A DNA stretch of 36,546 bases from Oscillospiraceae bacterium. GTDB taxonomy: Bacteria > Bacillota > Clostridia > Oscillospirales > Acutalibacteraceae. The notes below the pieces were generated by a model. That model had not been told where the DNA came from. It did not search any database and worked only from the letters and a program-made list of their open reading frames with translations. The DNA lies in assembly GCA_902792985.1 (NCBI GenBank), contig CADBBT010000030.1, forward strand, positions 1 to 36,546, written 5' to 3'. Each line of letters begins with the position of its first letter. The first letter of the stretch is position 1. Made by a program: the position numbers and the translations under genes. Of the stretch, positions 1-36,546 are shown piece after piece.

Positions 1-30
1 AGACGGGAGCGGCGGTTCCCGTCTTTTTTG
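1..30 (+). terminator. Rho-independent terminator of an upstream gene
   Basis: An 8-bp stem (AGACGGGA at 1-8 with TCCCGTCT at 17-24) is followed by a T run to position 29. It must end a gene lying left of the window. Confidence 0.75.
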
Positions 31-58
31 ATGTTTGTCGCCTTTTCATTCAAAGAAT

Positions 59-87
59 TTGACTGCCTGCAGATTTTGTGATAGAAT
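59..87 (+). promoter_or_regulatory. Sigma-70/SigA-type promoter for the lipase operon
   Basis: TTGACT at 59-64, a 17-base spacer and TAGAAT at 82-87, 70 bases ahead of the lipase start. It lies after the terminator at 1-30, so the four genes that follow probably start a new transcript here. Confidence 0.6.
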
Positions 88-156
88 ACCATTCATATTC
101 ACCGGACGCGCGGCATATTTCAACGGTGTGCTGCGCTCACAAAGGAGGACGGGCAA

Positions 157-1269
157 ATGCAAATCATACCTGCCGCACAGACAACGATCGACAAAGCGGC
201 ATGGAACACCAATTACAGCTTCGTTTTCGTACACGGCGTTGCCGGTTGGGGCTGCTATGATCCGCAGTATCGTGTTTTGCCGTACTGGGGCATGTTCGGC
301 GGCGATCTGCTTTCGTTTTTGAGCAAACAGGGCTTTTTCTGTTATGCCGCTTCGGTCGATCCGAACGGCAGCGCGTGGGATCGCGCGTGTGAGCTGTATG
401 CCCAGCTGGTCGGCGCGCGTGTGGATTACGGCAAGGCGCACGCAAAAAAACACGGTCATGCGCGATTCGGCAAGGATTACACCGGCCGCGCACTCGTGCC
501 CGCATTTGACGCGACGCACAAGCTGAATCTGATCGGTCATTCCTTTGGCGGCACAACCATCCGTATGCTTGCGCATCTGCTGGAAAACGGCGACGCCGAC
601 GAGGTGGCAGCCGCAGGAACGGACGTCTCCCCACTGTTCACAGGCGGCAAAGGCGATTGGCTGCACAGCCTGACAACGCTTGCCACACCGCACAACGGCA
701 CCACGGCCTACTGCGACCATACCGGAAATGAACACCGCATGGGTCCGCCGCTGCAGCGCGTGATGACGGCTGTAATGGGCGCACTTGCGCGCAAAATGCC
801 GCGTGACCGCGGTGCGGGAGATGTTGCGGAATTCGATATGTATATCGACAATGCCCTGCAGCTCAACGAAAAGCTGACGGTGCCGGAGCACCTGTATTGT
901 TTTTCTTATCCCTGCTGCACGACAGAGCGGCAGCCCGACGGCAAATGTACGCCGATCAAAAGCTGCACGGAGCAGATGTTTCGCGCAACGGCGGAGATCA
1001 TCGGCGCGATGTACGGTGTGACCAGAGGCGGCTTTGTGTTTGACGAGACCTGGCGAGACAACGATGGGCTGGTGAATACCGTTTCCGCCAGAGCGCCCTT
1101 TGATGCGCCGCAACAGGAGTTTGATCCGGCGGACATCCGCAGGGGCGTGTGGAACATTATGCCCGTTGTACAGGGCGACCACATGGCGCTGGAAGGCGGA
1201 ATGTTTATCGTGCGCGGTGTGCAGCCGCTGTTTTTGGAGCAGCTGCACCGAATCAACTGTTTGCCTTGA
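157..1269 (+). CDS. Triacylglycerol lipase-like alpha/beta hydrolase (family I.5-like), no signal peptide
   Basis: Predicted to hydrolyse acyl esters. The nucleophile elbow GHSFGG places Ser at about residue 129; an early FVHGVAGWG resembles the oxyanion-hole strand, and DNDGLVNT and GDHMALEG near the C-terminus supply plausible catalytic Asp and His. The stretch RVDYGKAHAKKHGHARFGK and the later LATPHNGT are characteristic of the zinc-containing staphylococcal/Geobacillus lipases (family I.5). At 370 residues it matches the mature domain of those enzymes. Those lipases are normally secreted, but no hydrophobic leader is visible here: the start at 157 follows AAAGGAGGAC closely and no upstream in-frame leader exists. 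It may therefore act inside the cell. It is the first gene of a tight run with the Nudix and Maf genes. Family assignment is fairly secure; substrate and location are inferred. Confidence 0.85.
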   Translation: MQIIPAAQTTIDKAAWNTNYSFVFVHGVAGWGCYDPQYRVLPYWGMFGGDLLSFLSKQGFFCYAASVDPNGSAWDRACELYAQLVGARVDYGKAHAKKHGHARFGKDYTGRALVPAFDATHKLNLIGHSFGGTTIRMLAHLLENGDADEVAAAGTDVSPLFTGGKGDWLHSLTTLATPHNGTTAYCDHTGNEHRMGPPLQRVMTAVMGALARKMPRDRGAGDVAEFDMYIDNALQLNEKLTVPEHLYCFSYPCCTTERQPDGKCTPIKSCTEQMFRATAEIIGAMYGVTRGGFVFDETWRDNDGLVNTVSARAPFDAPQQEFDPADIRRGVWNIMPVVQGDHMALEGGMFIVRGVQPLFLEQLHRINCLP

Positions 1270-1281
1270 TTGGAGGAACGT

Positions 1282-1830
1282 ATGGAACTTTTTGAAAAAA
1301 CACTGAACGAAAAAACCATTTACGACGGCAGGATCCTGCGTCTGCATGTGGATGATATCGAACTGCCCAACGGCAGCCGTGCCATTCGTGAGATCGTGGA
1401 ACATCCGGGCGGCGTGTGTGTGGCGGCGCTGAGTGAAAGCGAAACACTGCAGTTTGTGCGCCAGTACCGCTATCCTTATCACAAGGTGCTGCTGGAGCTG
1501 CCCGCCGGAAAGCTGGAAAAGGGTGAAGACCCGCTGACCGCCGGCATCCGCGAGCTTGAGGAGGAGTGCGGTCTTGTGGCGGACCGTGTGATCCCGATGG
1601 GCTGCGTGTATCCCACTGTGGCCTACTGCAGCGAGATCATCCACCTTTATCTTGCCACGGGGCTGCACCGGACCGCACAGCATTTGGATGCGGATGAGTT
1701 TTTGAACACCGAAGAGATCACGCTGGCAGACGCTGTGCGCATGGTCATGGACGGCGAGATCAGCGACAGCAAGACGGTGGCGCTCGTGCTGAAGATCGCG
1801 CGGATGAAAGATGAGGGAAAGCTCGGATGA
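1282..1830 (+). CDS. Nudix hydrolase, ADP-ribose pyrophosphatase type
   Basis: Cleaves a nucleoside diphosphate linked to another moiety; by family resemblance ADP-ribose to AMP and ribose-5-phosphate. The Nudix box GX5EX7REUXEEXGU is intact: G, then E five residues on, then RELEEECGL, at about residues 77-99. The N-terminal segment with IREIVEHPGG and the strand VRQYRYPYHKVLLELPAGK are typical of the NudF/YqkG group. The start chosen is ATG 1282, because GGAGG at 1272-1276 sits six bases before it; an in-frame TTG at 1270 would have no site of its own. Length is 182 residues, normal for the group. It begins 12 bases after the lipase stop and overlaps maf by four bases, so the three are probably cotranscribed. 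Confidence 0.9.
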   Translation: MELFEKTLNEKTIYDGRILRLHVDDIELPNGSRAIREIVEHPGGVCVAALSESETLQFVRQYRYPYHKVLLELPAGKLEKGEDPLTAGIRELEEECGLVADRVIPMGCVYPTVAYCSEIIHLYLATGLHRTAQHLDADEFLNTEEITLADAVRMVMDGEISDSKTVALVLKIARMKDEGKLG

Positions 1831-2411
1831 AGGAACGCAGATTGATCGTTGCCTCCGCTTCGCCGCGCAGACGCGAGCTGCTTGCACAGGCGGGGTTCGT
1901 TTTTCAAGTGGAACCTTCCGACGCGGATGAGACGCTGCCGGACGGTGTGACGCCTGCGGCGGCAGTGGAGCTGCTTGCATCACGCAAAGCGCAGTCTGTT
2001 GCTGAAAAGCATCCCGACGATGTGGTGCTCGGGTGCGACACGATCGTTGCGCTGGAGGGTGAAAAGCTCGGAAAGCCGCAGACGGCTGCCGATGCAAAGG
2101 CCATGCTGCGCCGCCTTTCCGGCAAAACACACATGGTCTACACCGGCGTTTGCATCACCGACGGCACGCACACCGAACGCTTTGTCAGCGCCACGGACGT
2201 GACGTTTTATCCGCTGAGCGCGCAGACGATCGACGCCTATGTCGCCACAGGGGAACCGATGGACAAGGCCGGCGCCTATGGTATTCAAGGGCTCGGCAGT
2301 GTGTTGGTGCAGTCGTTTTCGGGCGATTATTTTACCGTGGTCGGTTTGCCGCTGGCGCAGTGCGCGCGTGTGCTCGCCACCTTTGGCATCGAAGGAAAAA
2401 TCAAGCTGTAA
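1827..2411 (+). CDS. maf: Maf-family nucleotide pyrophosphatase (dTTP/UTP type)
   Basis: House-cleaning enzyme that hydrolyses non-canonical or excess nucleoside triphosphates to the monophosphate. The N-terminal SASPRRRELL is the family's phosphate-binding motif. GCDTIV, then KPQTAADAKAMLRRLSGKTH and the C-terminal SFSGDYFTVVGLPL are Maf hallmarks; A-Y-GIQGLG near residue 150 agrees with the YhdE (dTTP/UTP) branch. Length is 194 residues, as usual. ATG at 1827 overlaps the Nudix stop (ATGA), indicating translational coupling. Pairing of Maf with a Nudix enzyme fits a nucleotide-sanitising unit. The subfamily choice is an inference from memory of conserved positions. Confidence 0.92.
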   Translation: MKERRLIVASASPRRRELLAQAGFVFQVEPSDADETLPDGVTPAAAVELLASRKAQSVAEKHPDDVVLGCDTIVALEGEKLGKPQTAADAKAMLRRLSGKTHMVYTGVCITDGTHTERFVSATDVTFYPLSAQTIDAYVATGEPMDKAGAYGIQGLGSVLVQSFSGDYFTVVGLPLAQCARVLATFGIEGKIKL

Positions 2412-2462
2412 GTTCGTTCTATTGTGCCGCTGCTGCTCATAGTCTTGTTGAGGGGTGGTGGC

Positions 2463-3326
2463 ATGTGTTCTTTTTCTTATGACGCTTTGGTGCGCACCGT
2501 GTCGCGGCTGCGCGCCGAGGCGCCTTTTTTGCATGTCGGGGTGTTTGGACGAAGCACCTGCGGCAGGGGGTTGTTTGCCCTGCGGTTCGGGGATGCGCCC
2601 GGCGGTGCGCTGGTGCTCGCAATGCTTGACGCGGCGCAGCAAACAGCCGGGCAGGCTTTGCTCGACTGGGCGGAGAATATGAGCGCGTGTCTGAATGCGG
2701 ATGTGCCGCTTTGCGGAGTCGATCTTTCACGCGTGTTTCGCCAAAGCAGCCTGACGCTGGTGCCGTGCATGAATCCGGACGGGCTGGAGATCTGCCGGGA
2801 CGGCGCAAGGGGCGCAGGTTCGCTGGGACGGTTTGTGCGGCGGCTTTCAGACACAGACGAACCCTGGCATGCCAATGCCGCCGGGGTGGAACTGACGCGG
2901 CAGTTCCCATATCGGTTTGAGTTTTTGCAGCAGACGCAGGCGCTCTCTGAAACACAGCAGCCGGCTGCGGCGGGCTTCTTCGGTACCGCACCGCTCACGG
3001 AGCCGGAGGCGCGTGCGCTGATGCAGCTTTGCCGCCGGGAGCGGTTTTCCCGTGCGCTGCTGCTGGAGGTGGGCACGCCGCTGCTGCAGGTGTTTCCGGC
3101 GGGGGAAAGCGCTGCCGACCGGGAGACGGTGCTTTCGGCAAAGATGCTTTCCGCGAGTGCGCTTGTGCCGTTTGTTTTGCCGTCGCCGCAGGAGAGCGCC
3201 GGCGCGTTTGCGCCGTGGTTTGCGCAGACGCAGCAGAAGAACGCGTTCACCTTTTTTGCCGAGGCGGACAGTGCCGTCTATGCGCGGCGGCTGGAGGAGC
3301 TGCTGGTGCTGTTTGCGGTGATGTGA
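2463..3326 (+). CDS. M14 carboxypeptidase homologue lacking zinc ligands (probable pseudo-enzyme)
   Basis: The fold resembles gamma-D-glutamyl-diamino acid peptidases of family M14: VPCMNPDGLEI (about residues 100-110) matches the VPxxNPDG strand, WHANAAGVELTRQFP matches the W.aN..GVDLNrnFP segment, and GTAPLTEPEARAL matches the pre-His loop. The catalytic equipment is missing, however. Where active enzymes have HxxE the protein reads AMLDAAQQT. The third-ligand HS(Q)G position reads LLLEVGTPLLQ. No plausible general-base Glu motif is visible near the end. The start chosen is ATG 2463, preceded by AGGGGTGG; an in-frame GTG at 2424 is less well placed. It has no signal peptide. It follows maf by about 50 bases and may end that operon. 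It could bind wall peptides or a partner protein without cutting. Confidence 0.65.
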   Translation: MCSFSYDALVRTVSRLRAEAPFLHVGVFGRSTCGRGLFALRFGDAPGGALVLAMLDAAQQTAGQALLDWAENMSACLNADVPLCGVDLSRVFRQSSLTLVPCMNPDGLEICRDGARGAGSLGRFVRRLSDTDEPWHANAAGVELTRQFPYRFEFLQQTQALSETQQPAAAGFFGTAPLTEPEARALMQLCRRERFSRALLLEVGTPLLQVFPAGESAADRETVLSAKMLSASALVPFVLPSPQESAGAFAPWFAQTQQKNAFTFFAEADSAVYARRLEELLVLFAVM

Positions 3327-3408
3327 GATCTGTGTGGGTGATGCGGCATGTGGAGTTATGGGCGAGAAGCGATGGCAGGACGCACTGTTGCTGTTTCTGT
3401 TCAACTGC

Positions 3409-3553
3409 TTTTGCGCACGGCTTTGCCGTGCGCAAAAGGCGGCGGCGGGACCGCGCGGCGAACGCCGTGCGAAAAACGAAGCGTGCTTCGTTTTTGAACC
3501 GTGCGAAGCACGGATCGTCCCGCCGCCGCGTTTGCGCGCAGCGAAGCTGCGCG
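3409..3553 (+). repeat. Multi-hairpin repeat element, copy A
   Basis: Five hairpins in a fixed order. H1: TTTTGCGCACGG (3409-3420) with 3426-3437. Outer stem: GCGGCGGCGGGAC (3439-3451) with GTCCCGCCGCCGC (3517-3529). Inside it are H2 (3452-3460 with 3463-3471, one G-T pair), H3 (AAAAACGAAGC 3472-3482 with 3485-3495) and H4 (CCGTGC 3499-3504 with 3508-3513). Trailing H5: CGCGCAGC (3535-3542) with GCTGCGCG (3546-3553). H3 has A5 and T5 flanks and would work as a terminator in both directions. It lies between a plus gene ending at 3326 and a minus gene ending at 3589. Copies B and D share this architecture. Confidence 0.85.
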
Positions 3554-3588
3554 AAAAAGCAACGGCTGTTTTTGGTGCTCTTATGCGA

Positions 3589-4437
3589 TCAACGGATTGT
3601 AGTTGCACTGCGTGCATTACCGTGGTATGTAAATGGTTTTCGTATATTGCGATCTTCGACCGCATTTGAGCATGGTAAATCACCCTTTTCTTCTGCAAAC
3701 CCCAGCTTCCGCAGCGATTTCATCCCGCAGCATTCCTCCAGCGCCGACGCAAACTGTACACGGTCGATCCCGTCCGGCCGCAGGGATTCGATCTCTTCCG
3801 GCAAATTGACATCCGCGCCGCACACCGTTTCCGCGTGTAAAAACAGCCGCTGCTCTGTTGTGATGACCAGCCCAGAAAAATCACGCGGCAGCCACGCGGC
3901 GGAAAGCGTGATCGCGGCGCCGGTTTGCGGTTTCGGCGCGTAAAGCGGCGCAACACACAGCGCCATGCCTGTTTGCGCAAGCAGGGTTTGTTGTACGGCT
4001 TCATATTGCTCCGGACGGGCGGTCAGCACACGCAGCGTTTTTGCAAAAGGCGCGAGCTGGTGTATGTGCTGCGTCAAAGCGGCCTGCGGATCCGTCAGGG
4101 TGATCGGTGTCGATTGTGGTGGAAGACCTTTTTCGCGCAGTACACGGACGGCAAAATTCAGCAGCAAAAACTGCGGCAGTGTCTGCGGTGCAAATGTGCG
4201 GATGCCGCTTTCTTCGGGCGGCGTGACGGACGGCGGCAGCAAAAAGCGGCGGCGCAAGGAACCTGCTGCAAGGGCAATGTCCGCCCATGGCAGGCGGCCG
4301 CTGTTTGTTTGCACCGTCATGCGATAAAACGAAAACGCGCCGGGCAGTGCAACGCGTGTAACACTGATTGTGCTTTGCGCTTTTTTGCGGCGTCTGTATG
4401 TGTACGCAGGCGCGCTGATGGATAGCGTAACAAACAA
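3589..4437 (-). CDS. Conserved hypothetical protein, unrecognised
   Basis: A 282-residue protein I cannot assign. The start chosen is TTG at 4437, because AAGGAGG lies at 4452-4446 with an 8-base spacer; the longer frame from 4521 runs through this ribosome binding site and is unlikely. The N-terminus is short and basic (YRRRKKAQ), followed by VALPGAFSFYRM. The middle holds alternating strand/helix segments with hydrophobic strands (FLLLNFAVRVL, TLRVLTARPEQYEAVQQ, MALCVAPLYAP, FSGLVITTEQR), suggesting a Rossmann-like alpha/beta fold. There is no signal peptide, membrane helix or cysteine cluster. The C-terminal GIDRVQFASALEECCGMKSLRKLGF could be a helical subdomain. It stands alone, divergent from the dapA riboswitch and convergent with the M14-like gene, with copy A as the likely shared terminator. 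Confidence 0.6.
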   Translation of the reverse strand: MFVTLSISAPAYTYRRRKKAQSTISVTRVALPGAFSFYRMTVQTNSGRLPWADIALAAGSLRRRFLLPPSVTPPEESGIRTFAPQTLPQFLLLNFAVRVLREKGLPPQSTPITLTDPQAALTQHIHQLAPFAKTLRVLTARPEQYEAVQQTLLAQTGMALCVAPLYAPKPQTGAAITLSAAWLPRDFSGLVITTEQRLFLHAETVCGADVNLPEEIESLRPDGIDRVQFASALEECCGMKSLRKLGFAEEKGDLPCSNAVEDRNIRKPFTYHGNARSATTIR

Positions 4438-4531
4438 TACCCGCCCCTCCTTTGCTCTGCTTTGCTTCATTCTATGTGCAACCGTCACAAAAAAGACGAC
4501 AGCAAAACAGCAAAAATCCACGAAAAAAAGG

Positions 4532-4560
4532 TTGATTTTTGCGCCCTTTCGTGATATGAT
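4532..4560 (+). promoter_or_regulatory. Promoter of the lysine riboswitch/dapAB transcript
   Basis: TTGATT at 4532-4537, a 17-base spacer and TATGAT at 4555-4560, about 25 bases before the riboswitch begins. Confidence 0.65.
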
Positions 4561-4584
4561 GATACAAACCGAATCCTACAATTA

Positions 4585-4746
4585 AAGATAGAGGCGCGGG
4601 GACGCATCAGTAACGAAGAGCAACCGGATGTTCGCAGCATCTGCTTTTCGCAAAAGGGCGACTCGCCGAAGGGGCCAGGCGAACGGTTCCCTGGGCGCGC
4701 GGAATAACAGACGCGCGACTGTCGCATTTTGCGGAGTGCTATTATA
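4585..4746 (+). promoter_or_regulatory. Lysine riboswitch (L box)
   Basis: Upstream of dapA the leader carries the conserved L-box landmarks in order: GATAGAGGCGCG at 4587-4598, GGGCGACTCGCCGAAGG at about 4658-4674, a paired GGCCAGGCG...CCTGGGCGCG segment, and a closing GGAGTGCTATTA at 4735-4746 that pairs with the 5' GATAG side as P1. This matches the class found upstream of lysC and dap genes in Firmicutes. Lysine binding should favour the terminator at 4786-4810 and switch dapA-dapB off. Confidence 0.88.
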
Positions 4747-4785
4747 ATTGCGGAATCCACCTTTCTGCGGTGGCAGACGATTATC

Positions 4786-4810
4786 ATGGCCGATGCATCG
4801 GTCATTTTTT
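4786..4810 (+). terminator. Riboswitch-controlled intrinsic terminator
   Basis: ATGGCCGA (4786-4793), loop TGCA and TCGGTCAT (4798-4805), then a run of six T. It lies between the aptamer and the dapA ribosome binding site, so it is the expression platform. Confidence 0.8.
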
Positions 4811-4846
4811 GTATCATTCGGCAATCATGTAAAGGAGATTTGAAAA

Positions 4847-5737
4847 ATGAAAAAGCCTGTTGTTTTCCAGGGCGCCGCGACCGCGCTTGTGACACCGCTG
4901 ACCGCCGAGGGCGTCGATTATCCGAAACTGCGTGAACTGCTCGAATGGCAGGTGGCCGAGGGCATCAATGCGCTCGTCATCTGCGGCACCTCCGGCGAAG
5001 GTTCCACCCTTTCCGACGAGGAGCACCGCGATGTGCTGAAATTCGCAAAAGACGTGGTCGGCGACCGTGTGCCGCTGATTGCGGGCACCGGCTCGAACGA
5101 TACCGCCTATGCGATCGATCTGACAAAGTACGCCTGCGAGATCGGCTATGACGCCATGCTCGTCGTCACGCCGTATTACAACAAAGCGACGCAGAAGGGC
5201 CTCATTGAGATGTTCACGACCATTGCGGACGCGAGCACCAAGCCCGTGATCCTCTATAACGTCCCTTCCCGCACCGGCGTCAACATTGAGCCTGCAACCT
5301 ACGCCGCGCTCGCCGAGCATCCGATGATCTGCGGCATCAAGGAGGCCAACAGCAACATCGCCAAGATCGTGGAGACCATGGCGCTCGTCGGCGATAAGCT
5401 GACGCTGTATTCCGGCAACGACGACCAGATCGTTCCGCTGCTGGCCTGCGGCGGCAAGGGTGTGATCTCTGTGCTGTCGAATGTGCTGCCGAAGGAAACC
5501 GTCGAGATGTGCAACAAATACTTTGCCGGCGACACAGAAGGCGCATTCAAGATGCAGTGCGAGATGTTCGATCTCATCAAGGCGCTGTTCTGTGAGGTCA
5601 ACCCGATTCCCGCAAAGGCTGCCGTCGCCGCGCTGGGTTATTGCGAGAATTATGTCCGTCTGCCGCTGACCAAGATGGAGCCGGAGCACGAAAAAGTGCT
5701 GCTTGACTGCATGCGCGCGCAGGGACTGAACGTCTGA
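4847..5737 (+). CDS. dapA: 4-hydroxy-tetrahydrodipicolinate synthase
   Basis: Condenses pyruvate with aspartate semialdehyde, the committed step of diaminopimelate/lysine synthesis. It is a 296-residue class I aldolase TIM barrel. The N-terminal GAATALVTPLT, the GTSGEGSTL phosphate/substrate loop (about residues 45-53), YYNKATQKGL with the catalytic-triad Tyr, LYNVPSRTGVNI, and GIKEANSNIAKI with the Schiff-base Lys (about residue 164) are all intact. Length is normal. AAAGGAG lies about nine bases before ATG 4847. It is the first gene after the lysine riboswitch, so it is predicted to be repressed by lysine, with dapB following ten bases later. Confidence 0.97.
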   Translation: MKKPVVFQGAATALVTPLTAEGVDYPKLRELLEWQVAEGINALVICGTSGEGSTLSDEEHRDVLKFAKDVVGDRVPLIAGTGSNDTAYAIDLTKYACEIGYDAMLVVTPYYNKATQKGLIEMFTTIADASTKPVILYNVPSRTGVNIEPATYAALAEHPMICGIKEANSNIAKIVETMALVGDKLTLYSGNDDQIVPLLACGGKGVISVLSNVLPKETVEMCNKYFAGDTEGAFKMQCEMFDLIKALFCEVNPIPAKAAVAALGYCENYVRLPLTKMEPEHEKVLLDCMRAQGLNV

Positions 5738-5747
5738 GGTGCGGCGT

Positions 5748-6488
5748 ATGAGAATCATCGTCAACGGTGCCGGCGGCCAGATGGGTAAAGTGCTGTGCGC
5801 CATGATCGAAGAAAAGGCAGACATGGAAGTTGCCGCGCGCGTGAGCATGGAATTTACGTCCGACGCCGCGCAGCACATCTATGCCGACATCAAGGATTGC
5901 GACGAAGCAGCCGACTGCATCATTGATTTTTCCAACCATACGGCGGTGCCGGGGCTTTGCGCCTATGCCACCCAAAAGAAGCTGCCGCTCGTAATTGCGA
6001 CGACGGGCCTGACGGCCGACGAACAGGCTGCTGCGGACAAAGCCGCCGAAACGATCCCCGTATTTCAGTCGGCGAACATGTCGCTGGGCGTGGCACTCGT
6101 TGCCTGCCTTGCGAAGATCGCCGCGAAAGCGCTGCCCGACGCGAACATCGAGATCGTGGAGGCGCACCACAACCGTAAGCTCGACGTGCCCAGCGGCACG
6201 GCGCTGCTGCTTGCCGACGCGATCAAATCTGTCCGTCCGCAAAGCACCTACAACATCGGTCGCCATGAAAACGGCAAGCGTACCGAAGAAGAGATCGGTA
6301 TCCATTCGCTGCGTCTGGGCGGCGAAGTCGGCATGCACGAGATCCAGTTCGCCACCGGCACGCAGGTCATCACGCTGAAGCATCAGGCGCAGACCCGCGC
6401 CCTGTTTGCGGAAGGCGCTCTTTCCGCCGCCGCCTTTTTGGTGAAGCAGCCGGCAGGGCACTACAATATGGACGACATTTTTGCATAA
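5748..6488 (+). CDS. dapB: 4-hydroxy-tetrahydrodipicolinate reductase
   Basis: Reduces the DapA product with NAD(P)H to tetrahydrodipicolinate. The N-terminal Rossmann motif MRIIVNGAGGQMG and the catalytic/substrate signature VEAHHNRKLDVPSGTAL (His-His and Lys, about residues 141-157) identify it. ATG 5748 was preferred over the in-frame GTG at 5739 because the protein then begins exactly at the Rossmann strand and TGAGGTG precedes it. The 246-residue length is typical. It is tightly linked to dapA and so shares its lysine control. Confidence 0.95.
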   Translation: MRIIVNGAGGQMGKVLCAMIEEKADMEVAARVSMEFTSDAAQHIYADIKDCDEAADCIIDFSNHTAVPGLCAYATQKKLPLVIATTGLTADEQAAADKAAETIPVFQSANMSLGVALVACLAKIAAKALPDANIEIVEAHHNRKLDVPSGTALLLADAIKSVRPQSTYNIGRHENGKRTEEEIGIHSLRLGGEVGMHEIQFATGTQVITLKHQAQTRALFAEGALSAAAFLVKQPAGHYNMDDIFA

Positions 6489-6507
6489 GACAAAGGAGCG
6501 AGTACCC

Positions 6508-6600
6508 ATGGATTTTTCCACAATTTTTGACATTTTTTCGACCGCGCTGCAGCGGCTGGTGAATTATTTGACGCTGCATTTTGCGATTCTTCGTCCGTAA
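6508..6600 (+). CDS. Putative 30-residue amphipathic microprotein
   Basis: ATG 6508 follows AAAGGAG (6491-6497 region) at good spacing, 19 bases after dapB, and the frame ends with TAA at 6598-6600 just before the operon terminator. The product is 30 residues, begins MDFSTIFDIFSTALQRL, and is rich in regularly spaced Phe, Ile and Leu, suggesting a membrane-surface helix. No function is known to me. Its middle, IFSTALQRLVNYL, resembles the C-terminal tail of the secreted phosphoesterase encoded at 12550-16074 (IFSTLLRNLTRI). The strong site argues for translation, but codon evidence from 30 codons is weak. Confidence 0.5.
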   Translation: MDFSTIFDIFSTALQRLVNYLTLHFAILRP

Positions 6601-6617
6601 AGATCAAATGCAGAGAT

Positions 6618-6644
6618 CCCCGACCGTTTTGGTCGGGGCTTTTT
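6618..6644 (+). terminator. Intrinsic terminator of the dapAB operon
   Basis: CCCCGACC (6618-6625), loop GTTTT and GGTCGGGG (6631-6638), followed by CTTTTTG. Confidence 0.88.
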
Positions 6645-6688
6645 GTTCTTTTATTTTTTAACATTCTGTCAACTTTGTTCTGAATGCC

Positions 6689-6717
6689 TTGTTTTCCGCG
6701 GTTGGCCGTGTTACAAT
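6689..6717 (+). promoter_or_regulatory. Promoter for the oxidoreductase pair
   Basis: TTGTTT at 6689-6694, 17 bases, then TACAAT at 6712-6717, about 40 bases before the flavoprotein start. The -35 is weak. Confidence 0.5.
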
Positions 6718-6757
6718 AAAATAGCAAAATTGTCATGATTACAAGGAGGCATGCACT

Positions 6758-8266
6758 ATGAATACCTATGACGTCATCGTCGTCGGTGCGGGCAACGGCG
6801 GACTTGTTGCTGCCACAGAGGCTGCAAAAGCGGGCTATCGGACCCTGCTGCTGGAAAAGCACAACCTGCCCGGCGGCTGTGCCACCAGCTTTGTGCGTGG
6901 ACGGTTTGAGTTTGAACCGTCGCTGCATGAGCTCTGCAGCGAAAGCTCCTCACCGAAGCTTGACGGTATTTCCACCCTTTTCCGCGATCTCGGCGTCGAT
7001 GTGCCGCTGGTGTATGAAGATACGCTGTTCCGTGCCATCGTCAAGGGCGAAGACGGCTACGATGTGACGCTGAAGGCCGGCAAGGAGCCGTTTCTCGATT
7101 CCATGGAAGCGGCCGTGCCCGGCTGCCGCGAAAGCGTGAAGGCGTTCCTCGATCTGATCGAACCGATCGACGAAGCGCAGATTGACATGAACGAAAACGG
7201 TCTGAACCCCATCCGGCTGTTTAAGGATCATGCAGACTTTCTGCGCGTTGCGGCGCACAGTGCAGACGAAGTAATGAACGCGCTGGGCGTGCCCGAAAAG
7301 GCGCAGCATCTGCTCAACACCTATTGGGGCTATCTTGGTGTGCCGACCGACGAGCTGAACGCGCTGCATTATCTGAGCATGATCACTTGCTACATTTACG
7401 GACATCCGTCCATGCCGCATTACCGCTCCCACGAGCTTTCACTCGCGCTGATCAAAAAGTTCCAGGAATACGGCGGCGAAGTGCGCTACAACAGTGAAGT
7501 GACCCGCTTCCTCTATAACGGCAAGCACGAATGCATCGGTGTTGTTGCCGGCGGCAAGGTGCTTTACGCAAAGAAGATCATCTCCAACGTCATCCCGAAC
7601 AACGTCTTCAACCGCTCCGATGACCGTCACATTTCTCCGCGCAGCAGAAAGCTCGCGAACGCGCGCAAGCTCGGCATGTCTGTTTCCACCGTTTATCTCG
7701 GCCTGGACTGCACGATGCAGGAGCTCGGCGTCAACGATTACAGCGTGTTTGTCATGTCTGACAAAGTGCCGCGCAAACAGTATGAAAACCGCCGCGATTT
7801 CGGTATGTACATCGTCAATTGCCTGAACAAGGTGCTGCCCGACTGCACACCGGAGGGCACAAGTACGCTGTTCTTCACCGTGCCGTTCTTCCCCGGCGAT
7901 CTTCCGGCGGATCTGACGCCGCAGGATTATAAAAAATTCAAAAACGCCCTGGCAGAAAAATACATCCGTGACTACGAAAAGGTCATGGGCATCTCCATTG
8001 TGCCGCACATCGAGGAGATCAGCATTGCAACGCCCGTCACCTTTGCGCGTTATCTCGGCACGCCCGACGGCACGATTTACGGCTACGCTACGGAGGACTG
8101 GGACAACATTATCGCCCGCACCGCGATGAAGGACGCGGACTACGACACTGCGAACCTTTATTTCTGCGGCGGCCACTACATTCGCGGCGACGGCTATCCG
8201 TCCGGCTATATCACCGGACACATGGCGGCAACCGATGTTATTCAAGCGCTGAAGGAGGGCAAGTAA
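6758..8266 (+). CDS. Phytoene desaturase/retinol saturase-like FAD-dependent oxidoreductase
   Basis: A flavin amine oxidase-fold enzyme of the CrtI/CrtO/retinol-saturase group. The N-terminal YDVIVVGAGNGGLVAATEAAKAGYRTLLLEKH is the FAD dinucleotide-binding strand-helix-strand with the terminal acidic residue; LPGGCATSF follows as in carotenoid isomerases. The C-terminal DADYDTANLYFCGGHYIRGDGYPSGYITG is the second FAD-binding motif (about residues 465-490). Length (502) is normal. No signal peptide or clear membrane helix is present. AAGGAGG precedes ATG 6758. The next gene, one base after the stop, encodes a ferredoxin/flavin reductase likely to supply or accept electrons. No carotenoid genes are nearby, so a carotenoid substrate is doubtful; reduction of a conjugated lipid or diet-derived alkene is possible but unproven. 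Confidence 0.85.
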   Translation: MNTYDVIVVGAGNGGLVAATEAAKAGYRTLLLEKHNLPGGCATSFVRGRFEFEPSLHELCSESSSPKLDGISTLFRDLGVDVPLVYEDTLFRAIVKGEDGYDVTLKAGKEPFLDSMEAAVPGCRESVKAFLDLIEPIDEAQIDMNENGLNPIRLFKDHADFLRVAAHSADEVMNALGVPEKAQHLLNTYWGYLGVPTDELNALHYLSMITCYIYGHPSMPHYRSHELSLALIKKFQEYGGEVRYNSEVTRFLYNGKHECIGVVAGGKVLYAKKIISNVIPNNVFNRSDDRHISPRSRKLANARKLGMSVSTVYLGLDCTMQELGVNDYSVFVMSDKVPRKQYENRRDFGMYIVNCLNKVLPDCTPEGTSTLFFTVPFFPGDLPADLTPQDYKKFKNALAEKYIRDYEKVMGISIVPHIEEISIATPVTFARYLGTPDGTIYGYATEDWDNIIARTAMKDADYDTANLYFCGGHYIRGDGYPSGYITGHMAATDVIQALKEGK

Positions 8267-8267
8267 G

Positions 8268-9482
8268 ATGGCGAACTTCAACATTTCCGCGCTCAATCGC
8301 GCCAAATTCGTTTCCATGGTCGCAAAGCGTCTGCGCGTGATCAGCAAAAGCAGCGATGCGCCGGTGAAAGCACTTTCGACCTATCACGCAAACGAACTCG
8401 CGGATGCGCTGCATCCGCATGTGCAGTTCTTGACAGTGAAAGAGATCATCGAGCATTCGCCCGATATGAAGAGCTTTTTGCTGGCACCCGATGTTTCGCG
8501 CGGCACAAAAAGCCTTGCGTGGTTTTCCGCTGGCCAGTATCTGAGCATTGCGCTCGAGGTGGACGGCCAGACCCTTTGCCGTCCGTATTCGATCGCATCC
8601 TCTCCGCGTGACGCGCTGCAGGGGATTTACCGCATCACAGTCAAGCGTGTCGGCGGCGGTCTCGCGTCCGGATTCATGCTTGACAACTGGACGATCGGCA
8701 CAAAAGTGATCGCGTCCGCACCGCTGGGTGAATTCACCTATGAACCGCTGCGCGACGCAAAGACGGTTGTCGGCATCGCCGGCGGCAGCGGCATTACGCC
8801 GTTTCGCGCGTTCGCAAAGGCGATCACCGAGGGCGACGAGGATTTCCGTCTGATCCTGCTTTACGGAAGCCGCACGATGGCCGACGCTGTGTTCAGCGAC
8901 GAGATTGCCGAAATGGCAGAGCACTGCGACAAGATTCAGATCGTCAACGTGCTCAGCGAAGGCAAAAAGGTCAAGGGCGCCGAAAGCGGTTTTATTACCG
9001 CAAAGCTGATTCAAAAATATGCCCCGCAGGGCGAGGATTACTCCATCTTCCTGTGCGGCCCGCAGGCGATGTATGACTTTGCCGACAAAGAGATCGCAAC
9101 GCTCGGTATCCGCGGCAAATTTGTGCGCCACGAGCTGTTCGGCGAATATTTCCATCCCGAAAAGAACGCCGATTACACCGGCGACAAGGACGAGGTCTAT
9201 AACATCACCGTGCGTATGGCAGGGGAGGAAACCGTGATCTCCTGCAAGGGCGACACAACGCTGCTTCGCGCAATGGAGGCCGCGGGCATTCCCGCGCCGT
9301 CCGACTGCCGCAGCGGCCGTTGCGGCTGGTGCCATTCGCAGCTTCTTTCCGGCGACGTATATGTGCCCGAAAGCGTGGACGGCAGACGGATGGCCGACAA
9401 GATGTACGGATATATCCACCCGTGCTGCAGCTTCCCGCTCAGCGACATCGTGATTGATGTTCCGCCGATGCCGGGCATGTAA
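8268..9482 (+). CDS. Ferredoxin-NAD(P)H reductase with C-terminal 2Fe-2S domain
   Basis: Three modules in order: a short N-terminal extension; an FNR-type FAD domain with RPYSIASSP (FAD contact, about residues 105-113) and GGGLASGF; an NAD(P) domain with GIAGGSGITPFRAFAKAI, LLYGSRT and FLCGPQAMYDF; and a plant-type ferredoxin domain with SDCRSGRCGWCHSQLLSG (CX4CX2C) and a fourth Cys in HPCCSFP. At 404 residues it matches Hcp-reductase/oxygenase-reductase architecture. It carries electrons between NAD(P)H, FAD and the iron-sulfur centre. The ribosome binding site AAGGAGGG overlaps the end of the preceding flavoprotein gene, so the two are coupled and probably form one redox system. Confidence 0.9.
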   Translation: MANFNISALNRAKFVSMVAKRLRVISKSSDAPVKALSTYHANELADALHPHVQFLTVKEIIEHSPDMKSFLLAPDVSRGTKSLAWFSAGQYLSIALEVDGQTLCRPYSIASSPRDALQGIYRITVKRVGGGLASGFMLDNWTIGTKVIASAPLGEFTYEPLRDAKTVVGIAGGSGITPFRAFAKAITEGDEDFRLILLYGSRTMADAVFSDEIAEMAEHCDKIQIVNVLSEGKKVKGAESGFITAKLIQKYAPQGEDYSIFLCGPQAMYDFADKEIATLGIRGKFVRHELFGEYFHPEKNADYTGDKDEVYNITVRMAGEETVISCKGDTTLLRAMEAAGIPAPSDCRSGRCGWCHSQLLSGDVYVPESVDGRRMADKMYGYIHPCCSFPLSDIVIDVPPMPGM

Positions 9483-9502
9483 ACGCTATGTAACGAAGAA
9501 TC

Positions 9503-9543
9503 ACCGCCGGCGGGACCGGGCACACCGGTCTTGCCGACGGTGC
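9503..9543 (+). other. Strong intergenic hairpin without T-tract
   Basis: Positions 9503-9520 pair with 9526-9543 around the loop GCACA: 17 of 18 positions pair, including two G-T pairs (513/533 and 514/532), with a single mismatch (C508/A538). The G-T pairs favour a plus-strand RNA. With no T run it is not a classic terminator; it could be an mRNA stabiliser or processing site between the reductase and the next cistron. Confidence 0.6.
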
Positions 9544-9566
9544 ATGCATTTCAGAGGTAAAGAGCG

Positions 9567-9758
9567 ATGAAACCAAGTACAAAAAGGCTTTTGCATATTG
9601 TCGTGGCTTTTGTTCTGATCACAGCGGCCGGGTTTGCCCTGATTTTTCTCGGCATCCGCCTCAATCAGCTTGCCGCACAGGACAATCCCTCCTCCTACAC
9701 TTCGTTCTGGAACCGGCAAAAGTATTTCTTTCAAGTCAAAAAAGAAAAGGTGAGCTGA
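9567..9758 (+). CDS. Short membrane-anchor ORF, probable N-terminus of the following hydrolase
   Basis: Encodes 63 residues: a basic N-terminus, one strong membrane helix (LLHIVVAFVLITAAGFALIF, about residues 8-27) and then SSYTSFWNRQKYFFQV. AGAGGTAAAGAGCG precedes ATG 9567. The frame stops at TGA 9756-9758, eight bases before the GTG that opens the metallo-beta-lactamase frame. Six consecutive A and a G at 9738-9744 lie in the last codons; a -1 move there joins this frame to the next one without an intervening stop, giving a protein of about 593 residues. The tail YFFQV reads naturally into VTDTIGDSFIITTEDG. It is probably the detached N-terminal anchor of that protein rather than an independent gene. 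Confidence 0.6.
   Translation: MKPSTKRLLHIVVAFVLITAAGFALIFLGIRLNQLAAQDNPSSYTSFWNRQKYFFQVKKEKVS
9738..9744 (+). other. A6G homopolymer at an apparent -1 frame change
   Basis: AAAAAAG. Codons of the anchor frame are AAA (9738-9740) and AAA (9741-9743). Slipping back one base and continuing with AGA AAA GGT GAG CTG AAA TCT GTG leads straight into the hydrolase frame. It could be translational slippage, a true mutation, or a one-base sequencing/assembly error in the A run. Confidence 0.5.
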
Positions 9759-9763
9759 AATCT

Positions 9764-11347
9764 GTGACCGATACCATCGGTGACAGCTTCATTATCACCA
9801 CCGAGGACGGCAAGGTCATCGTCATCGACGGCGGACATAAAACCGAAACGGATTACTTTCTGGAATACCTTAAGGCCGTAACAGGTCAGGACCGCCCGCA
9901 CATTGACGCATGGTTTTTGTCGCACGCGCACGACGACCACTGTGAGGTGTTTTTGGAGATCGTTGAAAACCGCAAAGACGCGCTGACGTTTGACAGAGTT
10001 TATGCGAACTTTCCCGATGCGTCCTTTTATGCAGGCGAAGACGAATGGGCTGAGAAGATTGCCGGCGATTATTACCGGTTGATGCCGCTGTTTGAAGGGA
10101 AGGCCGCAGAGCTGCACGAGGGTGATGTGTTTTCGGTCGGCGCGGCAAAGTTCACGGTGTTTTACACGTTCAATCCCGAATGGAAAAACTGCAACGAAGG
10201 CTCAACGATCATGCGCATGGATCTCGGCGGCACAAGCGTGATGTTTAACGGCGACGCCGGCGAGAATGCAGGCAACTATGTTGTTGAAAAATACGGCGAA
10301 AGCGGCCTGCTGCATTGCGATTACTGCAAGATGTCGCACCACGGTCAGGACGGCGTCGGCGAAAACTTTTATCAAGCCGTTGCGCCGCAGGTTTGCCTTT
10401 GGCCGACACCGACCTGGGTCTATGAGAACACAGGCGGCAATTTAAGCACCTTTGAAACACGCGCCTGGGTCGAAAAGCTCGGCGTGGAAAAGGAATACAA
10501 GGCTTTTGAAGGTTCGGTCAGGATCAGCATGAAACCGCGCATCGTGACGACCACAGACGTATTTGAAGAGGGCTATGACGCAAAAAAGGCGATCGCCCGG
10601 CTGGCCGCTCTCGGCTATGAAGGCATTGATATGGGCTTTGATTACTGGGTGTATGACGAGACCTCGCCCTTTGTGCAGGACGATTATCTTGACTGGGCGC
10701 GTGATTTGAAAGCGTATGCGCAAAAAAAAGGTGTGTCCTTTACCCATGCACACGCGCCGGGAAACGCCGGTTCCTCTTCCTGGGTCAGCCGCTCCATCGA
10801 AGCGGCGGCAGCGCTCGGTGCGCATTATCTGGTTGTGCATCCGATCGAGCAAAACGAAAACGGCGAACCGCTTGACAAGCGCGACTTTTTGCTTGTCAAC
10901 GCCGAAGCGATCAAGACGCTGCTGCCAAAAGCGCAGGCATGCGGCGTTGTGCTGCTTTCGGAAAACATTCTCGGAAGCGTGTCGTCCGACCCGCGGACGA
11001 TTGCAGCGCTGGTGCAAAAGGTGCATTCCGATTGGTTCGGATGGTGCTTTGACACCGGCCATGCACACTGCACCGGTTTTGAACCGCAGGTGCTGGAAAA
11101 ATGCGCCGTCACACCGCTGAGTGTGCATCTGCAGGACAATCACAGCAAAGATGATGAACATCTGATCCCCGGCGACGGCACGATCGACTGGGATCAGCAG
11201 ATCGCGGCGCTGAGAGACTGCGGGTATGTGGGCGATTGTGTGTTGGAAGCGCACCATCAGTCGCTGGAAGCGCCGGACGAGGCGCGTGACGCGATTCTTG
11301 CAAGGCTTTTTGAAAAAGCGCAGGAGCTTCGCAAAGCGCTGCGCTGA
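9764..11347 (+). CDS. Metallo-beta-lactamase-fold hydrolase fused to a xylose-isomerase-like TIM barrel
   Basis: Two domains in one frame. Residues 1 to about 255 are a ComEC-like metallo-beta-lactamase domain: VIVIDGGHKTE, the metal motif HAHDDH (about residues 51-56), NGDAGEN with the bridging Asp, and MSHHGQDG with the last His. Residues from about 256 on (MKPRIVTTTDVFEEGYDAKKAIARL) are a sugar phosphate isomerase/epimerase (AP endonuclease family 2 type) barrel, with likely metal ligands in LLSENILG, CFDTGHAHCT, HLQDNH and EAHHQS. No stop separates the domains; an internal ATG at 10529 opens the second but lacks a clear ribosome binding site. The GTG at 9764 has only a distant AAGGTGAG, so the real protein probably begins upstream at 9567 through a frame change. 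Next is a WbsX-like gene 11 bases on, suggesting sugar or glycan chemistry. The combination is unfamiliar to me; the reaction is unknown. Confidence 0.8.
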   Translation: MTDTIGDSFIITTEDGKVIVIDGGHKTETDYFLEYLKAVTGQDRPHIDAWFLSHAHDDHCEVFLEIVENRKDALTFDRVYANFPDASFYAGEDEWAEKIAGDYYRLMPLFEGKAAELHEGDVFSVGAAKFTVFYTFNPEWKNCNEGSTIMRMDLGGTSVMFNGDAGENAGNYVVEKYGESGLLHCDYCKMSHHGQDGVGENFYQAVAPQVCLWPTPTWVYENTGGNLSTFETRAWVEKLGVEKEYKAFEGSVRISMKPRIVTTTDVFEEGYDAKKAIARLAALGYEGIDMGFDYWVYDETSPFVQDDYLDWARDLKAYAQKKGVSFTHAHAPGNAGSSSWVSRSIEAAAALGAHYLVVHPIEQNENGEPLDKRDFLLVNAEAIKTLLPKAQACGVVLLSENILGSVSSDPRTIAALVQKVHSDWFGWCFDTGHAHCTGFEPQVLEKCAVTPLSVHLQDNHSKDDEHLIPGDGTIDWDQQIAALRDCGYVGDCVLEAHHQSLEAPDEARDAILARLFEKAQELRKALR

Positions 11348-11358
11348 AAGGAGAACAT

Positions 11359-12489
11359 ATGAAACGCTATGACATTGCCGCCTATATCTGGCCGTCTTAC
11401 ACAGGGAAAGAAAAACGCGCCCGCCAATTTTGGGAACAGGGCATCGGCGAATGGCAGTCGGTGCTGAGCGCCGAAAAACGGCTGGACGAACAGATCCTTC
11501 CGCGTAAACCGTTGTGGGGCACGGTGGACGAGGCCGACCCGAAGGTGATGGAATTTCAGATCGGGGAAGCGCTGCGGCACGGTGTGAACGTGTTTATCTA
11601 TGACTGGTACTGGTATGACCGGCGCCCGTTTTTGGAGCAGTGCCTCGACGAGGGCTTCCTCGGCGCAAGCAACAACGAGCAGATGCAGTTTTATCTTATG
11701 TGGGCGAACCATGATGCGGGCTACGCCTGGGATAAACGGCAGTCGGAGCTTGATGAGATCGTCTGGCTCGGCAGTCAGAACCGTGAGGAGTTCGACCGTG
11801 TTTGCCGTCGTGTGATCGACCTGTATTTCAAGCGGCCGAACTATTATAAGATCGACGGCTGCCCGGTGTTCATGATCTATGACGTGGTGAACCTCGTCAA
11901 GGGCTTGGGCGATATTGAAAAAACGCGCGCGGCGCTCGACGATTTCCGGCGACTTGTCAAGGACGCGGGTTTTCCGGATCTGCATTTGCAGATGACTGTG
12001 TGGAGCGAGGGCGCGATCAATGTCAGCGGCGTGGACGCCAACCGCACGGGCTCCGCAAAAGACATTGTGGAAATGCTCGGCTTCGATTCCGTGACGCATT
12101 ATCAGTTTGTGCATTTCACCGACTGCAACCGGGATTATGCGGCACTGCTGCCGGATGTGAAAAAGGAATGGGAACGTTTGCGTGCTGAGTATCCGGTGCC
12201 GTATTATCCGCATGTGTCTGTCGGCTGGGACAACAATCCGCGCTTCAACTTCCTCACGCAGCCGGTCATCAAAAACAACACGCCCGAACAATTCAAAAAG
12301 GGGCTGGAGATGGCAAAGGCGTATGCCGACAAGTACAATACCGTGCCGCTCATTACGATCAACGCATGGAACGAGTGGACCGAGATGAGCTATCTTGAGC
12401 CGGACGACGTCTACGGCTATGGCTATCTTGAGGCGATCCGTGATGTGTTCGGTGCGGCTGTTCCGTTACAAGAATCACCGTCAGCGTAA
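11359..12489 (+). CDS. WbsX/GH99-like glycan-active protein
   Basis: Resembles the Glyco_tran_WbsX family, related to glycoside hydrolase family 99 (endo-mannosidase-like barrel). Supporting segments are YDIAAYIWPSY at the N-terminus, GVNVFIYDWYWYDRRPF (about residues 75-91), YYKIDGCPVFMIYD, and the C-terminal INAWNEWTEMSYLEPD followed by YGYGYLEAI, the most diagnostic part. In this family the acidic residues of the NEWTE segment are the presumed catalytic or sugar-binding groups. Length (376) is typical. No signal peptide, so probably cytoplasmic, as for WbsX proteins in polysaccharide loci. AAAGGAG precedes ATG 11359 and it follows the isomerase fusion directly, so they are likely one operon. 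Confidence 0.8.
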   Translation: MKRYDIAAYIWPSYTGKEKRARQFWEQGIGEWQSVLSAEKRLDEQILPRKPLWGTVDEADPKVMEFQIGEALRHGVNVFIYDWYWYDRRPFLEQCLDEGFLGASNNEQMQFYLMWANHDAGYAWDKRQSELDEIVWLGSQNREEFDRVCRRVIDLYFKRPNYYKIDGCPVFMIYDVVNLVKGLGDIEKTRAALDDFRRLVKDAGFPDLHLQMTVWSEGAINVSGVDANRTGSAKDIVEMLGFDSVTHYQFVHFTDCNRDYAALLPDVKKEWERLRAEYPVPYYPHVSVGWDNNPRFNFLTQPVIKNNTPEQFKKGLEMAKAYADKYNTVPLITINAWNEWTEMSYLEPDDVYGYGYLEAIRDVFGAAVPLQESPSA

Positions 12490-12504
12490 AGAAATCATAT
12501 AGAA

Positions 12505-12532
12505 AAAGCCAGGGCTGAAAAACCCTGGCTTT
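12505..12532 (+). terminator. Bidirectional terminator between convergent genes
   Basis: AAAGCCAGGG (12505-12514), loop CTGAAAAA and CCCTGGCTTT (12523-12532). Read on the minus strand the 3' arm ends in TTTTTC, serving the phosphoesterase gene; on the plus strand it ends in CTTTATG. Confidence 0.8.
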
Positions 12533-12549
12533 ATGTTATTGTGTGCGGT

Positions 12550-15500
12550 TCAAACCGGTGCGCGCAGGATATAGATGCGCGTCAGATTACGCAGAAGCGT
12601 TGAGAAGATCCGTAGGATATCGCTGAATTTCTGCAGGAACGACGTTTTTGTTTCGCCGCCGTCTGCCGGTGTCGGGTCTGCCGTGCCGGTCACATGACCC
12701 TGCGCCGGATCCTTCTGGATCGCAACGGAATCCACACAGACCGTCTTGCCGTTCTTGACAGTGTAGGCCTTCAGATAAAGCACCTTGTCGCAGATCTCGA
12801 TTGCGGAATACATCGGCGTTTCAAGCGAAAGCATTTTTTCCGCGCGCGGGAAGTATTCGTCGGTCTTGCTCACATCGGTGGGCTGATAAGTTTTCACGCC
12901 TGCCGTGCCGGAGATCAGATAGGTCGTGCCTTTGGGCTGCACCTGCGCTTTGTAGGTTTCGCCGTCCTTTTCAAGGTAGACGTTGTTTGTTGCAACGCGC
13001 TTGTTGTCAACAAGCGACGCAGTGCGCATATACACATGGTCGTGACCGGCAAAGACCATGTCTACGCCGAGTTGCGGCATCAGCACGGAAAGCTGGTCGC
13101 GGATGGCGCACACATCCTTGTCCTTATAGTGCGAACCCTGGGAATACGGCGCTTTGTGCAACATCACGAAATGCCAGTCGGCCTTGCTGTTTTTCACATC
13201 TGCTTTCAGCCAGTCGATCTGCGCATCCGACAATCCGTTGTCCTCGCCGAGCGCTTCGCTGTTGAGCACGGAGAAGTGGACGTTGTTGTAATCAAAGGAG
13301 TAGTACACGCCGGAGGAAAGATCCTGCTGCGGCACATGCGGCAATACAAAATAGTTGACCGTTGCGTTTGTGCCGAAACCGCTGTGGTTGCCCGTTGCGG
13401 GCATTAGGAAGGTTTTCATCAGATACGGTGCGCCGGTGTCGAACATGGCCTGCCATTGTTTGTTGTTGTCGCCGTGATCGACCAGATCTCCGGCGTCGGC
13501 GATGAAGTCCACGTCATAGGACGAGAACGCGCTTTTGAGCACCTTGGCCCACGATGCGCTGTATTGACGGGCATTCTGCGACTGCTGATCGCTCAGATGC
13601 AGGAAGGTGACGTTTTTGGAGCCGTCAGCGGTGCGGATGCAGCCGGTCGGGCTCCACCAGCCGTACTGCGCGTTGCCGACCCGGTAGTAATAGGTTGCGC
13701 CCGCTTCCAGACCGGAAAGTTTGATCGTGTGGCGCTGCATCTTGAACAGATACCAAAGTATGCCGAAGATATCGAGATCGATGCCCGGGAATTGGCGTTC
13801 AACCAGCTCGTTTTCTTTCGCGATCTTCACGCCTTTGAGCTTGTTCGGCTTGCCGGTGAAGGTCGGTGCTTTATCGGCCTTGTAGATCTCAATGTCCGTT
13901 GCCGGCAGCGAATACTTGGAGAACCAGCTCACCGTTGCCTGCTTTTTGCTGTTGTCGCCCATCGTCACGCTGACCATCGTCGGCAGCCGGTAGTTCTTCT
14001 GTGTGGCTTCAACTTTTACCTTTTCCGAAGAATAGGTCACTTTATAGTCACCTTTGAACGTCGGATTGGTGTCGGATGTGAAATCGTTGAGCACAAACGC
14101 GACGAACTGACCGAGCCCCTCCAGCATTGAGGGCGTGAGGAATTTTTGGAACAAAAGCTGATCGAGCACATCATACAGATCTTTATAGGGCAGCACATCG
14201 AGTGCGAAGATGATGTTGACAAGGTTCATATAGCTGTTGTCGCCGCGTAAAAGCTTTGCGACGAGGTAGTTCAGTCCGTCACCGGCCTGTTTCATCAAAA
14301 ACTTGTTGCCGAAGAGCCTGCCCAGGCGGATCTCAAGCTTGCTGAGCAGCATATCCTCCACAATGTCGTTGAGCGCGATATCGATGATGAAATAGAACAG
14401 GCGGGAGAAGGTGTCACGATTGTCAAAGCCGTCGATCGCGTCAAGCAAAAACGCGTCGTTGGAGGGATCCTCGTTGCCGTTGAACCAGTAGACCATCGCG
14501 CTCAGGATCAAATCGCCGAGCGTGCCGGGTTTGTTCTTTGCGCCGAACTGCAGCGTTTTAAGAAACTTTGTGCAGGGCTTTTCGGAAACTTCGAACGCCA
14601 GCAGCTTTTCAATGATGGGTTCCAGCGTAGAATAGAGGTTTTCGGGGTTTTCGAGATAGAGTTTTGAGACCTGCGCGAGCAAATCATCGATAAACCACAG
14701 CAGATTATCGACCGTAAAGACCTTATAGGAGCCGATTTGGATCCCGTCCTTGATATAGGGCCGCAGGAAATCCGAGAGGATCTGCGCAAGGTCGATGTCC
14801 AGCGTTTTAAGGAAGGCGAGGATGCCGCCCGCTGCGTTGATCTCATCGATGAATGTTCCGGCGTAGGCTTTCACAAGGCCGAGCGCAAACGCTGTTGCGC
14901 TGGGTTTCCCGTCTTCGGAAATGCCGCCGCCGAAGCACAGGGCGAAGGATTTGTTTTTGTAGGTGTGGTTGTCATAGGTCACACCGTCAAAGGTCATTTT
15001 TGCCCTGTCGTCAAAATCGACGATCTTTGTTGTCAGCTTGGTCTGGCCGTTTTTGAGTGTGACAAGCTTGTTTTCACGGAAGACGTTCGGATAACCGGTC
15101 AGCGAGTCGGTTTCAACATCGTACAGCGCGTCGCCGTCGTCGTTGACCACGCTGGCAACGTCGGTGGTGTGCAGATGGCCGGTAAAGACATAATGGATGC
15201 CCGCGGCGGCAATGCGTTCCGCAGCTTCGATGTATTCGTCAAGCACGAACGCGTGCGTGATGGACGCTTCCACCTCCATGTGTGCGCCAAGGGAGTGATG
15301 GCACATCATGAACGGCACCTTGCCGTCGTCATAGGTCTTTTTCGCCCACGCTTCGATCCACTGCATGAGCTCTTCCGTGATCATGCCGTCGGTCTGTTCG
15401 TCCACCTGTTCGTCAAACGAATACTTGCAGGTATCCACAACGATCAGGCGATAGGCGTCGCCGAGGTCGGCAACGTAGGAAAGCGAACCGGGGATCGGCT

Positions 15501-16074
15501 CGGTTGTCGGGCTGTAGCGGGCGCTGAGCGTTTTTGTGCCCTTTGCAAGCAGGTCGTAGCCGAGCTTTTTATAAACGACCGGGAACTCTTTGTAGGTGAT
15601 GGCACGCGCAGACTCCTGCTTATCGTTTTTGAATGTGCAGGCCTGCAGGGTGTTGATGTCGTGGTTGCCGTTGATTACAAGGAAATTCACGCCGTATTCT
15701 TTTTCGAACTCAAGGAAGATCTTCGCGAGCTCCCTGTGCGCGGCGTATTCACTGTCCTTGGTCAGGTCACCGGGGACGAGCACATATTTGATGCCGTTTT
15801 CCTTTGCGCGTTCGCAAAGTGTGGTCAGCGCGGTACGGATGATCGTTTCCGATTCGTTGAACATTTTTGCCACCAGGCGGCAGTACTGCATCCATGTGTC
15901 GCTGCGCGAGCCCTGCTCACAGTCGGGGAAGATGTGCGGGTCGGAGATGGTCGCAAAGGGCAGAGACTGCACGACCTTTTGCTGGCTTGCTGCGCCGACG
16001 CTCATGAGCTGCGCCGAACCGAGCAGCATACACAGACAAAGCAGAACCGCAAGAACTTTTTTCGCTGTTTTCAT
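12550..16074 (-). CDS. Secreted protein with two metallophosphoesterase domains
   Basis: 1174 residues with an N-terminal signal peptide (MKTAKKVLAVLLCLCMLLGS, cleavage near GAAS). First calcineurin-like domain, about residues 38-310: ISDPHIFPD, VPGDLTKDSE, INGNHDIN, CHHSLGAH and FTGHLHTTD give the usual DxH, GDxxxD, GNHD/E, H and GHxH series. A helical stretch of roughly 400 residues without clear homology follows. A fibronectin-III/purple acid phosphatase-type N-domain (VSVTMGDNSKKQATVSWFSKY to YYYRVGNAQYGWW, about 715-800) precedes a second phosphoesterase domain (LSDQQSQ about 825, GDLVDHGD, ATGNHSG, HKAPYSQG, FAGHDHVYMRT about 1010). In the second domain the first motif has Gln in place of the usual His. 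The C-terminus FLQKFSDILRIFSTLL is an amphipathic helix. AAGGAGG precedes ATG 16074. Likely an extracellular phosphodi- or monoesterase; substrate unknown. Confidence 0.88.
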   Translation of the reverse strand: MKTAKKVLAVLLCLCMLLGSAQLMSVGAASQQKVVQSLPFATISDPHIFPDCEQGSRSDTWMQYCRLVAKMFNESETIIRTALTTLCERAKENGIKYVLVPGDLTKDSEYAAHRELAKIFLEFEKEYGVNFLVINGNHDINTLQACTFKNDKQESARAITYKEFPVVYKKLGYDLLAKGTKTLSARYSPTTEPIPGSLSYVADLGDAYRLIVVDTCKYSFDEQVDEQTDGMITEELMQWIEAWAKKTYDDGKVPFMMCHHSLGAHMEVEASITHAFVLDEYIEAAERIAAAGIHYVFTGHLHTTDVASVVNDDGDALYDVETDSLTGYPNVFRENKLVTLKNGQTKLTTKIVDFDDRAKMTFDGVTYDNHTYKNKSFALCFGGGISEDGKPSATAFALGLVKAYAGTFIDEINAAGGILAFLKTLDIDLAQILSDFLRPYIKDGIQIGSYKVFTVDNLLWFIDDLLAQVSKLYLENPENLYSTLEPIIEKLLAFEVSEKPCTKFLKTLQFGAKNKPGTLGDLILSAMVYWFNGNEDPSNDAFLLDAIDGFDNRDTFSRLFYFIIDIALNDIVEDMLLSKLEIRLGRLFGNKFLMKQAGDGLNYLVAKLLRGDNSYMNLVNIIFALDVLPYKDLYDVLDQLLFQKFLTPSMLEGLGQFVAFVLNDFTSDTNPTFKGDYKVTYSSEKVKVEATQKNYRLPTMVSVTMGDNSKKQATVSWFSKYSLPATDIEIYKADKAPTFTGKPNKLKGVKIAKENELVERQFPGIDLDIFGILWYLFKMQRHTIKLSGLEAGATYYYRVGNAQYGWWSPTGCIRTADGSKNVTFLHLSDQQSQNARQYSASWAKVLKSAFSSYDVDFIADAGDLVDHGDNNKQWQAMFDTGAPYLMKTFLMPATGNHSGFGTNATVNYFVLPHVPQQDLSSGVYYSFDYNNVHFSVLNSEALGEDNGLSDAQIDWLKADVKNSKADWHFVMLHKAPYSQGSHYKDKDVCAIRDQLSVLMPQLGVDMVFAGHDHVYMRTASLVDNKRVATNNVYLEKDGETYKAQVQPKGTTYLISGTAGVKTYQPTDVSKTDEYFPRAEKMLSLETPMYSAIEICDKVLYLKAYTVKNGKTVCVDSVAIQKDPAQGHVTGTADPTPADGGETKTSFLQKFSDILRIFSTLLRNLTRIYILRAPV

Positions 16075-16104
16075 CTTATAATACCTCCTTCAAAAGACTG
16101 TTTC

Positions 16105-16115
16105 ATTATAGCACA
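16105..16115 (-). promoter_or_regulatory. Extended -10 promoter for the phosphoesterase gene
   Basis: On the minus strand TGTGCTATAAT, a consensus -10 with the TGn extension, about 30 bases before the start codon. The identical 11-mer drives the divergent MATE gene. Confidence 0.55.
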
Positions 16116-16297
16116 AATCAAAAATGAAAAAAAGAAACAGAGGATGAATTCGCATTTTCGGCGTTTTGCGGCAGAAGATTGCCGCTGCTTTTTGCAAACT
16201 ATCCAATGCTGTTGTTAATTTTATATAAAAACATACGCGCCGCATCATGCAAAATTTACAGAAAAAATATGAATTTTGATAGGCAAAAAACAGAAAG

Positions 16298-16308
16298 TGT
16301 GCTATAAT
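16298..16308 (+). promoter_or_regulatory. Extended -10 promoter for the MATE gene
   Basis: TGTGCTATAAT, 33 bases before ATG 16342. TTGATA at 16276-16281 is 21 bases away, too far for a normal -35, so the extended -10 probably carries the promoter. Confidence 0.55.
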
Positions 16309-16341
16309 TTTCAAAAGAAAAAATCTGTTCGGAGGACTTTT

Positions 16342-17694
16342 ATGCAAAAGGAAAATAAAATGGGCGTGATGCCGGTCGGCCGACTGATTCTGACGATGTC
16401 GCTGCCGATGATGCTTTCCATGCTGATGCAGGCGCTGTACAATGTCGTAGACAGCATCTGGGTCTCGCGCGTGGCGGAAGAGGCGCTGTCTGCCGTTTCG
16501 CTTGCGTTCCCGATGCAGAACCTGATGATCGGCGTTGCCACGGGCACCGGCGTTGGCATCAACGCGCTGATGAGCCGCGCGCTCGGCGAAAAGAATCCGG
16601 AGCGCGCCAACAAGGTTGCCGCAAACGGCATTTTTCTTGCGATGCTCAGCGCACTGGCGTTTTTCGTGATCGGCCTTTGCGCTACGCCTGCGTTCTTCCG
16701 CTTTCAAAAGGCGGTGCCCGGTTCCGCAGTCTGGAACTACGGTGTGGACTATCTTTCCATCTGCTGCTGTGTGAGTTTTGGCGTGTTCGGCCAGGTGACG
16801 ATGGAACGGCTGATGCAGTCCACCGGCAAGACCACGCTGTCGATGTTTACCCAGCTCACCGGCGCGATCGTGAACATGATCCTCGATCCGCTGCTTATCC
16901 TCGGCGTCGGTCCGTTTCCGCGTCTGGAGGCCAAGGGCGCCGCGATCGCCACAGTCATCGGCCAATTCTGTGCGTTCGGTATGGGCATTGTGCTCAACCG
17001 CAAGTTCAACAAAGAGATTCATGTGCGTGTGCGCGGCTTCCGTCCGAACGGCGAGATCATCCTCGATATCTATAAGATCGGCGTGCCGTCGATCCTCATG
17101 GTTGCCATCGGCTCGGTGATGACCTATCTGCTCAATCGCATCCTGATGGGCTTTTCCGAAACCGCGGCGGCGGTGTTCGGCGTTTATTTCAAGCTGCAAA
17201 GCTTTGTGTTCATGCCCGTGTTCGGCATGAACAACGGTGTGATCCCAATCATCGCCTACAACTACGGTGCACGCAACCGCGCGCGCATGACAAAGGCGGT
17301 ACGCGTGGCGATGCTGATGGCGGTATCGATCATGGCGGTCGGCACGGCGCTGATGTGGCTGTTTCCGGAAACGATGCTGCGCTTGTTTGACGCGTCGGAC
17401 TACATGATGGGCATCGGCGTGCCGGCGCTGCGTACGATCAGTCTGAGCTTTATTCCGGCCGGGTTCTGTATCGCGATGGGCTCGGTGTTTCAGGCACTGG
17501 GCAAGAGCTATTTTTCAATGATCGTTTCCTTTACGCGCCAGCTCGTGGTGCTGCTGCCGGTGGCGTATCTGCTTTCGCTGTCCGGCGATGTGACACGCGT
17601 GTGGTGGGCGTTCCCGATCGCGGAGGTGTTTTCGCTGCTGACATCGGTGGCAAGCTATATTTATGTCTATAAAAAGGTGATCGAAAAGATCTGA
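16342..17694 (+). CDS. MATE family multidrug/toxin efflux transporter
   Basis: Na+- or H+-coupled exporter of the inner membrane. It has about twelve hydrophobic helices and the family's repeated signatures: the N-terminal LILTMSLPMMLSMLMQALYNVVDSIWV (each MATE half begins with a P-x-x-x-x-x-x-x-x-x-N-x-x-D pattern), GINALMSRALGEKN, and LGVGPFPRLEAKGAAIATVIGQ at the half boundary. Length is 450 residues, normal. ATG 16342 was chosen because GGAGG precedes it by about seven bases; the longer frame from 16276 overlaps the promoter. It stands alone, divergent from the phosphoesterase gene. Substrate cannot be told from sequence. Confidence 0.93.
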   Translation: MQKENKMGVMPVGRLILTMSLPMMLSMLMQALYNVVDSIWVSRVAEEALSAVSLAFPMQNLMIGVATGTGVGINALMSRALGEKNPERANKVAANGIFLAMLSALAFFVIGLCATPAFFRFQKAVPGSAVWNYGVDYLSICCCVSFGVFGQVTMERLMQSTGKTTLSMFTQLTGAIVNMILDPLLILGVGPFPRLEAKGAAIATVIGQFCAFGMGIVLNRKFNKEIHVRVRGFRPNGEIILDIYKIGVPSILMVAIGSVMTYLLNRILMGFSETAAAVFGVYFKLQSFVFMPVFGMNNGVIPIIAYNYGARNRARMTKAVRVAMLMAVSIMAVGTALMWLFPETMLRLFDASDYMMGIGVPALRTISLSFIPAGFCIAMGSVFQALGKSYFSMIVSFTRQLVVLLPVAYLLSLSGDVTRVWWAFPIAEVFSLLTSVASYIYVYKKVIEKI

Positions 17695-17772
17695 CGAAGC
17701 ATTTGGAAATGCGGCTGAGGAAAGGCGGCAGGAGAAGCTGCTGCGAGAGAAAAAAATTGCCTGATTACTATT

Positions 17773-17799
17773 GTAGGGGCGGCCAATGGCCGCCCCTAC
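17773..17799. repeat. Perfect GC-rich palindrome in intergenic gap
   Basis: GTAGGGGCGGCC (17773-17784), loop AAT and its exact complement (17788-17799), a 12-bp stem. It resembles short palindromic intergenic sequences found in many gut Firmicutes. It lies about 35 bases before repeat copy B in the 17695-18126 gap, which otherwise shows no convincing gene. Confidence 0.6.
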
Positions 17800-17832
17800 G
17801 GGTTTTATCATATACATTTCAGCTAAACGCTG

Positions 17833-17978
17833 TGCGCACGGCTTTGCCGTGCGCAGAAGGCGGCGGCGGGACCGCGCGGCGAATGCCGCGCGAAAAACGA
17901 AGCATGCTTCGTTTTTGAACCGTGCAACGCACGGTTCGTCCCGCCGCCGCGTTTTCGCGCAGCGTAGCTGCGCGAAAA
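17833..17978 (+). repeat. Multi-hairpin repeat element, copy B
   Basis: Same order as copy A. H1: TGCGCACGGC (17833-17842), loop TTT and 17846-17855. Outer stem: GCGGCGGCGGGAC (17860-17872) with 17938-17950. H2: CGCGCGGC (17873-17880) with 17885-17892, all Watson-Crick where copy A has a G-T pair. H3: AAAAACGAAGC (17893-17903) with 17906-17916, a 24-base perfect palindrome. H4: AACCGTGC (17918-17925) with 17929-17936. H5: TTTTCGCGCAGC (17952-17963) with 17967-17978. It lies between convergent genes (MATE and HAD phosphatase). Confidence 0.88.
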
Positions 17979-18126
17979 AAGCTGCAAGCGCACTGAGCGT
18001 GTGGAACGCTCTGCGTTTATAATACTGCAGACGCCCTGTTGCGCCGTATTCGTTGCCGCGACGCGCGTTTTTTACACGCTCAGACAAACCTGCGAACGTA
18101 TATGCACATTGGTTTCTGCTTCGCGT

Positions 18127-18696
18127 TCATTTGATTTGGCGGATCTCGTTTTTCTTCACCATAAACACGCGTTTTGCAAGGGGGAAGAGGAACTCGTCGT
18201 TGACCGAATCGGTGTAAAAATCGTCGATCTCACAGTCCGGAAACGCGGCATGAAACAGGTTTACCTTATTGTCGCGATAGCAGGCGGAATGCACCTCGCC
18301 GGTTTTGACGTCGAAATCCGTGGCAATCAGGTGTCTGACACCGATGCGCGCGCAGATGTCTTCCATGATAAATCTCGGTGACGCAGTAATGATTACGTCG
18401 TCCGAGCGCTGGATGCGGCGGTAAAACGGTTTGATCCTGTGCTCGCGCTTGTTCCAGAACTCCGTTACCAAAGGCTTTAGGTCGGGCTTTTTGCGTGTGA
18501 AATAATCGCGCAGCAGCGGACCGTAGACGCGCATGAAGTCTTCCGCGTGCATTTCTCCGCGGTAATAGCGCCCCATGACTTTGATCAGATCGGGCACAAA
18601 GCGCATCACGCTCGGGTCCTCGCGGATATAGCGCAGAATGAACTGCACCGAGCTTTCGCCGTCATAGATCGTTTCGTCAAAATCAAATACGTTCAT
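18127..18696 (-). CDS. HAD-superfamily (subfamily IB, PSP-like) phosphatase
   Basis: Small-molecule phosphatase of the serB/HAD-IB type. Motif I is MNVFDFDETIYDGES with the nucleophile and acid-base Asp at residues 5 and 7; motif II is VIITASPRF with Ser/Thr at about 100; a Lys in DNKVNLF follows; motif IV is YTDSVNDEFLF with two acidic metal ligands at about 165-170. A helical cap lies at about residues 18-85. Length (189) is normal. Its ATG lies one base after the stop of the PTS-type permease gene, so the two are translationally coupled on the minus strand, suggesting it dephosphorylates a product brought in by that permease. That link is an inference. Confidence 0.88.
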   Translation of the reverse strand: MNVFDFDETIYDGESSVQFILRYIREDPSVMRFVPDLIKVMGRYYRGEMHAEDFMRVYGPLLRDYFTRKKPDLKPLVTEFWNKREHRIKPFYRRIQRSDDVIITASPRFIMEDICARIGVRHLIATDFDVKTGEVHSACYRDNKVNLFHAAFPDCEIDDFYTDSVNDEFLFPLAKRVFMVKKNEIRQIK

Positions 18697-18697
18697 A

Positions 18698-19711
18698 TCA
18701 TTCCGCTTTTTGCAGTTTCAGGTCCTCATCTTTGACAAGGCCGATTTTTTTGAACAGCAGATGGAAGAGCAGTGAGAGGACGGCCGGTGCAACAAAGTGC
18801 ATGAGCACGATCAGAAGCAGCGTTTTGCCCGCGCCGAAGGATTCGCTCATCGCGGAATACGCACCGAACTGGCCGACCAGACCGCTTGTGCCCATGCCTG
18901 CACCGGTGGCGGTATTTGTCATCCCGAACACACAGGTGGAGATCGGTCCGAGAATTGCGCCGGCAAGGGTGGGCGCAAGCAGGATTTGCGGGCGGCGGCA
19001 GATGTTGCCGAACTGGAGCATGCTGGTACCGAGCCCCTGCGAAAGCAGACCGCCGACACCGTTGGCTTTGAACGAGGTCACGGCAAAACCGATCATCTGC
19101 GCTGCACAGCCCACGGCAGCCGCACCGGCGGCGATGCCGTCGATGCCGAGCATGATGCAGATGGCGGCGGAGCTGATGGGTGCAGTGAGCGCAAGTCCTA
19201 CGAGCGTGGCCACAGTGATGCCCATCGGGAAGGGGTGCAGCTGTGTTGCCGCATTGATGACCGAGCCGAGCCATGTCATGAACTGCGAAAGGTACGGGCC
19301 GACAAACATCCCGACCAGACCGCCGGAAACAATCGTGACGATCGGTGTGATGACGATGTCGATCTTTGTTTTGCCCGCAACGAGCGAGCCGATCTCATTG
19401 GCAACGGTTGCGGCAACAAAGGCGCCGACCGGGCCGCCGATACTGTAGCCGTAGGCGCCCACGGCGATGCACGAGAAGATGACCAGCGGTTTTGATTTCA
19501 GCCCGTAGGCGATCGCCGCGCCGATTGCGCCGCCGACCACGGGGGAGGATGCCGAGAGCACTTCGGAAAACTTCGACAAAAATTCAAGGTGCGGGATCTT
19601 CGCGATCTGGCTGATGATGAGGCCGACGATCAGCGACGCGAACAGGCCAAGCGCCATAGCGCTCATGCCGTCCACAAAATAGCGCTTGAAGTATTTTTTT
19701 ACAGTTGCCAT
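18698..19711 (-). CDS. PTS IIC-type membrane transporter (PTS_EIIC_2-like)
   Basis: A 337-residue integral membrane protein with about ten hydrophobic, Gly/Ala-rich helices. FVDGMSAMALGLFASLIVGLI, VVGGAIGAAIAYGLKSKPLVIFS, GGPVGAFVAATVANEIG, KTKIDIVITPIVTI, GITVATLVGLALTAPISSAAI and ATGAGMGTSGLVGQFGAY are typical of the PTS_EIIC_2 family of putative sugar permeases, which usually lack attached IIA/IIB domains. No IIA or IIB gene is present in the window. ATG 19711 (MATVKK) is chosen because GGAAGG (19726-19721) sits nine bases upstream; the ATG at 19720 directly abuts that site. It forms an operon with the downstream HAD phosphatase. Confidence 0.85.
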   Translation of the reverse strand: MATVKKYFKRYFVDGMSAMALGLFASLIVGLIISQIAKIPHLEFLSKFSEVLSASSPVVGGAIGAAIAYGLKSKPLVIFSCIAVGAYGYSIGGPVGAFVAATVANEIGSLVAGKTKIDIVITPIVTIVSGGLVGMFVGPYLSQFMTWLGSVINAATQLHPFPMGITVATLVGLALTAPISSAAICIMLGIDGIAAGAAAVGCAAQMIGFAVTSFKANGVGGLLSQGLGTSMLQFGNICRRPQILLAPTLAGAILGPISTCVFGMTNTATGAGMGTSGLVGQFGAYSAMSESFGAGKTLLLIVLMHFVAPAVLSLLFHLLFKKIGLVKDEDLKLQKAE

Positions 19712-19754
19712 ATGTGTCATCCTTCCGTTTTGCATAAACAATTTAAATTGATTA

Positions 19755-19783
19755 ATTATAAAAAATTTTTTTTTGAAATTCAA
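19755..19783 (-). promoter_or_regulatory. Promoter of the permease/phosphatase operon
   Basis: On the minus strand TTGAAT (19783-19778), a 17-base A/T-tract spacer and a perfect TATAAT (19760-19755), 44 bases before the start at 19711. Confidence 0.7.
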
Positions 19784-19805
19784 TGGCAATTCCTGTGGAA
19801 TTTTG

Positions 19806-19834
19806 TTGCCTTTTTCCGGAAATAATTATATAAT
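19806..19834 (+). promoter_or_regulatory. Promoter of the zinc-ribbon/rmlB operon
   Basis: TTGCCT (19806-19811), 17 bases, TATAAT (19829-19834), 36 bases before ATG 19870. Confidence 0.65.
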
Positions 19835-19869
19835 ATAAATAACCTTTTCAACGCCTACGGAGGACGCTT

Positions 19870-20274
19870 ATGCAGAAACTCAGAAACTTTATGGAGGACC
19901 GTTACGGCCCGGATCAGCTCAGCCTGGCACTGGTGATTCTCGGTTGCCTTATTACGGCGGCGCTGTCGTTCTTTCGCGTGCCGTATTACCGGCTGCTGGG
20001 GCTGCTGCCGATGGCGCTCGCGCTGTTTCGTGTGCTGTCAAAGCAGCGGGAAAAGCGCTATGCGGAAAATGTGCGATTTTTGCAGATTTGGAACCCGCTG
20101 CGCGAAAAAACGCTTGCCTGGTGGAACCGTGTGCGCGACCGCGAACACCGCTATTACAACTGTCCAACTTGCAAAAAACGGCTGCGTGTGCCGCGCGGCC
20201 GCGGAAAAATTGAAATCACCTGCCCGCATTGCGGCACAAAATTCAAACGCAACACTGGAGGAACACGCACATGA
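19870..20274 (+). CDS. Membrane protein with C-terminal zinc ribbon, function unknown
   Basis: 134 residues. Two hydrophobic segments (LSLALVILGCLITAALSFF and YYRLLGLLPMALALFRVL, about residues 17-55), then a basic linker, then a zinc ribbon with CPTCKKRLRVPRGRGKIEITCPHCG (CX2C-X17-CX2C, about residues 97-124). Ribbons of this rubredoxin-like kind are common in small Firmicute membrane proteins of unknown role. GGAGGAC precedes ATG 19870. The stop overlaps the rmlB start by four bases (ATGA), so both are made from one message. No link between the ribbon protein and dTDP-sugar synthesis is known to me. Confidence 0.75.
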   Translation: MQKLRNFMEDRYGPDQLSLALVILGCLITAALSFFRVPYYRLLGLLPMALALFRVLSKQREKRYAENVRFLQIWNPLREKTLAWWNRVRDREHRYYNCPTCKKRLRVPRGRGKIEITCPHCGTKFKRNTGGTRT

Positions 20275-21293
20275 CGACCATCCTTGTCACCGGCGCCGCC
20301 GGGTTCATCGGCGCGAACTTTGTCTATTATCTGCTCAAAAACCGCCCTGCGCTGCGTGTGATCGGCTTTGACGCGCTGACCTACGCAGGAAATCTCGAAA
20401 CGCTTGAAGCGGCGATGCAAAACAAAAACTTTCGCTTTGTCAAGGGCGACATCACCGACGTCGAAGCCGTTGCAAAGGTGTTTGCCGAAGAGAAGATCGA
20501 CGCTGTGGTGAACTTTGCCGCGGAATCCCATGTGGACCGCTCGATCGAGGACCCGCAGGTGTTTTTGCGCACGAACATCCTCGGCGTGCAGGTGCTGCTG
20601 GATGCCTGTCGCGCAAACGGGGGCGTGCGATTCCACCAGGTTTCCACGGACGAGGTCTACGGCGATCTGCCGCTCGACCGTCCCGACCTGTTTTTTACAG
20701 AGCAGACGCCCATTCACACGTCCTCGCCTTATTCGGCGAGCAAGGCGAGCGCCGACCTGCTGACCCTCGCGTATCACCGCACATACGGTCTGCCCGTAAC
20801 AATCAGCCGCTGCTCGAACAACTACGGCCCCTACCACTTTCCGGAAAAGCTGATCCCGCTGATGATTGCCAACGCGCTGGAAGACAAGAGCCTGCCGGTT
20901 TACGGGGACGGGCTGAATGTGCGCGACTGGCTGTATGTGGAGGATCACTGCAAGGCCATTCTTGCCATCCTTGAAAAGGGGAGCGTCGGCGAAGTATACA
21001 ATGTCGGCGGACACAATGAGCGCACAAATCTCGACGTGGTCAAGACCGTGCTGCGCCTGCTCGGCAAGGGCGAAGACAAGATCACCTATGTGCGCGACCG
21101 CCCGGGACACGACCGCCGCTACGCGATCGACCCGACGAAGATCCGGAACGAACTCGGCTGGTTCCCGGAAACGGATTTTGACACGGGCATGGAAAAAACG
21201 GTGCAGTGGTACCTTGCCAACCGCCCGTGGTGGGAACATATCCGCTCCGGCGCATATCAGGAATACTATGAGAAAATGTATGGGAATCGGTAG
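20271..21293 (+). CDS. rmlB: dTDP-glucose 4,6-dehydratase
   Basis: Converts dTDP-D-glucose to dTDP-4-keto-6-deoxyglucose, second step of dTDP-rhamnose synthesis. Extended short-chain dehydrogenase: N-terminal TGAAGFIGANF (GxxGxxG), DALTYAGNLETL typical of RmlB, AAESHVDRSI, STDEVYGDL with the catalytic Asp-Glu pair, and YSASKAS with the YxxxK pair (about residue 160). RCSNNYGPYHFPEKLIPL and RPGHDRRYAID complete the signature. Length is 340, normal. ATG 20271 has GGAGG about ten bases before it and overlaps the previous stop. rmlA, rmlC and rmlD are not in the window, so the other steps must be encoded elsewhere, or the keto sugar feeds a different pathway. Confidence 0.96.
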   Translation: MTTILVTGAAGFIGANFVYYLLKNRPALRVIGFDALTYAGNLETLEAAMQNKNFRFVKGDITDVEAVAKVFAEEKIDAVVNFAAESHVDRSIEDPQVFLRTNILGVQVLLDACRANGGVRFHQVSTDEVYGDLPLDRPDLFFTEQTPIHTSSPYSASKASADLLTLAYHRTYGLPVTISRCSNNYGPYHFPEKLIPLMIANALEDKSLPVYGDGLNVRDWLYVEDHCKAILAILEKGSVGEVYNVGGHNERTNLDVVKTVLRLLGKGEDKITYVRDRPGHDRRYAIDPTKIRNELGWFPETDFDTGMEKTVQWYLANRPWWEHIRSGAYQEYYEKMYGNR

Positions 21294-21298
21294 TTGAA

Positions 21299-21333
21299 AG
21301 TCGATAGTCAATAGCCGATAGTCGATAGTGAAT
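21299..21333 (+). repeat. Tandem heptamer array after rmlB (TAG in each unit)
   Basis: Five 7-base units: AGTCGAT, AGTCAAT, AGCCGAT, AGTCGAT, AGTGAAT, starting five bases after the rmlB stop. Phase-shifted it reads (G/A)ATAG(T/C)C, so TAG recurs every seven bases and falls in all three frames. Confidence 0.8.
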
Positions 21334-21335
21334 AA

Positions 21336-21365
21336 AATCCCCGGCCGTGGTTGCGGTCGGGGATT
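21336..21365. terminator. Bidirectional terminator shared by rmlB and the XRE gene
   Basis: AATCCCCGGCC (21336-21346) pairs with GGTCGGGGATT (21355-21365), 11 bp with one G-T pair. The XRE stop codon (21366-21364) is embedded in it. The T-rich flank on the minus strand is ATTTTATT. Confidence 0.75.
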
Positions 21366-21570
21366 ATTGCTGTTCGGTCAGGTTGAGGATGTAATCCGTG
21401 GAGGTCGCATAAAGCTTTGCGAGGGCGATCAGCACATCGGAGGGGATGTCGCGCAGACCGCGCTCATAGCGGTTGTATTGGGGCTGTTTCATGGAGAGAT
21501 AGGCGGCGACCTGTGCCTGCGTCAAATCGTGATCTTCGCGCAGCTCACGAATGCGCTTGTAGTAACCCAT
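21364..21570 (-). CDS. Small XRE-family transcriptional regulator
   Basis: A 68-residue single-domain DNA-binding protein. The helix-turn-helix LTQAQVAAYLSMKQPQYNRYERG (about residues 16-38) is a clear Cro/C1 type, with IRELRED before it and IPSDVLIALAKLYATSTDYIL after, completing the five-helix domain. No sensor domain. AAGGTG lies before ATG 21570. It is divergent from the large secreted repeat protein, and the gap between them contains two ATAAC-N6-GTTAT palindromes bracketing a consensus promoter. The obvious inference is that this protein binds those sites and represses the secreted protein and possibly itself. Confidence 0.92.
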   Translation of the reverse strand: MGYYKRIRELREDHDLTQAQVAAYLSMKQPQYNRYERGLRDIPSDVLIALAKLYATSTDYILNLTEQQ

Positions 21571-21594
21571 AAAATCACCTTAAAAATGTTGAAA

Positions 21595-21610
21595 ATAACT
21601 GTTCGGTTAT
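21595..21610. promoter_or_regulatory. Operator O1 (candidate XRE binding site)
   Basis: ATAAC-TGTTCG-GTTAT, five-base perfect half sites around six bases, ending one base before the -35 box at 21612. Confidence 0.65.
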
Positions 21611-21611
21611 A

Positions 21612-21640
21612 TTGACATTTTAACACGGCACTGTTATAAT
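21612..21640 (+). promoter_or_regulatory. Consensus SigA promoter of the secreted repeat protein
   Basis: Perfect TTGACA (21612-21617), 17-base spacer, perfect TATAAT (21635-21640). It is the strongest promoter match in the window and lies between operators O1 and O2. Confidence 0.88.
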
Positions 21641-21651
21641 GTATTCAAATA

Positions 21652-21667
21652 ATAACCATACGGTTAT
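21652..21667. promoter_or_regulatory. Operator O2 (candidate XRE binding site)
   Basis: ATAAC-CATACG-GTTAT, same half sites and spacing as O1 and the same CG before GTTAT. Centre-to-centre distance is 57 bases. It lies just downstream of the expected transcription start, a typical repressor position. Confidence 0.65.
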
Positions 21668-21686
21668 AAAAATTGGAGGTATTTTT

Positions 21687-24311
21687 ATGAGGAAAGCAAA
21701 ACAAATCTTATCCATCTTGCTGGCGGTGTTGATGATAGCGCTGTCGGTGCCGCTGGCAGTTGCGGAAGGGGAGCCTTGTGCGCACGAGAATATGCGCCAT
21801 TATAATGAAGGTTATTACGGTAATGACGGTTATCTGAGCGTTGAGTTTTGGTACTGCTCTCGTTGTGACAAGTATTATTTGGACGAACTTGGAACAAAGG
21901 AAGTGGATTGGAAAGATGTTTTTACAATTCCCTGTCCGCATGAAAACATGGAACATTATTTAGAAGGACAGAGGAGTGATTCTGACTATCCCGGATATCT
22001 AAACAGGGAATATTGGGTGTGCTATCGTTGTAATAGCTATTATGGCGATCAAGATGGCACCCAAATGCTGGCAGAGAATGAAATCTTCATTATTCCTTGT
22101 TTGCACAAGAATTGTATGCATTATCCGGAAGGCTCGGTAGGTAGAGAGGGTTATCTTAATATAGAAGTTTGGGAATGCCAAGAGTGTGGACTTCTTTTTT
22201 CTGACGAAGCTAAAACACATGAAATAACGTCGGCTGAGGAGATTTTCCTTATTCCCTGTTCGCACAGCAGACTGGAACACCATGCGCAGGGTTCCGATTG
22301 TCGAGACGATAAACTGAACATTGAATACTGGTATTGCGGACAGTGTGAACAGTGTTTTTCTGATGCAGCGGCAGAGCACACGATTGACCCCTCAACGATT
22401 TTCGTTCTTACCTGCACGCATACGAACATGATTTATCATGAAGAAGGCACAGAGTGTAGGAACGGCAATTTCAATAATACAGCTTATTGGTCCTGTGAAA
22501 ACTGTCATAAGAATTTTGCTGTGCAAAATGTAACAGATTCAACAACGGAAATGTCGGATAGTGACATTTTCACGATCCCCTGCACGCACAAAAATGTCCA
22601 TTATTCTGAAGGGGAAAAACCGAGCTGCGGTAAAAATGGCAGTATTGCACACTGGCACTGCTCAGATTGCTACAAAAATTTTTCTGATCAAAAAGGTGAA
22701 AATGAACTAACGTATGATGAGCTTTACAGCGTTGTTCCGGACTATGCGGAACACGATTTCTTGTATGATCTCAGTTTTGAAGAAAAAGATGATCAGTATT
22801 GGCTTTCTTTGGGCTTGGCAAAGTTATCTTTAGATCTTGAGCAATATGAGCAGGAACAACTCTTTGATTTGGATTCGATGCTTTTTGACGCTCAGCACGG
22901 TAAGATTACAAAAACTTATACTTATTCCTATTATACCCTCACTTATACATGGCAATTCAAGTATTGTGCACATTGTGGCGCCGTATGTGAGGGGTACGCA
23001 ACTGTAACAGACAGCCGTGGAAATATCATAGATGAAGCTGAAATATCTAATTCTATCTATCTTTCGGAGGAGGTCTATCTGCATCAACCCGGCCCCGTTG
23101 AAAACGACCTTGTGGGACTTACCGAGATACCGACCTCTGCCGAGGGTTTAGCTTACGGCGAAGAATATTTCGACCGAGCCGCATTTGCGCAGGATTATGT
23201 TTCCATGAGTGAAGGAAGTATGACTGAAGAAAGTAGTATGGTAGAATTCTACGCAAATTGGCTCAGAGATTATATTTCTGCGGCTAGATTCTTTTTTAAC
23301 GATGAAAGAAGCAGGTTTAAAATACTTTTCGACGATTTGTATATTCTCGATTCGGATACATTAGAGGGCAACGAAGGAGAAGTTATAGAAGATCCAGTAG
23401 CATACGTTTCCTCGTATATCAAGGTCAATACCAACACTGATATCTGCACACACGTTTGGAACGATGGCGTAGTAACCACACCGGCGAGTTGTAACGAACC
23501 CGGCGTGAAAACTTTCACTTGCACAAATTGCGGAAATACCAAGACGGAAACGATTCCCGCTACCGGCGTTCATATTTGGAATGACGGCGTAGTGACGCAG
23601 GCTCCAAACTGTGGCAGAGCAGGCGTGAAAACATTTACCTGCACTGTTTGCGGTAAGACTAGGACGGAATCTATTCCTACCGTAGGACAGCATATTTGGG
23701 ATGACGGCAGAGTTACGAAACTTGCAACATTCACAGAAACCGGCATTTGCACCTATACTTGTACCGTCTGCAAATACAGACGTACAGAGACAATTCCTAA
23801 GCTGGTGCCGCAAACGGTTCTTGAAGATCTCAACCAAAAACAATCTTTGCAAGACACCGCCGACAATGGAGCCGTTTATTTTGACCAGAGTGCAAATCTG
23901 CCGGCAGATACGGTCTTTGACTTCAATGTACTTGAAAAAACCGATTGGTATGAAACTTTTGAACTCAAATTGACCTCCGGCGGTGAAGAGGTTGAGCCGG
24001 AAACTCCTGTTTGGGTGAAAATTCCCGTTCCGGCAGGCTGGTCGCCGATCGGTATCACCGTCTGGCACGGCTGGGAACAACTACCCTCCTTTGTTGAAAA
24101 CGGCTATATCTATTTCTATACCAGCCATTTCAGCGAATTCCAATTCAAATATCAAGAGCAGACTAACGACGACAATCCGACTGCACCGACAGCACCGGAC
24201 ACAGATGCCGATCTTTGCAAATGGTGCGGAAAAGTACACGAAGGTTTCTTCCAGAAAATCATTGCCTTCTTCCACAACATTCTCGCTATGATTTTGGGCG
24301 CACGCTATTGA
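21687..24311 (+). CDS. Large secreted protein with two families of Cys-rich repeats
   Basis: 874 residues. Signal peptide MRKAKQILSILLAVLMIALS with cleavage near AVAEG. Then six repeats of about 52 residues, each starting PC-x-H-x-N-x2-HY-x-EG and containing W-x-C-x2-C and a DxFxIP end (residues about 28-345); Cys/His spacing suggests one zinc site per repeat. A non-repeated middle follows, then three repeats of about 42 residues (H-x-W-x-DG-x-V ... G-x-(K/C)-T-(F/Y)-TC-x2-C, about 590-710). Next is a beta-rich domain (VWVKIPVPAGWSPIG) and finally CKWCGKVHEGFFQKIIAFFHNI, a tail seen in many clostridial secreted proteins. ATG 21687 follows TTGGAGG. Base composition is clearly AT-richer than the neighbours, hinting at recent acquisition. 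Function unknown; a surface adhesin or binding protein is a guess. Confidence 0.8.
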   Translation: MRKAKQILSILLAVLMIALSVPLAVAEGEPCAHENMRHYNEGYYGNDGYLSVEFWYCSRCDKYYLDELGTKEVDWKDVFTIPCPHENMEHYLEGQRSDSDYPGYLNREYWVCYRCNSYYGDQDGTQMLAENEIFIIPCLHKNCMHYPEGSVGREGYLNIEVWECQECGLLFSDEAKTHEITSAEEIFLIPCSHSRLEHHAQGSDCRDDKLNIEYWYCGQCEQCFSDAAAEHTIDPSTIFVLTCTHTNMIYHEEGTECRNGNFNNTAYWSCENCHKNFAVQNVTDSTTEMSDSDIFTIPCTHKNVHYSEGEKPSCGKNGSIAHWHCSDCYKNFSDQKGENELTYDELYSVVPDYAEHDFLYDLSFEEKDDQYWLSLGLAKLSLDLEQYEQEQLFDLDSMLFDAQHGKITKTYTYSYYTLTYTWQFKYCAHCGAVCEGYATVTDSRGNIIDEAEISNSIYLSEEVYLHQPGPVENDLVGLTEIPTSAEGLAYGEEYFDRAAFAQDYVSMSEGSMTEESSMVEFYANWLRDYISAARFFFNDERSRFKILFDDLYILDSDTLEGNEGEVIEDPVAYVSSYIKVNTNTDICTHVWNDGVVTTPASCNEPGVKTFTCTNCGNTKTETIPATGVHIWNDGVVTQAPNCGRAGVKTFTCTVCGKTRTESIPTVGQHIWDDGRVTKLATFTETGICTYTCTVCKYRRTETIPKLVPQTVLEDLNQKQSLQDTADNGAVYFDQSANLPADTVFDFNVLEKTDWYETFELKLTSGGEEVEPETPVWVKIPVPAGWSPIGITVWHGWEQLPSFVENGYIYFYTSHFSEFQFKYQEQTNDDNPTAPTAPDTDADLCKWCGKVHEGFFQKIIAFFHNILAMILGARY

Positions 24312-24328
24312 TCTTGTAAAAAATACGC

Positions 24329-24357
24329 AGCCCCGCCGGTTCACATCCGGCGGGGCT
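24329..24357. terminator. Terminator between the secreted protein gene and glmS
   Basis: AGCCCCGCCGG (24329-24339) pairs exactly with CCGGCGGGGCT (24347-24357). On the minus strand TATTTTTTAC follows a few bases later, so it best serves glmS. Confidence 0.75.
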
Positions 24358-24365
24358 AAACTTAT

Positions 24366-24400
24366 AGCTAACGGCTAACAGCTAACAGCTGACGGCTGTG
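24366..24400 (-). repeat. Tandem heptamer array after glmS (TAG in most units)
   Basis: Five 7-base units on the plus strand: AGCTAAC, GGCTAAC, AGCTAAC, AGCTGAC, GGCTGTG. In the sense of glmS they read GTTAGCT/GTTAGCC, the same core as the arrays after nadE and rmlB. Confidence 0.75.
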
Positions 24401-24408
24401 AGCGCAGC

Positions 24409-26241
24409 TCATTCCACCGTCACCGATTTCGCCAAATTGCGCGGCTTGTCGATGTCGCAGCCGCGGCTTTTGGCGGTGTAATAGCCGAGCAGCTGCATCG
24501 GCAGCACTTCGAGCGAAACGGAAAACAGTGGATTGACATCGGGCAGGATCACCCTGTAATCGACCTCGCCCAGCGCGTCGGTCTGCGCGTTTGCTGCAAC
24601 GGCAAGCACACGCGCGCCGCGGGCCTTGACCTCTTTGATGTTGCTGAGCGTTTTCGGAAACACCGCGCTGCACGCGCAAAGAGCCACAACGAGCGTGCCT
24701 TTTTCGATCAGTGAGATCGTGCCGTGTTTGAGCTCGCCGGCGGCGTAGGCTTCGGAGTGGATGTAGCTGATCTCCTTGAGCTTCAGCGATGCCTCCATCG
24801 CGCAGGCATAATCGAGGTTGCGGCCGATGAAGTAGGCGTGCTCAAGCGGAATGAACATCTGCGAGAGCGCTTGCATCTGTGCGTTGCAGGCGTTCAGCGT
24901 TTCACCGATCAGTTCGGGCAGTGCAAGCAGGTCGCGCACATAGGAAGCAAACGCGTCTCCGGTCAAAAGGCCTTTTTTCTGCGCGAGGTAACCTGCCAGC
25001 AGATAGAACACGCTGACTTGTGCGGCATAGGCTTTGGTGGTCGCAACGGCGATCTCGGGACCCGCATGGGTATAGATGACACTGCCGCCCTCGTTGGCGA
25101 TCGACGAGGAAACAACGTTGACAATGCACAGCGTTTTTGCGCCCTGTTCGTTTGCAAGACGCAGCGCTGCGAGCGTGTCGGCGGTTTCGCCGCTCTGACT
25201 GATGAGGATGACGAGCGTGTGTGCATCGAGCACCGGGTCACGGTAGCGAAATTCTGAGGCGATGTCGATCTCCACGGGCAGCCGCGCCATTTTTTCGATC
25301 ACATATTTTCCCACTGCGCCGGCGTGATACGCTGAGCCGCAGGCGACGATCGTGATGCGCTGCAATGCGCGCACCTCACTGTCGGTCAAATGAAAATCTT
25401 CAAACGCAATCTCGCCGTTTTTGGTGATGCGGCTGCGGATGGTGTCGCCGACTGCCTTGGGCTGCTCCATGATCTCCTTGAGCATGAAATGGTCATATCC
25501 GTCCTTTTGCGCGGCGGAGACGTCCACATCCAGATGGCGGCTCTGCTTTTGCACCGGCGCGCCGGTTTTGTCAAAAAAGGTCATGCCCTGCGCCGTGACG
25601 AGAACGGTCTCGTTGCCGTCAAGGTAAAAGAAGTCGTTTGTGTGCCGCAGCAGCGCGGAGATGTCCGAGGCGATTAAGCATCCCTCTTCGGTTTTGCCGA
25701 GCACAAGCGGGCTGCCCCAGCGGGTGCAGACGATCTGTTCGGGAAAATCGCGGCAAAGGATGCAAAGGGCATAGGCGCCCTCAAGCATGGCGGTCGTTTT
25801 GCGCACAGTGGACACAAAGTCGCCGTCAAAGTTTTTTTCAAGCAAATGCGCAATGACCTCGGTGTCCGTTTCCGAACGGAATGTGACGCCCTGCGCCTGC
25901 AGTTCGGCTTTGAGCGTGAGATAGTTTTCGATCACGCCGTTGTGTACCACGCAGAACAGCCCGCTTTGGCTCTCGTGCGGATGAGCGTTGCTGTCGCTGG
26001 GTTTTCCGTGCGTGGCCCAGCGCGTGTGACCGATGCCGATGTGTGCGGGGCTTTGACGCTCCGACGCGATCAGCGCTTCCAGGCTGCTGACACGGCCCTT
26101 GGTTTTCAAAATGCGAAGACTGCCGTTTTCGACCGTGGCGATTCCGGCGGAGTCATAACCGCGGTATTCCAGTTTTTCGAGCCCCTCCAGCAGATAGGGG
26201 ACGGCTCTGTTTTTGCCGATGTAGCCGACGATTCCACACAT
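24409..26241 (-). CDS. glmS: Glutamine-fructose-6-phosphate aminotransferase (isomerizing)
   Basis: Makes glucosamine-6-phosphate from fructose-6-phosphate and glutamine, the entry to peptidoglycan amino sugars. N-terminal glutaminase domain starts MCGIVGYIG with the Cys nucleophile at residue 2 and contains LEKLEYRGYDSAGIA, GHTRWATHGKPSDSNAHPH and HNGVIENY. Two SIS sugar-isomerase domains follow (ACGSAYHAG near residue 302, SQSGETADTLAAL near 350, SEAYAAGELKHGTISLI near 490) and the C-terminus DKPRNLAKSVTVE is diagnostic. Length is 610, normal. GAAGGAG precedes ATG 26241. It is monocistronic on the minus strand. I looked for the glmS ribozyme in its leader and did not find one. Confidence 0.98.
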   Translation of the reverse strand: MCGIVGYIGKNRAVPYLLEGLEKLEYRGYDSAGIATVENGSLRILKTKGRVSSLEALIASERQSPAHIGIGHTRWATHGKPSDSNAHPHESQSGLFCVVHNGVIENYLTLKAELQAQGVTFRSETDTEVIAHLLEKNFDGDFVSTVRKTTAMLEGAYALCILCRDFPEQIVCTRWGSPLVLGKTEEGCLIASDISALLRHTNDFFYLDGNETVLVTAQGMTFFDKTGAPVQKQSRHLDVDVSAAQKDGYDHFMLKEIMEQPKAVGDTIRSRITKNGEIAFEDFHLTDSEVRALQRITIVACGSAYHAGAVGKYVIEKMARLPVEIDIASEFRYRDPVLDAHTLVILISQSGETADTLAALRLANEQGAKTLCIVNVVSSSIANEGGSVIYTHAGPEIAVATTKAYAAQVSVFYLLAGYLAQKKGLLTGDAFASYVRDLLALPELIGETLNACNAQMQALSQMFIPLEHAYFIGRNLDYACAMEASLKLKEISYIHSEAYAAGELKHGTISLIEKGTLVVALCACSAVFPKTLSNIKEVKARGARVLAVAANAQTDALGEVDYRVILPDVNPLFSVSLEVLPMQLLGYYTAKSRGCDIDKPRNLAKSVTVE

Positions 26242-26296
26242 AGTGTTTTCTCCTTCTTTTCAGATCTGATAGTTTATCGTATGCCGGTTCGCCTTG

Positions 26297-26302
26297 ATTA
26301 TA
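26297..26302 (-). promoter_or_regulatory. Probable -10 of the glmS promoter
   Basis: Perfect TATAAT on the minus strand 56 bases before the glmS start. A matching -35 is not obvious. The remaining gap 26242-26875 contains repeat copy C and no convincing gene. Confidence 0.45.
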
Positions 26303-26620
26303 ACCACTTTGCTTTAAGGAACTTTAAAAACGCGCCCGTGTTTTGTGCAGGGGTGCGGTCATTCTATTTACAGCGTCTTCAAATAAGCGGGGAGCGGAAG
26401 GACCAACGGTCACGTGTGATAGTTTTAGAGAAAGCAACAAATTTTTTCAATCATAATTACGGCTTAAAGTATTGATAGCTTACGGATATAGATATGCCGT
26501 GATGAAGTTTGTGAATGACAAGATACACGGTCATCCGTAATTGTTGCCGTGGGGTCGGCGCGTTTGGGATGGACACGCTATATTCCCTTTTTTCTTTTTG
26601 CTTTGCGAGTTCGGCAGCAG

Positions 26621-26769
26621 CAGGCGGCGGGGCCGTGCGCATCAGGCGCACGGCGCACAGGGGCGCGAAGCATACTTTCGATGTTTTGATGCGTGGCCGG
26701 CCGCGCCCCGTGCGTAAAAACGCGCAAAGCGCGTTTGCCCCGCCGCCTGCACACCGCTGCGCGGTGTGC
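26621..26769 (+). repeat. Multi-hairpin repeat element, diverged copy C
   Basis: Outer stem CAGGCGGCGGGGC (26621-26633) with GCCCCGCCGCCTG (26737-26749), 13 perfect pairs. Inside: CGTGCGC (26634-26640) with 26646-26652; a longer arm GGGGCGCG (26660-26667) with CGCGCCCC (26702-26709), extended by GCAC/GTGC; and AAACGCGC (26718-26725) with 26729-26736. Trailing hairpin GCACACCGC (26749-26757) with 26761-26769. A leading H1 is not evident. Purine-rich arm first, as in A, B and D. Unlike those it lies between divergent genes (glmS and ydcF-like). Confidence 0.7.
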
Positions 26770-26814
26770 GCCGCATTTTCTGTGACTTCTTTTCAACTTT
26801 CGACAAAAAACAGT

Positions 26815-26842
26815 TTCATTTATAGTTGTTTTATGCTATACT
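26815..26842 (+). promoter_or_regulatory. Promoter of the ydcF-like operon
   Basis: TTTCAT (26815-26820), 16 bases, then TATACT (26837-26842) with a TGC extension, 33 bases before the start. Confidence 0.5.
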
Positions 26843-26875
26843 GAATATAATTAGAGCTAAAAGGGGGCGAAGACG

Positions 26876-27454
26876 ATGAAACCGATGCGTTTGTGCGCCG
26901 CGCTTGCCGCGTGCGGCGCCGCGTTTGCCGCTTTGGAAGCAAAGGCGAGCAAGGGCAGCTTTTCCGGTGACGCGGATGTTCTGCTGGTGCTCGGCTGCAG
27001 AGTGCGCGGTGAAGAAGCCGAGGACATGCTGAAAATGCGCGCCGAAGCCGCCGCCGATGTGCTGTTGGCACATCCGAAAATGGTTTGCATCGCGTGCGGC
27101 GGTATTGTGCATCCCGACCAGACCAAGAGTGAAGCGCAGGCCATTCGGGAGATCCTGCTGTCCCACGGGGTGGAGGAACCGCGCGTTTTGCTTGAAGATC
27201 AGTCAAAAACGACGCTTGAAAACTTTTTGAATGCCAAAAAGATCGTCGCGTCTTTGCCGCTGGAGGCGCCGAGGGTCGCGTTTTTGAGCAGCGAGTTTCA
27301 TCTTTTACGGGCAGCACAGCTTGCAAAGCTTGCACATCTTTCGTGCGAAGCGGTTCCCGCGCCGTCACCGCAGGCGAAAAAAGCAAAGAACTATTTGCGC
27401 GAAGCAGTGGTGTTTCCGCTGCTGCTGACGGAATTACATAAAAGGAAGGGTTAA
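26876..27454 (+). CDS. YdcF/SanA-family (DUF218) protein
   Basis: 192 residues. After a short Ala-rich N-terminus, possibly a weak leader (LCAALAACGAAFAALEA), the DUF218 core begins with ADVLLVLGCRVRGEEAEDMLKMRAEAA (about residues 33-60), continues with VCIACGGIVHPDQTKSEAQAIREILLSHGV and ends with LLEDQSKTTLENFLNAKKIV and VAFLSSEFHLLRAAQLA, all classic for YdcF/SanA proteins. These are DUF218 alpha/beta proteins linked in other bacteria to envelope integrity and polysaccharide export; the exact reaction is unknown. AAAGGGGG precedes ATG 26876. Two bases separate it from the SecB-like gene, so they form an operon. Confidence 0.88.
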   Translation: MKPMRLCAALAACGAAFAALEAKASKGSFSGDADVLLVLGCRVRGEEAEDMLKMRAEAAADVLLAHPKMVCIACGGIVHPDQTKSEAQAIREILLSHGVEEPRVLLEDQSKTTLENFLNAKKIVASLPLEAPRVAFLSSEFHLLRAAQLAKLAHLSCEAVPAPSPQAKKAKNYLREAVVFPLLLTELHKRKG

Positions 27455-27456
27455 AA

Positions 27457-27885
27457 ATGACAACCGTACAGATGAAGGCCTATAAGGTCAAGGAGATCGT
27501 TTTTCATAACAATATCCAGGGCAAGCAGCAGCTCAGTCTCAGCAACAAAGTTTCGCACAACGTCAAATACAGTCCGAACGGGACGTGCGAAGGCGTGCTG
27601 ACTGTGGAGATGTTCGACAAAGAAAAGCCGGATGTGCTGAACATCAAAGTGACGGTAAGCGGCGTGTTTCAGATCTTGAAACAGACCGAAAAGGAGTTTT
27701 TGCATGTGGATACGTTCAAAGAGCTGTTCCCGTTTGCGAAAGCGACTGTTTCCACTGTTTCCGCCGGCGCGGGCATCCCGCCGATCATTGTCCCGAACGT
27801 GGACATCGAGAACCAGGAGATCTATCGCTTTGATATGGGCGCAGGCCGCCGCGCGATGCAGGAAGGCGAGGAGGAAGAGGTATGA
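27457..27885 (+). CDS. SecB-like chaperone family protein
   Basis: 142 residues, resembling the SecB fold rather than a standard SecB. VKEIVFHNNIQGKQQLSLSNKVSHNVKY and LTVEMFDKEKPDVLNIKVTVSGVFQIL correspond to the paired beta strands, and FKELFPFAKATVSTVSAGAGIPPIIVPNVDIE matches the 'LFPyaR..is.lt..g.fP.l.lppvnF' helix-strand signature near the C-terminus. Such homologues occur in Firmicutes, sometimes tied to toxin-antitoxin systems; no toxin is seen here. AAAGGAAGGG precedes ATG 27457. It overlaps the DUF1292 gene by four bases, so the two are coupled. Client binding and Sec targeting are inferences. Confidence 0.7.
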   Translation: MTTVQMKAYKVKEIVFHNNIQGKQQLSLSNKVSHNVKYSPNGTCEGVLTVEMFDKEKPDVLNIKVTVSGVFQILKQTEKEFLHVDTFKELFPFAKATVSTVSAGAGIPPIIVPNVDIENQEIYRFDMGAGRRAMQEGEEEEV

Positions 27886-28169
27886 GCGATCTGCTGAACC
27901 AGCTTGACGATGAGCAGGAGGTCGCGCTTGTTACGCTGACCGATACCGACGGAGAAACGGGCACGTTCGAGTTTCTCGATCTTGTGTTTCTCGGTGACAG
28001 GGAATATGCGGTGCTCTCACCCGAAGGCAGCGACGGCGACGTGGTGATCTATTATGTCCGGCCGAGTGCGCACGGTGAGGAATATGTGCTTGTGACGGAT
28101 GAAACGCTGCAGTGGCGCGTGTTTGAAATTTTCCGTATGCAGCACGAGGATGAGTTTGATTTTTCCTGA
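27882..28169 (+). CDS. DUF1292 family protein (YrzB-like)
   Basis: 95 acidic residues. The pattern VTLTDTDGETGTFEFLDLVFLGDREYAVLSPEGSDGDVVIYYV, then ETLQWRVFEIFRM and an acidic end, is the DUF1292 layout found in nearly all Firmicutes, usually near alaS-ruvX genes; here it sits behind the SecB-like gene instead. Function is not established. ATG 27882 overlaps the previous stop (ATGA). A new promoter for divIVA follows 15 bases after its stop, so it ends the ydcF operon. Confidence 0.85.
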   Translation: MSDLLNQLDDEQEVALVTLTDTDGETGTFEFLDLVFLGDREYAVLSPEGSDGDVVIYYVRPSAHGEEYVLVTDETLQWRVFEIFRMQHEDEFDFS

Positions 28170-28184
28170 GAACGCTTAAAACAC

Positions 28185-28213
28185 TTGCATTTTGCGGGGA
28201 AATAGGATATAAT
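28185..28213 (+). promoter_or_regulatory. Promoter of the divIVA-like operon
   Basis: TTGCAT (28185-28190), 17 bases, perfect TATAAT (28208-28213), 42 bases before the start. Confidence 0.75.
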
Positions 28214-28254
28214 AACAAGGACTATTTCTATCCGAAGAAAAAGGAGAGATGACA

Positions 28255-28683
28255 ATGGCAAACCTGAACTTTACACGCGAAGAAAACGGCTACGCGACCG
28301 ATGAGGTCGACAAGTATATTGAACTGCTGCAGCAGGAATATCAGAACGCGGTCGCCTGGGGCGAAGAGAACGAAGCAAAGCTCAATGAAATGCAGCAGAG
28401 CATGAAGGAGCTGGGGCTTTATTTCACGCTGGACGCCGACAATCAGGACGAGGTGATCCGCCGCGTGTTTGATCAGCTTACCGATACGGTGAACAATACG
28501 CGTGCCGCCGCGGAGCAGACCGCAAACGACATTTTGGCAAAGGCAAACGAAAAAAGCAACGCCATTGTGCGCCAGGCGATGGAAAATTCCGTGGAGCTGC
28601 GGACCGAAAACACAACCATCATGCAGAATCTCAAGAGCATCAAGGACATGATCGAAGTTGTGCTTGAAAAAGGAATCCAGTAA
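28255..28683 (+). CDS. DivIVA-domain cell division/polarity protein
   Basis: 142 residues. The N-terminal NFTREENGYATDEVDKYIELLQQEY matches the DivIVA 'F.r...GY...eVD.fi..l' membrane-binding segment; the rest is a predicted coiled coil (ENEAKLNEMQQSMKELGL and NTRAAAEQTANDILAKANEKSNAIVRQAMEN). In other Firmicutes such proteins mark septa and poles by sensing negative curvature. ATG 28255 is favoured over ATG 28249 because AAGGAGAG directly abuts the first. It is followed 15 bases later by the long acidic repeat protein, whose role might therefore be in division or the envelope. Confidence 0.85.
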   Translation: MANLNFTREENGYATDEVDKYIELLQQEYQNAVAWGEENEAKLNEMQQSMKELGLYFTLDADNQDEVIRRVFDQLTDTVNNTRAAAEQTANDILAKANEKSNAIVRQAMENSVELRTENTTIMQNLKSIKDMIEVVLEKGIQ

Positions 28684-28698
28684 GAGGGTGTGATTTGA

Positions 28699-30153
28699 TT
28701 GGCAGCATACAGACCGAAGAGTTTGGATGAATTGAACAATCAGTACGACAAAGTGAAATCTGCAGAGCAGGCGATCAAGCAGGGCAAGACCCGACTGGAT
28801 CCCGGCGAAAACGCAGAGCACACGTCGCAGCGGGTGACATGGAACTATGACCCCGCAAAATATCGGGTCAGCAAAGAGGAGGCCGCCGCATTGACGGGCT
28901 CCGTAGATCGTTTTATCAAAGAATTCTCTGCAAAAACGAAACCGCAGCACAGTGCGATGGAACAGGCGCAGGCGCAGATGGACGCGGCGCCGCAGGTGCA
29001 GCCGGAGCTGCAGCAGGAGACCGCCGCTGCGTTTGATGCGCTTTTGCAGCAGGCAAAAGCCGAAACCGTCAAAGCGCGGCAGCATTCGCAGGCACAGACC
29101 GTCTATTCCGATCCTCAGCCGCAGCAGAGCACACATCATCCGGCCGCGCCGATCTCCCCGGTTTCCACCGAGGCACAGCGCACGCAGGGCGGCATACATC
29201 ACGGCGTTGTGCAAAGCGAGCAGGCGCCTGTGAAAGAGGGCGAGCTGTCCGGGCTGATGGACGAGTATATGCGCGTGATGAATGACGAGGACGAGGAGGA
29301 GCGCGGTGGACGCTTCCGTCGGCGCAGAAAAGAGCGCAAACGGGAAAAAGCGCGCACGCAGCAGGAAATGCCGCTGACGCCGCCGGATACACCTGTGCCG
29401 CAGGTGCCGGTCGTTCCGTTCAATGCTGCACAGCCTGAGATGGAGCTGCCGCAGGATTTCCTTGCGCCCGAGGATGCATTCGAAATCCCCGAAGCGGTCG
29501 TCGCGCCTGTTGAAGAGGATGCGTTCGACGTTCCCGAAGAGGTCGTCGCGCCCGTTGAAGAGGATGCGTTTGACATTCCGGAAGAGGTCGTCGCGCCCGT
29601 CGAAGAGGATGTGTTCGACATTCCGGAAGAGGTCGTTGCGCCCGTTGAAGAGGATGCATTCGAAATCCCTGAAGAGGTCGTCGCGCCCGTCGAAGAGGAT
29701 ACGTTCGACGTTCCCGAAGAGGTCGTCACGCCCGTTGAAGAGGACGCATTCGACATGCCCGAAGAGGTTGTCGCGCCTGTTGAAGAGGACGCATTCGACA
29801 TGCCCGAAGAGGTCGTCGCGTCCGTCGAAGAGGATGTGTTCGACGTTCCAGGAGAGATCGATGCGGCTATAGAAGATGTTTATGCTGCGCCGGAAGAGGG
29901 CGCAGAACCTGAAGAAGAAGTGATCGAACCCGCAGAAATGTTTGACGAAACGACAGAAGAAGCGGTGGAGATCGGTGCCGGTCGAAGAATTCACGCAAGC
30001 GCCCGCGGACAGCGCGGCGGAACTGCCGGTGCCGGAGGATGTGTTCGCAGACGAACCGCAGACGGTCGAAGCGGACGCAGCGCCGGAGGAAACCGCAGTC
30101 GTGGACCCGGACAGACTGTTTTCCGATCCGCCGCAGGACGCGGCAGACGATGA
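28699..30153 (+). CDS. Acidic repeat protein, N-terminal part of a frameshifted gene
   Basis: Start is TTG 28699 behind AGAGGGTG; the product begins AAYRPKSLDELNNQYDKVKSA. Domain order: an N-terminal region with a WNYDPAKYRVSKEEAAALTGSVDRFIKEF helix, a Gln/Ala-rich stretch, a basic cluster (RFRRRRKERKREKART, about residues 209-224), then eight 15-residue repeats of the type (D/E)-x-PEEVVAPVEEDAF plus one degenerate unit. True coding seems to stop near 29973: beyond that the frame turns Arg/Gly-rich (RRIHASARGQRGG) while the +1 frame continues the acidic pattern with VPVEEFTQAPADSAAEL. Removing one base of GGT at 29974-29976 would give a single protein of about 778 residues ending at 31036. 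No homologue is recognised. Confidence 0.7.
   Translation: MAAYRPKSLDELNNQYDKVKSAEQAIKQGKTRLDPGENAEHTSQRVTWNYDPAKYRVSKEEAAALTGSVDRFIKEFSAKTKPQHSAMEQAQAQMDAAPQVQPELQQETAAAFDALLQQAKAETVKARQHSQAQTVYSDPQPQQSTHHPAAPISPVSTEAQRTQGGIHHGVVQSEQAPVKEGELSGLMDEYMRVMNDEDEEERGGRFRRRRKERKREKARTQQEMPLTPPDTPVPQVPVVPFNAAQPEMELPQDFLAPEDAFEIPEAVVAPVEEDAFDVPEEVVAPVEEDAFDIPEEVVAPVEEDVFDIPEEVVAPVEEDAFEIPEEVVAPVEEDTFDVPEEVVTPVEEDAFDMPEEVVAPVEEDAFDMPEEVVASVEEDVFDVPGEIDAAIEDVYAAPEEGAEPEEEVIEPAEMFDETTEEAVEIGAGRRIHASARGQRGGTAGAGGCVRRRTADGRSGRSAGGNRSRGPGQTVFRSAAGRGRR
29476..29880 (+). repeat. 45-bp tandem repeats inside the acidic protein gene
   Basis: Eight in-frame 45-base units (29476-29835) and a ninth degenerate one to about 29880, each coding for about (A/V/T)F(D/E)(V/I/M)PEEVVAPVEED. 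Unit-to-unit differences are mostly synonymous or D/E and V/I/M swaps. Confidence 0.92.
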
Positions 30154-31036
30154 GCCCTACACGCCGCAGATGGTCGATCTGTCGGATCTGCCGGAGGACG
30201 ATGAAGTTTTTTCGCAGGCGCCGACCTACCCCACACAGTTTGAAGACGTGACCAGCTACAGCGCACAGATCGACCCCGAAGACCGCTTTGTGCCCGCCGA
30301 AGAGGCGCCGGAAGCGGAACCGGATGCAGAAGCTGCCGCGGTGCCGGAGCTGACAGAAGCACCCGAAGAAACGCCGGTCGCACTGCAGGAAAGCGCCGAA
30401 GAAGCGCCTGCAGCTCCGGTGAAAAAGCGCAAGGAGCACCGCCTTCTGCGCGGGATCGGCAAGTTCTTTTGCACGATCATTCTGATCGTTTCCTTGCTCG
30501 CAACGGCAGTCGTTGCGTTGATCGGCACCGTGCTCGACATCAATTCCGGCGAGCCGGTCGTCGGCAACTACTATCTGTTCACTGCCGGTAATTCCTATGA
30601 GGGAACCGCTGTGGACGAAGGCGATCTGGTGCTTTGCCAAAAGACGAGCGCCATTCCCAACGATACCGGTGTGGTGTATGTTGTGGAAGGGCAGACAAAG
30701 TCGTTTTCCTTTGGCGTGAAACGCTCCGAATATATTGACGCCGCGCGCAACAATTTGATGATCTATGACGTTTCCGGCGTAACAGTCACGGAAACGCATC
30801 TGCTCGGCACAGTGATGCAGACCGTGCCGCAGGTCGGTACTTATGTGCGTTACATCATCGATCATTTCATTCCGCTGATCAGCGGCTGCGGCGCTTTGGA
30901 TGTGCTGTTTATTCTGCTTCTGATCGCGCTTTCTCACAGAAAGCGTGAATATGAGGATGAGCCCTTGGAAGAAACCGAAGCGCCGGAGATCCCGCAAGCT
31001 TCGGAACAGGACGATCTGTTCGGCGATATCGGCTGA
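29942..31036 (+). CDS. C-terminal part of the frameshifted acidic protein, with a signal-peptidase-like membrane domain
   Basis: The open frame begins at 29942, but the meaningful part starts near 29975 (VPVEEFTQ). It continues the acidic, Pro/Ala-rich region for about 150 residues, then a basic KKRKEHRLL, a membrane helix (FFCTIILIVSLLATAVVALIG), an extracytoplasmic domain and a second helix (LDVLFILLLIAL) with an acidic cytoplasmic tail. The outer domain has the order of SipW-type signal peptidases (LFTAGNSYEGTAVDEGDLVLCQK, TGVVYVVEG, LLGTVMQTVPQVGTYVRYI), but the SGSMxP serine motif reads AGNSYEG. It is probably an inactive relative. There is no ribosome binding site at 29942, which supports reading it as one gene with 28699. 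AAAGGAG of the next gene follows at once. Confidence 0.7.
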   Translation: MTKRQKKRWRSVPVEEFTQAPADSAAELPVPEDVFADEPQTVEADAAPEETAVVDPDRLFSDPPQDAADDEPYTPQMVDLSDLPEDDEVFSQAPTYPTQFEDVTSYSAQIDPEDRFVPAEEAPEAEPDAEAAAVPELTEAPEETPVALQESAEEAPAAPVKKRKEHRLLRGIGKFFCTIILIVSLLATAVVALIGTVLDINSGEPVVGNYYLFTAGNSYEGTAVDEGDLVLCQKTSAIPNDTGVVYVVEGQTKSFSFGVKRSEYIDAARNNLMIYDVSGVTVTETHLLGTVMQTVPQVGTYVRYIIDHFIPLISGCGALDVLFILLLIALSHRKREYEDEPLEETEAPEIPQASEQDDLFGDIG

Positions 31037-31047
31037 AAGGAGCGCGT

Positions 31048-31569
31048 ATGAAAAGACTTGTTCAAGCGCCGACCGGCAGCAAGCTGCTGGCGAGCGTGGT
31101 GCTGTTTTCCCTCGGTTTGCTGCTTCTGATCGCGCCGATGGAGACACTCATCACCTATGTGCGTGTAATTGGCGGCATCTTTCTTGCTGCTGCAGCGGTC
31201 GGTGTTGTGCTTTATGTGCTGAAAAAGGCACAGACACTCGCGCTGATCGGCGCCATCATCGGCGCGATTGTCGGCCTTGTGTTCGTGATCTCGCCCGGTG
31301 TGGTGACCGGCGCATTGCCGTTTGTGTTCGGCGCGCTGCTGCTGATCGCTTCGGTGTCCGATCTATTTTCGGCATTGGCGCTGCCGTTCGGAAAGCTGAT
31401 CTCGATCATCCTTTCGCTGGTCGGCATCATTCTCGGCCTTGTGATTTTGATGAATCCCAACGCGATCGCGGCATTCGTGACACGTCTGATCGGCTTGAGC
31501 TTCATTTATGAGGCGATCGTCGGCGCTGTGGCTGTTGTGTTTGCCCGCCGCGCCGGATATCACAACTGA
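31048..31569 (+). CDS. DUF308 (HdeD-like) membrane protein
   Basis: 173 residues with six evenly spaced hydrophobic helices forming three two-helix units (VVLFSLGLLLLIAP, VIGGIFLAAAAVGVVLYVL, LALIGAIIGAIVGLVFVISP, ALPFVFGALLLIASVSDLF, LISIILSLVGIILGLVILMNP, LIGLSFIYEAIVGAVAVVFA). The repeated 'G.I.G...G.v...P' pattern is that of DUF308/HdeD proteins. Function in Firmicutes is unknown; E. coli HdeD is acid-related. AAAGGAG precedes ATG 31048, 11 bases after the preceding stop, so it ends the divIVA operon ahead of the terminator at 31576. Confidence 0.82.
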   Translation: MKRLVQAPTGSKLLASVVLFSLGLLLLIAPMETLITYVRVIGGIFLAAAAVGVVLYVLKKAQTLALIGAIIGAIVGLVFVISPGVVTGALPFVFGALLLIASVSDLFSALALPFGKLISIILSLVGIILGLVILMNPNAIAAFVTRLIGLSFIYEAIVGAVAVVFARRAGYHN

Positions 31570-31575
31570 TGCTTT

Positions 31576-31603
31576 TCTGCCGCAGACTTTGCGGCAGATT
31601 TTT
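31576..31603 (+). terminator. Intrinsic terminator after the DUF308 gene
   Basis: TCTGCCGC (31576-31583) with GCGGCAGA (31591-31598), then TTTTT. Confidence 0.85.
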
Positions 31604-31665
31604 CGATTATAACCGAGGAATAAAGAAACGCGCCTGTTTTCGGCGCATATTTTGGAGGGATTTTT

Positions 31666-32394
31666 ATGTTTGACGCACAAAAGGTCAAGCGCGAGTGCGC
31701 TGACTGGATCCGCAATTTTTTTGAAGAAAACGGCAAGGACTGCATCGCGGTCGTCGGCATCTCCGGCGGCAAGGACAGCTCGGTCGCCGCGGCAATGTGC
31801 GTGGAAGCGCTCGGCAAAGCGCGTGTGCTCGGTGTGTTGATGCCCTGCGGCACACAGGCCGACATCGATTGCGCGCAGCAGCTTGTGGCGCATCTGGATA
31901 TCCCGCACATGACCGTGAATATCAAGGATGCTGTGGACGGCCTGACCGGTGCACTGCCTTTTGCACCGTCGAAACAGACAACGACGAACCTGCCGGCGCG
32001 TATTCGCATGACGACGCTTTACGCCGTTGCACAAAGTCACAACGGACGTGTGGTCAACACCTGCAACCTTTCGGAGGACTGGGTCGGCTATTCCACCCGT
32101 TACGGCGACGCTGCAGGCGATTTCAGTCCGCTTTCGCACTTGACCGTGGCGGAGGTCAAGCAGCTCGGTCGCGCGTTGGGGCTTCCGGAAAATCTGATCG
32201 AAAAGCCGCCGATCGACGGCCTTTCCGGAAAAACAGACGAGGAAAACCTCGGCTTCACCTATGCCGAGCTTGACCGTTACATCCGCACCGGTGAGATCGA
32301 AAACGCCGAGCACAAGGCGCGCATCGACCGCTTGCACAGGCTGAATCTGTTCAAGCTGCAGCTGATGCCGGCGTTTGAATATGAAAGTCGTTAG
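31666..32394 (+). CDS. nadE: NH3-dependent NAD+ synthetase
   Basis: Last step of NAD synthesis: ATP-dependent amidation of deamido-NAD with ammonia. The ATP pyrophosphatase loop GISGGKDSSVAAA (about residues 32-44) is intact; NTCNLSEDWVGYSTRYGDAAGDFSPL and KPPIDGLSGKTDEENLGFTYAELD are family hallmarks. At 242 residues it is the short form without a glutaminase domain. TTGGAGGG precedes ATG 31666. Its TAG stop lies inside the first heptamers of the repeat array at 32386, so the last Ser-Arg codons are repeat-derived. It has its own short transcript between the upstream terminator and repeat copy D. Confidence 0.96.
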   Translation: MFDAQKVKRECADWIRNFFEENGKDCIAVVGISGGKDSSVAAAMCVEALGKARVLGVLMPCGTQADIDCAQQLVAHLDIPHMTVNIKDAVDGLTGALPFAPSKQTTTNLPARIRMTTLYAVAQSHNGRVVNTCNLSEDWVGYSTRYGDAAGDFSPLSHLTVAEVKQLGRALGLPENLIEKPPIDGLSGKTDEENLGFTYAELDRYIRTGEIENAEHKARIDRLHRLNLFKLQLMPAFEYESR

Positions 32395-32413
32395 TCGGTA
32401 GTCGTTAGCCGAT
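32386..32413 (+). repeat. Tandem heptamer array overlapping the nadE stop
   Basis: Four units: AGTCGTT, AGTCGGT, AGTCGTT, AGCCGAT. The nadE TAG (32392-32394) is in it. The last unit, AGCCGAT, is identical to one in the rmlB array. Confidence 0.8.
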
Positions 32414-32468
32414 CGGCAGAAGCTGAAAGAACGTCGCTTTGCATGGTGCATGGCGGCGTTTGCTTTTT

Positions 32469-32618
32469 CGCGCATGCGCTTTTTCAAAGCGCATGCGCGG
32501 GGGCGACGGCGGAACCGCGCGGCCATCGGCCGCGCGAAAAAGGCGCCGCAGGCGCCTTTTTCCCCGTGCGTTGCACGGGGTGTTTCGCCGTCGCCTTTTC
32601 GCGCTGCGAAGCAGCGCG
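32469..32618 (+). repeat. Multi-hairpin repeat element, copy D
   Basis: H1: CGCGCATGCGCTTT (32469-32482) with 32486-32499, 14 perfect pairs. Outer stem: GGCGACGGCGGAAC (32502-32515) with GTTTCGCCGTCGCC (32582-32595), one G-T pair. H2: CGCGCGGCC (32516-32524) with 32528-32536. H3: AAAAAGGCGCC (32537-32547) with GGCGCCTTTTT (32551-32561). H4: CCCCGTGC (32562-32569) with 32573-32580. H5: CGCGCTGC (32600-32607) with GCAGCGCG (32611-32618). It lies between convergent nadE and the minus-strand anchored protein gene. Confidence 0.88.
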
Positions 32619-32647
32619 AGGGGGGAGGGCGAAAAACAAAAAGAAAA

Positions 32648-32673
32648 ACTCCGCCGCAAATATACGGCGGAGT
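32648..32673 (-). terminator. Terminator of the anchored protein gene
   Basis: ACTCCGCCG (32648-32656) pairs with CGGCGGAGT (32665-32673); read on the minus strand it is followed by TTTTCTTTTTG. Confidence 0.85.
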
Positions 32674-32696
32674 AAAACGATTGTGTATGAGCAACG

Positions 32697-33623
32697 TTAC
32701 CAGTTGATGGTGTAATCGTGAATGAAGGTCATGCCGACCTGCGCATCCACACCCATTGCCTTGACGTGCATCACGATGGGCAGTTTGTAGTTCGCGCTGA
32801 CCAGGTTGCCGGTCGCCTTGTCGATCTTGCAGGTGATCACAGCGTCATAGTAGTCTGATGAAAAGTCGGAAACGACCTTGGCGGCGGCTTTGACATCTTC
32901 GCCGCGGATGATGTTGAAGGAGGTGGCAACGCCGGTGTTGGTTGGATCGGTGCCGTCAATGAATTTCAGCGTGATGTTGTAATACTTGCCGTCGTCGGTG
33001 CAGGTGGCTTCCTTCACGTCAGATGCTTTTGCGGTGGACACCTTGTCGGTGTTCTGCACGGGATAGTTCGCGTTGATGTCGGCGCCCTCCCAGGTCACGG
33101 GTGTCTCATCCTTTTTCAGGAAGGTGTTGATCAGCGACTTGCCGATGCCCTGCAGGATGCCGGGAACGACCAGTTTATCTTCATTGTGCTGAAGATCTTC
33201 GTAGTTTCTTGTCACGCTCTTGGCGCCGCCCTTGATCTTGTTTGCGGCGGTCACATAGTATTTCACAATCTCTTCTTTGCCGCTGGGCGCTTTGCTCTCC
33301 GCGGCTGCAGCCTTGGTGGTCTTTTCGGTCTTGGCAGCCTTGGTCGTCGCCTCTGCGCCGCTGTCGGCAGCGGGAGCGGCAGGCTCGTCCGCCGCGGGCG
33401 TTTCGGTAACAGGCGTCTGTTCTGCGGGCGCTGCAGTCACGGGTGCAGGCGCAGCGGTCACGGGAACAGCAGCCGGCTGGGCAACGTCAGCGGTGCCGTT
33501 GTGGTTGACAGAGATATTCATGCCGATGTTGCCGGATGCGCCGAGCAGATAACCGCCGGTGAAGGCAATGATGATTGCGAACGCAATGGCAATGGCGCGT
33601 TTGGTCATTGAGGAGTTGGACAT
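32697..33623 (-). CDS. Membrane-anchored extracytoplasmic protein, function unknown
   Basis: 308 residues from ATG 33623, which AAAGGAAG precedes by about seven bases; the frame extends further upstream but without a site. An N-terminal signal/anchor (RAIAIAFAIIIAFTGGYLLGAS, about residues 8-29) leads into a Pro/Ala/Thr/Lys-rich linker of about 100 residues (PVTAAPAPVTAAPAEQ, TTKAAKTEKTTKAAAAES) typical of wall-spanning spacers. The C-terminal globular domain of about 185 residues (from EEIVKYYVTAANKIK) has many beta-strand-like segments (YYNITLKFIDGTD, YYDAVITCKID, LVSANYKLPIVMHVKAMG, QVGMTFIHDYTINW). I do not recognise a named domain; such proteins are frequent in Ruminococcaceae. It has its own promoter and terminator. 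Confidence 0.75.
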   Translation of the reverse strand: MSNSSMTKRAIAIAFAIIIAFTGGYLLGASGNIGMNISVNHNGTADVAQPAAVPVTAAPAPVTAAPAEQTPVTETPAADEPAAPAADSGAEATTKAAKTEKTTKAAAAESKAPSGKEEIVKYYVTAANKIKGGAKSVTRNYEDLQHNEDKLVVPGILQGIGKSLINTFLKKDETPVTWEGADINANYPVQNTDKVSTAKASDVKEATCTDDGKYYNITLKFIDGTDPTNTGVATSFNIIRGEDVKAAAKVVSDFSSDYYDAVITCKIDKATGNLVSANYKLPIVMHVKAMGVDAQVGMTFIHDYTINW

Positions 33624-33672
33624 AACGGGTCTTCCTTTCAACACGTGCGAAAACGCACAAAAATTCATGTTC

Positions 33673-33701
33673 ATTATAAACTATTTTTGATAGACATGCA
33701 A
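33673..33701 (-). promoter_or_regulatory. Promoter of the anchored protein gene
   Basis: On the minus strand TTGCAT (33701-33696), 17 bases, perfect TATAAT (33678-33673), 50 bases before the start. A small GTGCG/CGCAC hairpin lies in the leader at about 33645-33658. Confidence 0.78.
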
Positions 33702-33766
33702 GAGGTATTTAAAAAATTTCAAATTCTGTTTAAAAATTAAAAAATGTATGGTAAATTGCGCTTGTG

Positions 33767-33777
33767 TGTGGTATAAT
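33767..33777 (+). promoter_or_regulatory. Extended -10 promoter of the YjdF-like gene
   Basis: TGTGGTATAAT, a perfect -10 with TGn extension, 35 bases before ATG 33812; no good -35. Confidence 0.55.
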
Positions 33778-33811
33778 ATATATTCAATGACTGAAAGAAG
33801 GGTCGGGTGGC

Positions 33812-34492
33812 ATGAAACAATTGAATAAAATTCCGCCGTTGCCGCGCGGCCATGAGATCATCTGGTGGGTCTGTCGGGCGCTGCTGTTCCTTTGGGGCGC
33901 ATGGGGACTTTTCACCGGCTACACGTCGGAGTTCATGCAGGCGCTGTTCGCGATCGCGTTCACCCATCTGTGGGATCTGTTTCAGCTCCTCGGCGGAAAA
34001 ACCTTTATCACGCGCACACCCTATCAGCTGCAGACCATGCTCAACTGCTATATCTGCTTTGCCTGTGTGGTGGGAACAACGGTCAACACGCGCACATCGT
34101 TCGCGCACATTGACGTTCCCGAGCATATCTTCGCCGGTTACATGGCGAGCGTGGGTGCGTTTTTCCTTGCGGAGATCATGCAGGGGAAGGGACAGAAGCT
34201 GAAGATTTCCGTGCATGCTGTGTTCTCCTTGTGCTTTGCCGTGACCGTGCTTGTCGGCTGGGAGTTTTATGAATTCACAATGGACAGGCTCTACGGTTTT
34301 GTGATGCAGCACGGCGAAGAAGCAAACAGCGGCGGGCTGACCGACACGATGTGTGATCTGATCTTTGGGTCTGCCGGCGCGCTGATCGGTATGCTGCTTG
34401 AAGCGTTCCGGCGCACGGGACTGATCGGGAAAAACCGCAAAGAGGTGCGCCTTCGCTACCTGGAGGGGAAACGAGCGAACCTTGAGGAGTGA
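33812..34492 (+). CDS. YjdF/DUF2238-like integral membrane protein
   Basis: 226 residues with about five or six hydrophobic helices: WWVCRALLFLWGAWGLFTGY, FMQALFAIAFTHLWDLFQLL, TMLNCYICFACVVGTT, IFAGYMASVGAFFLAEIM, AVFSLCFAVTVLVGWEFYEF and CDLIFGSAGALIGMLLEAF. The pattern WEFYEFTMDRLYG followed by LTDTMCDLIFGSAGALIG is close to the 'WEi.E...D.......gg..DT..Dl..d..Ga..g' signature of DUF2238/YjdF proteins. Function unknown. Start ATG 33812 is preceded by AAGAAGGGTCGGGTGG. It is 66 bases from murE, with which it might be transcribed. Confidence 0.75.
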   Translation: MKQLNKIPPLPRGHEIIWWVCRALLFLWGAWGLFTGYTSEFMQALFAIAFTHLWDLFQLLGGKTFITRTPYQLQTMLNCYICFACVVGTTVNTRTSFAHIDVPEHIFAGYMASVGAFFLAEIMQGKGQKLKISVHAVFSLCFAVTVLVGWEFYEFTMDRLYGFVMQHGEEANSGGLTDTMCDLIFGSAGALIGMLLEAFRRTGLIGKNRKEVRLRYLEGKRANLEE

Positions 34493-34558
34493 GAGGCATC
34501 CTCTACACCCTGTTCCCATTTTTGATCTTAACGATACCAACAAACGGAGTACAGAACC

Positions 34559-36019
34559 ATGAAGTTAAAAGAGATCCTTTCCGGCGTAGAAGTGTCTGCG
34601 CCGTTTGACGGCGAGATCGATATTACGGATATCGCTTACGATTCGCGCAAAGCGATCGAAAATACCATGTTCGTCTGCCTGACCGGCGCGCGCACCGACG
34701 GGCATATTTTTGCCCCGAACGCCTACGAGGCCGGCTGCCGCGTTTTTCTTTGCGAAAAGGAGATCGACGTGCCGTCTGACGCGTTGGTGCTGCATTGCGG
34801 CGATACGCGTGCTGCGCTTGCCGTCTGCAGCGGAAACTTTTTCCGCCATCCCGACCGTGAGCTGGCGCTGATCGGAATCACGGGCACAAAAGGCAAGACT
34901 ACAACGGCCCACATCGTCAAGGCTGTGCTGGAAAGTGCCGGCATCAAAACCGGCATCATCGGCACCGTGGGCGCGGCGTTCGGCGATGTGCAGCTTGCAA
35001 CGGTCAACACCACGCCGGAGAGTTACGAGCTGCAAAAGCTGCTGCGCATGATGTGCGACGCCGGCTGCAAAGCCGCAGCGATCGAGGTTTCATCGCTCGG
35101 TCTGAAATTCCACCGTGTGGACGGCATGCGCTTTGCCGTTGCCGTGTTCACAAACCTGTATCCCGACCATATCGGCACGAACGAGCATGCTTCGATGGAG
35201 GAATACGCAAACTGGAAAAAGCAGCTCTTCCGTCAGTGCGCGCTTGCCGTTGTGCATACCGACGATCCCTTCGGCGAGGAGATCGCGGCAGAATGTACCT
35301 GCCCGGTGCTCTCCTACGGCGCACGGGAAACGGCGGCGTACCGTCTGCTTGACGTGCAGCAGATCAGACGCGACCGTCTGCTCGGCGTGGAGTTTACCGC
35401 CGTGTCCGGCGCAGGAGAGGAGACCTATTTTGTCTCTTTGCCCGGGGCGGTCAACGCGCTCAATGCCCTTGCCGCCATCGCAGTTGCCGAGCACTACGGT
35501 GTGACGGTGTCGCAGATGAAGGAGGGCTTGCGCTCTGTATTTGTCAAGGGGCGCGGCGAGGTCGTACCGATCGATACGGATTTCAGCATCATCATCGACT
35601 ACGCGCACAATGGTGTGAGCCTGCAAAGTATGTTGGAAACACTTGCCGCCTATGATCACAACCGCATCATCGCTCTGTATGGCTCCGTCGGTTCGCGCAC
35701 GCAGATCCGCCGCCGTGAACTGGGGCTTGTTTCCGGCGCAATGTGCGATCTTTCCATCCTTACGAGCGACGATCCCGATTTTGAGGAGCCTGCCGCCATC
35801 ATCAGGGAGATCGCCGCGTCTGTGGAAGAGGCCGGCGGTAAGCATGTGGACATTCCCGACCGCGCCGAAGCGATCCGCTATGCGCTTTCGATCGCTGAAC
35901 CGGGCGACATTCTGCTGTTTGCCGGCAAGGGGCATGAGGAATTCATGAAGGTGCGCGGCGAAAAGCTGCCGTTTTCGGAAAAGAAGGTCATCTTTGACTG
36001 GCTGGCAGAGCAAAAGTAA
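34559..36019 (+). CDS. murE: MurE-type UDP-MurNAc-tripeptide ligase (atypical amino-acid motif)
   Basis: ATP-dependent ligase adding the third amino acid to UDP-MurNAc-dipeptide. N-terminal domain with ITDIAYDSRKA and MFVCLTGARTDGHIF binds the uridine part; ATP loop GITGTKGKTTTAHIVKAVL (about residues 107-125); NTTPESYELQKLL; EVSSLGLKFHRVDGM; FTNLYPDHIGTNEHASMEEYANWK with the carbamylated-Lys region downstream; C-terminal DYAHNGVSLQSML and LLFAGKGHEEF. Length 486 is normal. The DNPR box that binds meso-diaminopimelate in typical enzymes reads SDDPDFEEP here, with Asp replacing the Arg. It may therefore use another amino acid or be a MurE paralogue. CGGAG precedes the start. A FemAB-like gene follows 20 bases on. 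Confidence 0.88.
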   Translation: MKLKEILSGVEVSAPFDGEIDITDIAYDSRKAIENTMFVCLTGARTDGHIFAPNAYEAGCRVFLCEKEIDVPSDALVLHCGDTRAALAVCSGNFFRHPDRELALIGITGTKGKTTTAHIVKAVLESAGIKTGIIGTVGAAFGDVQLATVNTTPESYELQKLLRMMCDAGCKAAAIEVSSLGLKFHRVDGMRFAVAVFTNLYPDHIGTNEHASMEEYANWKKQLFRQCALAVVHTDDPFGEEIAAECTCPVLSYGARETAAYRLLDVQQIRRDRLLGVEFTAVSGAGEETYFVSLPGAVNALNALAAIAVAEHYGVTVSQMKEGLRSVFVKGRGEVVPIDTDFSIIIDYAHNGVSLQSMLETLAAYDHNRIIALYGSVGSRTQIRRRELGLVSGAMCDLSILTSDDPDFEEPAAIIREIAASVEEAGGKHVDIPDRAEAIRYALSIAEPGDILLFAGKGHEEFMKVRGEKLPFSEKKVIFDWLAEQK

Positions 36020-36039
36020 TATGAAAAGGGAGTCCTTTG

Positions 36040-36112
36040 TATGTATACGTTTCGAATAGAGTCCGACCTTGCCGCTTTTGATGCATTTTTGGAATCGCAC
36101 GGCGGGCAGTTT
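36040..36112 (+). CDS. FemAB-like peptidyltransferase, 5' fragment cut by a sequence junction
   Basis: ATG 36040 has AAGGGAG eight bases upstream and encodes MYTFRIESDLAAFDAF and then LESHGGQF. This resembles the opening of FemA/FemX-type aminoacyl-tRNA-dependent wall cross-bridge enzymes ('fD.Fv..h....FLQS..W'). After about residue 24 the expected LQSxxW is replaced by GC-rich sequence that makes sense only on the other strand. Position behind murE fits a wall role. The assignment rests on a very short stretch. Confidence 0.4.
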
Positions 36113-36546
36113 TTCGAAGACGCCCTTGTCGTAGCTTTGCAGGCCGAGCTCGACCTCCTCGACGTTGTTCGACGCGGCGGAGAAGGGCAGCGGGAGCTCG
36201 TCGGAGCCGACGGGCGCGGGGGCGGGAGCGGGCGCTGGGGTGCGCCGGGGCAGGGGCTCGGGCTTGGAGTCGGGCGCGTACTGGAAGATGACGGCGGTCA
36301 TCTGGACGGAGCCGGCGGCCTCGTCGCAGACGTTCGCGCCGGAGAGGAGCTCGACGTTCTTCGGCAGGACGCCCGCCGCGAGCTCGAGGGTGCGTTTCAG
36401 TTCGCCCAGCTCCAGGTCGGGTCCGCCGGTCAGCGTGACGATCGCGGCGTCGGCGCGTTTCATGGCATCGTTGCCGCCGAGGAACGGCGAATCGAGCATG
36501 CGCGTGAGTGCGAGGGCGCAGCGGTCGAGGCCGTCGTTCCAGTCGC
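36113..36546 (-). CDS. ftsZ: FtsZ-like C-terminal fragment, probably from another organism
   Basis: Reading in from the right edge on the minus strand, the frame gives DWNDGLDRCALALTRMLDSP, then LLGG-like FLGGNDAMKRADAAIV, TLTGGPDLELGELKRTLE and NVELLSGANVCDEAAGSVQM, the order of the FtsZ C-terminal domain (…SPLL…a.g.l..itGg.dl.l.e…i..ga..d…g…vt.i). A Pro/Ala-rich linker (PAPAPAPAPV) and GVFEK, like the FtsZ C-terminal peptide region, precede the junction near 36113. It is very GC-rich compared with the rest of the window and shares no sense with the FemAB frame it abuts, so a chimeric join is likely. The 5' part lies outside the window. Confidence 0.55.

Follow-up and report, generated by a model that had tools for sequence, protein, structure and literature searches.

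A dispersed palindromic DNA element, probably conserved for its folded shape, in a few related uncultured bacteria

REPs, the units of the REP/REPIN kind of repeat, are 20-40 bp long and mostly carry a GTAG or CGTC tag, and BIMEs are mosaics of alternating REPs with conserved sequence, in which several palindromes lie together in extragenic DNA. Mobile hairpin DNA is also represented by the mitochondrial double-hairpin elements or GC clusters, which consist of two hairpins. The attC sites of integrons vary in sequence, are recognised as folded single-stranded DNA and are tied to integrases; each of them forms a single long hairpin, imperfectly paired and with end boxes that are conserved. In a search with most subscription journals outside its scope, the titles and abstract openings of the papers listed held no description of the layout reported below, which is weak evidence of absence.

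The element described here has a length of ~145 bp and occurs three times in a stretch of 36,546 nucleotides (the window), which is contig C30 of a 2.6-Mb genome in 90 contigs (G000). A first-pass annotation had placed copies A, B and D at 3409-3553, 17833-17978 and 32469-32618 and had assigned to each a leading hairpin, an outer stem enclosing three hairpins and a trailing hairpin, and both positions and layout were borne out. Copy A, on the plus strand like the others, begins with a leading hairpin of 13 bp with a 3-base loop at 3409-3437 (DNA fold); sequence and DNA fold together define the outer stem, with the 5' arm GCGGCGGCGGGAC at 3439-3451 and the 3' arm at 3517-3529, the enclosed hairpins h1 (3452-3471, one G-T pair), h2 (3472-3495, with an A-run/T-run stem) and h3 (3496-3516, one A-A mismatch), and the trailing hairpin (3535-3553). 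In copy B, finder and junction count place the 13-bp outer stem at 17860-17872 and 17938-17950, with h1 at 17873-17892 and h2 at 17893-17916; according to the junction count h3 lies at 17917-17937 and all four junction positions are free of unpaired bases. Its leading hairpin (17833-17855) was located by finder and DNA fold and its trailing hairpin (17952-17978) by DNA fold. Copy D has a leading hairpin of 14 bp at 32469-32499 and the 5' arm GGCGACGGCGGAAC at 32502-32515 (both by finder and DNA fold), followed, by finder and junction count, by h1 (32516-32536), h2 (32537-32561, AAAAAGGCGCC/GGCGCCTTTTT), h3 (32562-32580) and the 3' arm (32582-32595), which forms one G-T pair with the 5' arm; one base at the junction is unpaired, and the trailing hairpin lies at 32600-32618 (DNA fold). 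The differences between copies that had been read from the letters proved right: the trailing stem switches between CGCGCAGC and CGCGCTGC with pairing kept, the outer stem and middle hairpin of copy D are unlike those of A and B in sequence, and the G-T pair of copy A is G-C in copy B. Elsewhere in the window, at 29425-29919, 45-bp direct repeats were observed (~11 units, reported as eight copies of 180 bases that overlap); both strands have open frames there.

When both strands of the three copies were folded as single-stranded DNA, each was predicted to form the leading hairpin, the outer stem with three hairpins and the trailing hairpin, with z-scores of -9.1 to -14.3 for the six folds and none of 200 shuffles folding as well in any case. 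A sequence-blind finder, which tolerated at most one mismatch per stem and scored G-T as a mismatch, recovered B and D in the window and no core in 30 dinucleotide shuffles of it; copy A was missed, probably because of its mismatches.

The copies in the window belong to a large family. Searched at the DNA level, this genome yielded 15 matches, the query included, of 87-156 bp and 83-100% identity, together with many diverged ones. A covariance model built from 14 copies (R1) gave 102 strand-matches at E<=1, merged by hand into 63 candidate sites, of which 57 lie at E<0.01 and the other six at E between 0.01 and 0.35; the E-values of the models are rough (short calibration). In the closest relative of this genome, the goat-rumen MAG RGIG3704 (G041), R1 gave 100 matches at E<=1 and at least 42 sites among the matches listed, and in RUG11928 (G004) at least 51 sites, these counts being lower bounds because the best 10 to 150 candidates per genome were scored. 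At E<=0.01 R1 matched four of 39 genomes: G000, G004, G002 (4 matches) and G019 (1). A broader model (R2) matched 10 of 34 genomes of the genus at E<=0.01, giving 93, 87 and 81 strand-matches in the rich genomes G004, G000 and G041 and 9, 7, 4, 3, 2, 1 and 1 in G002, G009, G040, G043, G046, G005 and G019, respectively; the remaining 24 had none at this threshold. In an order-level sample of 295 genomes, searched with stricter filters and with at most the best 10 candidates per genome scored, matches at E<=1e-4 were limited to G000 and a genome of another family (G100). A scan of named genomes for the exact pattern returned 31 stretches, 10 in RGIG3704, 20 in RUG11928 and a single one in Zavarzinia that is probably due to chance. 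Dozens of copies are thereby placed in a small number of related, uncultured bacteria, of which one comes from goat rumen. The first-pass annotation had proposed a family of elements in which selection or copying acts on structure; the proposal is supported by the many further copies with the same stem order that the covariance-model search found in this and related genomes, and by the very strong covariation treated below.

The property conserved among the copies appears to be the folded shape, an outer stem with exactly three hairpins, mostly abutting and often flanked by a hairpin on each side. A sequence-blind finder using Watson-Crick stems, perfect or with one mismatch, detected this core in 139 of 157 sites (51/63 in G000, 50/51 in G004, 37/42 in G041 and 1/1 in G002), and both flanking hairpins were also present, by its criteria, in 83 of the 139. 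The junction has no unpaired base in 82 of the 138 cores of G000, G004 and G041, so that the folded strand would be a four-way junction. A scan that allowed two to six enclosed hairpins was run on stretches of five genomes, namely 60 kb of G009, 60 kb of G002, 20 kb of G040, 98 kb of G000/G041 and the window, and returned 28 cores with three hairpins, one with two and none with four to six; as these G000/G041, G002, G009 and G040 stretches were chosen around model matches, the core densities are not unbiased. All 144 cores at the site loci chosen by the models had three hairpins; the models favoured that number, the scan itself did not. It gave no core in 100 kb of G001 or 40 kb of G017. Chance folding of GC-rich DNA or an assembly artefact can practically be dismissed as the source of the family: the genomes are drafts and copies stand at or close to the ends of some contigs (C31 in G000, C31 in G041), but 1.09 Mb of shuffled sequence gave no core in the scan for two to six hairpins, 1.37 Mb gave none in the scan for three, and matching loci in different assemblies carry elements, so that the artefact is contradicted by orthologous copies.

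Loops, put at 2-4 bases by the first-pass annotation, are mostly of 3-4 bases, with the exception of the middle hairpin, the length-variable one, which is longer in 45 of 139 cores. GNA triloops are favoured in DNA hairpins, and 162 of 382 triloops of the elements are GNA or its complement (98 + 64). In other species, too, sequence-blind scans found cores with three hairpins, whose sequences are unrelated. AT-rich cores of the ATATCATC/GATGATAT type were observed at L357:8736-8848 and L363:10701-10835 in G009 and G040; judged by their letters they are unlike the model and would form a second sequence family of the same shape. Three cores of G040 (L327, L335 and L341) lie inside a further inverted repeat of ~15 bp with TTTGTGCAGGAGG-like ends, which resembles transposon terminal repeats. 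The leading and trailing hairpins are themselves palindromes, and a further outer inverted repeat was seen by eye in some copies. Of 28 young copies from G000 and G041, ~12 have ~100 bp in common beside the leading hairpin, and a few share ~200 bp more. A larger mobile unit was considered on this account and rejected: copies A and B lack the ~100 bp extension, and therefore the 145-bp unit stands.

Once more copies were aligned, covariation proved very strong, with 59 of 60 pairs changed on both sides. In the alignment (A3) 97.2% of cells pair, compared with 30-51% when it is slid, and the covariation score of 0.662 (shuffled mean 0.159) was reached in none of 500 shuffles. A3 comprises the best 150 of 199 matches, from 100 loci; orthologs are included and, the element being near-palindromic, many sites are represented by both of their strands, so that these counts overstate independent events and show strength only.

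This covariation is extreme but looks unlike that of a one-strand RNA. Among 8054 stem pairs, collected with a finder that makes no distinction between G-T and A-C, 7992 are Watson-Crick, 21 G-T, 23 A-C and 18 other, and one-strand tolerance of G-U is therefore not seen. A control of 83 terminator-like hairpins outside the elements gave 25 G-T, 7 A-C and 16 other mismatches, and a similar mismatch test can thus detect tolerance at the RNA level. In codirectional elements oriented by transcription the counts were 3 G-T, 7 A-C and 4 other, a small subset with 10 G-T or A-C mismatches in all. Both strands may be transcribed at convergent sites, and this would equally abolish G-U tolerance; it is the small codirectional subset that bears on this point. 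Relative to transcription, 23 elements have the same and 32 the opposite orientation, with no clear preference. At gathering score, a lysine riboswitch was the sole Rfam match in the window, and the elements of six loci gave none, with E up to 1 considered. The riboswitch (RF00168, 74.1 bits) lies at 4581-4749, upstream of the gene at 4847.

The genomic location of the elements bears on the same question. Gene calls made with a home-made codon model place 80 of the 157 sites between convergent genes, 55 between codirectional and 5 between divergent ones, with 17 unclassified; copy A was scored as codirectional though it is convergent, because the caller missed the real gene to its right. At no site does the overlap with a called gene exceed 40 bases, the elements being extragenic, mostly downstream of genes and of high copy number. 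Other gaps of at least 100 bases at the same loci are codirectional in 33 cases, divergent in 21 and convergent in one, a baseline that is biased because gaps with elements were left out. Copies A, B and D all lie between convergent genes. Copy A is preceded by a gene with a Peptidase_M14 match (2424-3326, plus strand) and faced by one at 3589-4521 (minus strand), which has relatives in 29 of 34 genomes and no Pfam match at E<=0.001. Copy B lies between genes for a MatE transporter (16276-17694, plus strand) and a converging HAD hydrolase (18127-18696, minus strand), and copy D between that for an NAD synthase (31666-32394, plus strand) and a converging gene at 32697-33674 (minus strand) with no Pfam match at E<=0.001. 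The interval between the MatE gene and copy B holds, at 17772-17806, a hairpin of the form TGTAGGGGCGGCC...GGCCGCCCCTAC with GGGTTTT after it, which may serve the MatE gene as terminator.

An RNA element, either a bidirectional intrinsic terminator or a stabiliser of 3' ends lying between convergent genes, with selection at the transcript level favouring compensatory changes, would agree with the downstream and convergent location and with the middle hairpin, which often has an A-run/T-run stem of the kind that one report describes for bidirectional terminators of low-GC Firmicutes (PMC1590033). Such a hairpin was also found in one core of G019 (L326), and a simple scan of 79 convergent sites detected no separate terminator at 50 of them. 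At the other 29 the scan did detect one, on one side or on both, and most of the listed cores from other species lack the A-run/T-run hairpin or have it in reverse. In the gap between araD and galE, G000 has an element between two ordinary terminator-like hairpins (by eye) and G004, with the same neighbours, has a plain terminator alone, a comparison that concerns one locus whose exact ends are not defined. Together with the near equality of G-T and A-C in the stems and the lack of a clearly preferred orientation, these observations make an RNA element unlikely. The first-pass annotation had named an RNA, a DNA cruciform and a non-autonomous mobile element as candidate natures; the first is disfavoured by G-T being about as rare as A-C, a DNA-level element fits best, and mobility has indirect support.

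That support for mobility consists of the high copy number in three close species, the lack of matches at E<=0.01 in 24 of 34 genomes of the genus and the one empty locus; no transposition event was identified. Of 24 other relatives with a match, 8 were inspected at the araD locus, and no core was found in them. A scan of 61 copies for target-site duplications gave no signal outside the flanking hairpins; the sole excess over permuted controls, a 5-mer in 15 of 61 copies (permuted maximum 10), lies inside them. A REPIN-like miniature element moved in trans by a RAYT/IS200-type Y1 transposase would be a natural candidate, since REPs are also reported downstream of genes (PMC3733652) and REPINs are described with compensatory hairpin changes and a proposed 'clover' fold (PMC3116915), and RAYT-family proteins are found in G000, G041 and G004 (NF047646: 62.4, 63.7 and 80.8 bits; cut-off 80). 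Nevertheless, GTAG occurs near an end in 2 of 139 cores and CGTC in 4 (16-base window, either end), and no core was found in five stretches of 2.5-5 kb around Y1 genes, L379, L380 and L381 of the rich genomes among them. PF01797 is present in 21 of 34 genomes of the genus, some of them without elements, and is not matched in G009 and G040, which are 97-98% complete and have related cores. A RAYT/IS200 partner was accordingly rejected, as PF01797 across the 34 genomes and the classified Y1 loci give no consistent link, and movement by such an enzyme is judged improbable.

The way in which the arms change was followed at orthologous loci. A comparison of flanks gave 61 cross-species pairs, 39 of them syntenic on both flanks, and at 32 of 42 G041 sites an element stands at the matching place in G000 (one or both flanks); these counts are lower bounds because the G041 and G004 loci fetched are almost all element-bearing. 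The G041 locus matching copy B (L211 end, contig C67) stops at the contig edge, apparently with the trailing-hairpin end first, and its element may be inverted or replaced relative to that of G000. Both cores could be parsed in 24 G000-G041 pairs (matched by one or both flanks), giving 127 stems (4 more unalignable) with 1291 base pairs, of which 1224 are unchanged, 46 changed on both sides to another Watson-Crick pair, 20 changed on one side (7 G-T, 9 A-C, 4 other) and 1 changed otherwise. The 25 pairs with G004 gave 87 stems (39 more unalignable), with 687 unchanged, 92 two-sided, 11 one-sided and 1 other. All these counts are limited to stems that could be parsed in the two species alike with no more than one mismatch, so that one-sided changes are undercounted in the ratio of 46:20. 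Without this condition, the alignment of G000-G041 pairs syntenic on both flanks, each taken both ways, gave 89 two-sided and 139 one-sided changes (26 G-T, 40 A-C, 73 other), an alignment-dependent count whose one-sided part is attributed in part to misaligned arms.

Two-sided changes are scattered singly and in a Poisson-like manner (89, 30 and 8 stems with 0, 1 and 2), and their ratio of transitions to transversions, 33:13, cannot be told apart from that of the flanks, 4172:2479 (p 0.22). Exactly inverted loops were found in 8 of 81 compared hairpins (permuted mean 2.4, p 0.0015). In G100, the genome from another family, two cloverleaf elements (L376 and L377, about 1510-1625) have hairpins 2 and 3 with near-identical stems and a compensatory difference in each, and loops TTC versus GAA. 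Template switching in DNA can yield two-sided compensatory changes, as described in one report (PMC8794818). Copying from arm to arm would explain two-sided changes without G-U intermediates, the point-mutation spectrum and the flipped loops. The flanks have diverged by 9.6% and the stems show two-sided change at 46 of 1291 pairs (3.6%); neutral arm copying alone is therefore insufficient, and either selection or homogenisation among copies is also at work.

Selection alone on a protein-bound DNA shape, such as a site bound by gyrase, HU or a junction-binding protein, would require no copying between arms, and the slower change of stem pairs than of flanks, the exactly-three rule with few junction bases and the 32 of 42 G041 sites with an element at the matching G000 place all agree with it. 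However, 13 of the 46 two-sided changes are of transversion types, which must pass through unpaired states, and inverted loops are rearrangements at the DNA level, which selection of this kind does not by itself generate. As a complete explanation, selection alone is considered possible but rather doubtful.

The reading preferred here, and thought probable, is that of a dispersed non-coding palindromic DNA element conserved for its shape, whose arms are likely kept matched by copying at the DNA level. The functional form would be DNA, namely a cruciform or one strand that folds during a transient single-stranded state. When one arm mutates, hairpin-templated repair or replication would often transfer the change to the opposite arm, a process that would sometimes flip the loop, and purifying selection or shape recognition would remove copies that lose the junction. 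New copies would arise rarely, through a trans-acting enzyme that recognises shape more than sequence, and would survive where neither promoters nor reading frames are interrupted. The predicted four-way junction suggests recognition by junction-binding proteins. A bolder possibility, put forward tentatively, is that of shape-inherited replicators, for whose recognition, copying and retention nothing but the folded four-way (Holliday-like) junction, made of an outer stem and exactly three hairpins, would count, and which a junction-processing enzyme rather than a sequence-specific transposase would maintain or spread. If arms are copied from their partners the letters would drift freely, which would lead to unrelated sequences of the same shape across species of a single genus and in one genome of another family.

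Strong covariation is usually taken as the best evidence of a functional RNA. In this family, very strong covariation (59 of 60 pairs) accompanies signs of DNA, with G-T and A-C equally rare and loops flipped. If confirmed, the elements would offer a natural system for studying how the arms of palindromes stay matched, a caution for RNA discovery based on covariation, and a largely sequence-free class of repeats that similarity searches would miss. The exactly-three rule also raises the question of which cellular protein, if any, recognises an intergenic four-way junction.

Compared with known systems, the elements share with bacterial MITEs their small size, non-coding nature, inverted repeats and patchy distribution, and differ in that no parental transposon was found for them and that their internal hairpins are conserved in shape. 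As BIMEs do, they group several palindromes outside genes, although BIMEs, by their description, are not a closed four-way junction; by description too, the mitochondrial double-hairpin elements lack an outer stem enclosing three hairpins. With attC sites they have in common a variable sequence and a folded form, which is predicted in their case, but they are dispersed and made of several nearly perfect hairpins. The nearest known kind is that of REP/REPIN repeats, which are likewise reported as high-copy, extragenic and palindromic, located downstream of genes, mostly in convergent and codirectional gaps (PMC3733652), and as showing compensatory changes in hairpins (PMC3116915). In contrast to REPs, the elements are ~145 bp long and untagged, enclose exactly three hairpins, and have largely free stem sequences, and no linked transposase was found for them. 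As the REP tags were rare at the ends of cores and no core was found in the stretches around RAYT-family genes, the element is not filed under REP/REPIN; it is rated as a variant within the palindromic dispersed-repeat kind.
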